Below are positions 1 to 39,614 of a DNA stretch of 39,614 nt, one piece after another. The translations under genes were made by a program, and so were the position numbers. The DNA lies in the NCBI GenBank assembly GCA_944392235.1, contig CALXVZ010000010.1, positions 1 through 39,614 on the forward strand. Direction: 5' to 3'. This stretch comes from an uncultured Alphaproteobacteria bacterium (GTDB lineage Bacteria; Pseudomonadota; Alphaproteobacteria; RF32; CAG-239). Position 1 is the first letter of the stretch; each line of letters begins with the position of its first letter. Below the pieces are notes generated by a model, which was given only the letters and a program-made list of their open reading frames with translations, had not been told where the DNA came from and did not search any database.

Positions 1-548
1 AAAAATTTTTTGGTTTTACATTTTTATTTTTCATGACATTACATATATAAAATAATGATTTAACCTAATTCCCGTTTAGAATGAGGTTGCAAAAAAGTTA
101 TTGTCATTAACGTCACAAACTTTTAACATCTGAATGTCAAAGGTTAAAATCAACTAAGTGTCATTAATGTCAGTTAGTCAACTTTTGTAAAAATTTGCAG
201 AAGTTAAAATGTTACTGAAAAAGACACTCCTAAAAATTCACTACACGTAAGGGATTTTTTACCCGCCTATATACGGCTTAGCCTAAAATATAGAATATAC
301 CGGTATGGGATACCGTATATATCCTGCCATATTGCTACTCCCATAATGGGTACGGCTACCGGATATTCCGGTATGGATATGGTTCCCCGATATTAAAATA
401 AAGAGACAAAGACATAAATCTTCATCTCTCATTCATTTAATACTATATAATTGATGAACTCTCACATTTATATTGTCGTGTTATTCATCAAATCGGAGCG
501 GTAAAAACTTAACCTGTGCGTAAGTTTAATATAAAAAAGTATTAAAAA
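1..548. other. Non-coding end of integrated element, rich in short repeats
   Basis: No convincing gene is seen here. Two copies of TGTCATTAAYGTCA lie at 102-115 and 159-172, with further TGTCA half-sites between (134-139). From 297 to 373 four palindromes crowd together: ATACCGGTAT (297-306), CGGTAT-GGG-ATACCG (301-315), CCCAT-A-ATGGG (340-350) and TACCGGA-TAT-TCCGGTA (357-373). They share a GGTAT/ATACC core. Such clusters occur in protein-binding arrays, in oriT or origin-like regions and in element ends; which one applies here is not decidable from the sequence alone. Confidence 0.5.
499..527 (-). terminator. Possible terminator of the HEPN-like gene
   Basis: Read on the minus strand, AAACTTA pairs with TAAGTTT across a nine-base loop and is followed by a short T run. 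It lies about 20 bases after the stop of the HEPN-like gene. The stem is AT-rich and weak. Confidence 0.4.
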
Positions 549-1031
549 TTATAAATCCAAACCTATATTTAAATTTTTAAGAAATTTATATAAATTATCA
601 TATGCCCAAGTAATAAGTTGAATATTAACATCATTTTCTTCTTTGTTACCATGAAGAAAATTACAGCGTATCTGATATATTAACATTAAAAATTGTTTTA
701 AATCACAATACTCTTCATTAAATAAAATTTCTTTTTCTAGTCCACTATCTTTCCATAAACGATCTCTCGCACTTGTTGAACAATGAAATGAAGGAATATT
801 TTTAAAACTATTCAAAATCTCATCTTGCATAGAAGCATAAGTTTCTTGTGCATATTGCTCGTTGGCTAATTCTAGAGATTTGGCTTTATCATTATATAAT
901 CCATGGATATCAATATATTTTTCATTATACCATTGATTATACCACATCCATAAAATAATGAATTTTATTACTTTTGAACGAGAATAGTCGTTATTAGCTT
1001 CTAAAAAATTTAACCATTGGACTATAATCAT
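549..1031 (-). CDS. HEPN-like small protein in integrated element
   Basis: A 160-residue helical protein that I cannot assign to a named family. Near the C-terminus it has IRCNFLHGNK, with Arg122, Asn124, His127 and Gly128. This fits the R-x4-H (often RNxxxHG) signature of HEPN domains, many of which are RNases in toxin-antitoxin, Abi or other defence systems. An aromatic run (FIILWMWYNQWYNEKY, residues 24-39) resembles the first helix of bacterial HEPN hypothetical proteins. The gene lies 34 bases behind the integrase stop on the same strand and has an AAGGAG ribosome binding site about 12 bases from the start, so it may be co-transcribed with int. No partner antitoxin is visible in the window. 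HEPN membership is inferred from the motif only; an RNase activity is not shown. Confidence 0.6.
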   Translation of the reverse strand: MIIVQWLNFLEANNDYSRSKVIKFIILWMWYNQWYNEKYIDIHGLYNDKAKSLELANEQYAQETYASMQDEILNSFKNIPSFHCSTSARDRLWKDSGLEKEILFNEEYCDLKQFLMLIYQIRCNFLHGNKEENDVNIQLITWAYDNLYKFLKNLNIGLDL

Positions 1032-1065
1032 TTTATTTTTTACTCCTTAAAATACATTTTATACT

Positions 1066-2580
1066 TTACTTCTTTGCCATGATGGTTTTCCATTTTGCAA
1101 AATGTTGCTTAAGGAAATCATAGCTAAATTTATGCATTTCAGCTTTAATTTGTGCAAGTGTATGGTTGGAATAAGATTGTTCCATGGTTGTTTTGCCTTC
1201 CCAACCAATGATATCGTTAATATAAGTCGCACCGACACCGCTATCTTGCAAAGCGATACTAAGATTTTTTCTAAAAGAGTGAAAATCAAAGCCGTCGTTA
1301 TTACCGGTTTTAACTTTAATTTCCATAAAAAACGGAGATAACTCACGTGTAAAGAATTTATTATTGTATTCTCCACCTGAGGTTTGGCATTTCTTAATAA
1401 TAAAATCGGTATCTTTGGCTTTTAATCTTGTCTTTTGCCTATTTATGTAATCAACAAAACCTAAATCTAATAATTGTTGATGAATAGGAACAAAACGCTC
1501 GGATGCTTCATTTTTAAGTTGTTTGATTTTATGGTCTGAACAAAACTGAATACAAGGAATACCATCTTTTACAAGAATATCTTTATATTGTAAGGTAATA
1601 GCCGCATTCATCCTGGCCCCGGTAAACAAAGCAATCATACAAGCCCAAAACGCATCAGGATTCTTTTGAAAATAGTCATGCTTTGGATTAAACATTTCAA
1701 GCAATTTATCTTTTTCATATGGTCTGTGCGGATTCTTATCAATTTTCTTTGTATTATCAATTTGAGGAAAGAGATTGAGAATGTTATTTTTATAAACGTC
1801 TGGATTAATATTATGTCCGCAAGTAGCCAATTCTTTAAGATAATTAACTCTCGTCTTTTTACTATCATTTTTAATTGATGTATCATTGATGATGTTTTTA
1901 GATAACTTTCCAATCATTGAAACTTCGTGAAATTTTGCATAATCATCATCTAAAGAAAGTCCGGCATTTGTAAGTAAATTAACAATGGTTTGTCTTTTTC
2001 TTATTTGATATGTTTGGGTATTAGATGCAGATTTTTGTAACAACATATTATCCAAAACTTGTCCAATTGTATAACTTGGCATTTGCGGTTCTGAAACAGA
2101 TTGCTTAGGTTTACAAATTTCTGCCATAGCAACATTTAATGGACCAATATATTCTTTAATAACATTTTCTAGACTTTTAATCTGGTTTATTAAATTTTTG
2201 TTTTCTTCACTGAGTTTTTTCATCTCTTCAGACATACTACAATATAAAGAGTATAACTCGGTTACATCTTCAACTTTATTGCGTTTAGATAATCTTTTTC
2301 TAGAAAAACTGGTAACAAGAGTTGCAATGCCGGTTGTGTCTGATGTTTCAAATATCAAATTATTAAACAACCTGCGTAAACGGATTAACTTTTCTTCTTG
2401 TGTAATCATCTGTTTAATTTTTTCCTGAGCTTCAAAGTAGTTTTGTGTATGAAGAGAGATGATTTTATATCTTCTCTTGTTATTAACTCTTGGTAACTCA
2501 ACTCTATAATAGAAAATTTTGTTTCGCAACTGTAAATGGATTTTAGATGCCATACAGTTTGCCATACAGTTTTCAGACAT
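1066..2580 (-). CDS. Tyrosine recombinase / phage-type integrase
   Basis: Site-specific recombinase, 504 residues from the chosen start. The N-terminus resembles the DUF6538-type arm-binding region of phage integrases (basic, ending SLHTQNYFEA). A coiled stretch follows at about 115-155, then a SAM-like core-binding region. The catalytic domain is complete (numbered from a Met 11 codons upstream): Arg334 in TGARMNAAITL, a likely Lys near 367, His445 and Arg448 in HSFRKN, Trp471 in place of the second His, and nucleophile Tyr481. The start at 2580 is preferred over 2613 because GGGAGAG sits seven bases ahead of it. The gene lies about 130 bases from the 3' end of tRNA-Leu, the usual place for an integrase using a tRNA 3' end as attB. 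It appears intact. The excised element's other end is outside the window. Confidence 0.9.
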   Translation of the reverse strand: MSENCMANCMASKIHLQLRNKIFYYRVELPRVNNKRRYKIISLHTQNYFEAQEKIKQMITQEEKLIRLRRLFNNLIFETSDTTGIATLVTSFSRKRLSKRNKVEDVTELYSLYCSMSEEMKKLSEENKNLINQIKSLENVIKEYIGPLNVAMAEICKPKQSVSEPQMPSYTIGQVLDNMLLQKSASNTQTYQIRKRQTIVNLLTNAGLSLDDDYAKFHEVSMIGKLSKNIINDTSIKNDSKKTRVNYLKELATCGHNINPDVYKNNILNLFPQIDNTKKIDKNPHRPYEKDKLLEMFNPKHDYFQKNPDAFWACMIALFTGARMNAAITLQYKDILVKDGIPCIQFCSDHKIKQLKNEASERFVPIHQQLLDLGFVDYINRQKTRLKAKDTDFIIKKCQTSGGEYNNKFFTRELSPFFMEIKVKTGNNDGFDFHSFRKNLSIALQDSGVGATYINDIIGWEGKTTMEQSYSNHTLAQIKAEMHKFSYDFLKQHFAKWKTIMAKK

Positions 2581-2640
2581 TTTGCTCTCCCATAGTTGTT
2601 TATTGTAAAGCAAAAATGTAAGTATTTGTTTTTCAAGGAT

Positions 2641-2681
2641 TTAAAAAAATTAAAGAGCCTAGCTTTTCAGCCTTAGCTCTT
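2641..2681 (-). terminator. Terminator downstream of tRNA-Leu
   Basis: On the minus strand AAGAGC pairs with GCTCTT (2676-2681 and 2653-2658), followed by TAATTTTTTT. A second small inverted repeat, GCTTG-ATTTT-CAAGC, lies at 2691-2705 between it and the tRNA. Confidence 0.6.
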
Positions 2682-2713
2682 GATTTAAGTGCTTGATTTT
2701 CAAGCAAAATAAA

Positions 2714-2800
2714 TGGTGCGCTAGGCCGGAATCGAACCGGCACGGGATTGCTCCCAACAGATTTTAAGTCTGCAGCGTCTACCTGTTCCGCCACAAGCGC
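2714..2800 (-). tRNA. tRNA-Leu (anticodon UAA), likely integration site
   Basis: An 87-base class II tRNA with encoded 3' CCA. The T-arm reads GGTTCGATTCCGGCC and the D-arm TGGCGGAACAGGTAGACGC. The anticodon stem GCAGA/TCTGT closes the loop CTTAAAA, giving UAA, which reads TTA codons. The variable arm is long, as expected for Leu. The acceptor stem pairs except for one U-U mismatch at position 6-67. Its 3' end faces the integrase gene, consistent with use as an attachment site. Confidence 0.93.
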
Positions 2801-2817
2801 AAATCATCTGAAAATAG

Positions 2818-2846
2818 TTTATACAAACAAAAAAATATAAATGCAA
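2818..2846 (-). promoter_or_regulatory. Sigma-70-type promoter of tRNA-Leu
   Basis: On the minus strand TTGCAT, 17 bases, TATAAA; the tRNA begins 18 bases after the -10 box. Confidence 0.65.
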
Positions 2847-2854
2847 CATAAAAC

Positions 2855-2882
2855 TTGTATTTTTTTTATTTCCGGTTAAAAT
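2855..2882 (+). promoter_or_regulatory. Promoter of pssA
   Basis: TTGTAT, 16 bases, TAAAAT. A perfect inverted repeat AATATGC-AGC-GCATATT follows at 2896-2912, around or just after the predicted transcription start, and could be an operator or a 5'-leader hairpin. Confidence 0.5.
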
Positions 2883-2980
2883 TTTTTATGTTTTCAATAT
2901 GCAGCGCATATTTTCATTAACATTTAATTTATGCGGCAGAAACAGCGTTTCGGCATAAATATTTGAAGAAAGGTAAATTT

Positions 2981-3793
2981 ATGAAACCCTTAAATAAAAA
3001 AATTAAATTTTCTAAGAACAAATTTTCGGAAGTTCCTTTTCGTAAATTAGTTCCTAATATTGTAACAATGTTAGCTCTTTGCTCTGGCATAACATCCATA
3101 CGTTACTCTGTTCAAGAAGATTGGAGCAAAGCCGTTCTATTCATTTTTCTTGCAGCTTTATTTGATGGGTTAGATGGAAGACTAGCAAGAATGTTAAAAG
3201 CATCATCAAAATTTGGAGCAGAATTAGATTCCTTATGTGATTTTGTAAGTTTTGGCGTTGCTCCTGCCATTCTAATGTTCCAATGGTGCTTATTTGATCT
3301 CCCTAAAATAGGTTGGTTTTTCTGCTTATTATTTGCTATGGGAATGGCTATGAGACTAGCACGCTTTAACACCATGTTAGAAGATAAAACGATTCCCCCA
3401 TATTGGTCACATTATTTCACCGGCGTTCCTGCTCCTGCAGCTGCTGCAATGGTTATGATGCCGATTCTCATAAGTTTCGATTTCGTAGAAGCAGAATCTG
3501 TATTAAGAACTCATTTATTCTGTGGTTTATGGATGTGTTTCGTCTCATATCTTGAAACGAGTCGTATTCCAACAATCTCTTTGAAAAAAAGCAAGATAAA
3601 AGCATCTATGGTTATTCCATTATTAATCATTGTAGCGTTACTTGCTAATTTCTTATTTACTCAAACTTGGTTAACTTTAGGTGTGCTAACAGCTCTATAC
3701 ACACTATCTATTCCTGTTGGCATTATTAAGTTTCTAAGAGACAAGAAAGCATATCTTGCATCGCAACCTGAAATAATCAAGAATGCAGAATAA
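2981..3793 (+). CDS. pssA: CDP-diacylglycerol--serine O-phosphatidyltransferase
   Basis: Integral membrane enzyme that condenses CDP-diacylglycerol with L-serine to phosphatidylserine, the precursor of phosphatidylethanolamine. The CDP-alcohol phosphotransferase motif is complete: DGLDGRLAR, then G and two Asp (GAELDSLCD), i.e. DG-x2-DG-x2-AR-x8-G-x3-D-x3-D, at about residues 64-86. Several hydrophobic helices follow, and the length (270 residues) is usual for the family. Start 2981 is chosen because GAAAGG lies seven bases upstream; a TTG at 2963 in the same frame has no such site. The gene stands alone between its own promoter and terminator; the partner psd is not adjacent. Confidence 0.93.
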   Translation: MKPLNKKIKFSKNKFSEVPFRKLVPNIVTMLALCSGITSIRYSVQEDWSKAVLFIFLAALFDGLDGRLARMLKASSKFGAELDSLCDFVSFGVAPAILMFQWCLFDLPKIGWFFCLLFAMGMAMRLARFNTMLEDKTIPPYWSHYFTGVPAPAAAAMVMMPILISFDFVEAESVLRTHLFCGLWMCFVSYLETSRIPTISLKKSKIKASMVIPLLIIVALLANFLFTQTWLTLGVLTALYTLSIPVGIIKFLRDKKAYLASQPEIIKNAE

Positions 3794-3800
3794 CACAAAG

Positions 3801-3828
3801 AAGGAGGACAAAAGCCCTCCTTTTTTTT
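3801..3828 (+). terminator. Rho-independent terminator of pssA
   Basis: AAGGAGG pairs with CCTCCTT across an eight-base loop and runs into eight T residues. Confidence 0.85.
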
Positions 3829-3837
3829 GAAAAAGTC

Positions 3838-3866
3838 TTGATTTTTAAAATAATAAACTATATAAA
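3838..3866 (+). promoter_or_regulatory. Promoter of rplY-pth
   Basis: TTGATT, 17 bases, TATAAA, about 66 bases before the rplY start. The leader holds a GC-rich island (CGGCACCCCTGGAGGTCG, about 3880-3897) that stands out in AT-rich surroundings and may be a control site; I see no strong hairpin in it. Confidence 0.65.
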
Positions 3867-3932
3867 AGTAGAAACTAAACGGCACCCCTGGAGGTCGATT
3901 AGTCCAAATAGAATTTTATAAAGGAAAAAACA

Positions 3933-4223
3933 ATGTCAGATATTACATTTAATGCAAATTTGCGTGAAAAAGCAGGTAAGGGGGCAGCTCGTGCATGTCG
4001 TAGAGAAGGCCGTATTCCTGCTGTTATATATGGTGGAAAGAAAAACGTTGTAAATATCAGTTTACACCCTGTTGAACTTGAAAAGGCTCTTGATCTTCGT
4101 GATTTCTATAAATCTGTTATTACTATCTCTTTAGATGGAAAAGCAGAAGAAGTAATCTGCAAAGATGTTCAGTTTGATCCAGTATCAGATATGCCAATAC
4201 ACGTTGATTTTATGCGCAAGTAA
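3933..4223 (+). CDS. rplY: 50S ribosomal protein bL25, short form
   Basis: Binds 5S rRNA in the large ribosomal subunit. The 96 residues begin with an alphaproteobacterial-type N-terminus (NANLREKAGKGAARACRREG, then RIPAVIYGG) and end at HVDFMRK, which is where the 5S-binding domain ends in longer homologues. Most alphaproteobacterial bL25 proteins are of the long CTC/TL5 type, about 200 residues, with a second beta domain. That domain is absent here, giving a protein of E. coli size. AAAGGA precedes the start. pth follows 11 bases after the stop, in the common rplY-pth-ychF order. Confidence 0.92.
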   Translation: MSDITFNANLREKAGKGAARACRREGRIPAVIYGGKKNVVNISLHPVELEKALDLRDFYKSVITISLDGKAEEVICKDVQFDPVSDMPIHVDFMRK

Positions 4224-4234
4224 GGACAGTGAAA

Positions 4235-4807
4235 ATGCATTTAGTGGTAGGTTTAGGCAATCCTGGTGAAGAATATGCAAAAACTCGCCACAATATAGGA
4301 TTTATGGCGGCTGATGAAATACACAGTCGCTATAAATTTTCTCCATTTAAAACAAAATTTGAAGGTCTCCTCGCAGAAGGCCTCATTAATGGAGAAAAAA
4401 CATTATTGCTGAAACCACAAACTTTTATGAATTTATCAGGGAATTCTGTAAATAAAGTGGCTATTTTTTATAAAATACCATCAGAAAACATCATTGTTAT
4501 ACATGATGACAAAGATTTAGCTCTAGGAAAGTTAAAAGCAAAGATCGGCGGTTCAGCCGGTGGGCATAATGGTTTAAAAAATATAGATTCCCAAATAGGA
4601 CCAAACTATAATCGTATCCGCATAGGTGTAGGCTCACCACAAGAGCATCATACAGATACAGTCAATTTTGTATTGTCACGATTCTCCAAGGCTGAAATGG
4701 ATACCTTGCAAGAAAGACTTGAATTCATCTCAGAGAGCATTCCAGAACTAATTAGCAAAGGCATAGCACAATATTCCAACATAATTGGCATGCACAATAC
4801 CAAATAA
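4235..4807 (+). CDS. pth: Peptidyl-tRNA hydrolase
   Basis: Cytoplasmic esterase that releases peptide from peptidyl-tRNA dropped by ribosomes. Family landmarks are present: GLGNPG with Asn9, catalytic His19 in TRHNIGF, Asn66 in TFMNLSG, and the Asp cluster HDDKDL at 90-95. The 190-residue length is normal. The start at 4235 has AAGGA eight bases upstream; the in-frame GTG at 4229 would sit only two bases from it. It is probably read from the rplY promoter. Confidence 0.95.
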   Translation: MHLVVGLGNPGEEYAKTRHNIGFMAADEIHSRYKFSPFKTKFEGLLAEGLINGEKTLLLKPQTFMNLSGNSVNKVAIFYKIPSENIIVIHDDKDLALGKLKAKIGGSAGGHNGLKNIDSQIGPNYNRIRIGVGSPQEHHTDTVNFVLSRFSKAEMDTLQERLEFISESIPELISKGIAQYSNIIGMHNTK

Positions 4808-4860
4808 GCACTACGCCGCGTATAAAACTATTCACATCCTAAATCTATAACACATTTTTA

Positions 4861-4889
4861 TTGCAAAAAGAATACATCTCTAGTATAAG
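4861..4889 (+). promoter_or_regulatory. Promoter of ychF
   Basis: TTGCAA, 17 bases, TATAAG, 37 bases upstream of the ychF start. Confidence 0.6.
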
Positions 4890-4926
4890 CTGAGGCAATA
4901 ATAAAATAATATATAGGAGCAATAAA

Positions 4927-6039
4927 ATGGGGTTTAATTGTGGTATCGTAGGTCTTCCAAACGTTGGTAAATCCACACTATTTAATGCATTAACACAAAC
5001 CATTGCCGCACAAGCAGCAAATTTTCCTTTTTGCACAATAGAGCCTAATACAGGTCGAGTCGCAGTCCCAGATAAACGTTTGCAAGAGTTAGCAAACATT
5101 GTCCATCCGAAAAATATCATTCCGACACAATTAGAATTCGTCGATATTGCCGGATTAGTAAAAGGCGCATCTAAAGGTGAAGGATTAGGCAACCAGTTCC
5201 TTGCCAACATAAGAGAAACAGATGCAATTATCCACGTGTTAAGATGCTTTGAAGATAGCAATATCACCCATGTCGAAGGTTCCGTTGATCCAATTAGAGA
5301 TGCTGAAATTGTTGAAACAGAATTAATGATTGCAGATTTAGAATCTTTGGAAAAACGCTTTGAACAAACAAAGAAAAAAGCTCAAACAGGAGGTGATAAA
5401 GAAGCCGCAGTAAAAGCCAGAGTAATGGAGCCAATTATTAATGCTCTACGTGAAGGAAAACCTGCACGCACAGCCGCTCCATCTCCCGAAGACAAAGATG
5501 CATGGAAACAATATCAAATGATGCAATTACTAACATCAAAACCTGTTTTATATGTATGCAATGTTGATGAAGATAGTGCTGCAACAGGAAACGAATTTTC
5601 CCAAAAAGTATTTGAAAAAGCAGAAAAAGAACAAGCAAAAGCTGTAATTATATCAGCCGCAATTGAATCAGAGGTTGCTCAATTAGATAGTGAAGAAGAA
5701 AAACAGGAATTTCTTAAAGCCTTGGGTTTAGAAGAAACAGGTTTAACAAAAATAATTAAAGCAGGATATGATTTGCTAGGCCTTGAAACATACTTCACCG
5801 CTGGTCCGAAAGAAGTTCGTGCATGGACTTTTCTAAAAGGCTCTAAAGCACCACAATGTGCTGGCATAATCCATTCTGATTTTGAAAGAGGCTTCATAAG
5901 AGCAGAAACAATTTCTTACAATGACTACATAAAGTTTGGTGGAGAGCAAGGCTGTAAAGAAGCTGGAAAAATGCGCTCAGAAGGCAAAGAATATGTTGTG
6001 CAAGATGGTGATTTATTAAACTTTTTATTCAATGTATAA
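4927..6039 (+). CDS. ychF: Ribosome-binding ATPase YchF / OLA1-like
   Basis: Obg-family P-loop protein that binds 70S ribosomes and, unlike its relatives, prefers ATP. G1 is GLPNVGKS at residues 9-16, G3 is DIAGLVKGASKGEGLG, and the G4 position reads CNVDED rather than NKxD, as expected for the ATP-preferring YchF/OLA1 branch. The C-terminal TGS-like domain (about 285-368) ends the protein at the usual length of 370. TAGGAGC lies seven bases before the start. It has its own promoter and converges on trxB. Confidence 0.95.
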   Translation: MGFNCGIVGLPNVGKSTLFNALTQTIAAQAANFPFCTIEPNTGRVAVPDKRLQELANIVHPKNIIPTQLEFVDIAGLVKGASKGEGLGNQFLANIRETDAIIHVLRCFEDSNITHVEGSVDPIRDAEIVETELMIADLESLEKRFEQTKKKAQTGGDKEAAVKARVMEPIINALREGKPARTAAPSPEDKDAWKQYQMMQLLTSKPVLYVCNVDEDSAATGNEFSQKVFEKAEKEQAKAVIISAAIESEVAQLDSEEEKQEFLKALGLEETGLTKIIKAGYDLLGLETYFTAGPKEVRAWTFLKGSKAPQCAGIIHSDFERGFIRAETISYNDYIKFGGEQGCKEAGKMRSEGKEYVVQDGDLLNFLFNV

Positions 6040-6061
6040 TTACCCAAATACCCTATCTAAG

Positions 6062-6090
6062 AAAAAAGCTCTGTTTTCACAGAGCTTTTT
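6062..6090. terminator. Bidirectional terminator between ychF and trxB
   Basis: AAAAAGCTCTG pairs with CAGAGCTTTTT across a short loop, with A and T runs on both sides, so it can serve both converging genes. Confidence 0.8.
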
Positions 6091-6114
6091 ACCTATCTTC
6101 TGGAAAAGAAATAT

Positions 6115-7050
6115 TTAATTTTCATCTAAATATTCAATAGCATCCATTGCCGCCATCGCACCGCTACCAGCAGAAATTACAGCCTGCTTGTATTTTGGAT
6201 CTTTAACATCACCAGCTGCAAAAACACCTTCAACATCAGTTGCAGAACTATTTTCATGAGTAACAATATAGCCTTTGCTATCAAGCACCAAATTACCTTT
6301 AAATATTTCTGTATTTGGCTGATGACCAACAGCAATAAAAACACCATCTAAAGGAATAGTTTTAACACTATCATTTTTAACATTTCTCAATTTAAGGCCT
6401 GTTACTTTTAGAGGATTCTCTTCACCTAAAACTTCATCAACAACACTATCCCATTCAACAACAATCTTTTTGTTACTTAAGATTCTCTCTTGTAAAATTT
6501 TATCTGCACGCAATTGATTACGTCTATGAACCAAAATAACCTTATCTGCTAATGATGCTAAATACAAAGCCTCAGCAGCAGCTGAATTACCACCACCAAT
6601 AACAGCAACAGTTCTACCACGATAAAAGAAACCATCACATGTCGCACAAGCAGAAACACCATATCCCAAGAATTTCTTCTCTGAAGGTAGATTTAACCAT
6701 TTCGCGGAAGAACCTGTAGCAACAATAACCGCTCTTGCATGATAAGAATGTCCATTTTCAGAACAGCAAACAAAGGGACGATTCGAAAAATCAACTTCAA
6801 CAATATTATCATTAACAAATTGAACCCCAAGTTTCAAAGCTTGTTGTTTCATTTTATCCATTAATTCGAAACCACTGATTTCTTCAAACCCAGGAAAATT
6901 TTCAATACTATTAGTCATTGTTAATTGACCACCTTCTTGATTTCCAGAAACAATAGTAGTCTTCAATCCAGCTCTAGCCGCATAAATACCTGCAGTATAG
7001 CCGGCAGGACCAGACCCTAAAATAAGCAAATCAGTAGAATATAATGCCAT
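6115..7050 (-). CDS. trxB: Thioredoxin reductase
   Basis: Flavoenzyme that passes electrons from NADPH to thioredoxin. The FAD-binding GSGPAGYTAGIYAARAG lies at the N-terminus, the redox pair Cys135/Cys138 is in SACATCDG, the NADPH-binding GGGNSAAAEA is at about 152-161, and the FAD-contacting AAGDV motif is near the C-terminus. The length of 311 residues is standard. A strong GGGAGG ribosome binding site precedes the ATG. It has no close same-strand partner. Confidence 0.96.
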   Translation of the reverse strand: MALYSTDLLILGSGPAGYTAGIYAARAGLKTTIVSGNQEGGQLTMTNSIENFPGFEEISGFELMDKMKQQALKLGVQFVNDNIVEVDFSNRPFVCCSENGHSYHARAVIVATGSSAKWLNLPSEKKFLGYGVSACATCDGFFYRGRTVAVIGGGNSAAAEALYLASLADKVILVHRRNQLRADKILQERILSNKKIVVEWDSVVDEVLGEENPLKVTGLKLRNVKNDSVKTIPLDGVFIAVGHQPNTEIFKGNLVLDSKGYIVTHENSSATDVEGVFAAGDVKDPKYKQAVISAGSGAMAAMDAIEYLDEN

Positions 7051-7305
7051 TACAGCCTCCCAATTAAAAGTTTTAATTTTTATATTTAAGCTTTTCCATT
7101 TTAATATCCTAATTCATATAATACTGCGAACCAATTCCAAACAAAAAAGAATCACAATATTTCTCATACGTATCAGGTAAAATTTCTCTATTTTTCCCAA
7201 AATCTCCTCATCTTTAGGATATAACAAACATCATTTAAAGCGAGTAAAATTCTAAATTTATCATCAATAATACTGTAAAAATTTAAATTAAAGTCATATA
7301 GATTA

Positions 7306-7593
7306 TTAAATACGACGAAATACATTTTGTTCAATTTGAGGTAAAAAATAATTTCTAACACCAGGTAAAAACAAAATTCTATCAACCCTAGCTAAAAAAG
7401 GCCCTTGATAACAAGATTGTATCATTTGATTAACCTTATCATCATCTCCACTCATCAAAATTTCAACACTTCCGTCATCTTCATTTCTAACCCATCCAGA
7501 AATTCCACCTATTTCAAGAGCCTTGGAAACAGCCCAACGGCGATATCCTATTCCCTGAACACGTCCTTCAATTTTTAAATATACTTCTTTCAT
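7306..7593 (-). CDS. acyP: Acylphosphatase
   Basis: Small cytosolic enzyme that hydrolyses the carboxyl-phosphate bond of acyl phosphates. The signature GRVQGIGYRRW carries the phosphate-binding Arg18, and GWVRNEDDGSVE carries catalytic Asn37. At 95 residues it is normal length, but the C-terminus (NYFLPQIEQNVFRRI) diverges from the usual short strand. Its start overlaps the 3' end of the atp12-like gene by 26 bases, so it is probably translationally coupled as the last gene of the rluC-asmA-atp12-acyP unit. GGGAAAG lies about nine bases upstream of the start. Confidence 0.9.
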   Translation of the reverse strand: MKEVYLKIEGRVQGIGYRRWAVSKALEIGGISGWVRNEDDGSVEILMSGDDDKVNQMIQSCYQGPFLARVDRILFLPGVRNYFLPQIEQNVFRRI

Positions 7594-8074
7594 AGCAAAA
7601 ACTTTCCCACTGCTTTAGATTTTCTAATATTTCAGAATGCTTATTAGAAATCGCTTCATCCTCTCCCCATTTTTTCTGTTCCTCTAATTCTTCTGCATAA
7701 GACAAATTAAACACATCCTGCACTTTAAAAGACTGAGTTACAAATAATACCCCTAATAAAACAGATTTTAATTCGAGAGCAACAAGATACAAAATAATTA
7801 AAGATTGATTATCTAAATTAAATAAATATTTTTTTAAAACATCTTTCTGTTTCTGATTAATATTAGAGACCTCCAAACCATTCACTTCCTCAAAATGAGA
7901 ATTCATGATACTATTCGCCATATCTATAGCTTTTTTGGCAAAAAGTAATACAGATTGATTACAAACACCTCCGCGAAGATATAAAATCGTATCGGTTGCC
8001 GAAAAACTCAGCAACCGATTAATTATGTCATCTCGATGTTCCGATATAGAACAACTAATTTTTTGTAAATCCAT
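7568..8074 (-). CDS. ATP12-family F1-ATPase assembly chaperone, N-terminally short
   Basis: A divergent member of the ATP12 family, which in mitochondria and alphaproteobacteria holds the F1 alpha subunit before assembly. The clearest match is the C-terminal helix block: YAEELEEQKKWGEDEAISNKH, then ILENLKQWESF, matching the family's E-x3-WGxDxEA...R/H...A-x2-F pattern. The upstream part matches the middle of the family. Usual members have about 230-260 residues; this has about 168 and lacks most of the N-terminal domain. ATG 8074, four bases after the asmA stop, is preferred; a GTG at 8092 overlapping asmA is the alternative and neither has a strong ribosome site. Occurrence near rluC is typical of alphaproteobacteria and supports the call. 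Confidence 0.7.
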   Translation of the reverse strand: MDLQKISCSISEHRDDIINRLLSFSATDTILYLRGGVCNQSVLLFAKKAIDMANSIMNSHFEEVNGLEVSNINQKQKDVLKKYLFNLDNQSLIILYLVALELKSVLLGVLFVTQSFKVQDVFNLSYAEELEEQKKWGEDEAISNKHSEILENLKQWESFCYERSIFKN

Positions 8075-8078
8075 CAAA

Positions 8079-10208
8079 CTACTTATTCCCACTTAAGCTT
8101 TTAACAGAACCTGAAAGAATATCTATAATTCCCTTGGTTGTGCTTTTAACAGCTCCTACACTATCATCAAAAATTTGACCAACATCGTCTGTTGTCTGAG
8201 TTACAACATTTTTGGGTTTAGGAAATCTATCTTCAAACCCCGTCCCCTTCAAAGCTGTATAACAAGGAGACCCATCATTTTCAAGCAACATCTGGCTACC
8301 TAAATATACAGGACCGGAAGTTGTAACACCCACAATAGTTTTAATAGCATTAGCGCTATCAACACGTATTTTGGGATTTTGAATTTTACCCGTCAGTTTT
8401 ACCAAAGATGATAAGACTTTAGCAATATTGGTATCAGTCAATTTACCTGCAAAAGGTTTAAAACTCAAATTGAGTTCATCTTTTTTCAAATTAACATCAC
8501 CCGTAGCTACAATAGTAAATTTATCCGCATTTATGGCAACGCCATCAGGAATTTGAGCTTTACCGTCTTTCAAATCTGCACGAACAACAGCACATCTTAA
8601 ATTCAAATCATCATTTCCTTTTGTTATACGCAAGGTATCCAATAATTGAGAAATAATATTTCCTTTAAGTAAGCCAATATTACCTATATGCAGCTGAGAT
8701 TGATCCATAATTGTAATAAAATGTCCATTCAATGTATCAACGACATCAGCAAAAGAATCCCCTTCACCAATAACATTAATATGAATATCAGTATCGCTAC
8801 CGCTACGAAAATCCAAAGCAGCTGAAATATCCCCTACAGCAACCAGAGCTTGTTTTAAATTCATTTTATTTACATCAGCTTTAAATAATATAGCTTTCTG
8901 AGAAGCATTAACATTAGCAGCAGCAGTTGCTTCACCACTAAATACAAAACCTTTAAGTAGTTTAACATTAGCCGTTCCAGTCATAACATCAACTTGGAAA
9001 GCTAAGTTTTTACCTAATTCAATATCAGTATTCATTAAAGAGCCAATATATATATCTGCTTTAGCATCTATACCATACAAAGCCTGATAAGGAATAGCCT
9101 CATTTGGCACCAAAGTTGTCGCCTTCGCCTGTTTAATCAAAGAAAATGCGGCCATTTTTTGTGTTTTTTTCATCAAAGAAGCTAAATCTATTTTATCACT
9201 GCTAAGATTAGCTCGAATTGTTGGAATTTTCGGAGTTAAATTAACAGATATAGTTCCTTTTATTTGATTACCTGCAAACATAAAGCTTTGAATATCTGTT
9301 TTTATTTTCTCTAAATTTCCTTCAACATTTGCATTAACAGACTCATTATAACCACTATTTTTACCTAAAAACTCTTGAGCAGACACATTTCCTTTAAAAC
9401 TAATATTTCCCCCTATTAAATCAAATAAAATCACATCGGTTGTTACAGGAATGCCCATAACATTAAAGTGTCCTTGCACAGGATATCCATCTACACTTTC
9501 TAACTTACTAAAACCGCCAGCAACTCCGGTTCCTTGGTATAATCCATCATTAACATTAAAATCAAAATTAATATTATCAAGTTCAGCCGCTGTTAATTTA
9601 AGATTATTAATTTTATAATTTTGAACCTTTTGTTCTTGATCTATATAGTTAATCTGAACATTATCTAAAAGAAGATTTCTAACAATCAATTCTGATAATA
9701 AAAACTCCTCACTCGAAACTTGAGCATTATTTGTTAAGGTATCATCAGCATATGCAGTTTTAATTAAACTCCAATTATTTTGAGAAAATTTTTTAGGTTC
9801 AGATGATTTAACATCAGAAAAATCCCAATTAGCTTTTCCTCCTGCATTTTGTTCTAAATTAACCACCGCATCATGCACTGTAAATGTATCTATTTCAATT
9901 TTTTTATGAAATAGTGGAAGTAGGGCAAACCCTAATTCAATAGATTGAGCAGAAACCATTTCTGAATTTTTAGCCCATTTAGCATTAGAAAAAGTAACAT
10001 TTTGCACTTCAACAACCGGATTAAACGATGGCTTCAATAGAATATTATCCATAGTCAATTGACGACCAGTTTTTTCATAAACAATTTTAATAATACTATT
10101 TTTATACGCATTAAAATCAATCTGTGTTAAAAGAATATAGCCAGCAGCAACAACCAACACACAAATAGAAAAAATTGAAATAAAAATAAATTTTAAAAGC
10201 TTTTTCAT
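8079..10208 (-). CDS. AsmA-family envelope protein
   Basis: Large protein (709 residues) anchored by an N-terminal transmembrane helix (about residues 6-28) with the rest in the periplasm. The start of the soluble part (IVYEKTGRQLTMDNILLKPSFNP) is the AsmA N-terminal pattern. The C-terminal third carries the AsmA_2-like block around residues 440-640 (for example DLNLRCAVVRADLKDGKA). AsmA-like proteins belong to the bridge-like group proposed to carry phospholipid between the membranes; the substrate of this one is unknown. GGGGAG precedes the start. It lies six bases after rluC and is probably in the same transcript. Confidence 0.88.
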   Translation of the reverse strand: MKKLLKFIFISIFSICVLVVAAGYILLTQIDFNAYKNSIIKIVYEKTGRQLTMDNILLKPSFNPVVEVQNVTFSNAKWAKNSEMVSAQSIELGFALLPLFHKKIEIDTFTVHDAVVNLEQNAGGKANWDFSDVKSSEPKKFSQNNWSLIKTAYADDTLTNNAQVSSEEFLLSELIVRNLLLDNVQINYIDQEQKVQNYKINNLKLTAAELDNINFDFNVNDGLYQGTGVAGGFSKLESVDGYPVQGHFNVMGIPVTTDVILFDLIGGNISFKGNVSAQEFLGKNSGYNESVNANVEGNLEKIKTDIQSFMFAGNQIKGTISVNLTPKIPTIRANLSSDKIDLASLMKKTQKMAAFSLIKQAKATTLVPNEAIPYQALYGIDAKADIYIGSLMNTDIELGKNLAFQVDVMTGTANVKLLKGFVFSGEATAAANVNASQKAILFKADVNKMNLKQALVAVGDISAALDFRSGSDTDIHINVIGEGDSFADVVDTLNGHFITIMDQSQLHIGNIGLLKGNIISQLLDTLRITKGNDDLNLRCAVVRADLKDGKAQIPDGVAINADKFTIVATGDVNLKKDELNLSFKPFAGKLTDTNIAKVLSSLVKLTGKIQNPKIRVDSANAIKTIVGVTTSGPVYLGSQMLLENDGSPCYTALKGTGFEDRFPKPKNVVTQTTDDVGQIFDDSVGAVKSTTKGIIDILSGSVKSLSGNK

Positions 10209-10214
10209 TTCTCT

Positions 10215-11144
10215 TTACTCCCCAAGATTTAATCCGAGTAATTTCAAACTTTCTTTAAAATAATCAGGCAACTTTGCTTTTACAACCATTTTTTTACCAT
10301 ACACAGAAGATAAATCAATTTTATACGCATGCAAATGCAATTTATTAGCTAACAATTTATTTTTATCACGTTCTGAGCCAAAATACTTATCATCACCACA
10401 AATTGGAGTTCCTAAATATTCTAAATGCGCACGAATTTGGTGCGTTCTACCTGTTAAAGGAGCCGCAGCAACCAAAGCATATTTATCACCAACGCTATCA
10501 ATTACTTCATATTCTGTAACAGCAGGCTTTCCACCTTCTACAACCTGAACACGTCCATCCATTTTCTCTAAAGGAGCTTTAATTTCTCCAAATTCTTTTT
10601 CTGGAGTTCCTCTAGTAAGAGCCAAATAAGTTTTCTGCAGAGTATGCTCTCTAAAAGCTTTTGTTAAAACATCAGCCAATTTTCGAGTTCTGGCCAAAAC
10701 TAAAATACCACTAGTATCTTTATCAATACGATGAACTAATTTAGGTTTTTCATCATAACCAAATTTAAGAGCTTCAAGCATTCCATCAACATGACGGCTT
10801 GTATTTGTTCCCCCTTGAACAGCTAAACCAGAAGGTTTATTTAAGACAATAATTTTATCATCTTTATAAATAACAAGTTTTTCAATAAACTCAGCATCTT
10901 TAAAAGAAACATCCTGATGTTGAACCACTTTTTTCTCATTATCCAAAGGAGGAATACGTATATCTTGCCCTACAGAAAGACGAGTATTAGCCTCTGCTTT
11001 TATCCCATCAACTTTAATTTGCTTCGTTCTAAGCAGTTTTTGCAAACGCCCCAATGTTAACCCTGGGTAGTATTTCAAAAACCAACGATTAAGACGCATT
11101 CCATCGTCACATTCTTTTACTTTTACAATTTCAACACCAGACAT
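10215..11144 (-). CDS. rluC: RluC/RluD-family 23S rRNA pseudouridine synthase
   Basis: Converts uridine to pseudouridine in 23S rRNA. An S4 RNA-binding domain occupies about residues 15-50 (RLNRWFLKYYPGL, then LQKLLRTKQIKVDG). The catalytic domain follows with HRIDKDTSGILVLAR, which holds the nucleophilic Asp. Start 11144 is chosen because AAAGGA lies six bases upstream; an in-frame start at 11180 lacks one. The product is 309 residues. RluC versus RluD specificity cannot be decided here. It is the first large gene of the asmA-atp12-acyP unit and lies behind an unusual leader (11156-11424). Confidence 0.9.
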   Translation of the reverse strand: MSGVEIVKVKECDDGMRLNRWFLKYYPGLTLGRLQKLLRTKQIKVDGIKAEANTRLSVGQDIRIPPLDNEKKVVQHQDVSFKDAEFIEKLVIYKDDKIIVLNKPSGLAVQGGTNTSRHVDGMLEALKFGYDEKPKLVHRIDKDTSGILVLARTRKLADVLTKAFREHTLQKTYLALTRGTPEKEFGEIKAPLEKMDGRVQVVEGGKPAVTEYEVIDSVGDKYALVAAAPLTGRTHQIRAHLEYLGTPICGDDKYFGSERDKNKLLANKLHLHAYKIDLSSVYGKKMVVKAKLPDYFKESLKLLGLNLGE

Positions 11145-11155
11145 AAGCCTTCCTT

Positions 11156-11308
11156 TCATAAATTTTGGAAAGTGTAGCAAAAAGGCTTAAAAAAAACAAG
11201 CAAATAAAAAAGCCTCAACACTAGGTTGAAGCTCAAAACATTACAATTTAGGTGGACGATATGCCCGATAACAAACTTATTTCTGAATTTGTAGATTATT
11301 TGTGACAT
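11156..11308 (-). CDS. Possible 50-codon leader ORF before rluC
   Basis: Starts with MSQIIYKFRNKFVIGHIV and ends in a hydrophobic, aromatic-rich stretch. A near-ideal AAAGGAG site lies six bases before the ATG. The frame runs through an intrinsic-terminator hairpin (11205-11233), and its TGA is 11 bases before the rluC start, immediately ahead of the rluC ribosome binding site. That layout would suit a leader peptide whose translation opens the terminator and couples to rluC, but the peptide has no recognisable family. It could instead be a chance frame in a short untranslated RNA. Confidence 0.35.
   Translation of the reverse strand: MSQIIYKFRNKFVIGHIVHLNCNVLSFNLVLRLFYLLVFFKPFCYTFQNL
11205..11233 (-). 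terminator. Intrinsic terminator / attenuator upstream of rluC
   Basis: On the minus strand AGCTTCAAC pairs with GTTGAGGCT (nine pairs, one wobble, five-base loop), followed by six T residues. It lies between the promoter at 11390-11419 and rluC, so it must be read through, or it ends a short separate RNA. Confidence 0.7.
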
Positions 11309-11323
11309 ATCATTCTCCTTTCA

Positions 11324-11386
11324 CACCAAAACAAAATCTTATCCGCTCTGATGAAAAAGTGAACTATAGAGGCCTAAATTTTGGTG
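11324..11386 (-). ncRNA. Structured 5' leader RNA, unknown class
   Basis: On the minus strand an eight-pair outer stem, CACCAAAA with TTTTGGTG (11379-11386 with 11324-11331), encloses an inner stem CCTCT with AGAG-C-GG (368-372 with 343-349 of the 11 kb block, one bulged base). The closing stem ends just before the AAAGGAG ribosome site of the small ORF. The arrangement suggests a cis-acting RNA that controls access to that site. I do not recognise it as a known riboswitch class. Confidence 0.4.
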
Positions 11387-11389
11387 ATT

Positions 11390-11424
11390 TATATATGAAG
11401 TTAAAACGAATCGACTCAACTTCA
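11390..11424 (-). promoter_or_regulatory. Promoter of rluC leader with overlapping inverted repeat
   Basis: On the minus strand TTGAGT, 18 bases, TATATA. The spacer and -35 region are bracketed by TGAAGTT (11396-11402) and AACTTCA (11418-11424), a seven-base inverted repeat placed where an operator could act. Confidence 0.45.
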
Positions 11425-11547
11425 AATATAATATATTATAACATATTCTAATATAAATTGTAAGTTAAAACTGGTAGAAATCAAGGAAAATCAATAAATT
11501 AAATAATAATTTTGACATATAAACCAAGTTTATTTTAGGAGTAAAAA

Positions 11548-11769
11548 ATGAATGAATTAACGACAATTCGAAAAATATTGGAGCGTCTTAAAAAATACAT
11601 CACAAAAAAGAGAGGTTACATCTGTCAATACTGTGGTCATAAAACTTTCAGCCAAATGGGGGTAAGTGCGCACAATCCAAATCCAGACACCAACACTACA
11701 TCGCTGCAGGACATTGATAGGAAACCTTTTAAGACAAAAGCTCCAACAAGAAAAGATTATGTAAATTGA
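11548..11769 (+). CDS. Small CxxC protein, unknown function
   Basis: A 73-residue basic protein. YICQYCGHKTF at about 24-34 is a single zinc-knuckle-like CxxC. This opening resembles small bacterial proteins of the pattern YxCQYCG...C-x2-HP, but the second metal-binding pair is not evident: only His42 in SAHNPNPD follows. It may be a decayed or variant zinc ribbon. The ribosome site AGGAG lies seven bases before the ATG, which supports real expression. No operon partner is seen, and it converges on the bL12-like gene across a large palindromic terminator. Confidence 0.6.
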   Translation: MNELTTIRKILERLKKYITKKRGYICQYCGHKTFSQMGVSAHNPNPDTNTTSLQDIDRKPFKTKAPTRKDYVN

Positions 11770-11829
11770 TGATTCATAAATTCAACCTCCATATTGGAGC
11801 ATATACCTAAAGAAAATACACTAAATAAA

Positions 11830-11861
11830 GTAAAGAGCTCTTTAATTAAAGAGCTCTTTAC
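11830..11861. terminator. Perfect 32-base palindrome, bidirectional terminator
   Basis: GTAAAGAGCTCTTT, AATT, AAAGAGCTCTTTAC forms a 14-pair stem between two converging small genes. Each arm also contains self-complementary AAAGAGCTCTTT, so two smaller hairpins are an alternative fold. Confidence 0.7.
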
Positions 11862-11893
11862 CAAAACACTAAATAATACACTTTCAAAACAGG

Positions 11894-12097
11894 TTATTTC
11901 CGCCTTTTTTTAGCTTCACGCTCTAATCTACGGCGAACCTGACGAGAAACAGGTTTCTCAATAGCACCTAAACTTTCTAACGTTTCTCCCTGTTTAGGCT
12001 GAATACCATATTCTTCTTTCAAAATTTCAGCCAAACCTTGCACTTCTTTGCATCGAAGACTAACAAGTTCCTCGGCAATTGTTTTCAAATCACTCAT
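11894..12097 (-). CDS. Stand-alone bL12 (L7/L12) N-terminal-domain protein with basic tail
   Basis: Residues 1-34 ([32 protein letters not shown]) read as the N-terminal dimerisation and L10-binding domain of ribosomal protein bL12. The detail ([21 protein letters not shown]) is closer to what I recall of Bacteroidota bL12 than of the alphaproteobacterial form. The C-terminal domain that recruits translation GTPases is missing. Instead, a short linker (35-49) leads to a strongly basic tail, [17 protein letters not shown], at 51-67. It is therefore not the normal ribosomal protein. By family logic it could occupy the L10 stalk or pair with bL12, but that is inference. No clear ribosome binding site is seen before the ATG. 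It has its own promoter and lies 89 bases downstream of rarA. Confidence 0.75.
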
Positions 12098-12134
12098 AAC
12101 AATTAAATTTTAAAATAATTTCTTAGCAAAGACA

Positions 12135-12163
12135 TTGTTATCTCTAATTTAGAAAAAAGTCAA
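12135..12163 (-). promoter_or_regulatory. Promoter of the bL12-like gene
   Basis: On the minus strand TTGACT, 17 bases, TAACAA, 37 bases ahead of the start. This suggests expression independent of rarA. Confidence 0.55.
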
Positions 12164-12186
12164 ACAAGAACAAATAGACTAAATAC

Positions 12187-13509
12187 CTATTTTTTATTTA
12201 CTTTAGCCCGCTCACGCTGTTTTTCTGCTCGAAGTCTATCAAAATATTCTATTCTTTTTTTAATTTCGCGTTCAAATCCTCGGTCAACCGGATTATAAAA
12301 GCGTCTACGTCCCATTTCTTCAGGAAAATAATTCTGACCGGAAAAACCATCTTCCAAATCAGGATCATAAACATACCCTTCGTGATATCCAAGTTCTTTC
12401 ATCAATTTTGTAGGCGCATTTAGGATATGTTTAGGTGGCATAAGTGAACCAGTTTGACGAGCTGCATCAAAAGCACTATGCATAGCTTTATAAACAGCCG
12501 CAGATTTAGGAGCTGTTGCTAGATAAGTAGTTAATTGCATTACTGCTAAATCTCCTTCAGGAGAACCTAAGCGCTCATAAACTTCAGCACAAGCAATAGC
12601 TTGTGTAACAGCATTTGGATCAGCTAAAGAAACATCTTCAACAGCAAAGCGAATAAGTCTTCTCAAAATATAACGAGGATCCTCACCTGAAACTATCATT
12701 CGACTAACCCAATACAGAGCCGCATCAACATCAGAACCTCGCAAAGATTTATGAACAGCAGAAATAAGATTATAATGCCCATCACGCCCTTTATCATAGA
12801 TTGGAGCCCGTGAACGAATAATCTTCATTAACTTATTTTTATCAAAAATTTCCCCAGGTTTCGCATAAGCCCAAACACTTTCTGCTAAATTAAGGATATA
12901 ACGACCATCGCCATCAGCAACACTCTTCATAAATTCACGAGCTTCCTCCTCAAGAGGAAGTTTCATTCCCTCTTCTTTCTCAGCTCGTTGCAAAAGTTCT
13001 TCAAAATTTTCAGGAGTTAAACGATTAAGCACAAAGACCTGACAACGAGATAATAAAGCAGCATTAAGTTCAAATGACGGATTCTCCGTTGTAGCTCCCA
13101 CCAAAATAACAGTGCCGTCCTCTACATATGGCAAAAAACCATCTTGCTGAGACTTATTAAATCTATGAATTTCATCAACAAAGAGTAGTGTCCCTTTTCC
13201 CTGAGTAACTCTACGCTCCTTAGCATATTGAAAAACTCTTTTTAAATCTGTGACACCGGAAAAAACTGCAGAAATCTGTTCAAAATAAAGATTTGTATGT
13301 TCCGCAATAAGCCTAGCAATAGTCGTTTTACCACAGCCGGGAGGTCCCCAAAGAATAAAAGAAGAAACACGACCAGTAAAAAGCATTCTCCCTAAAGGAG
13401 AATCTTGACCTAAAACTTGTTCTTGTCCCACAACATCTTCCAATTTTCTGGGACGCAACCGATCTGCTAATGGTCTTTTTATACGACTAGAAAAAAGAGT
13501 TTCTTCCAT
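12187..13509 (-). CDS. rarA: Replication-associated recombination protein A (RarA/MgsA)
   Basis: AAA+ ATPase of the clamp-loader group acting at stalled replication forks. Walker A is GPPGCGKT at 55-62, Walker B is FVDEIHRF at about 110-117, sensor 1 is in GATTENPSF, and the C-terminal tetramerisation region includes LPPKHILNAPTKLMKELGY-type sequence (SLMPPKHILNAP here). At 440 residues it is full length. The ATG lacks a strong ribosome site. The 13510-13696 gap between it and the divergent helicase-like gene holds regulatory DNA only. Confidence 0.95.
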   Translation of the reverse strand: MEETLFSSRIKRPLADRLRPRKLEDVVGQEQVLGQDSPLGRMLFTGRVSSFILWGPPGCGKTTIARLIAEHTNLYFEQISAVFSGVTDLKRVFQYAKERRVTQGKGTLLFVDEIHRFNKSQQDGFLPYVEDGTVILVGATTENPSFELNAALLSRCQVFVLNRLTPENFEELLQRAEKEEGMKLPLEEEAREFMKSVADGDGRYILNLAESVWAYAKPGEIFDKNKLMKIIRSRAPIYDKGRDGHYNLISAVHKSLRGSDVDAALYWVSRMIVSGEDPRYILRRLIRFAVEDVSLADPNAVTQAIACAEVYERLGSPEGDLAVMQLTTYLATAPKSAAVYKAMHSAFDAARQTGSLMPPKHILNAPTKLMKELGYHEGYVYDPDLEDGFSGQNYFPEEMGRRRFYNPVDRGFEREIKKRIEYFDRLRAEKQRERAKVNKK

Positions 13510-13634
13510 TTTTTAACAACCAATATTAAAACTTTCTCATGCATAACACAAAAATTCTAAAAAAGCTATTTTTTTAAATATAAAAATACAAATTAAAAAC
13601 ATTCTGAAATTTTACACGCGAATGAACATAGCTC

Positions 13635-13662
13635 TTGACACAAGCATACAAAGTTATAGTAT
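13635..13662 (+). promoter_or_regulatory. Promoter of the half DEAD-box gene
   Basis: TTGACA, 16 bases, TAGTAT, 34 bases ahead of the ATG. Confidence 0.55.
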
Positions 13663-13696
13663 TCAAGAAATTAAATACGATAAATAGGAAAAAAAT

Positions 13697-14509
13697 ATGA
13701 GTTTTAAAGATTTAGGCTTAAGTGAAAAAACCATACACGCTATTGAAGATTTAGGATACAAAGAACCTACAACAGTCCAAAAAGATGTCATTCCCTCTAT
13801 TTTAACAGGAAAAGATATATTTACGATAGCCCCTTCAGCTTGCGGAAAAACTTGCTCATATATTTTTCCGTTAATTGACATTATCTCAAAAAACGAAGGC
13901 CAAAACATCTTAGTTATTGCCGCAGACAACAAAGAAGCTGTCAGCATTTCAGATAAATTTGCGATTTTTAATAAATATCATGAAATAAATGAAGAGAATG
14001 AAAATTCCGAAGCGAATGTAATTATTGCATCTCCTGATTTACTACTAGAAAATATTAATGAAAACAATTTAGATTTATCAAATATCAATATTCTTGTTGT
14101 TGATGATATAAATTCAATAAAGAAAAAACGCCAATTAAACAATTTAGATAAGATATTAGCACTTTTACCAATCAATAAACAAAATATCGTATTTACAACA
14201 AGACGCTCTAAAGAAACACAAGATACATTAAATAAAATATTAAAGACGCCTGCAGAGATAAAAGTAGATAAGAAACAAGAAAATATAGCCTCTGTAGAAC
14301 CAACGTTACCCAAAGAAACAAAAGATAACAAATACGAAGAAAAAAACACTAAAGAAGAAAGAGGAAATTATCCCAACACAAAACAAGATTTAAAACCTCC
14401 CTTATTAGATAAAAAAGCTTTAGATTTATCAAAACGTTATAAAGTCTTTGGAAAAAGAGCTCCAACATTTCTGTTAGCTAATACACAATTAGCAGAAGAA
14501 ACAGACTAA
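13697..14509 (+). CDS. Degenerate single-domain DEAD-box-like protein
   Basis: Residues 1-185 follow the first RecA-like domain of DEAD-box RNA helicases: a Q-motif (FKDLGLSEKTIHAIEDLGYKEPT, then TVQ, 3-28), Walker A as PSACGKT (46-52), a motif Ib-like ASPDLLL, and DDIN at 136-139 where DEAD is expected. Motif III reads TTR instead of SAT. There is no second RecA domain: after about 190 the chain becomes Lys/Glu/Asn-rich and ends RYKVFGKRAPTFLLANTQLAEETD. The frame is open and continuous, so this looks like a real shortened protein and not a frameshift. Loss of domain 2 and of the catalytic Glu argues against helicase activity; an RNA-binding or partner role is inference. It has its own promoter and AGGA ribosome site. 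Confidence 0.8.
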   Translation: MSFKDLGLSEKTIHAIEDLGYKEPTTVQKDVIPSILTGKDIFTIAPSACGKTCSYIFPLIDIISKNEGQNILVIAADNKEAVSISDKFAIFNKYHEINEENENSEANVIIASPDLLLENINENNLDLSNINILVVDDINSIKKKRQLNNLDKILALLPINKQNIVFTTRRSKETQDTLNKILKTPAEIKVDKKQENIASVEPTLPKETKDNKYEEKNTKEERGNYPNTKQDLKPPLLDKKALDLSKRYKVFGKRAPTFLLANTQLAEETD

Positions 14510-14520
14510 TAAAAAAAAGC

Positions 14521-14549
14521 TTGCACTATTTCTCATAAGATTTTATAGA
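14521..14549 (+). promoter_or_regulatory. Promoter of yebC-ruvC
   Basis: TTGCAC, 17 bases, TATAGA, 43 bases ahead of the yebC start. Confidence 0.6.
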
Positions 14550-14592
14550 AAAAACAACAATAAACATTAACTTTTATATATGGAGATGCTAA

Positions 14593-15348
14593 ATGTCAGG
14601 ACACTCCCAATTTAAGAACATCATGTACCGTAAAGGAGCACAAGATGCAAAAAAAGCAAGAGTATTTGCAAAACTTGCTAGAGAAATTACCGTTGCAGCT
14701 AAAAGTGGCTTACCAGAACCAGATAAAAACCCGCGTTTAAGATTAGCTATTCAAGCCGCAAGAGCAGAAAGTATGCCAAAAGACAACATTGAACGAGCTA
14801 TTGCTAAAGCAACTCAAGTTGCCGGCGGAGCAGATTTTACAACAATGCGTTACGAAGGTTTTTCACCAAATAAAGTTGCCGTAATTGTTGAAGCATTAAC
14901 AGATAACAAAAACCGCACAGCAAGCAACGTTCGCTCAATTTTCGGTAAACGTGGTGGTGCTATGGGTGAAACAGGTTCTGTATCTTTCAACTTTGAGCGT
15001 ATCGGTTATATTGAATATCCGGCAAGCGTTGCAGATGCAGATAAAATGTTTGAAGAAGCATTGGAAGCAGGTGCAAACGATGTTGTATCCGATGAAGAAA
15101 TCCATGCTATCGAAACATTACCAGAAGATTTATCTGCCGTAACAGACGCATTGGAAAAGAAATTCGGAACACCGTCAGCTTCTCGTTTGGATTGGAAACC
15201 AACTGTTAAGACAGAAATTACCGATTTGGAAACAGCTAAGAAATTCTTAGAATTTGTTGACGCTTTAGAAGATGATGAAGACGTTCAACACGTTTACCAC
15301 AACGCAGAAATTGCAGAAGAAATTATGGCTCAATTGGAGGCTGAATAA
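14593..15348 (+). CDS. yebC: YebC/PmpR-family protein (TACO1-like)
   Basis: Family of conserved cytosolic proteins annotated as transcriptional regulators; the mitochondrial member TACO1 and some bacterial members aid translation of stalling sequences. The N-terminus MSGHSQFKNIMYRKGAQDAK is close to the family's MAGHSKWxNIxHRKxxxD, although Trp-Ala and His are replaced by Phe-Lys and Tyr. MPKDNIERAI is intact. The length of 251 is usual. TGGAG lies eight bases upstream. The stop overlaps the ruvC ATG by one base (TAATG), so the two are coupled, as in many alphaproteobacteria. Confidence 0.94.
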   Translation: MSGHSQFKNIMYRKGAQDAKKARVFAKLAREITVAAKSGLPEPDKNPRLRLAIQAARAESMPKDNIERAIAKATQVAGGADFTTMRYEGFSPNKVAVIVEALTDNKNRTASNVRSIFGKRGGAMGETGSVSFNFERIGYIEYPASVADADKMFEEALEAGANDVVSDEEIHAIETLPEDLSAVTDALEKKFGTPSASRLDWKPTVKTEITDLETAKKFLEFVDALEDDEDVQHVYHNAEIAEEIMAQLEAE

Positions 15349-15836
15349 TGCGTGTTTTGGGTTTAGACCCGAGCATATCCTCTACCGGTTGGGGAATAAT
15401 TGATATAAACGGAAACCGTCTGTCCTATGTGGCAGACGGTTTTATTCCGACTTCAGCAAAAGCAAATCTCTCTACAAGATTGCATACAATTTATACAGAG
15501 CTCCAAAAAGTAATAGAATTATACAAACCCGACGAAGCATCAATAGAAATAACATTTTTGAACACCAACCCGGAAACCTCTTTAAAATTAAGTATGGCGA
15601 GAGGTGTCGTTTTTTTAATGCCGGCACTTTATAATATTCCTTTGTTTGAATATGAACCAAACAAAATCAAAAAAGCGCTGACCGGAGTCGGAAAAGCAGA
15701 TAAAAACCAAGTTGAAACAATGGTAAAAATTCTTCTCCCCGGTTGCCAACCTAAAAACAATGATTCTTCTGACGCTTTAGCGATTGCAATAACCCATTGC
15801 AATTTACGTAATTCATACAAAGACCAAGCGGTATAA
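15348..15836 (+). CDS. ruvC: Crossover junction endodeoxyribonuclease RuvC
   Basis: Holliday-junction resolvase working with RuvAB. The four acidic catalytic residues are in place: Asp7 in GLDPS, Glu67 in SIEITF, Asp139 and Asp142 in NDSSDALAIA. The family's usual EExF is EITF here and the HxxDA His is Asn, modest departures. It is 162 residues, normal length. Coupled to yebC. ruvA normally follows directly; here it is about 5.3 kb downstream beyond a block of minus-strand genes. Confidence 0.94.
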   Translation: MRVLGLDPSISSTGWGIIDINGNRLSYVADGFIPTSAKANLSTRLHTIYTELQKVIELYKPDEASIEITFLNTNPETSLKLSMARGVVFLMPALYNIPLFEYEPNKIKKALTGVGKADKNQVETMVKILLPGCQPKNNDSSDALAIAITHCNLRNSYKDQAV

Positions 15837-15850
15837 CAAAACATCTAAGC

Positions 15851-15878
15851 AAAAAAGCTCTCTCGATTAAGAGAAAGC
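15851..15878 (-). terminator. Terminator of the cyclophilin gene
   Basis: On the minus strand GCTTTCTC pairs with GAGAGAGC (one wobble) and is followed by six T residues. Confidence 0.7.
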
Positions 15879-15903
15879 CTATAAAAAATCATTAATTTCA
15901 ATT

Positions 15904-16509
15904 CTATAAATCAGCAATAACCTGCATACTAATAATTTCATCTGGCTGGCTTACCATACCATTAAAGCCACCACCTTTTTTGATTTTATCTACAAATTCC
16001 ATACCGGAAACGACTTTACCCCAAACCGTATACTGTCCATCCAAATGCGGACAATCATCATAACAAATAAAGAATTGACTATCAGCAGAATCAGGATGCA
16101 TAGCACGAGCCATAGAAACAATACCTCTTGTATGCGGGATTGTATTAAATTCAGCCTTCAATTTTTTACCACTACCACCTGTTCCATTTCCTAGAGGGCA
16201 ACCTGTCTGAGCCATAAAACCTTCAATAACGCGGTGAAATTTTAAACCATTATAAAATCCTTGTCGAACCAATTCTTTTATTCTGGCAACATGATTTGGA
16301 GCCGCATCTGGATACATTTCAATAACAACATCCCCATCTTTTAATTTTAAAACCAGAGCATTTTCAGGATCTGTTACATTATAAGAATATTTCATTTTCT
16401 TTCCTCTTGTTTCACTAACACCAATTTTTTTAGTATCATCAGCTGTTAGATTTTTGGTATCACTCTTATCCAAACTTTTTGTTTCACTTTTTCCTAAAAT
16501 ATTAGACAT
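15904..16509 (-). CDS. Cyclophilin-type peptidyl-prolyl isomerase with octapeptide N-extension
   Basis: Cis-trans prolyl isomerase. The cyclophilin core spans about 50-200 with the catalytic Arg in FHRVIEGFMAQTGCP, and SQFFICYDD and LDGQYTVWGKVVSG are intact. No signal peptide is present, so it is probably cytosolic. Residues 6-37 form four 8-residue repeats: GKSETKSL, DKSDTKNL, TADDTKKI, GVSETRGK. A second start at Met39 (16395) has its own AGAGGAAAG ribosome site encoded within the last repeat, and the first start has GGGAG, so two protein forms are possible. The gene interrupts the usual ruvC-ruvA order. Confidence 0.9.
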   Translation of the reverse strand: MSNILGKSETKSLDKSDTKNLTADDTKKIGVSETRGKKMKYSYNVTDPENALVLKLKDGDVVIEMYPDAAPNHVARIKELVRQGFYNGLKFHRVIEGFMAQTGCPLGNGTGGSGKKLKAEFNTIPHTRGIVSMARAMHPDSADSQFFICYDDCPHLDGQYTVWGKVVSGMEFVDKIKKGGGFNGMVSQPDEIISMQVIADL

Positions 16510-16572
16510 CTCTAGCTCCCTATATATTTCTATAATAAAACTTACCTCTGGCTAATATTTAGGAATTTATTT

Positions 16573-17514
16573 TTAATGATTCAAGACGTAATCAACTCTT
16601 TCTTCTGCTGATAAACCGGAAGGATAAGTCTCATCAATTTCTTGCAACCGACTCTTCAAACCTTTACCGTTCGCTATCTGGATAGCCAATCCCGGACGAG
16701 CATTAACTTCTAACATCATCGGACCACGATTCTCATCTAATACAATATCAGCCCCTAAATAACCGAGTCCAGTCATATCATAAGCCAAAGAACCTATAAT
16801 CAAATGTTCCCTCCAAAAAGGAACTTTTAAATCCATTAAATTAGCATGTGTATCAGGATGTTGTAAAATTGGTTTATTATGCATAACTGCCTTCAAAGGA
16901 CAACCTGTACTTACATCTAAACCAACACCAACTGCACCTTGGTGTAAGTTAGCACGACCGCCAGATTCTTTAGTAGCTAATCGCATCATAACCATTGCAG
17001 GAAATCCCTTATAAACGATGACACGCACATCTGGAACACCATGATAACTAAAATTTTTAAACACATCACTAAAATTAACCGCCTCTTCTATAAGAGCCAC
17101 ATCATATTTTCCACCTAAACTAAATAATCCGCTTAATGTGTTAGAAATATGTTGATAGACATCTTTAAAAGACAAAACATCACCGGAAGCACTATAAAAA
17201 TGTTCCGCATCATATTTTTTAATAACCAGAACACCCTTACCACCGCTACCATGAGCAGGTTTAATAACAAATGTATCATACCCTTTAACGATATCTAAAA
17301 GATTTTTAACCTGATATTGAAATTCAATAATTCCAATCATTTTCGGAGTATTAATATTGATGCTATTAGCAAGTCTTTTCGTTTTAACTTTATCATCAAC
17401 CAAAGTATAGAGAGAGCGTTTATTGTATTTCGCGATAACCGAATAGTTTCGGTCATTCATTCCTAAAACACCATTCTCACGTAATTTTTTTCCGTTAAAA
17501 AGCCACTCAAACAT
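16573..17514 (-). CDS. RimK-like ATP-grasp ligase of the 7TM-transglutaminase cluster
   Basis: ATP-grasp protein annotated in relatives as alpha-L-glutamate ligase-like. FVIKPAHGSGGKGVLVI is the glycine-rich nucleotide-binding loop, and MMLEVNARPGLAIQIAN carries the metal-binding Glu and Asn. The start at 17514 has AAGGAT upstream and lies one base after the stop of the 7TM gene; a frame extension to 17544 would overlap it. The three genes (retropepsin-like lipoprotein, inactive-transglutaminase 7TM protein, this ligase) recur together in many proteobacteria and have been linked to osmotic tolerance and envelope homeostasis in Pseudomonas. The acceptor substrate of this protein is not known to me. 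Confidence 0.85.
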   Translation of the reverse strand: MFEWLFNGKKLRENGVLGMNDRNYSVIAKYNKRSLYTLVDDKVKTKRLANSININTPKMIGIIEFQYQVKNLLDIVKGYDTFVIKPAHGSGGKGVLVIKKYDAEHFYSASGDVLSFKDVYQHISNTLSGLFSLGGKYDVALIEEAVNFSDVFKNFSYHGVPDVRVIVYKGFPAMVMMRLATKESGGRANLHQGAVGVGLDVSTGCPLKAVMHNKPILQHPDTHANLMDLKVPFWREHLIIGSLAYDMTGLGYLGADIVLDENRGPMMLEVNARPGLAIQIANGKGLKSRLQEIDETYPSGLSAEERVDYVLNH

Positions 17515-17515
17515 A

Positions 17516-19060
17516 TCAGTTATCCTTATGAATAAGCGGAGCAAAACGCATTAATTCCGTCAAGCGATACCCAGTATAAGTCCCCAATAACATCACAATA
17601 AATAAAATAACCAAATTAAGCTCATTAAAAGCAAACATAACGTGACGAACATATTCATTACTAATAACAAAATAAGTAACTACAGCTGTTATAAATGTAA
17701 ATAAAATTTCTTTCAATGTATTAACAGCTCCTTCTTCTTCCCAAGTAATGGAAGCACGTTCGATAATCCAAGCTGTAATAATAATTGGAAAGAAAATAGC
17801 CGAACTTACAATAGAATAATTAAATCTATAACCAACAACCGTTAAACATTGAATAAGCAAAATAACAAAAATAACAACAAATGAAATTCTAGGAACTAGC
17901 AACAGATTTAATTTTGCCACTACAGATCTCATTACTAACCCTAAAGCAATCATAACAGAGAAACAAATCAACCCAGGCCAAAATCCAGTTCTTACCAAAG
18001 ACATAGCAAGTAACATCGGAGTAAACGTCCCCATAGTAGAAACACCTATAATATTACGCATAATAACAACCACTAGAATTGCCAGCGGAAAAATCATCAA
18101 CCATTTCAATGTATTTTGTTCAAAAACCGGTAATGTATACATAGAGTAATTATAGCTCCAAAGTTTATCGTTAGCTTTAGCACGATGCTCAGCCATTTTT
18201 AACGGAGATGCAACAGATTTCAAAACAGAGAATACGACTATAGAATCTTCTCCTCCTTTAACATCCAAGAGAGAAACTCCTCCACGTTGAACAATAACCC
18301 AATTTTTAGGAAGACCTATTTTAGCCGATACCAAATCATATAATTTCCATCGCCCATCTAAATAAGCCTCTAACATAATATCAGGCTTTTCTGTTTTACG
18401 TCCTTCTTCAAGTTTAATAGTTCTGGCAATTCGAGCAGGAATTCTTTTATAAGCAAGAACTTGAATAACTTTTTCTGCAAACTCTTTAGTAGTATGAGTA
18501 ATAGGCAAAATTAAGCTCATAGTTGGATTATTTACTTCTTGATTAACCGCCAAAATTGCTTTTTGAACTTTATCTCCTTTCTGATTTTGAGATAATTTCC
18601 AAATTTTACTCATCTGTAAACGCTCTTCATCAGATAAGATTGGTCTTTCGACTTTAGCTGGCACCAAAGAGTTAAGAGCCACATTTTGAGCATCATCATA
18701 AATACTTAAACGATAATATAAATTTTGTTTTCCTGTTTTAAGAGGAGCGGTCATAATAACACGACTATTTACTTTATCACGTGTAATTTCATAACCTTTT
18801 GCAACAACTTCTTCGCTAAGTATTTTAAAACCATCTTTATCATTAGGAACAGCCAAAGAAACTTTTACATTTTCCCCTAAGGCATTAAATGAAACTTTAG
18901 CATCAACGGTCCAAACATCAGTAACAGCTTTAGGAGACAAAGAAAATCCCCAATATTTAACTTTATAATAAATACTATATGCTGAATATACAATCGCACA
19001 AAGTAATAAAAAACTTAAAACTTTTCTTATTGTAAAAAATCTAGCCAAGTTCAATTTCAT
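17516..19060 (-). CDS. Inactive transglutaminase fused to 7 transmembrane helices
   Basis: Membrane protein of about 514 residues. An N-terminal anchor (about 11-30) is followed by a periplasmic region containing a transglutaminase-like fold without an evident Cys-His-Asp triad (QVLAYKRIPARIARTIKLEEGRK, split naturally around 205-227; DGRWKLYDLVSAKIGLP). The C-terminal half from about 320 has seven hydrophobic segments. The combination matches the Transglut_i_TM plus 7TM_transglut architecture. Two ATGs lie six bases apart; 19060 is preferred because AGGA is nine bases upstream. It is the middle gene of a tight three-gene unit: 15 bases after the protease gene and one base before the ligase. 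Confidence 0.88.
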   Translation of the reverse strand: MKLNLARFFTIRKVLSFLLLCAIVYSAYSIYYKVKYWGFSLSPKAVTDVWTVDAKVSFNALGENVKVSLAVPNDKDGFKILSEEVVAKGYEITRDKVNSRVIMTAPLKTGKQNLYYRLSIYDDAQNVALNSLVPAKVERPILSDEERLQMSKIWKLSQNQKGDKVQKAILAVNQEVNNPTMSLILPITHTTKEFAEKVIQVLAYKRIPARIARTIKLEEGRKTEKPDIMLEAYLDGRWKLYDLVSAKIGLPKNWVIVQRGGVSLLDVKGGEDSIVVFSVLKSVASPLKMAEHRAKANDKLWSYNYSMYTLPVFEQNTLKWLMIFPLAILVVVIMRNIIGVSTMGTFTPMLLAMSLVRTGFWPGLICFSVMIALGLVMRSVVAKLNLLLVPRISFVVIFVILLIQCLTVVGYRFNYSIVSSAIFFPIIITAWIIERASITWEEEGAVNTLKEILFTFITAVVTYFVISNEYVRHVMFAFNELNLVILFIVMLLGTYTGYRLTELMRFAPLIHKDN

Positions 19061-19075
19061 AATCATTCATCCTAG

Positions 19076-19606
19076 TTAGTTCAAAGTATAAGAAGTGGAT
19101 GTATCAACCAAAAAACGTCCTGTTAAGATATTACGTCCAACAAGTCCTTGATAATCAAAATTTGACCGATCCGCAATAGAGAAGACAGCAGAAAAAACTT
19201 CCCCCCCCATTTTCACATCCATTTTCACAGCTTTACGACTTTCATCTTTTCCAGCACGTTTAACTTTAAAAGAGCGTTCAATTTTCTTTTCAAAAACATG
19301 TTCTTCACCTGTTTTACGATTCTTCAATTTAAAAGCCACCCATTTTTCACCATCACGCTCAAAATACTCAACATCCTGACAATCTAAAGAAGAAGTTGTC
19401 GCACCTGTATCAATTCTTGCAGCAAAAGGGGATTTCATTGGTAAGAAATAAATTGGTTCAACTTCACCAATAATTGGCAAATGAGCTTTTTCCACAACAA
19501 CCTCCTGAGTTGTATTAACATTATGAACAACTGCCGGAACAATAACCTGCTTAGATTGACAAGCAGAAACAATCATCAATAAAAACAACAAATAAAGCTT
19601 TCGCAT
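19076..19606 (-). CDS. Retropepsin-like lipoprotein (family annotated 'ATP-dependent zinc protease')
   Basis: Exported protein, 176 residues from the chosen start. The signal peptide MRKLYLLFLLMIVSAC ends in a lipobox (VSAC), predicting a lipidated Cys16. The core carries RIDTGATTSSL with Asp66-Thr-Gly-Ala, the active-site loop of retropepsin-like aspartic proteases, and VGRNILTGRFLVD near the end. Relatives are grouped in PF05618 and COG4067; the zinc-protease name appears to be historical. An AAAGG site lies 12 bases upstream. It heads the unit with the 7TM protein and ATP-grasp ligase, suggesting regulated periplasmic proteolysis of a partner (inference). Confidence 0.85.
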   Translation of the reverse strand: MRKLYLLFLLMIVSACQSKQVIVPAVVHNVNTTQEVVVEKAHLPIIGEVEPIYFLPMKSPFAARIDTGATTSSLDCQDVEYFERDGEKWVAFKLKNRKTGEEHVFEKKIERSFKVKRAGKDESRKAVKMDVKMGGEVFSAVFSIADRSNFDYQGLVGRNILTGRFLVDTSTSYTLN

Positions 19607-19758
19607 ACTAGTATAAGACCTTTCTTCATTTCCAAATAAAAACAATTATTGTCTACATATTCTCTTTTTAAAGAAGAAACATCAATAAAATACCATTAAT
19701 ACACAGCGAAAAAAAATTTTTAGAATATAATTTTCCCTCAAAACATCATCATACAAGA

Positions 19759-19786
19759 AAATACATTGTATTTAAACAATGTATTT
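19759..19786 (-). terminator. Hairpin downstream of porin, with an interspersed repeat
   Basis: AAATACATTG pairs with CAATGTATTT (ten pairs, eight-base loop), 36 bases past the porin stop; the T run after it is short. The 19-base string TTTAAACAATGTATTTAAA at 19771-19789 recurs exactly at 28892-28910, again just past a minus-strand gene. Confidence 0.5.
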
Positions 19787-19822
19787 AAATAGGTTTTAAA
19801 GAACCAAATATATTATATAAAT

Positions 19823-20953
19823 TTAGAAAAACACTGTTGCTCTTAAACTTGCAACAACCCCATAATCAGATTTTTGATTTAACGCAGGATTTATATATAA
19901 CTGAACATCAGGAGTAATCGTCATTATATCCCCTATTCCCCAAGCCCAATAAGCTTCAATTATCTGTTCGGCCTTATGGGAGAGAGGTTCTCCGACAGTC
20001 GATTGATCAATTTTATTATACGCATAAGCTAATCCAATTTGATCTAAAGGGTTCCTATCTAAAGGATTATTATACACCCCACCCAAAACCCAAGACTGAC
20101 TAATTTCCTCAACATTACCACTAACTTCATTTAATCGAGCAAAAACACTAAATTTATTACCTAAATTTTGAGAAAAGTTCAAAGACCAACCATGCGTTGA
20201 TTGAGGCTGCTCACTAACAGCAGGTTGATTATACACCAATAACGAAATCTCAGTATCACCTATTCCTTCTATAGTAGGAGTATAAGAAACATAACCAAAT
20301 GACGTATAATGATTTTCATCCAAATGACTAACTCTTATACTTGGAGCATCAACATTAGTAGCATCTTGCCCGCCAAATACAACAGTCCAATCATTATTTG
20401 GAGTGATTTGAACATAACCACCTACTCCTGCTGCCGAATATGTTGCTGATGCATTTTGCGCCAAAGCATCATTCAAGAAATTAACTTGTTGATTTGAATC
20501 ATAATTCGTCCCATCAAAATTTCCCAAAGGAAACTGTCCAACAGCAAAAGATAACCAATTCCATTTGTCTGGCAATTGATATGTATAATAAAGCTCATTA
20601 AATTGACTAATTTTATTCTCTGAATCATTAATACCTGTCACATAACCAGAATTATTTGCTAAATCACTAGCATCATGATTTCCGTAACGAATAATTGTAT
20701 ATGCAAAATTTAAAGTTCCAATTCCATAACTGTTATCAAACATCGTCCACAAAAATTCCGGAGATAAATCAGCCTGAAAAACACTATTTTTACCATTAGG
20801 ACTAGTTCTCTGCCCCAAAACAGAAACATCAAAACTATAATCAAAACCATATTTTTGATTAAATTCATTTTTAAAATGTTGATATTCTGATATTAAATTT
20901 TCAGCACTAATATTTTCAGAACACATGAAACATAATAAAGCTAAAGCAAGCAC
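19823..20953 (-). CDS. OprB-like carbohydrate-selective porin
   Basis: Outer-membrane beta-barrel of about 376 residues. The sequence alternates aromatic and polar strands, contains LSFAVGQFPLGNFDGTNYDSN near the middle, and ends TPDVQLYINPALN ... LRATVFF with a terminal Phe, as in OprB-family porins that pass sugars. A signal peptide (KNKIVLALALLCFMCSENISA) is seen only if translation begins before the GTG at 20953. In-frame codons upstream are ATA, ATA, GAG, GTT, AAA, AAT, AAA, ATA after a TAG stop, with no ATG. So either GTG 20953 is used, far (14 bases) from GAGG, or a non-standard codon is. The nucleotide start is uncertain; the family call is firmer. Confidence 0.82.
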   Translation of the reverse strand: MLALALLCFMCSENISAENLISEYQHFKNEFNQKYGFDYSFDVSVLGQRTSPNGKNSVFQADLSPEFLWTMFDNSYGIGTLNFAYTIIRYGNHDASDLANNSGYVTGINDSENKISQFNELYYTYQLPDKWNWLSFAVGQFPLGNFDGTNYDSNQQVNFLNDALAQNASATYSAAGVGGYVQITPNNDWTVVFGGQDATNVDAPSIRVSHLDENHYTSFGYVSYTPTIEGIGDTEISLLVYNQPAVSEQPQSTHGWSLNFSQNLGNKFSVFARLNEVSGNVEEISQSWVLGGVYNNPLDRNPLDQIGLAYAYNKIDQSTVGEPLSHKAEQIIEAYWAWGIGDIMTITPDVQLYINPALNQKSDYGVVASLRATVFF

Positions 20954-21030
20954 TATTTTATTTTTAACCTCTATTATCTAGCTGTATAAAACCAATAAAA
21001 CGGATATAACTCTTAAAAGTTTGAATAAAA

Positions 21031-21073
21031 GGGGGTTACTCAAAAAAACACTTGAAGAGGAACAAAAACCCCC
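21031..21073 (+). promoter_or_regulatory. GC-rich hairpin in ruvA leader
   Basis: GGGGGTT (21031-21037) pairs with AACCCCC (21067-21073) around a 29-base loop, 30 bases before the ruvA start. Such a stem is unusual in this AT-rich DNA and could modulate ruvAB expression. Confidence 0.4.
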
Positions 21074-21102
21074 GTAAGGTAAAGAAAGATAAAGGAAAAA
21101 AG

Positions 21103-21792
21103 ATGATAGCAAAATTAAAAGGAATAATAGATAATATCGGTGAAGACTGCTGCATTATTGACGTTAACGGAGTTGGCTACCTAGTCAATATGTCTTCTCG
21201 ATCTCTAAGCAAGCTAAAACAAGGCGAATACGCTTCGTTACTGATAGAGACTGTAATAAAAGAAGATAGTATAACACTCTTTGGATTTCAAAATCCTTGG
21301 GAAAAAGAATGGTTTAACACACTCACTAAAATACAAGGAGTTGGAGGAAAAGTATGTTTAAGCATTTTAAGCGCACTATCTCCTGCACAATTATCACAAG
21401 CTGTTGCAGCTCAAGATAAAAGCTCATTTTTGAGAGCATCTGGAGTTGGCCCAAAATTAGCTACCCGTCTTGTAACAGAATTAAAAGATAAAATTGTAAC
21501 CATTCCCGTCGAATATATTAATTCACCTGATTTAGATGACACTATAAAATCAGATACGGATAAAGAACCAACCAAAACAAATGAAAAAAACAAAACAAAT
21601 TCTTACACACAAGAATCTGATAACAAAACTTATAATAATACAGAAGATGTCACCTCTGCATTAACTAATTTAGGATATCAAAAAATTGATGCATATCGTG
21701 TGGCTACGGAAATCTGTTTAAATAATCCAGATGCAGATTTAGGCACATTGATACGTTTAGCCCTAAAAGAATTTAATCAACTGGAGAAATAG
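21103..21792 (+). CDS. ruvA: Holliday junction branch migration protein RuvA
   Basis: DNA-binding tetramer that holds the Holliday junction for Ruv[27 protein letters not shown] is the OB-fold start, followed by helix-hairpin-helix motifs ([14 protein letters not shown] and [20 protein letters not shown]) and the small C-terminal RuvB-binding domain ([12 protein letters not shown] to the end). The linker between them (about 145-180) is long, acidic and Asn/Thr-rich. Start 21103 has AAAGGA upstream and matches the family; the frame extends to 21052 but that extension is lysine-rich leader. 229 residues. Confidence 0.95.
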
Positions 21793-21794
21793 TA

Positions 21795-22856
21795 ATGATA
21801 TCAGAAGAAAAAGAAAGAATAGTCAGTGCCCAAAAACTCTCCACAGATGAAAGTAATTCTCCTGCAGCAATAAATTTGCGCCCCACAACTTTAGATGAAT
21901 TCGTTGGTCAAGAAAAAGTATGCCAAAATTTAAAAGTGTTTATTCAATCAGCTAAAAGCCGAGGAGAAGTCCTTGATCACGTTTTGCTATATGGACCTCC
22001 AGGACTAGGAAAAACAACGCTATCAAACATAATTTCAAAAGAATTAGGAGTAGGTTTTAAGGCTACATCTGCCCCAATGATAACAAAATCAGGAGATTTA
22101 GCGGCAATTCTTACCAATCTGGAAGCAAGAGATGTCCTTTTTATAGATGAAATACATCGTCTCAACCCTGCTATAGAAGAAGTCCTTTACTCTGCAATGG
22201 AAGATTTTCAATTAGATATCATTATCGGAGAAGGACCTTCAGCACGTTCCGTAAAAATAGATTTACAACCTTTCACCTTAGTAGGAGCAACCACCCGCTC
22301 AGGATTAGTTTCCACCCCATTAAGAGAACGTTTTGGAATTCCTCTGCGTATGGATTTTTATAATCACGAAGATTTACAGAAAATTGTCCTAAGAGGAGCA
22401 CATTTATTAAATATGCCGATATCACAAGATGGAGCCATGGAAATAGCAAAACGCTCCAGAGGCACCCCTCGTATTGCGGGACGATTATTAAAACGAGTTC
22501 GAGATTTTGGAGCTGTTGCTGGAAATGTAGAAATAGATTCTGAAATAGCAGATAAAGCATTACGTCTACTAGATGTAGATGCCTACGGACTTGATGAATT
22601 TGATCGCAGATATCTAAATTGTATCGCCAAAAATTACGGTGGAGGTCCTGTTGGTGCCGATACTTTAGCAGCTGCTTTATCCGAAGAAAGAGATACAATA
22701 GAAGAAGTTATAGAACCGTATCTATTAAAACTAGGTTTTCTACAAAGAACCCCAAGAGGACGAGTTCTATCCGAACAAGGTTGCAAATATTTGGGAATTA
22801 GTAAATTCAAAAATAACAACAATCAATTTAGTTTTATGGATGATTTAGGGATTTAA
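21795..22856 (+). CDS. ruvB: Holliday junction ATP-dependent helicase RuvB
   Basis: AAA+ motor that drives branch migration with RuvA. Walker A is GPPGLGKT (67-74), Walker B is FIDEIHRL (117-124), the Arg-finger region is [18 protein letters not shown], and the C-terminal winged helix ends in [14 protein letters not shown]. The length of 353 is normal. The ATG comes two bases after the ruvA stop, so the pair is coupled. Confidence 0.97.
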
Positions 22857-22860
22857 GATA

Positions 22861-23298
22861 ATGACATACGAAACCAATACAATTACCGGAAAATTATTTG
22901 AAGATAAAACCTTTTCATTTCCAATTCGTATTTATTACGAAGACACAGATGCAGGTGGTATTGTATACTATGCCAACTACTTAAGATATGCAGAACGAGC
23001 ACGCACAGAATTTCTACGCCATTTAGGAATTAACCAAGAGGAAATGCTTAAACAGGAAGGAAAAGGCTTTGTAGTTAGAGATTGTCACATTAGCTATAAA
23101 TCGCCAGCTAAATTAGATGATGCCCTAAATGTAACCTGTAAAGTAACAGAAATAAAAGGAGCATCATTAAAAATGGAACAAAAACTATACAGAGGCGATA
23201 GCATTCTTTGTGAAATTGAAATTACTCTGGTATTTTTAAGTTTACCAGCAATGCGTCCAAGTAAAATTTCCCCAGAAATTCTTTCTTTACTCCAATAA
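22861..23298 (+). CDS. ybgC: YbgC-family acyl-CoA thioesterase
   Basis: Hotdog-fold thioesterase. YYEDTDAGGIVYYANYLRYAERARTEFLR is the family signature with catalytic Asp30. Compared with E. coli YbgC it carries about 12 extra N-terminal residues. It follows ruvB by four bases in the usual ruvAB-ybgC order, but the tolQRAB-pal genes that often follow are replaced here by convergent lptG four bases away. No terminator separates the two converging genes. Confidence 0.92.
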   Translation: MTYETNTITGKLFEDKTFSFPIRIYYEDTDAGGIVYYANYLRYAERARTEFLRHLGINQEEMLKQEGKGFVVRDCHISYKSPAKLDDALNVTCKVTEIKGASLKMEQKLYRGDSILCEIEITLVFLSLPAMRPSKISPEILSLLQ

Positions 23299-23302
23299 TT
23301 TT

Positions 23303-24409
23303 TTACTCTTCTTTATGTAAATAAACAGAGATACTGATTGAAGCAACAACTATAGCCGGCGCCCAAACCGCAAACCAAGCCGGAATATATGAATTCACCC
23401 CAAAAGCAGAAATAACCTGAGATGTAAAATACACAGTAAATCCTGTTGCTATACCAGAAACAATCATAAGCAAAACCCCACCTTGACGTTGGCTCGCTTT
23501 TAAAGAAAAGATTCCAGCCACCAAAACCATAGCCATAAGAAAGAAAGGCAATGCGATTAAGCTCAAGTATCTCATTTTATATCTCTGCACAGAAAAGCCA
23601 GAAGTTTCATAAAATTCAATTGTATCAGGCAAATTCCAAAAAGATATGGCTTCAGGATCAACAAAATTATCTTTAATACGTTGAATATTCATTTCTGTCG
23701 GATATTTAAGGCTATTCAATATTTCCGCTTGTTGTCCTGATTTATAAATACGAACATCTCGCAAGTTCAAATCACCTTCTTCAAGCGTAGCAACAAAAGC
23801 CTCTATACGACGTTTCACCTGTGTTTTAGCATCAACCTCAATAACACTAACATCGCGAAGCCAAAGAACACCATCTTGTAAATTCAAGCTACCTGCATTA
23901 ATAATAGCAATAGTATCTTCCCCTTTTCCTTCTCTTATCCATAATCCTTTATTTGAAAAAAGCATTGCATTCGGATTATCTGTAGAGAGTCTGTAGGACA
24001 TGGTTTCTTTTAGTTCAAATAATTTCGCAGAAATCGGATTAAAAATAGCAATCCAAAAAACACCAATAGCAAAAACAGCTAATAAAACAGGAGATAATAC
24101 TCCCCAAATAGAAACCCCTGTAGCTCGAATAATCACAAATTCATTAGTTTTGCTTAATCTCCAGAAAGCAATCATCGTAGAAACCATTACAATAAAAGGA
24201 ACAACCTTATCAACTGTTTCAGGCAATTTAGCTATAACATATTGCAACAAGAACCCCACAGAAACATCATGGCGACCGGAAGTTCTACGCAAAATCTCAA
24301 TCATATCAAACATCATAATGATTGCACAAATAACAGCCAAAACAAACAAAAAACTTACCACAGTCTGTTTAATAAGGTAAGAACCTAAAATAGAATTTGG
24401 TTTCATCAT
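23303..24409 (-). CDS. lptG: LPS export permease LptG
   Basis: Inner-membrane component of the LptB2FG lipopolysaccharide extractor (YjgP/YjgQ family). Three N-terminal helices, a periplasmic beta-jellyroll part (about 130-265) and three C-terminal helices are seen. TGFTVYFTSQVISAFG, followed by IPAWFAVWAPAIV, is closer to LptG than LptF. The usual neighbour lptF is not in the window. Two ATGs adjoin at the start; AGGA overlapping the cysK stop lies about eight bases upstream. It follows gmk and cysK in one tight run. Confidence 0.88.
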   Translation of the reverse strand: MMKPNSILGSYLIKQTVVSFLFVLAVICAIIMMFDMIEILRRTSGRHDVSVGFLLQYVIAKLPETVDKVVPFIVMVSTMIAFWRLSKTNEFVIIRATGVSIWGVLSPVLLAVFAIGVFWIAIFNPISAKLFELKETMSYRLSTDNPNAMLFSNKGLWIREGKGEDTIAIINAGSLNLQDGVLWLRDVSVIEVDAKTQVKRRIEAFVATLEEGDLNLRDVRIYKSGQQAEILNSLKYPTEMNIQRIKDNFVDPEAISFWNLPDTIEFYETSGFSVQRYKMRYLSLIALPFFLMAMVLVAGIFSLKASQRQGGVLLMIVSGIATGFTVYFTSQVISAFGVNSYIPAWFAVWAPAIVVASISISVYLHKEE

Positions 24410-24420
24410 CTTAAAAAATC

Positions 24421-25344
24421 CTAAAAATAACCCGTAGACAAATAGCGTTCAACACTATCAGGAAGAACTACAATCAATCTTTTATTGAGAAATTCTTCTC
24501 TTTTAGCTAATTCGACAGCCGCAGCAACAGCCGCACCGCCCGAAATACCAATAGGAAGACCTTCCGTTTTTGCGACAATTTTAGCCATTTCAATCGCATC
24601 ATCATCCGTAATCTTTAAAACTTCATCAACTAAAGATTTCTCATACAAAGGAGGTATAAAACCAGCACCTATTCCCTGAATTTTATGACTTCCACTTTGT
24701 TCTCCACTTAAAACAGCACTTCCGGCTGGTTCCACAGCCACAACAAATAAATCTTGATTATATGTTTTTAAGACCGAAGCTATCCCCGTTAAAGTTCCGG
24801 AAGTTCCAACAGAAATAACAACCGCATCAAAATTACCATCCGTATCTTCCAAAATTTCCATAGCTGTTCCCATTCTATGAGCATTAGGATTAGCATCATT
24901 TTCAAATTGGCTCAAAATAACAACATTAGGATTACGTTCTTTCAAGATTTCAGCTTTATGAATAGCACCAGCCATACCATCTTCCGCCTGAGTTAATATA
25001 ACCTCAGCCCCTAGATGTCTCATCAAAGCAATTCTTTCCTGAGACATATTCTCAGGCATAACAATAATCAACTTATAATGTTTAGCTGCACACATAGCCG
25101 CCAAAGCTATTCCTGTATTACCAGAAGTAGCCTCTACAAAAACAGTATCATCAGTTACACCAATTTTTTCTTGTTTTTGCAACATAGATAGAGCAACTCT
25201 ATCTTTAGCGGAAAAAAGAGGATTATACATTTCGCATTTAGCCAAAATTTCGGCATTTAATTTAAATTTTGTTGTTAAATTACCCAATCTTAAGAGAGGA
25301 GTATGTCCAACAAGTTCTGTAATAGAATTATAAATTTTAGCCAT
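24421..25344 (-). CDS. cysK: Cysteine synthase (O-acetylserine sulfhydrylase)
   Basis: PLP enzyme making cysteine from O-acetylserine and sulfide. The PLP lysine is Lys47 in FSAKDR, the substrate loop is TSGNTG (73-78), and the phosphate cradle is GTSGT (180-184). QGIGAGFIPP is the C-terminal family mark. The length of 307 is standard. CysK versus CysM cannot be fully separated by eye, though GIGAGFIPP favours CysK. Its ATG directly abuts the gmk stop. Confidence 0.93.
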   Translation of the reverse strand: MAKIYNSITELVGHTPLLRLGNLTTKFKLNAEILAKCEMYNPLFSAKDRVALSMLQKQEKIGVTDDTVFVEATSGNTGIALAAMCAAKHYKLIIVMPENMSQERIALMRHLGAEVILTQAEDGMAGAIHKAEILKERNPNVVILSQFENDANPNAHRMGTAMEILEDTDGNFDAVVISVGTSGTLTGIASVLKTYNQDLFVVAVEPAGSAVLSGEQSGSHKIQGIGAGFIPPLYEKSLVDEVLKITDDDAIEMAKIVAKTEGLPIGISGGAAVAAAVELAKREEFLNKRLIVVLPDSVERYLSTGYF

Positions 25345-25992
25345 TTAAATTTCCTTCACAATATTATTTATAACACTATCAAGGTTGCATATATTCGCTT
25401 TTTCAACTCTTGCAGCCTTAATAATTGCCAGAGCTTCCTCCACAGCTTTATTCAAATCATCATTTATAATAACATAATCATAAAAAGCCGATTCTCTAAT
25501 ACGTTTTTCAGCCATATTCATTCTACGTTCTATAACATCAAGAGCATCTGTCCCTCTTCCAACAAGTCTCTCTTTTAGAACTTTCATGGATGGAGGCAAT
25601 AAAGCAATAGCCTTAACTTTATCACCAGCCAAAGTCTTCAGACGTTGAACACCCAGAAAATCCAAATCTAAGATAACATCTTTCCCCTGATCTAAAAGTT
25701 TTTCAATAGGTGCTTTAGGTGTTCCATATTTAGGTCCAAAATCTGAATTCACATATTCATAAAGTTCATCACGTTTTACCAATCTAGCAAATTCCTCTTC
25801 AGAAATAAAATAATAATCTTTCCCTTCAATTTCACCTTCTCTAGGTTGACGAGTTGTAACAGAAACAGATAATTGAATTTCATCTAAATTTTTCAATATT
25901 TCTTTTATAACAGAGCTTTTTCCACCACCACTAGGAGCAGAAAAAATAAACATTGTTCCTTTTCTTTTTAACATTAGATTACTCTCACTCAT
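25345..25992 (-). CDS. gmk: Guanylate kinase
   Basis: Phosphorylates GMP to GDP. The P-loop is SAPSGGGKSS (18-27), followed by SVSVTTRQPREGEIEGKDYYFIS, the GMP-binding segment, and the LID region RLVGRGTDALDVIERRM. Start 25992 (ATG) has AAGGAG six bases upstream; a TTG one codon earlier is not needed. 215 residues. It heads the gmk-cysK-lptG run. Confidence 0.95.
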   Translation of the reverse strand: MSESNLMLKRKGTMFIFSAPSGGGKSSVIKEILKNLDEIQLSVSVTTRQPREGEIEGKDYYFISEEEFARLVKRDELYEYVNSDFGPKYGTPKAPIEKLLDQGKDVILDLDFLGVQRLKTLAGDKVKAIALLPPSMKVLKERLVGRGTDALDVIERRMNMAEKRIRESAFYDYVIINDDLNKAVEEALAIIKAARVEKANICNLDSVINNIVKEI

Positions 25993-26096
25993 CAAAAACT
26001 CCTTATAGATTAAAAGAAACTCTTGTCTTTTATAATTTATAAAAACTAATATTATAATAAAAGATTTAAATAAAGCTTTATTTAAAGGATTATACC

Positions 26097-26858
26097 ATGA
26101 TTATCAAAAATATACTTATAACAGGCGCTTCTTCAGGAATTGGCGAAGCTTTAGCTTTATATTATGCCCAACAAAAAGAAACAGAAAATTTATATCTTTG
26201 CGGACGCAACGCACAAAGACTAGAGCAAGTCAAAAAATCATGCGAAAAAGCAGGAAAATCAAAAGTTCACACACAAATAATTGATATTACGAACAAAGAA
26301 GAAGTTGCAACATGGATAAACAACTCAGAACAATCAACACCTTTAAATTTAGTTTTTGCTAATGCCGGAGTCGCAACGCTAGAAGAAACACCAGAAAACA
26401 TATTTAATACTTTTAACACCAATGTTATGGGAGTAATAAACACAACAACTCCAACCATTGAAAACTACAAAAAAAGACAAGACAAAGATAAAATCATAGC
26501 AATAACTGCTTCTATAGCCGGATATCATGGATTACCCGCATGCCCATCATACAGTGCAACAAAAGCCTGTGTAAAAGCATATGGAGAAGCATTAAGATTA
26601 AATTTATTACCCTACAACATTCAGGTAAATACAATATGTCCAGGATTCGTTCGTTCCAGAATCACCGAAAAGAACACTTGTCCCATGCCATTTTTCATGG
26701 AAGCAGAGCCTGCTGCAAAAATCATTGCCGCGCGTATAAAAAAGAATGTTGGATTAATTTCATTTCCATGGCCAATGCGATTAGCAGTTTGGCTCGGAAG
26801 TATCTTACCAAATTCAGTAAGCGATTTTATATATAAACGGCTACCATATAAAGTATAA
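26097..26858 (+). CDS. Short-chain dehydrogenase/reductase
   Basis: Classical SDR of 253 residues. The dinucleotide-binding loop is TGASSGIG (9-16), NAG is at 89-91, and the catalytic set is Ser139, Tyr152 and Lys156 (YSATK). The C-terminus (SFPWPMRLAVWLGSILPNSVSDFIYKRLP) is hydrophobic and of a type found in SDRs near envelope or polysaccharide genes. The substrate cannot be told. AAGGA lies eight bases before the ATG. Confidence 0.88.
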   Translation: MIIKNILITGASSGIGEALALYYAQQKETENLYLCGRNAQRLEQVKKSCEKAGKSKVHTQIIDITNKEEVATWINNSEQSTPLNLVFANAGVATLEETPENIFNTFNTNVMGVINTTTPTIENYKKRQDKDKIIAITASIAGYHGLPACPSYSATKACVKAYGEALRLNLLPYNIQVNTICPGFVRSRITEKNTCPMPFFMEAEPAAKIIAARIKKNVGLISFPWPMRLAVWLGSILPNSVSDFIYKRLPYKV

Positions 26859-26897
26859 ACGACTGAAAGATTAAATAGCTTTGTGCTAGAATTTCCT

Positions 26898-27025
26898 TGA
26901 CTTTTTCGATATTTAAAGTTAAAAATCTGACAATTCTTGTATGTGGTGCAGCATACGGAAGCATTTTGAACATGCACAAGTCCGCCTCCAAAGAGGGTCT
27001 GGCATTTTTTGAAAATAAAAAAATA
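26898..27025 (+). promoter_or_regulatory. rpsA promoter and leader without Shine-Dalgarno
   Basis: TTGACT, 17 bases, TAAAAA (26898-26926) is a possible promoter. The leader includes a hairpin CCTC-CAAA-GAGG near 26986-26997, then a T run and an A-rich stretch into the ATG with no Shine-Dalgarno. E. coli rpsA also lacks a strong one and is autoregulated by S1; a similar logic is inferred here. The frame is open upstream of 27026, so an ATG at 26975 (MHKSASKEG) is an alternative start. Confidence 0.4.
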
Positions 27026-28708
27026 ATGGCAAATACTGCAGAAATACAAATTCCAGAAATGACTGAAAATTTTGAAGAATTGTTGAATGAACAATTCGGC
27101 AACAAAGGTATTGTTGGCACAGTTATGAAAGGAACAATCATTCGCTTAACAGACGATTTCGCAACAGTAGATGTAGGCTTGAAATCAGAAGGAAGAATTC
27201 CACTTCGTGAATTTGGCAGAAATGATGAATTAAAAGTTGGCGATGTTGTAGAAGTTTTAGTAGATAGATACGAAGACAAAGATGGCAACATTGTATTATC
27301 ACGTGAAAAGGCTCGTCGTGAAGAAGTATGGCAAGACCTTGAAAAGATGATGAACAACAACGAAAGAGTAAACGGTGTAATCTTTGGTCGTGTTAAAGGC
27401 GGCTTCACAGTTGATTTGAATGGAGCAATTGCATTCTTGCCTGGTTCACAAATTGACATCCGTCCGATTAAAGACATCACACCATTAATGGGAATTTCAC
27501 AACCATTCCAAATTTTGAAAATGGATAAAGTTCGTGGCAACATTGTAGTTTCCCGTCGTGTTGTATTAGAAGAAACAAGAGCATCCGCACGTGCTGAATT
27601 GATTGACAACATCAAAGAAGGTTCCGTATTAGAAGGTATCGTTAAGAACTTAACAGATTACGGTGCATTCATTGATTTAGGTGGTGTAGACGGATTATTA
27701 CACGTTACAGACATTTCTTGGAAGAGAATCAACCACCCAGCAGAAGTACTTTCATTAGGTCAAACAGTAAAAGTCCAAGTAATCAAATTCAATGAAGATA
27801 CACAACGTATCAGCCTCGGCATGAAACAATTGGAAAATGATCCATGGCAAGCAGTTGCTGACAAATACAAAGTTGGTGAAATCTACAAAGGAAAAGTAAC
27901 AAACATCACAGATTACGGTGCATTCATTGAACTTGAAGATGGTATTGAAGGCCTCGTTCATGTATCAGAAATGAGCTGGACACGTAAGAATGTTCACCCA
28001 GGCAAAATCGTTTCAACATCACAAGAAGTTGAAGTTAAAGTTTTGGAAGTTGATCCAGAAAAACGTCGTATCAGCTTGGGTATCAAACAATGCACACCAA
28101 ATCCATGGGCTGCATACATTGAAGAACATCCATTAGGATCTGTTATCGAAGGCAAAATCAAGAACATTACAGAATTTGGTTTGTTCATTGGTTTGTCAGA
28201 TGAAATCGATGGAATGATTCACTTATCTGATATTTCTTGGGAAAAATCTGGCGAAGAAGCTGTAAAAGATTATACCAAAGGTCAGACAATTGAAGCAAAA
28301 ATCATCGACGTTGATGTAGAAAAAGAACGCATCAGCTTAGGCATTAAACAAATGTCTGAAAACAACGTTGCTATGACTCTTGAATCATTAAAGAAAGGTG
28401 ACATTGTAAAAGCAGTTGTTACCGGTGCTGATGAAAAAGGCGTGCAAGTAACAGTTCAAGGCATTGCCGCAACAATTAAGAAAGCTGATTTATCTAAAGA
28501 AAACAACGATCCAATGAGCTACAATGAAGGTGACGTTTTGGAAGCAAAATTAACTTCTGTTGATCGCAAAAACGCAAAATTAGGCGTTTCTGTAAAAGCT
28601 TATGAGATTGAAGAAGAAAAGAAAGCAATTGAAGAATATTCTGCTACAAATTCTTCTGGTGCAACTTTAGGTGACGCTTTAGGCGAAGCTTTAAAGAACA
28701 AAGAATAA
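27026..28708 (+). CDS. rpsA: 30S ribosomal protein bS1
   Basis: mRNA-binding ribosomal protein with six S1 repeats, 560 residues from the chosen start, the E. coli length. Repeats are visible as GTVMKGTIIRLTDDFATVDVG, GVIFGRVKGGFTVDLNG, GIVKNLTDYGAFIDLGG, GKVTNITDYGAFIELEDG, GKIKNITEFGLFIGLSD and a weaker last one near 480-550. Repeats 3-5 each end in RISLGxKQ. The start MANTAEIQIPEMTENFEELL is consistent with homologues, while the open frame upstream is leader. A strong terminator follows. Confidence 0.95.
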   Translation: MANTAEIQIPEMTENFEELLNEQFGNKGIVGTVMKGTIIRLTDDFATVDVGLKSEGRIPLREFGRNDELKVGDVVEVLVDRYEDKDGNIVLSREKARREEVWQDLEKMMNNNERVNGVIFGRVKGGFTVDLNGAIAFLPGSQIDIRPIKDITPLMGISQPFQILKMDKVRGNIVVSRRVVLEETRASARAELIDNIKEGSVLEGIVKNLTDYGAFIDLGGVDGLLHVTDISWKRINHPAEVLSLGQTVKVQVIKFNEDTQRISLGMKQLENDPWQAVADKYKVGEIYKGKVTNITDYGAFIELEDGIEGLVHVSEMSWTRKNVHPGKIVSTSQEVEVKVLEVDPEKRRISLGIKQCTPNPWAAYIEEHPLGSVIEGKIKNITEFGLFIGLSDEIDGMIHLSDISWEKSGEEAVKDYTKGQTIEAKIIDVDVEKERISLGIKQMSENNVAMTLESLKKGDIVKAVVTGADEKGVQVTVQGIAATIKKADLSKENNDPMSYNEGDVLEAKLTSVDRKNAKLGVSVKAYEIEEEKKAIEEYSATNSSGATLGDALGEALKNKE

Positions 28709-28732
28709 TTTTCATTCTTTGAAAATCGAAAG

Positions 28733-28767
28733 CACCTTGCATCTTATTTGATGCGAGGTGTTTTTTT
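28733..28767 (+). terminator. Rho-independent terminator of rpsA
   Basis: CACCTTGCATC pairs with GATGCGAGGTG (one wobble), followed by seven T residues. Confidence 0.88.
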
Positions 28768-28848
28768 ATACCTAAAAACAAAATATACAATCATCTCATA
28801 ATAAAGACACATCGTATTTAAATAAATTCAGATAGTTAAAAAAGGAAA

Positions 28849-28883
28849 GAAAAAATACGCCATTAGTTTATAACGACGTATTT
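28849..28883 (-). terminator. Terminator of the Ala/Asn-rich exported protein gene
   Basis: On the minus strand AAATACG pairs with CGTATTT around a 17-base loop and ends in a T run. A 19-base repeat shared with the porin terminator region lies at 28892-28910. Confidence 0.5.
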
Positions 28884-28918
28884 AAAGATGATTTAAACAA
28901 TGTATTTAAAATAAGGAA

Positions 28919-29263
28919 TTATTCTCCATCTTCTGTTTGTTGAATAAGAACATCTTCTTCTTCAACCATAACCGGCTGAGCAACAGAAGAATCAAGCGGA
29001 GCCACTTCAACACCAGGATCACCGGGCAATGGTTGCATATCATCTGCATTTTCCGGCATATTAGCATTATTGCCAGAAGCATTATTCGGCATAGCAACAG
29101 AAGAAGCAGAATAAGTTTCAATAATCATCACCCCACCATTATCTGCATTTGCATCCGCAGCAGCATTTGCCGCATTATTAGAATTAGCAGCCCCTGCAAT
29201 AGCCTTTGTAACAATAAGCGCTAAAGCTGCAACAGCCAAAAGTCCCATAAACAATTTATTCAT
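28919..29263 (-). CDS. Exported Ala/Asn-rich acidic protein, unknown function
   Basis: A 114-residue protein of no family I recognise. MNKLFMGLLAVAALALIVTKAIAGA is a good signal peptide, or an uncleaved N-terminal anchor. The rest is low-complexity, rich in Ala, Asn, Asp and Glu (NAANAAADANADNGG; NNASGNNANMPENADD), acidic and probably disordered, with no Cys. A strong GGGAGG site precedes the ATG, and TTGAAA-16-TATATT (29300-29327) serves as promoter, which together suggest good expression. Confidence 0.7.
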   Translation of the reverse strand: MNKLFMGLLAVAALALIVTKAIAGAANSNNAANAAADANADNGGVMIIETYSASSVAMPNNASGNNANMPENADDMQPLPGDPGVEVAPLDSSVAQPVMVEEEDVLIQQTEDGE

Positions 29264-29299
29264 TGATAACTTCCTCCCAAATTAAAACAATACAAAGCA

Positions 29300-29327
29300 A
29301 ATATAATCACTCCTTAAATTCTTTCAA
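29300..29327 (-). promoter_or_regulatory. Promoter of the Ala/Asn-rich exported protein gene
   Basis: On the minus strand TTGAAA, 16 bases, TATATT, 37 bases ahead of the ATG. Confidence 0.55.
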
Positions 29328-29394
29328 GAAGACGCAAAAAAAGAATATTAGAGAAAATACATTAATTAAGCCGAAAGTAATATCTTTACAAAAT

Positions 29395-29422
29395 AAAAAA
29401 GCGACAGGACATTTCCCATCGC
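29395..29422 (-). terminator. Terminator of the 29441-30058 beta-barrel gene
   Basis: On the minus strand GCGATGGGA pairs with the run ending TGTCGC (two wobbles), followed by six T residues. Confidence 0.65.
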
Positions 29423-29440
29423 TAAAAAAGTTCAAAATAA

Positions 29441-30058
29441 TTAGAAATAAATTTTAATACCACCAGAGAACACTCCGCCCCAAGAATTTTCTCCCTGTCC
29501 ATCAACTGGAATAGATTGATAGCGCGCCTCTCCAAAGAGAGAAATATTCGGAGTAAGATTAAGAGCCGCATTAATACCAGCTCCTATATAATACCGCCCC
29601 AAATATGTTGCATAATAGTCATAACAACAATCATGATACCAACCTTCTTGGAGAGCATAACCAGTATGCAGCATCAGCGCCAGATGACCATAGCTTGAAT
29701 TTAAGAATTTCACCCCCAAATTAGCACCAACTGTCATTGTAGACAGAGTATTAGTCTCGGAAGAAACTCCATCATCATAAAGAGAATTAACAGAAAGATA
29801 ACTCCCTTCAATTTCAGCAATAAACAAGCTAGCATCCATACCCAATCGAACATTAAATGCAGGAGAAGTCATATCATGCACTAAAGCTGCTCCGGCTCCA
29901 AATCCGACATAAAAGTCCAATCCTTCACCAAACAATCCTCCGTCATTACAACAACAATCATAGTCATAACGATAGAAACGCTGAGCAGATACATTACCCA
30001 CAAAAACTGTGCAGATAACAACTATCGTTGCCATTACTGCTAAAAATCTCTTTTTCAT
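29441..30058 (-). CDS. Small outer-membrane beta-barrel protein, unknown function
   Basis: A 205-residue exported protein. The signal peptide MKKRFLAVMATIVVICTVFVGNVSA is followed by alternating strands with glycine/aromatic pattern and a terminal Phe (GGIKIYF), as in OmpA/OmpW-size barrels. Two cysteine clusters are notable: DCCCND at 34-39 just after the signal peptide and DCCYDYY at 143-149, which could pair as disulfides or bind metal. No ribosome binding site is visible before the ATG. Its promoter resembles those of the twin genes at 30232 and 31626. Confidence 0.72.
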   Translation of the reverse strand: MKKRFLAVMATIVVICTVFVGNVSAQRFYRYDYDCCCNDGGLFGEGLDFYVGFGAGAALVHDMTSPAFNVRLGMDASLFIAEIEGSYLSVNSLYDDGVSSETNTLSTMTVGANLGVKFLNSSYGHLALMLHTGYALQEGWYHDCCYDYYATYLGRYYIGAGINAALNLTPNISLFGEARYQSIPVDGQGENSWGGVFSGGIKIYF

Positions 30059-30085
30059 ATCTAAATAATTTTAGTTCTAGATAGA

Positions 30086-30114
30086 ATCATATCATATTTT
30101 TCCCTCTAAAACAA
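30086..30114 (-). promoter_or_regulatory. Promoter of the 29441-30058 gene
   Basis: On the minus strand TTGTTT, 17 bases, TATGAT. The spacer GGGAAAAATATGA is close to GGGAAAAGATGA in the twin-gene promoters. Confidence 0.55.
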
Positions 30115-30171
30115 CCAGAAAAATTGATACTATATTTCTAAAAAAACTCAAAAACTCCCTCTTTTAGCCAT

Positions 30172-30218
30172 AAAAAAAGCAGAGAAAGCGAGAGCATACG
30201 CTCTCATCTTTCCCTGCT
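30172..30218 (-). terminator. Strong terminator of twin surface gene 1
   Basis: AGCAGGGAAAGATGAGAGC pairs with GCTCTCGCTTTCTCTGCT (about 17 pairs, four-base loop), followed on the minus strand by seven T residues. Confidence 0.88.
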
Positions 30219-30231
30219 TAATAGGCTCGCA

Positions 30232-31257
30232 TCAGTATTTTTTATACAATGCCTTCACCTCTCTCTTGGAGATTCCTATTTTATTTCGAAAAACACCAAG
30301 ATTAACAGCACCTCCAACCACAATACCGTTAAAACGGTCTAGGTTATCATTCTGAATTACTCCAGAAAGTAGGCGCCACTGAATAAAAACAACAAAGCTG
30401 TTTCCAGTAGCAAAGGCTCTATGTTCAAAACGAATACCTGCAGTCGGATACATAAAATTGCCCCAAGACTGCAACTGGTATTCATTACCGTCCTCTCCTA
30501 AGAAAGGTTTTGAATTGGTGTTATACCATTCAAAACCTAATCCGCCGAAGAGGAATAGACGGTTTTGATTACACCGATCGATGCGGAACGGTTGGAAGGC
30601 TGCCTGAGCCTCTGTCCGGAAGCTCCAATACTTCTCACCTGCATTAATTGCATTGTGAGTATATTTGGAGTGACCAGCTTCCGCATTCAGAATACCTGCC
30701 CACCAAGAGCGGGAGTATTCCAAGCCTGCTCCGACGATAGGGCTGTTTACATGTTCTGCAAACTGCCAACCGGCATAAAGGTTTACACCCCAGCCGTATT
30801 TATCAACAGAGCGATGAACAACCTTTCCGGCGTTTATATCTCCTTCTGAAACCCCCTTCACACCATTAAAATAAGTGTAATAAGTGTCTCTATCAGAATC
30901 ACCGAACATTTTTTCGGCAAACTGAGTATTCACACTCTCTTTATAGAGTGCCGCCGCCTTCTCCTTATCTACCACCCAAATTGTATCAACTCTTAGGCGA
31001 TATGTTAAAGAATCATAACGATCCATCAGCTTTTCGTCTGATAGATACACTTTTCGTCTCACGACGATAGAGTCTTGTCCGGCTTTGTATGTAGACACTA
31101 CTGATGCGATAGTGTCTTTCTGATTTTTTACTAAGTAGTTCCAGCAAGCCTTCGCATCGCTTGTTGAAATACCGTTAACAACTCTCTGAGCACTGGCAGC
31201 TGTGCAAACCAATGCAAAAACAGCCACGAGGACTGTTCTAAAGAACATGTGTCTCAT
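30232..31257 (-). CDS. Twin surface protein 1: exported beta-barrel, unknown function
   Basis: A 341-residue exported protein. The signal peptide MRHMFFRTVLVAVFALVCTAASA and the next residues (through RVVNGI, codon 30) are identical to the gene at 31626. A helical mature domain follows (YLVKNQKDTIASVV ... DSLTYR, about 42-88) that is a distant paralogue of the same region in the twin. From about 155 (GWGVNLYAGWQFAE) a glycine/aromatic beta-barrel pattern runs to the end. The composition is more GC-rich than neighbours and the style (SAQ cleavage site, no ribosome site in an AT-rich leader) recalls Bacteroidota outer-membrane proteins, suggesting transfer. The promoter is nevertheless sigma-70-like. 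Confidence 0.72.
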   Translation of the reverse strand: MRHMFFRTVLVAVFALVCTAASAQRVVNGISTSDAKACWNYLVKNQKDTIASVVSTYKAGQDSIVVRRKVYLSDEKLMDRYDSLTYRLRVDTIWVVDKEKAAALYKESVNTQFAEKMFGDSDRDTYYTYFNGVKGVSEGDINAGKVVHRSVDKYGWGVNLYAGWQFAEHVNSPIVGAGLEYSRSWWAGILNAEAGHSKYTHNAINAGEKYWSFRTEAQAAFQPFRIDRCNQNRLFLFGGLGFEWYNTNSKPFLGEDGNEYQLQSWGNFMYPTAGIRFEHRAFATGNSFVVFIQWRLLSGVIQNDNLDRFNGIVVGGAVNLGVFRNKIGISKREVKALYKKY

Positions 31258-31528
31258 ATAAAAAAAATTTAAATTTATTCAACATAAAAAAGGCATTTCA
31301 AATTCTTCCAGAGAAGTTATCAGTAAATAATCCCGAAAGACCACTTGCATAATAAACTCTAAAATAATTGAAACACCTAAATATAATTTTACATTCTAAC
31401 TATATCATCTTTTCCCATTATTTTCAATATCTTTTTGTAGATTCCGTCGATTTGACTCCGTTTTTTTAAACAAATAGACTTTAAACCTCAAAGTTACCCT
31501 CTGCATCAACCTCAAAAAATTACCTTTT
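31168..31528 (-). repeat. Direct repeat copy 1: promoter, leader and signal-peptide module
   Basis: About 361 bases, roughly 95% identical by eye to 32385-32746. It covers the first 30 codons of twin gene 1, a leader of about 135 bases, the promoter and about 100 bases upstream. Identity stops at the codon after RVVNGI on one side and at ATTACCTTTT on the other. Confidence 0.93.
31399..31427 (-). promoter_or_regulatory. Promoter of twin surface gene 1
   Basis: On the minus strand TTGAAA, 17 bases, TATAGT, giving a long 5' leader before the ATG at 31257. Confidence 0.6.
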
Positions 31529-31559
31529 CCGCTTGATCTGCATAAAAAATCTTTTTAAA

Positions 31560-31635
31560 ACAAAAAGAAACAGCAGAATCTAGGATATACCTAAAATCTG
31601 CTGTTTCATAAAGTGGTCTTTCTCGCTAGAAAGAC
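31560..31635 (-). terminator. Terminator of twin surface gene 2, plus hairpin over its stop
   Basis: AAACAGCAGA pairs with TCTGCTGTTT (31568-31577 with 31597-31606), followed on the minus strand by CTTTTTG. A second perfect hairpin, GTCTTTCT-CGCT-AGAAAGAC (31616-31635), overlaps the stop codon. Confidence 0.8.
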
Positions 31636-32474
31636 ATGTTCACTCCTATATTTACAAATGGTCCGCCATTCGTAAAATCCTGTTTTCCACCGCCGTGGAA
31701 AACCTGTGGAAGAACACGGTACCCCGCTTCTACCACAAGTTGGAATCTTTTCGCAAAACCCCATGCTCCCCGAAGAGATGCATCCAGCGTTAATCCAAAA
31801 TTATCGCTGGTAACCTCTGCATCGGGCTTATCTGTTCTTTGATAAGCATATCCGGCAGAGCCAAATATCGCCAAATAAGAGCGATAATCTCGACTCTGCA
31901 AGAACTTCCAACCCACATTACCGGTGGCGATAAAAGTATCGTATTTACCGGATGTGGAGGCTGTGGAAGTATATGCCATAGTGGAATATGATCCCTCCAC
32001 TTCAAACAAGAAGTGACAGGTTTCATATCCCAAACGCAGTGTTGCCACCGCGTTCAAAGAATTGTCAACGTAGTTCGCCCCACCAAGGACGCTTACGTTG
32101 GCATGATGAATCTTAGAACCATCTGCACGTTGGTGTTTTGGATGGTAAGCTCTCCGCTCACCACGAAGCACCGCTTCTTTATCTTCAAAAGCAACATCAT
32201 TTGATGCTACCTCACGATAAGTAAGCGTGTCGCAGAGTGAATCTAATTTCTTACCTCTAATGAAATTGATGCGTCTCTCGACGTATCGAATTTCACCTTT
32301 TTTAGCTACTTCCGACAAAGCAATTATGACAGTGTCGGATGGGTTTTTTACCAGGTATTCAGCTACAGCTTTTTTGCTGAGTTCAATACCGTTAACAACT
32401 CTCTGAGCACTGGCAGCTGTGCAAACCAATGCAAAAACAGCCACGAGGACTGTTCTAAAGAACATGTGTCTCAT
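31626..32474 (-). CDS. Twin surface protein 2: exported beta-barrel, unknown function
   Basis: A 282-residue exported protein sharing its first 30 residues exactly with twin 1. The N-terminal mature domain (EYLVKNPSDTVIIALSEV ... CDTLTYR, about 38-85) is paralogous but much diverged. The barrel (from about 125, ANVSVLGGANYVDNSLNAVATLRLGYE) is different from that of twin 1 and ends in NMSF with a terminal Phe. YLAIFGSAGYAYQ and VVEAGYRVLPQ are typical barrel strands. It is richer in G+C than flanking housekeeping genes. The shared promoter module suggests co-regulation or exchange by recombination. Confidence 0.72.
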   Translation of the reverse strand: MRHMFFRTVLVAVFALVCTAASAQRVVNGIELSKKAVAEYLVKNPSDTVIIALSEVAKKGEIRYVERRINFIRGKKLDSLCDTLTYREVASNDVAFEDKEAVLRGERRAYHPKHQRADGSKIHHANVSVLGGANYVDNSLNAVATLRLGYETCHFLFEVEGSYSTMAYTSTASTSGKYDTFIATGNVGWKFLQSRDYRSYLAIFGSAGYAYQRTDKPDAEVTSDNFGLTLDASLRGAWGFAKRFQLVVEAGYRVLPQVFHGGGKQDFTNGGPFVNIGVNMSF

Positions 32475-32746
32475 ATAAAAAAAATTTAAATTTATTCAAC
32501 ATAAAAAAGGCATTTCAAATTCTTCCAGAGAAGTTATCAGTAAATAATCCCGAAAGACCACCACACAATAAAACTCTAAAATAATTGAAACACCTAATAA
32601 ATAATTTTACATTCTAACTATAGCATCTTTTCCCATTATTTTCAATATCTTTTTGTAGATTCCGTCGATTTGACTCCGCTTTTTTAAACAAATAGACTTT
32701 AAACCTCCAAATTACCCTCTGCATCAACCTCAAAAAATTACCTTTT
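32385..32746 (-). repeat. Direct repeat copy 2: promoter, leader and signal-peptide module
   Basis: Second copy of the 31168-31528 module, upstream of and overlapping the start of twin gene 2. Differences from copy 1 are confined to a few bases and small indels in the leader (for example around 32562-32570 and 32595-32602). Confidence 0.93.
32617..32645 (-). promoter_or_regulatory. Promoter of twin surface gene 2
   Basis: On the minus strand TTGAAA, 17 bases, TATAGT, the same as in copy 1 except for one spacer base. Confidence 0.6.
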
Positions 32747-32783
32747 TTTCACTTAAATCACTAATCCAAAACCATTTAAATTC

Positions 32784-32812
32784 TTTACTTTTAAATAAGC
32801 TCTTGTTACAAT
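32784..32812 (+). promoter_or_regulatory. Promoter of valS
   Basis: TTTACT, 17 bases, TACAAT, 37 bases ahead of the ATG at 32850. Confidence 0.6.
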
Positions 32813-32849
32813 CCTCAACAGTTTGATTTTTATTGGAGTAAACGAAACA

Positions 32850-35459
32850 ATGTCTTATAAAGAAGAACAAGGATTAGATAGTCAATTTAATGCCGAAGAA
32901 ATAGAAAAACGTTGCGACGCATATTGGAGTGCCAACGAAATTTATAAATATGATGCAACACAAAGCCGTGATAACAGTTTTGTGATAGATACTCCACCGC
33001 CAACCGTCTCCGGCTCTTTGCATATTGGTCATATTTTCAGCTATACACAAACCGATATTATTGCCAGATATCAACGTATGCAGGGAAAATCCGTGTTCTA
33101 TCCAATCGGTTGGGATGATAATGGCTTACCAACAGAACGTCGTGTTCAAAACTATTATAATATTGCTTGCAATCCCAAAGTTGCCTACGATCCAAACTTT
33201 AAACCGGTTCATATTGAAAATAGCAAAGATGAACGTAAAGAAATTTCTCGTAAAAACTTCATTGAAGCCTGCGAAACCTTAACCGCAGAAGATGAAAAAA
33301 TATTTGAAAACGTTTTCCGTCGTATTGGACATTCTTATGATTGGAATTTAACTTATTCCACAATCAGTCCAACATCCATAAAAATCTCTCAAGCATCCTT
33401 CTTGGATTTATATAAAAAAGGTAAAGTTGTTGCTGTTGAAGCTCCGATAATGTGGGATGTTACATTCAAATCTGCTGTTTCTCAAGCCGAAGTAGAAGAT
33501 AAAGAAATGGAAGGATATTTTCACGATATTCGCTTCAGCGTGAAAGATAGTGATGAAACATTTACAATCGCAACTACCCGTCCGGAATTTTTAGCAGCCT
33601 GCTTAGCAATCGTTGCACATCCAGACGATGAACGTTATAAACATTTATTCGGCAAAACAGCTATCGTTCCTTTATTTGATATTCCTGTTCCAATTGTTCC
33701 ATCAGAACATGCTGAAAAAGACAAAGGAACTGGTATCATGATGGTCTGCACATTCGGTGACGCTGCCGACGTTGCTTGGTGGAAAAAATCAGGCCTACCA
33801 ATTAAACAAATCATCGGTCTTGATGGCAAGATTATGAACATCACATACGGCGAAGGTGCATTTACAACCTTAAATAAAGAAAAAGCACAACAAAACTTTA
33901 ATCAATTAATTGGTTTACCTGCAGCTGTTGCTAAAAAGAAAGTAGCCGAAATGCTAAAAGAACAAGGCTATCTAATCGGCGAACCAAGAAAAATCATGCA
34001 CCCAGTAAAATTCTATGAAAAAGGGACATTACCACTTGAATTTGTTCCATCACGTCAATGGTTCATAAATTTGATGGATATGAAACAAGAAATGCTCTCT
34101 GCCGGACGTAAAATTGAATGGTTACCAGCATACATGCAACATCGCTATGAAACATGGACTGAAGGCTTAAATCAAGATTGGTGCATTAGCCGTCAACGCT
34201 ACTTTGGTGTTCCATTCCCTGTTTGGTATAAAGTAGACGCCAATGGTAATATAGACTATAATAGCGTTATTCTACCAGAAAAAGATCAGCTTCCTATTGA
34301 TCCAATGGCCGACACACCAAATGGATACACAGAAGCTCAAAGAAATCAGCCGAACGGATTCGCTGGTGATCCGGATGTTATGGATACATGGGCAACATCA
34401 TCTTTAACTCCACAAATCGCTATGGCAATGGCAAAAGATAAATCTAACTTATCTATGCCTTTCGATATTCGTCCGCAAGCACACGACATTATTCGCACTT
34501 GGGCCTTTTACACAATTGCAAAAAGCTTAATGCATGAAAATACAATTCCTTGGCATAAAACACTTATTAGTGGTTTCATTTTGGATCCAGATCGCAAAAA
34601 GATGAGTAAGTCAAAAGGAAATGTCGTAACCCCTATGCACTTGATTGAAAATCACTCTGCAGACGCTGTTCGCTATTGGGCTGCAAAAGCAAAACTTGGA
34701 GCAGATACAGCTTTTGAAGAAAAAATGATGCAACAAGGTCGTAAATTGGTTGTAAAGATTTATAACGCAAGTAAATTTGTGTTCATGATTGTTGGCAATT
34801 CAACTTCTGCCGATTACCTAAATAATATAACTAATAATTTAGATAAATCATGGGTTAAAAAACTTGCCGATACAGTAAAATCCGCAAAACAGAGCTTTGA
34901 AAATTACGATTACTCATTAGCTTTAGAGGCAATTGAAACACGTTTCTGGGACTTCTGCGACAACTATGTTGAAATCGTAAAAAAACGTGCTTATTCCGAA
35001 GATAATTCTTCAGCAATTGCAACACTAAAGCTTTCTCTTGATACATTTATCAAATTATTAGCCCCGTTCTGCCCATTTATCACAGAAGAAGTATATCAAG
35101 CACGTCCATGGAAAAAAGCAACAGATATTTCTGTTCACAAAGAACTCTGGACATCATTAGATTGCTTAAATTCAATCAAAGCTGAAGATACTCTTCTATA
35201 TAATACGACTTCTACTATTTCCACAGAAATTCGTAAACAGAAAACAATCGAGAATAAATCTCAAAAGAACCCTGTTTTAAGTCTGACAATAAAAGCCGAT
35301 GACACGACTATCGCTTGCCTAAAATCAAATGACTCTGATTTATTAAACGTTGGAAATATCATTGAAAGTGGTATTACATACCAAGCATCAACAGAATTAT
35401 CTGTTGAAAATATTATACTCGACCAAAACTTTGTTCCTGAAAAGAAAAAAGTTGGCTAA
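32850..35459 (+). CDS. valS: Valyl-tRNA synthetase, actinobacterial/archaeal-like type
   Basis: Class I synthetase charging tRNA-Val. HIGH is at 58-61 in TPPPTVSGSLHIGH and KMSKS at about 584-588; the editing domain lies between (TTRPEFLAACLAIVAHPDDERY). At the position where E. coli-type ValRS has a GTDHAGIATQ-like segment, this one has IGWDDNGLPTERRVQNYY, characteristic of the actinobacterial, archaeal-like group also reported in Rickettsia. It has 869 residues and little of the C-terminal coiled coil of E. coli ValRS. Start 32850 has GGAG 11 bases upstream; the frame is open back to 32823. Own promoter and terminator. Confidence 0.94.
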   Translation: MSYKEEQGLDSQFNAEEIEKRCDAYWSANEIYKYDATQSRDNSFVIDTPPPTVSGSLHIGHIFSYTQTDIIARYQRMQGKSVFYPIGWDDNGLPTERRVQNYYNIACNPKVAYDPNFKPVHIENSKDERKEISRKNFIEACETLTAEDEKIFENVFRRIGHSYDWNLTYSTISPTSIKISQASFLDLYKKGKVVAVEAPIMWDVTFKSAVSQAEVEDKEMEGYFHDIRFSVKDSDETFTIATTRPEFLAACLAIVAHPDDERYKHLFGKTAIVPLFDIPVPIVPSEHAEKDKGTGIMMVCTFGDAADVAWWKKSGLPIKQIIGLDGKIMNITYGEGAFTTLNKEKAQQNFNQLIGLPAAVAKKKVAEMLKEQGYLIGEPRKIMHPVKFYEKGTLPLEFVPSRQWFINLMDMKQEMLSAGRKIEWLPAYMQHRYETWTEGLNQDWCISRQRYFGVPFPVWYKVDANGNIDYNSVILPEKDQLPIDPMADTPNGYTEAQRNQPNGFAGDPDVMDTWATSSLTPQIAMAMAKDKSNLSMPFDIRPQAHDIIRTWAFYTIAKSLMHENTIPWHKTLISGFILDPDRKKMSKSKGNVVTPMHLIENHSADAVRYWAAKAKLGADTAFEEKMMQQGRKLVVKIYNASKFVFMIVGNSTSADYLNNITNNLDKSWVKKLADTVKSAKQSFENYDYSLALEAIETRFWDFCDNYVEIVKKRAYSEDNSSAIATLKLSLDTFIKLLAPFCPFITEEVYQARPWKKATDISVHKELWTSLDCLNSIKAEDTLLYNTTSTISTEIRKQKTIENKSQKNPVLSLTIKADDTTIACLKSNDSDLLNVGNIIESGITYQASTELSVENIILDQNFVPEKKKVG

Positions 35460-35477
35460 AATAAAAAATATCTAAAA

Positions 35478-35509
35478 CACCCCCTCTTTTATAGAGGGGG
35501 TTATTTTTG
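35478..35509 (+). terminator. Terminator of valS
   Basis: CCCCCTCT pairs with AGAGGGGG, followed by TTATTTTTG. Confidence 0.85.
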
Positions 35510-35527
35510 TTATAAACCTATATAAAA

Positions 35528-36034
35528 TTAATTATTCTTTCGCAAAAGAATATACAAAGCTCCTGCACCCCCTTTTGCTTCAGATGGATTTTTATAAGCT
35601 AAAATTAATGAACTAATTTCTGTATGAGATAACCAATTTGGAACAGATTTACGCAATACACCTTTTTCGCTAAATAATATATCATCATAGCCTTTTCCCG
35701 TAACAATAAGCACGCAGCGTTTGCCTTGACTATACGCGGATTGAATAAAATCACAAACCTCATCAAAAGCTACTTTTTCAGTCATTCCATGTAAATCAAG
35801 AACTGCTTCAATTTTAAACTCTTCACGTTTAAAACGTTTAGCCAAAGAACCATCCATTTGAGAGAAATCATCTTTTTCAACACTATGATATTTTTTCAAA
35901 GTATCAAAAGTAACTGTTGTCACTTTATCCTGACGTATAGGAACTTCTTTAACTTCAATCTCATCAACAAAACGATTAGTTTTAAGAGGTTTGATATCTT
36001 TAATAATCTCCTCCCAAGCATCATCTTCAGTCAT
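35528..36034 (-). CDS. Smr-domain protein
   Basis: Small MutS-related domain protein of 168 residues. The C-terminal half holds the Smr marks VLDLHGMTEKVA (the LDLHG motif) and VLIVTGKGYDD (the TGKG motif), with RKSVPNWL and GGAGALYILLRK at the end. Smr domains are nucleases acting on branched DNA or on mRNA at stalled ribosomes; this one's target is unknown. Start 36034 has GAGG upstream and overlaps the mltA stop by eight bases. The order Tim44-like, mltA, smr is common in alphaproteobacteria. Confidence 0.9.
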   Translation of the reverse strand: MTEDDAWEEIIKDIKPLKTNRFVDEIEVKEVPIRQDKVTTVTFDTLKKYHSVEKDDFSQMDGSLAKRFKREEFKIEAVLDLHGMTEKVAFDEVCDFIQSAYSQGKRCVLIVTGKGYDDILFSEKGVLRKSVPNWLSHTEISSLILAYKNPSEAKGGAGALYILLRKNN

Positions 36035-37199
36035 TAACTTTAACCTCAGCATTGCGAGGAATTAAAATAAAATAACGCCCACGAGAATTCATTCTTCCAG
36101 CCGATTCGAGAGCTTTTTCTCCATGTCCCCAGAAATAATCTCCGCGAATACCTCCTTTAATTGCACTACCGACATCTTCAGCCATAACAAGTTTATTTAT
36201 TGGTTCCCCATCAGGTCCCGTTGTTTCCAACCACATAATAGATCCTAACGGTATATAATGCTTATCAACCGCCAAACTTCTACCCGCAACAAGAGGAAGC
36301 CCCATAGCACCAATAGGTCCATCTGCCTTTACAATTTTATGGAAAATAAATCTATCATTAAGCAACATACTCTTCTTTGCTGTTTCTCCATTTTCACGAA
36401 GCCATTCGCGAATTTTAGGCATAGAAACATCACCAGATTTTATCAATCCTTTTTCCAGTAAAATTGAACCGATTCCTTTAAACTTATGTCCATTATTATC
36501 AGCATAAGCAACACGAACTTTTTTTCCGTCAGGTAACGTTGCAACACCTGCTCCTTGAATTTGCATAATATAGATATCAACCGGATCATCCCCCCATAAG
36601 ATAACAGGAGCATCAAGTCTGCCGTCATCAATCTCTTTACGTGTATAATATTTAACTAATTTACCATCTTTAACACGTCCAATTAAACGCATATTTGGCA
36701 AGGATTGATCAAAATCTCTCAAATTAATCTCCACCAAATCTTTAGGTTTTCCATAAATTGGATATTGATAACGTCCACCACGTGTATAACTTGCATTTAG
36801 GGTTGCTTCATAATAAGAAGTAAATTGTCCTTCAGTCTTTCCATCAACAATTACAGCATATGGTTGAAAATTTTGTTCAATATAAGATTTTATATCACCA
36901 TCATTCTGCAAATTTAAAATTTGCTGACAATGCTTCTGATAAGGAGCTAAAGAATAACTTATTTTCTCACTTTTTAAATAAACTGCAGATTGATACTTTA
37001 ATTTAGTGCAAACATCTTTTATAGCTTTTCCAAAATATGCACCAGTATCATTATCCCAATTTTGTAATTGAGAAATTTCTAACTTTTGCAATTCAAATGG
37101 AGCTGTTAAAACATTCTCCTTTTCACCGCCAGAACAAGAAGCTAAAAAGCTAATAAAAAAACAAACAATACTTTTTTTTAACATTTTTTTGTAGAACAT
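36027..37199 (-). CDS. mltA: Membrane-bound lytic murein transglycosylase A
   Basis: Outer-membrane lipoprotein that cleaves peptidoglycan to 1,6-anhydro products. The signal peptide ends in the lipobox LASC. The MltA domain covers about 85-245 (GQFTSYYEATLNAS at its start; IMQIQGAGVATLPDGKKVRVAYADNNGH). The 3D domain ends the protein with VMAEDVGSAIKGGIRGDYFWGHGEKA, which carries the catalytic Asp. The start is 37199 or 37184; neither has a clear ribosome site, and the gene overlaps the upstream Tim44-like gene, implying coupled translation. Confidence 0.93.
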   Translation of the reverse strand: MFYKKMLKKSIVCFFISFLASCSGGEKENVLTAPFELQKLEISQLQNWDNDTGAYFGKAIKDVCTKLKYQSAVYLKSEKISYSLAPYQKHCQQILNLQNDGDIKSYIEQNFQPYAVIVDGKTEGQFTSYYEATLNASYTRGGRYQYPIYGKPKDLVEINLRDFDQSLPNMRLIGRVKDGKLVKYYTRKEIDDGRLDAPVILWGDDPVDIYIMQIQGAGVATLPDGKKVRVAYADNNGHKFKGIGSILLEKGLIKSGDVSMPKIREWLRENGETAKKSMLLNDRFIFHKIVKADGPIGAMGLPLVAGRSLAVDKHYIPLGSIMWLETTGPDGEPINKLVMAEDVGSAIKGGIRGDYFWGHGEKALESAGRMNSRGRYFILIPRNAEVKVND

Positions 37200-37819
37200 A
37201 ACAACCAACTAGTAACTTTGGGATTCAAAGATTTTTCGAAAGTCCAAACATCTGAAATTTTTTGAACATAATTTTCATCCCCTTCAATAACCTCGCCATT
37301 TGAATCTTTTAATAAATTAACCTGTTCACTAACAAATTTAACAACCAAATTAACTTTATCATTTTCAACAAACTTAACGGATTCTACTTCTGTTTCCACA
37401 AAACCAATTAAATCTGTTTCAGATGTAATCCCTTGAGATTTACGAAATTGAATAACTTCCTCAAATTTCGCCAATAAATCGCCACTAACTAATTTAGAAA
37501 GAGTTTTTGCATCACCTTTACTAAAAGCTGACAAAATCATCTCAAAAGCCTTTTGAGCACCTTTAATAAAAACATTTTTATTAAAATTAGGAATTTTAAC
37601 CAACTCACGATCCAACGGTGAAAGTTTGTCTAAATCAGCCTGCGTCATAGATTCGTTAAAAGCATTTTTCTTTAATTCCTGATAAACTTTCTCAAATTGT
37701 TCTTTGGGTATCATAATAACTTTTGCATCTTCCGCTCCTGTCCCTAGAACACTCTTTAATTTACTAAAAATTACAACAACTAAAATTAATAAAAAAATTA
37801 TATCTAAATATCCTGACAT
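37178..37819 (-). CDS. Tim44/TimA-family inner-membrane protein
   Basis: 213 residues. A single N-terminal transmembrane segment (about 5-19, DIIFLLILVVVIFSKLKSVLG) is followed by a charged linker and a Tim44-like C-terminal domain (about 75-210): FIKGAQKAFEMILSAFSKGDAKTLSKLVS, ending in VWTFEKSLNPKVTSWLLCSTKK. Mitochondrial Tim44 tethers import Hsp70; the bacterial role is less clear and probably involves membrane protein biogenesis. GAGGTG precedes the ATG. It is divergent from secB. Confidence 0.9.
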   Translation of the reverse strand: MSGYLDIIFLLILVVVIFSKLKSVLGTGAEDAKVIMIPKEQFEKVYQELKKNAFNESMTQADLDKLSPLDRELVKIPNFNKNVFIKGAQKAFEMILSAFSKGDAKTLSKLVSGDLLAKFEEVIQFRKSQGITSETDLIGFVETEVESVKFVENDKVNLVVKFVSEQVNLLKDSNGEVIEGDENYVQKISDVWTFEKSLNPKVTSWLLCSTKKC

Positions 37820-37849
37820 TTTTTTACACCTCTGATTAAAGACAAATAT

Positions 37850-37878
37850 AATATAGCGTTAAATATCTTTATTATCAA
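37850..37878 (-). promoter_or_regulatory. Promoter of tim44-mltA-smr
   Basis: On the minus strand TTGATA, 17 bases, TATATT. Confidence 0.65.
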
Positions 37879-37887
37879 CTATAATGT

Positions 37888-37915
37888 TTGACGTATAAAA
37901 ATAAACATCTATATT
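37888..37915 (+). promoter_or_regulatory. Promoter of secB-trmL
   Basis: TTGACG, 16 bases, TATATT; the two divergent promoters are only nine bases apart, so shared control is possible. Confidence 0.6.
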
Positions 37916-37950
37916 AAGAGAAACAATTTATCATACGAAAGGCAAAAAAG

Positions 37951-38394
37951 ATGAGTAACACGAAAGAAACTTCTGAAGTAAGCATCAATATGCAATATAT
38001 AAGAGATATGTCATTAGAAATACCCCATGCTCCAGCAATTTTTTCCCAAATGACAACACAACCCAAAATAAACGTAGACCTAAATATAGATGTTAATAAG
38101 TTAAATGAAGAAAACTATGAAACGACATTAAATATTCGTATAAATGCAAACATTAACGAAGAAAGTTTATTCATTTTTGAACTATCATATGCAGCAGCAT
38201 GCACAGTACATCTTCCTGAAGAAAAATTAGAGCCTGTTTTATTCATAGAAATTCCAAAACTATTATTCCCGTTTGCCCGACAAATAATAGCCTCAAATTT
38301 AGCAACAGCAGGCTTACCACCATTAATGCTAGCACCTGTTGACTTTGCAGCAATTTACAGAAGTAAAAAAGAACAAATAGTAAAGCCTAACTAA
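37951..38394 (+). CDS. secB: Protein-export chaperone SecB
   Basis: Cytosolic tetrameric chaperone that keeps preproteins unfolded and hands them to SecA. YIRDMSLEIPHAP at the start, FELSYAAACTV in the middle and LLFPFARQIIASNLATAGLPPLMLAPVDFAAIY near the end are the family landmarks. The 147-residue length is normal. AAAGG precedes the ATG. trmL starts one base after its stop, so the two are coupled. Confidence 0.95.
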   Translation: MSNTKETSEVSINMQYIRDMSLEIPHAPAIFSQMTTQPKINVDLNIDVNKLNEENYETTLNIRINANINEESLFIFELSYAAACTVHLPEEKLEPVLFIEIPKLLFPFARQIIASNLATAGLPPLMLAPVDFAAIYRSKKEQIVKPN

Positions 38395-38395
38395 A

Positions 38396-38866
38396 ATGAG
38401 ATTAGCACTTTTTCAACCAGACATCCCCCAAAATACCGGAACATTATTACGTTTAGGAGCTTGTTTGGATTTACCCTTAGATATCATCGAACCATGCGGC
38501 TTTATTTTTAATGAAAAAGCAATGAAGCGTGCCGGAATGGACTACTTAAATATAGCCAACTACCGACGTCATAATTCATGGCAAGATTTCTTAAAATACA
38601 AAGAAGAACATACAGAAGAATATGGAAGAATAGTCTTATTGACGACACATGCAAGCGTTCCATACACATCATTTGAATTTAAACCAAATGATATAATTCT
38701 AATGGGAAGAGAAAGTGCTGGAGTCCCTGAGGCTGTTCATCAAATAGCAGATGCACGACTACTAATACCGATGAATGCTAATGCACGTTCGATAAATGTT
38801 GCTGTATCAGCGGTAATGGTTGTAGGAGAAGCTTTAAGACAAACCAATTTATTTCCTAAAAAATAA
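38396..38866 (+). CDS. trmL: tRNA (cytidine/uridine-34 2'-O)-methyltransferase TrmL
   Basis: SPOUT-class methyltransferase acting on the wobble base of tRNA-Leu isoacceptors. LFQPDIPQNTGTLLRL is the N-terminal signature; ILMGRESAGVP and IPMNANARSINVAVSAVMVVGEALRQ form the knotted SAM-binding region. 156 residues, the family's usual size. In E. coli the substrates include tRNA-Leu with anticodon UAA, the same isoacceptor as the tRNA encoded at 2714-2800. Confidence 0.94.
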   Translation: MRLALFQPDIPQNTGTLLRLGACLDLPLDIIEPCGFIFNEKAMKRAGMDYLNIANYRRHNSWQDFLKYKEEHTEEYGRIVLLTTHASVPYTSFEFKPNDIILMGRESAGVPEAVHQIADARLLIPMNANARSINVAVSAVMVVGEALRQTNLFPKK

Positions 38867-38969
38867 AAAAAATAATTTTTTTCATTTTAGGTATAGATTT
38901 GTTCTAAAAAATATGATATAGTCAAAACGTTTTCGTAATAACATTGAAAAAATTAGGAGGAAATCCAAT

Positions 38970-39473
38970 ATGAAAAAAAACTCTGTTGTTACCTTTAATT
39001 CAGGAGAATATGTTGTTTATCCAACTCATGGAGTAGGAAAAGTAACCAACATAGCCAAACAGACAATTGCCGGTAGTGAGTTAGAGCTATTGGTTGTAAA
39101 TTTTGACAAAGATAAAATGACTTTACGTGTTCCTATGGCAAAACTGGATCAAGTTGGTTTACGCAAAATTTCAGATGAAACAACAATGAAAGAAGCATTA
39201 GCAACATTAAAAGGAAAACCACGCATCAAAAAAATAATGTGGTCGCGACGCGCACAGGAATATGAAAACAAAATAAATTCCGGCAACCCTATTGCTGTTG
39301 CAGAAGTAATCAGAGACTTGTATCGCAGTGAAAATTTAGCAGATCAATCATATAGTGAAAGACAAATATACGAGCACGCATTAGAAAGATTAGCTAGTGA
39401 AGTTGCTGTATACGACAACATTTCAATTGAAGAAGCTAATAAGAAACTTTTAGATACAATAGCCTCCAGATAA
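38970..39473 (+). CDS. CarD/CdnL-family transcription regulator
   Basis: Protein that binds RNA polymerase beta through its N-terminal Tudor-like domain and stabilises open promoter complexes, mainly at rRNA and housekeeping promoters. GEYVVYPTHGVGKVTNI begins the RNAP-interacting domain (about 10-65); the helical C-terminal domain includes KKIMWSRRAQEYENKINSG and the conserved Trp, then AEVIRDLYR. 167 residues. The ribosome site TTAGGAGG is the best in the window, in keeping with high expression. Confidence 0.94.
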   Translation: MKKNSVVTFNSGEYVVYPTHGVGKVTNIAKQTIAGSELELLVVNFDKDKMTLRVPMAKLDQVGLRKISDETTMKEALATLKGKPRIKKIMWSRRAQEYENKINSGNPIAVAEVIRDLYRSENLADQSYSERQIYEHALERLASEVAVYDNISIEEANKKLLDTIASR

Positions 39474-39498
39474 ATAAAAGTTACCCATATACTTCATT

Positions 39499-39525
39499 AA
39501 AAACCCCGTAAAATACGGGGTTTTT
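39499..39525. terminator. Terminator of the carD-family gene
   Basis: AAAACCCCGTA pairs with TACGGGGTTTT across AAA and runs into TTTTT on the plus strand, with A residues on the other side. Confidence 0.88.
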
Positions 39526-39548
39526 AATATATATTAGAAAAAAGATAC

Positions 39549-39614
39549 CCCCGCGTAAAACGCGGGGTTCTTCATATGCGGCTATAAGCCTTTACCACTG
39601 GCATCCCCTGAACG
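39549..39614 (-). mobile_element. Possible right end of an IS200/IS605-type element, truncated by window
   Basis: A hairpin CCCCGCG-TAAAA-CGCGGGG (39549-39567) lies just beyond open frames entering from the right edge on the minus strand. One frame reads RSGDASGKGL and stops at 39582-39584; another reads VQGMPVVKAYSRI. The arrangement of a ...TATAGCCGCATATGAAG segment followed by an AACCCCGCG hairpin is one I associate with the ends of tnpB-carrying IS200/IS605 elements. Only 66 bases are available, so this is tentative. Confidence 0.3.

Follow-up and report, generated by a model that had tools for sequence, protein, structure and literature searches.

Dimers of bL12 (L7/L12, the product of rplL) are the recruiting arms of the ribosome. 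The window analysed here, which is the whole stretch of 39,614 nucleotides, carries a small gene whose product begins like bL12 and ends in a basic tail. The locus raises the question of what part of bL12, if any, this protein contains, where that part came from, and what it could do in a bacterial chromosome. An earlier note on this DNA had read the gene as a solitary bL12 N-terminal domain with a basic tail, served by its own promoter and possibly of phage or mobile origin; what it observed is borne out, and its interpretation is supported in part.

The small gene and its chromosomal slot

The small gene is an ORF of 67 codons with an ATG start, and it lies in the chromosome among housekeeping genes. 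Its segments and the features around it are as follows.

10215-11180, minus strand: rluC-like pseudouridine synthase gene, downstream neighbour in the slot, in conserved position
11829-11862, minus strand: intrinsic-terminator-like hairpin of 15 pairs, directly 3′ of the small gene
11894-12097, minus strand: small gene (67 aa, stop codon included in the span), encoding a bL12-type N-terminal hairpin, a linker and a basic tail
11996-12097, minus strand: residues 1-34, bL12 N-terminal (dimerisation) domain of Bacteroidota sequence type, by a sub-threshold PF16320 match, family-level hhalign and a class-wide search
11948-11995, minus strand: residues 35-50, variable linker, the segment that differs most at non-synonymous sites in 13 of 15 pairs
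11897-11947, minus strand: residues 51-67, Arg/Lys-rich tail with 10 K/R, conserved in close relatives
12134-12163, minus strand: weak promoter-like site (TTGACT, spacing of 18, AACAAT)
12187-13509, minus strand: rarA (MgsA-type AAA+ ATPase), upstream neighbour in the slot (PF12002, E 1.4e-61)

The earlier note described the far end of the protein accurately. The bL12 C-terminal factor-binding domain (PF00542) was not matched in Pfam up to E 10 and the ORF ends at 67 aa, whilst the 17-residue tail sets its ten basic residues against only two D/E. The protein shares with Bacteroidota-type bL12 (PF16320) a two-helix hairpin of about 34 residues that starts at Met1 and closes on EYGI, and differs from it in its basic tail and in its locus, as rplJ and rpoB are not beside the small gene. 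The Ala/Gly-rich flexible hinge of bL12 is likewise missing from residues 35-50. Because the C-terminal domain, the hinge and the rplJ/rpoB neighbourhood are all absent, the small protein is not a bL12, and what it contains of one is the N-terminal domain.

The position of the gene is conserved, in a slot with the order rarA-(crcB)-x-rluC, where a crcB-like gene is only sometimes present. Here and below, rluC, crcB, rplY, pth and asmA are names for genes that we take to be such from the look of their sequence. Our survey of the slot covered 76 loci, five of them without a complete slot, and one genome (G027) was counted twice, leaving 70 genomes. The slot was empty in 16 of these 70, with the aligned ends of RarA and RluC at most 61 bp apart, and the empty examples include five genomes of the same genus as the window (G002, G013, G014, G015 and G018).

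As rarA lies upstream on the same strand, either directly or across the crcB-like gene, the small protein could be an accessory of RarA, a basic dimer that binds DNA in replication-fork repair. We regard this as improbable, given that the five same-genus genomes retain rarA beside an empty slot, and that L12-type copies in genus g3 are found away from rarA (2 of 10 such unlinked loci adjoin rplY- and pth-like genes). Furthermore, we know of no DNA role for bL12.

The slot is also occupied by other small proteins. In several other genera they have different N-terminal parts and a common basic end, [YFW]xPxxIGxxNxKxKGGR, and loci L230, L225, L218, L213 and L210 exemplify this positional family. 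Of 130 genomes searched with a model of that end, 44 gave a match (E 0.05 or better), some of them weakly, and the weak matches include a 19-residue frame elsewhere in the window's own genome. Slot proteins with this end, here called the KIGK-type tail, resemble the window protein in slot, small size and basic C-terminus; many of them have another N-terminal part, however, and the window protein lacks their tail, giving no match to the KIGK-type tail model A3. Two genomes of the same genus, G001 and G005, encode proteins with both the L12 hairpin and the KIGK-type tail. Members with the L12 hairpin thus end in a KIGK-type sequence, in an SRRERRK-like sequence as in the window protein, or in neither clearly (G025 and G104).

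The promoter claimed for the gene is a weak candidate. In its favour, all seven aligned genomes have the TTGA of the site unchanged; against it, four promoter-like sites were seen between 11450 and 12300, where 3.3 are expected by chance. A search of positions 11100-12400 against Rfam returned nothing at gathering scores. Between the small gene and the rluC-like gene, on the plus strand (11548-11769), lies a 73-aa ORF with a zinc-ribbon-like CQYCG motif, for which no convincing match was found in 11 related loci and no Pfam match up to E 10.

Homology, family and sequence type of the hairpin

Taken alone, the window protein gives a marginal bL12-domain call. Ribosomal_L12_N (PF16320) was its top match in Pfam, over residues 5-33 (E 0.0054), with a score of 16.9 bits that falls below the gathering cut-off of 25 bits. 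NCBIfam gave no L12 match up to E 10, and nothing significant came from PDB sequence searches, in which bL12 itself appeared only at E 4.3.

The protein has many relatives, and the word 'solitary' in the earlier note does not hold. A protein search of 58 related genomes found matches in 13, one being a true bL12, with relatives up to 78% identical; G034, the sole 'same order' genome among the 58, had no match. A profile of 12 proteins then matched 44 of 153 genomes of the host family, in 7 of 16 genera. Leaving out the true bL12 of G004 and a 30-residue interrupted frame in G064 reduced 45 matches to 43, and the resulting family comprises 43 members, the window protein included, in 42 genomes of one bacterial family. 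Members share the hairpin, the variable linker and the basic end, and 41 of the 43 have a net charge of at least +4 over their last 20 residues. Presence of the gene across the bacterial family is patchy.

At the level of this family the homology that the earlier note proposed for the first 34 residues is strong, even though the single-protein profile score is not. Alignment of the 43 members with the first 50 residues of 78 Bacteroidota bL12 by hhalign gave a probability of 99.3, E 8.4e-21 and a score of 99, over 36 columns from Met1 to the EYGIEP end, against a best score of 18 in 60 column shuffles. With 21 bL12 of the host's class the score was 55 (E 3.7e-11), and shuffles reached at most 14. 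A search of the host's class with the family profile found matches in 63 of 289 genomes, three of them host-family. Seventeen of the other 60 were inspected and all 17 are full-length bL12, the remaining 43 being judged by frame length only. Conversely, a model built from Bacteroidota bL12 alone matched the small slot protein in 32 of the 70 complete-slot genomes, which were chosen rather than random; no other ORF of at least 40 codons between rarA and the rluC-like gene matched at E 0.01 or better, with E reckoned for 1000 sequences.

The residues that are kept are those of bL12. In an alignment of 12 members A8, L11, L22, E29, Y30 and G31 are invariant and L4, V12, L14, E18, L26 and I32 nearly so, and these residues are also kept in Bacteroidota bL12. 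In a position table of all 43 members E29 and I/L32 are found in 43 of 43, partly by construction, since members were anchored on the motif E-[YFG]-[GD]-[IL]. The same table, in which the row of L023, among 21 from the class, is shifted by one position, reveals a difference from bL12 at the hairpin turn: position 16 is V or L in all 99 tabulated bL12, whereas V is found in only two of 43 members, and T or S is kept at position 15 in 22 of 43. The loss of V16 in 41 of 43 members means that the turn has changed, and contacts within the dimer or with uL10 may differ too.

The ORF is real and constrained. Among six genomes of the genus, dN/dS was 0.09-0.56 over 15 pairs, and in 13 of them the linker (cut here as residues 35-49) differed more at non-synonymous sites than either the hairpin or the tail, a pattern of purifying selection with a looser linker. 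The family is nevertheless fast-changing: the versions of the small protein in six genomes of the genus share 66-78% identity with that of the window, compared with 95-97% for RarA and 88-92% for the rluC-like protein. A 174-aa neighbour protein is lower still in the same six genomes, at 53-57%.

Decay of an rplL gene to a fragment, or a helical resemblance that arose by chance, would fit the sub-threshold Pfam score of the single protein and the patchy presence of the gene. Such an origin is very improbable in view of the purifying selection and the conserved slot, an hhalign score far beyond that of the column shuffles, and a class search that returns bL12 itself.

The hairpin of the window protein resembles bL12 from Bacteroidota more closely than that of its host family, as the earlier note had suspected. 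Over 34 residues it is 76% identical to the best Bacteroidota bL12, from a panel fetched with a pattern taken from the small proteins and thus biased towards likeness, and 35% identical to the bL12 of its own family; its best identity to the unusual EYGIEP-type bL12 of the host's class is 59%. Given 76% against 35%, transfer of a Bacteroidota-type domain appears the simplest reading, and to this extent the transfer suggested earlier is supported. The donor is best called 'Bacteroidota type' rather than proven Bacteroidota, because EYGIEP-type bL12 also occurs in one lineage of the class (G056, G306 and G403). In a tree of 34 positions and 82 rows, which leaves out L023, 11 ordinary class bL12 split from the rest with a UFBoot of 100, but the small proteins and Bacteroidota bL12 were not separated from one another (best clades with support of 43 and 36).

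Phages, plasmids and the rplL of carriers

Phage genomes were suggested as a source because some carry bL12 sequences. Neither the window protein nor one relative had a match in pattern-based searches of viral contigs, and the phage records contained no solo protein of the small-protein type. Three phage records did match: one is a contig with ORFs resembling bacterial rplK-rplA-rplJ-rplL-rpoB, and the other two belong to a single 735-kb phage, the one of these that was read having a gene for full-length bL12. The five plasmid matches comprised two that were read and are full-length bL12, and three annotated as rplL. In a scan of genome contigs, the best 80 of 503 relatives had, by reading of their names, Bacteroidota-type names throughout; the proteins are of full bL12 length in 78 cases, and of the other two one is cut off by a contig end and one appears frameshifted. 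With a housekeeping neighbourhood, a conserved slot and no phage or plasmid source found in these searches, a phage or mobile origin is not supported.

Published phage bL12-domain proteins (Mizuno et al. 2019, PMC6375957) match Pfam Ribosomal_L12, often inside larger proteins. They are similar to the window protein in that one part of bL12 is used outside rplL. The phage part, however, appears to be the C-terminal domain, the opposite half to the hairpin of the window, whereas the window protein has the N-terminal domain only, lies on a bacterial chromosome and is not a case of a C-terminal bL12 domain in a phage gene.

A further parallel is found on one viral contig, IMGVR_UViG_3300012016_000056, which also carries a terminase and a sliding clamp. 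Its gene at 4001-4417 (locus L040) joins a bL12 N-terminal domain (29.7 bits, above the cut-off) to a Thoeris anti-defence 2-like (Tad2-like) domain (PF11195, E 2.4e-22). As in the window protein, the bL12 N-terminal domain is detached from its C-terminal domain; the difference lies in the Tad2-like partner and in the lack of a basic tail. This locus, itself counted, is the only one of 27 related viral loci with a bL12 part.

We also considered the small gene as a replacement for rplL. Neither rplL nor rplJ was found in the window's draft genome, which is 77% complete, so the full-length rplL that the earlier note thought worth seeking there was looked for without success. Among 27 genomes surveyed, 14 are carriers, and nine of these have both rplL and the small gene. 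In the other five (G000, G003, G006, G008 and G009) rplL was not found, and rplJ was also not over the cut-off. In three genomes (G001, G011 and G017) rplL lies approximately 0.4-0.5 kb from a contig end, and two contigs share the rplL of G018; the loci of these four genomes are L030, L031, L019, L034 and L036. As rplJ is missing along with rplL in five carriers, rplL is near contig ends or split in others, and nine carriers have it, we infer that the absences reflect assembly dropout, and replacement was rejected.

Possible functions and other proteins of the window

Our best explanation, which we hold with about equal belief and doubt, is that the small protein acts as a basic dimer that binds RNA and whose dimer-forming part is a captured bL12 domain. 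An ancestor of the bacterial family would have captured a Bacteroidota-type bL12 N-terminal domain and joined it to a basic tail. The hairpin would form a homodimer, as in bL12, so that each particle would present two flexible basic tails, which would bind RNA, most likely ribosomal RNA. The kept core residues point to dimer formation, the charge of the tail is what suggests RNA binding, and the origin of the domain and, weakly, the rluC-like neighbour hint at a ribosomal partner. The two g3 loci that adjoin rplY- and pth-like genes also speak for this explanation. Variation of tail type within the family, the altered position 16 and the PDB searches that gave nothing significant count against it.

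Docking on uL10 is possible. In bL12 the N-terminal domain is the part that dimerises and anchors on uL10 (PMC12548414, PMC4592705), and this speaks for the main rival, the stalk decoy that the earlier note had raised, in which a dimer of the small protein on the C-terminal helix of uL10 would replace a bL12 dimer, leaving fewer factor-recruiting arms, whilst the tail grips rRNA. The hairpin is of a foreign type, distant from host-family bL12, V16 is almost always lost and nearly a quarter of the slots are empty, and we consider the decoy unlikely, if worth serious attention. Rather more speculatively, the foreign anchor half might serve as a fast-evolving stalk partner that does not bind factors and tunes the GTPase-recruiting arms, with interchangeable basic tails setting the place of binding.

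In the small protein a known domain is found in an architecture and a setting that are both new: in the open-access literature that we searched, no chromosomal protein that keeps the bL12 anchor without the arm is described. Docking on uL10 would make the small protein a native and genetically simple means to alter stalk occupancy. That this domain can act at the level of translation is suggested by a compound that binds the bL12 N-terminal domain and is reported to inhibit trans-translation but not normal translation (PMC12548414). Without docking of the small protein on uL10, the bL12 anchor would have been put to a second use, for dimerisation, and the phage Tad2 fusion hints at such a use too.

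Other proteins of the window have unusual features of their own. Two neighbouring minus-strand proteins (30232-31257 and 31626-32474) have identical, signal-peptide-like first 30 residues and different lengths, the latter with a weak outer-membrane barrel match below the cut-off. On the plus strand, 13697-14509 encodes a 270-aa protein that matches only the DEAD helicase domain PF00270 (E 2.5e-16), has the unusual motifs SACGKT and VVDD, and may be a single-lobe, inactive helicase; proteins 80-83% identical to it occupy the corresponding position in six genomes of the genus.
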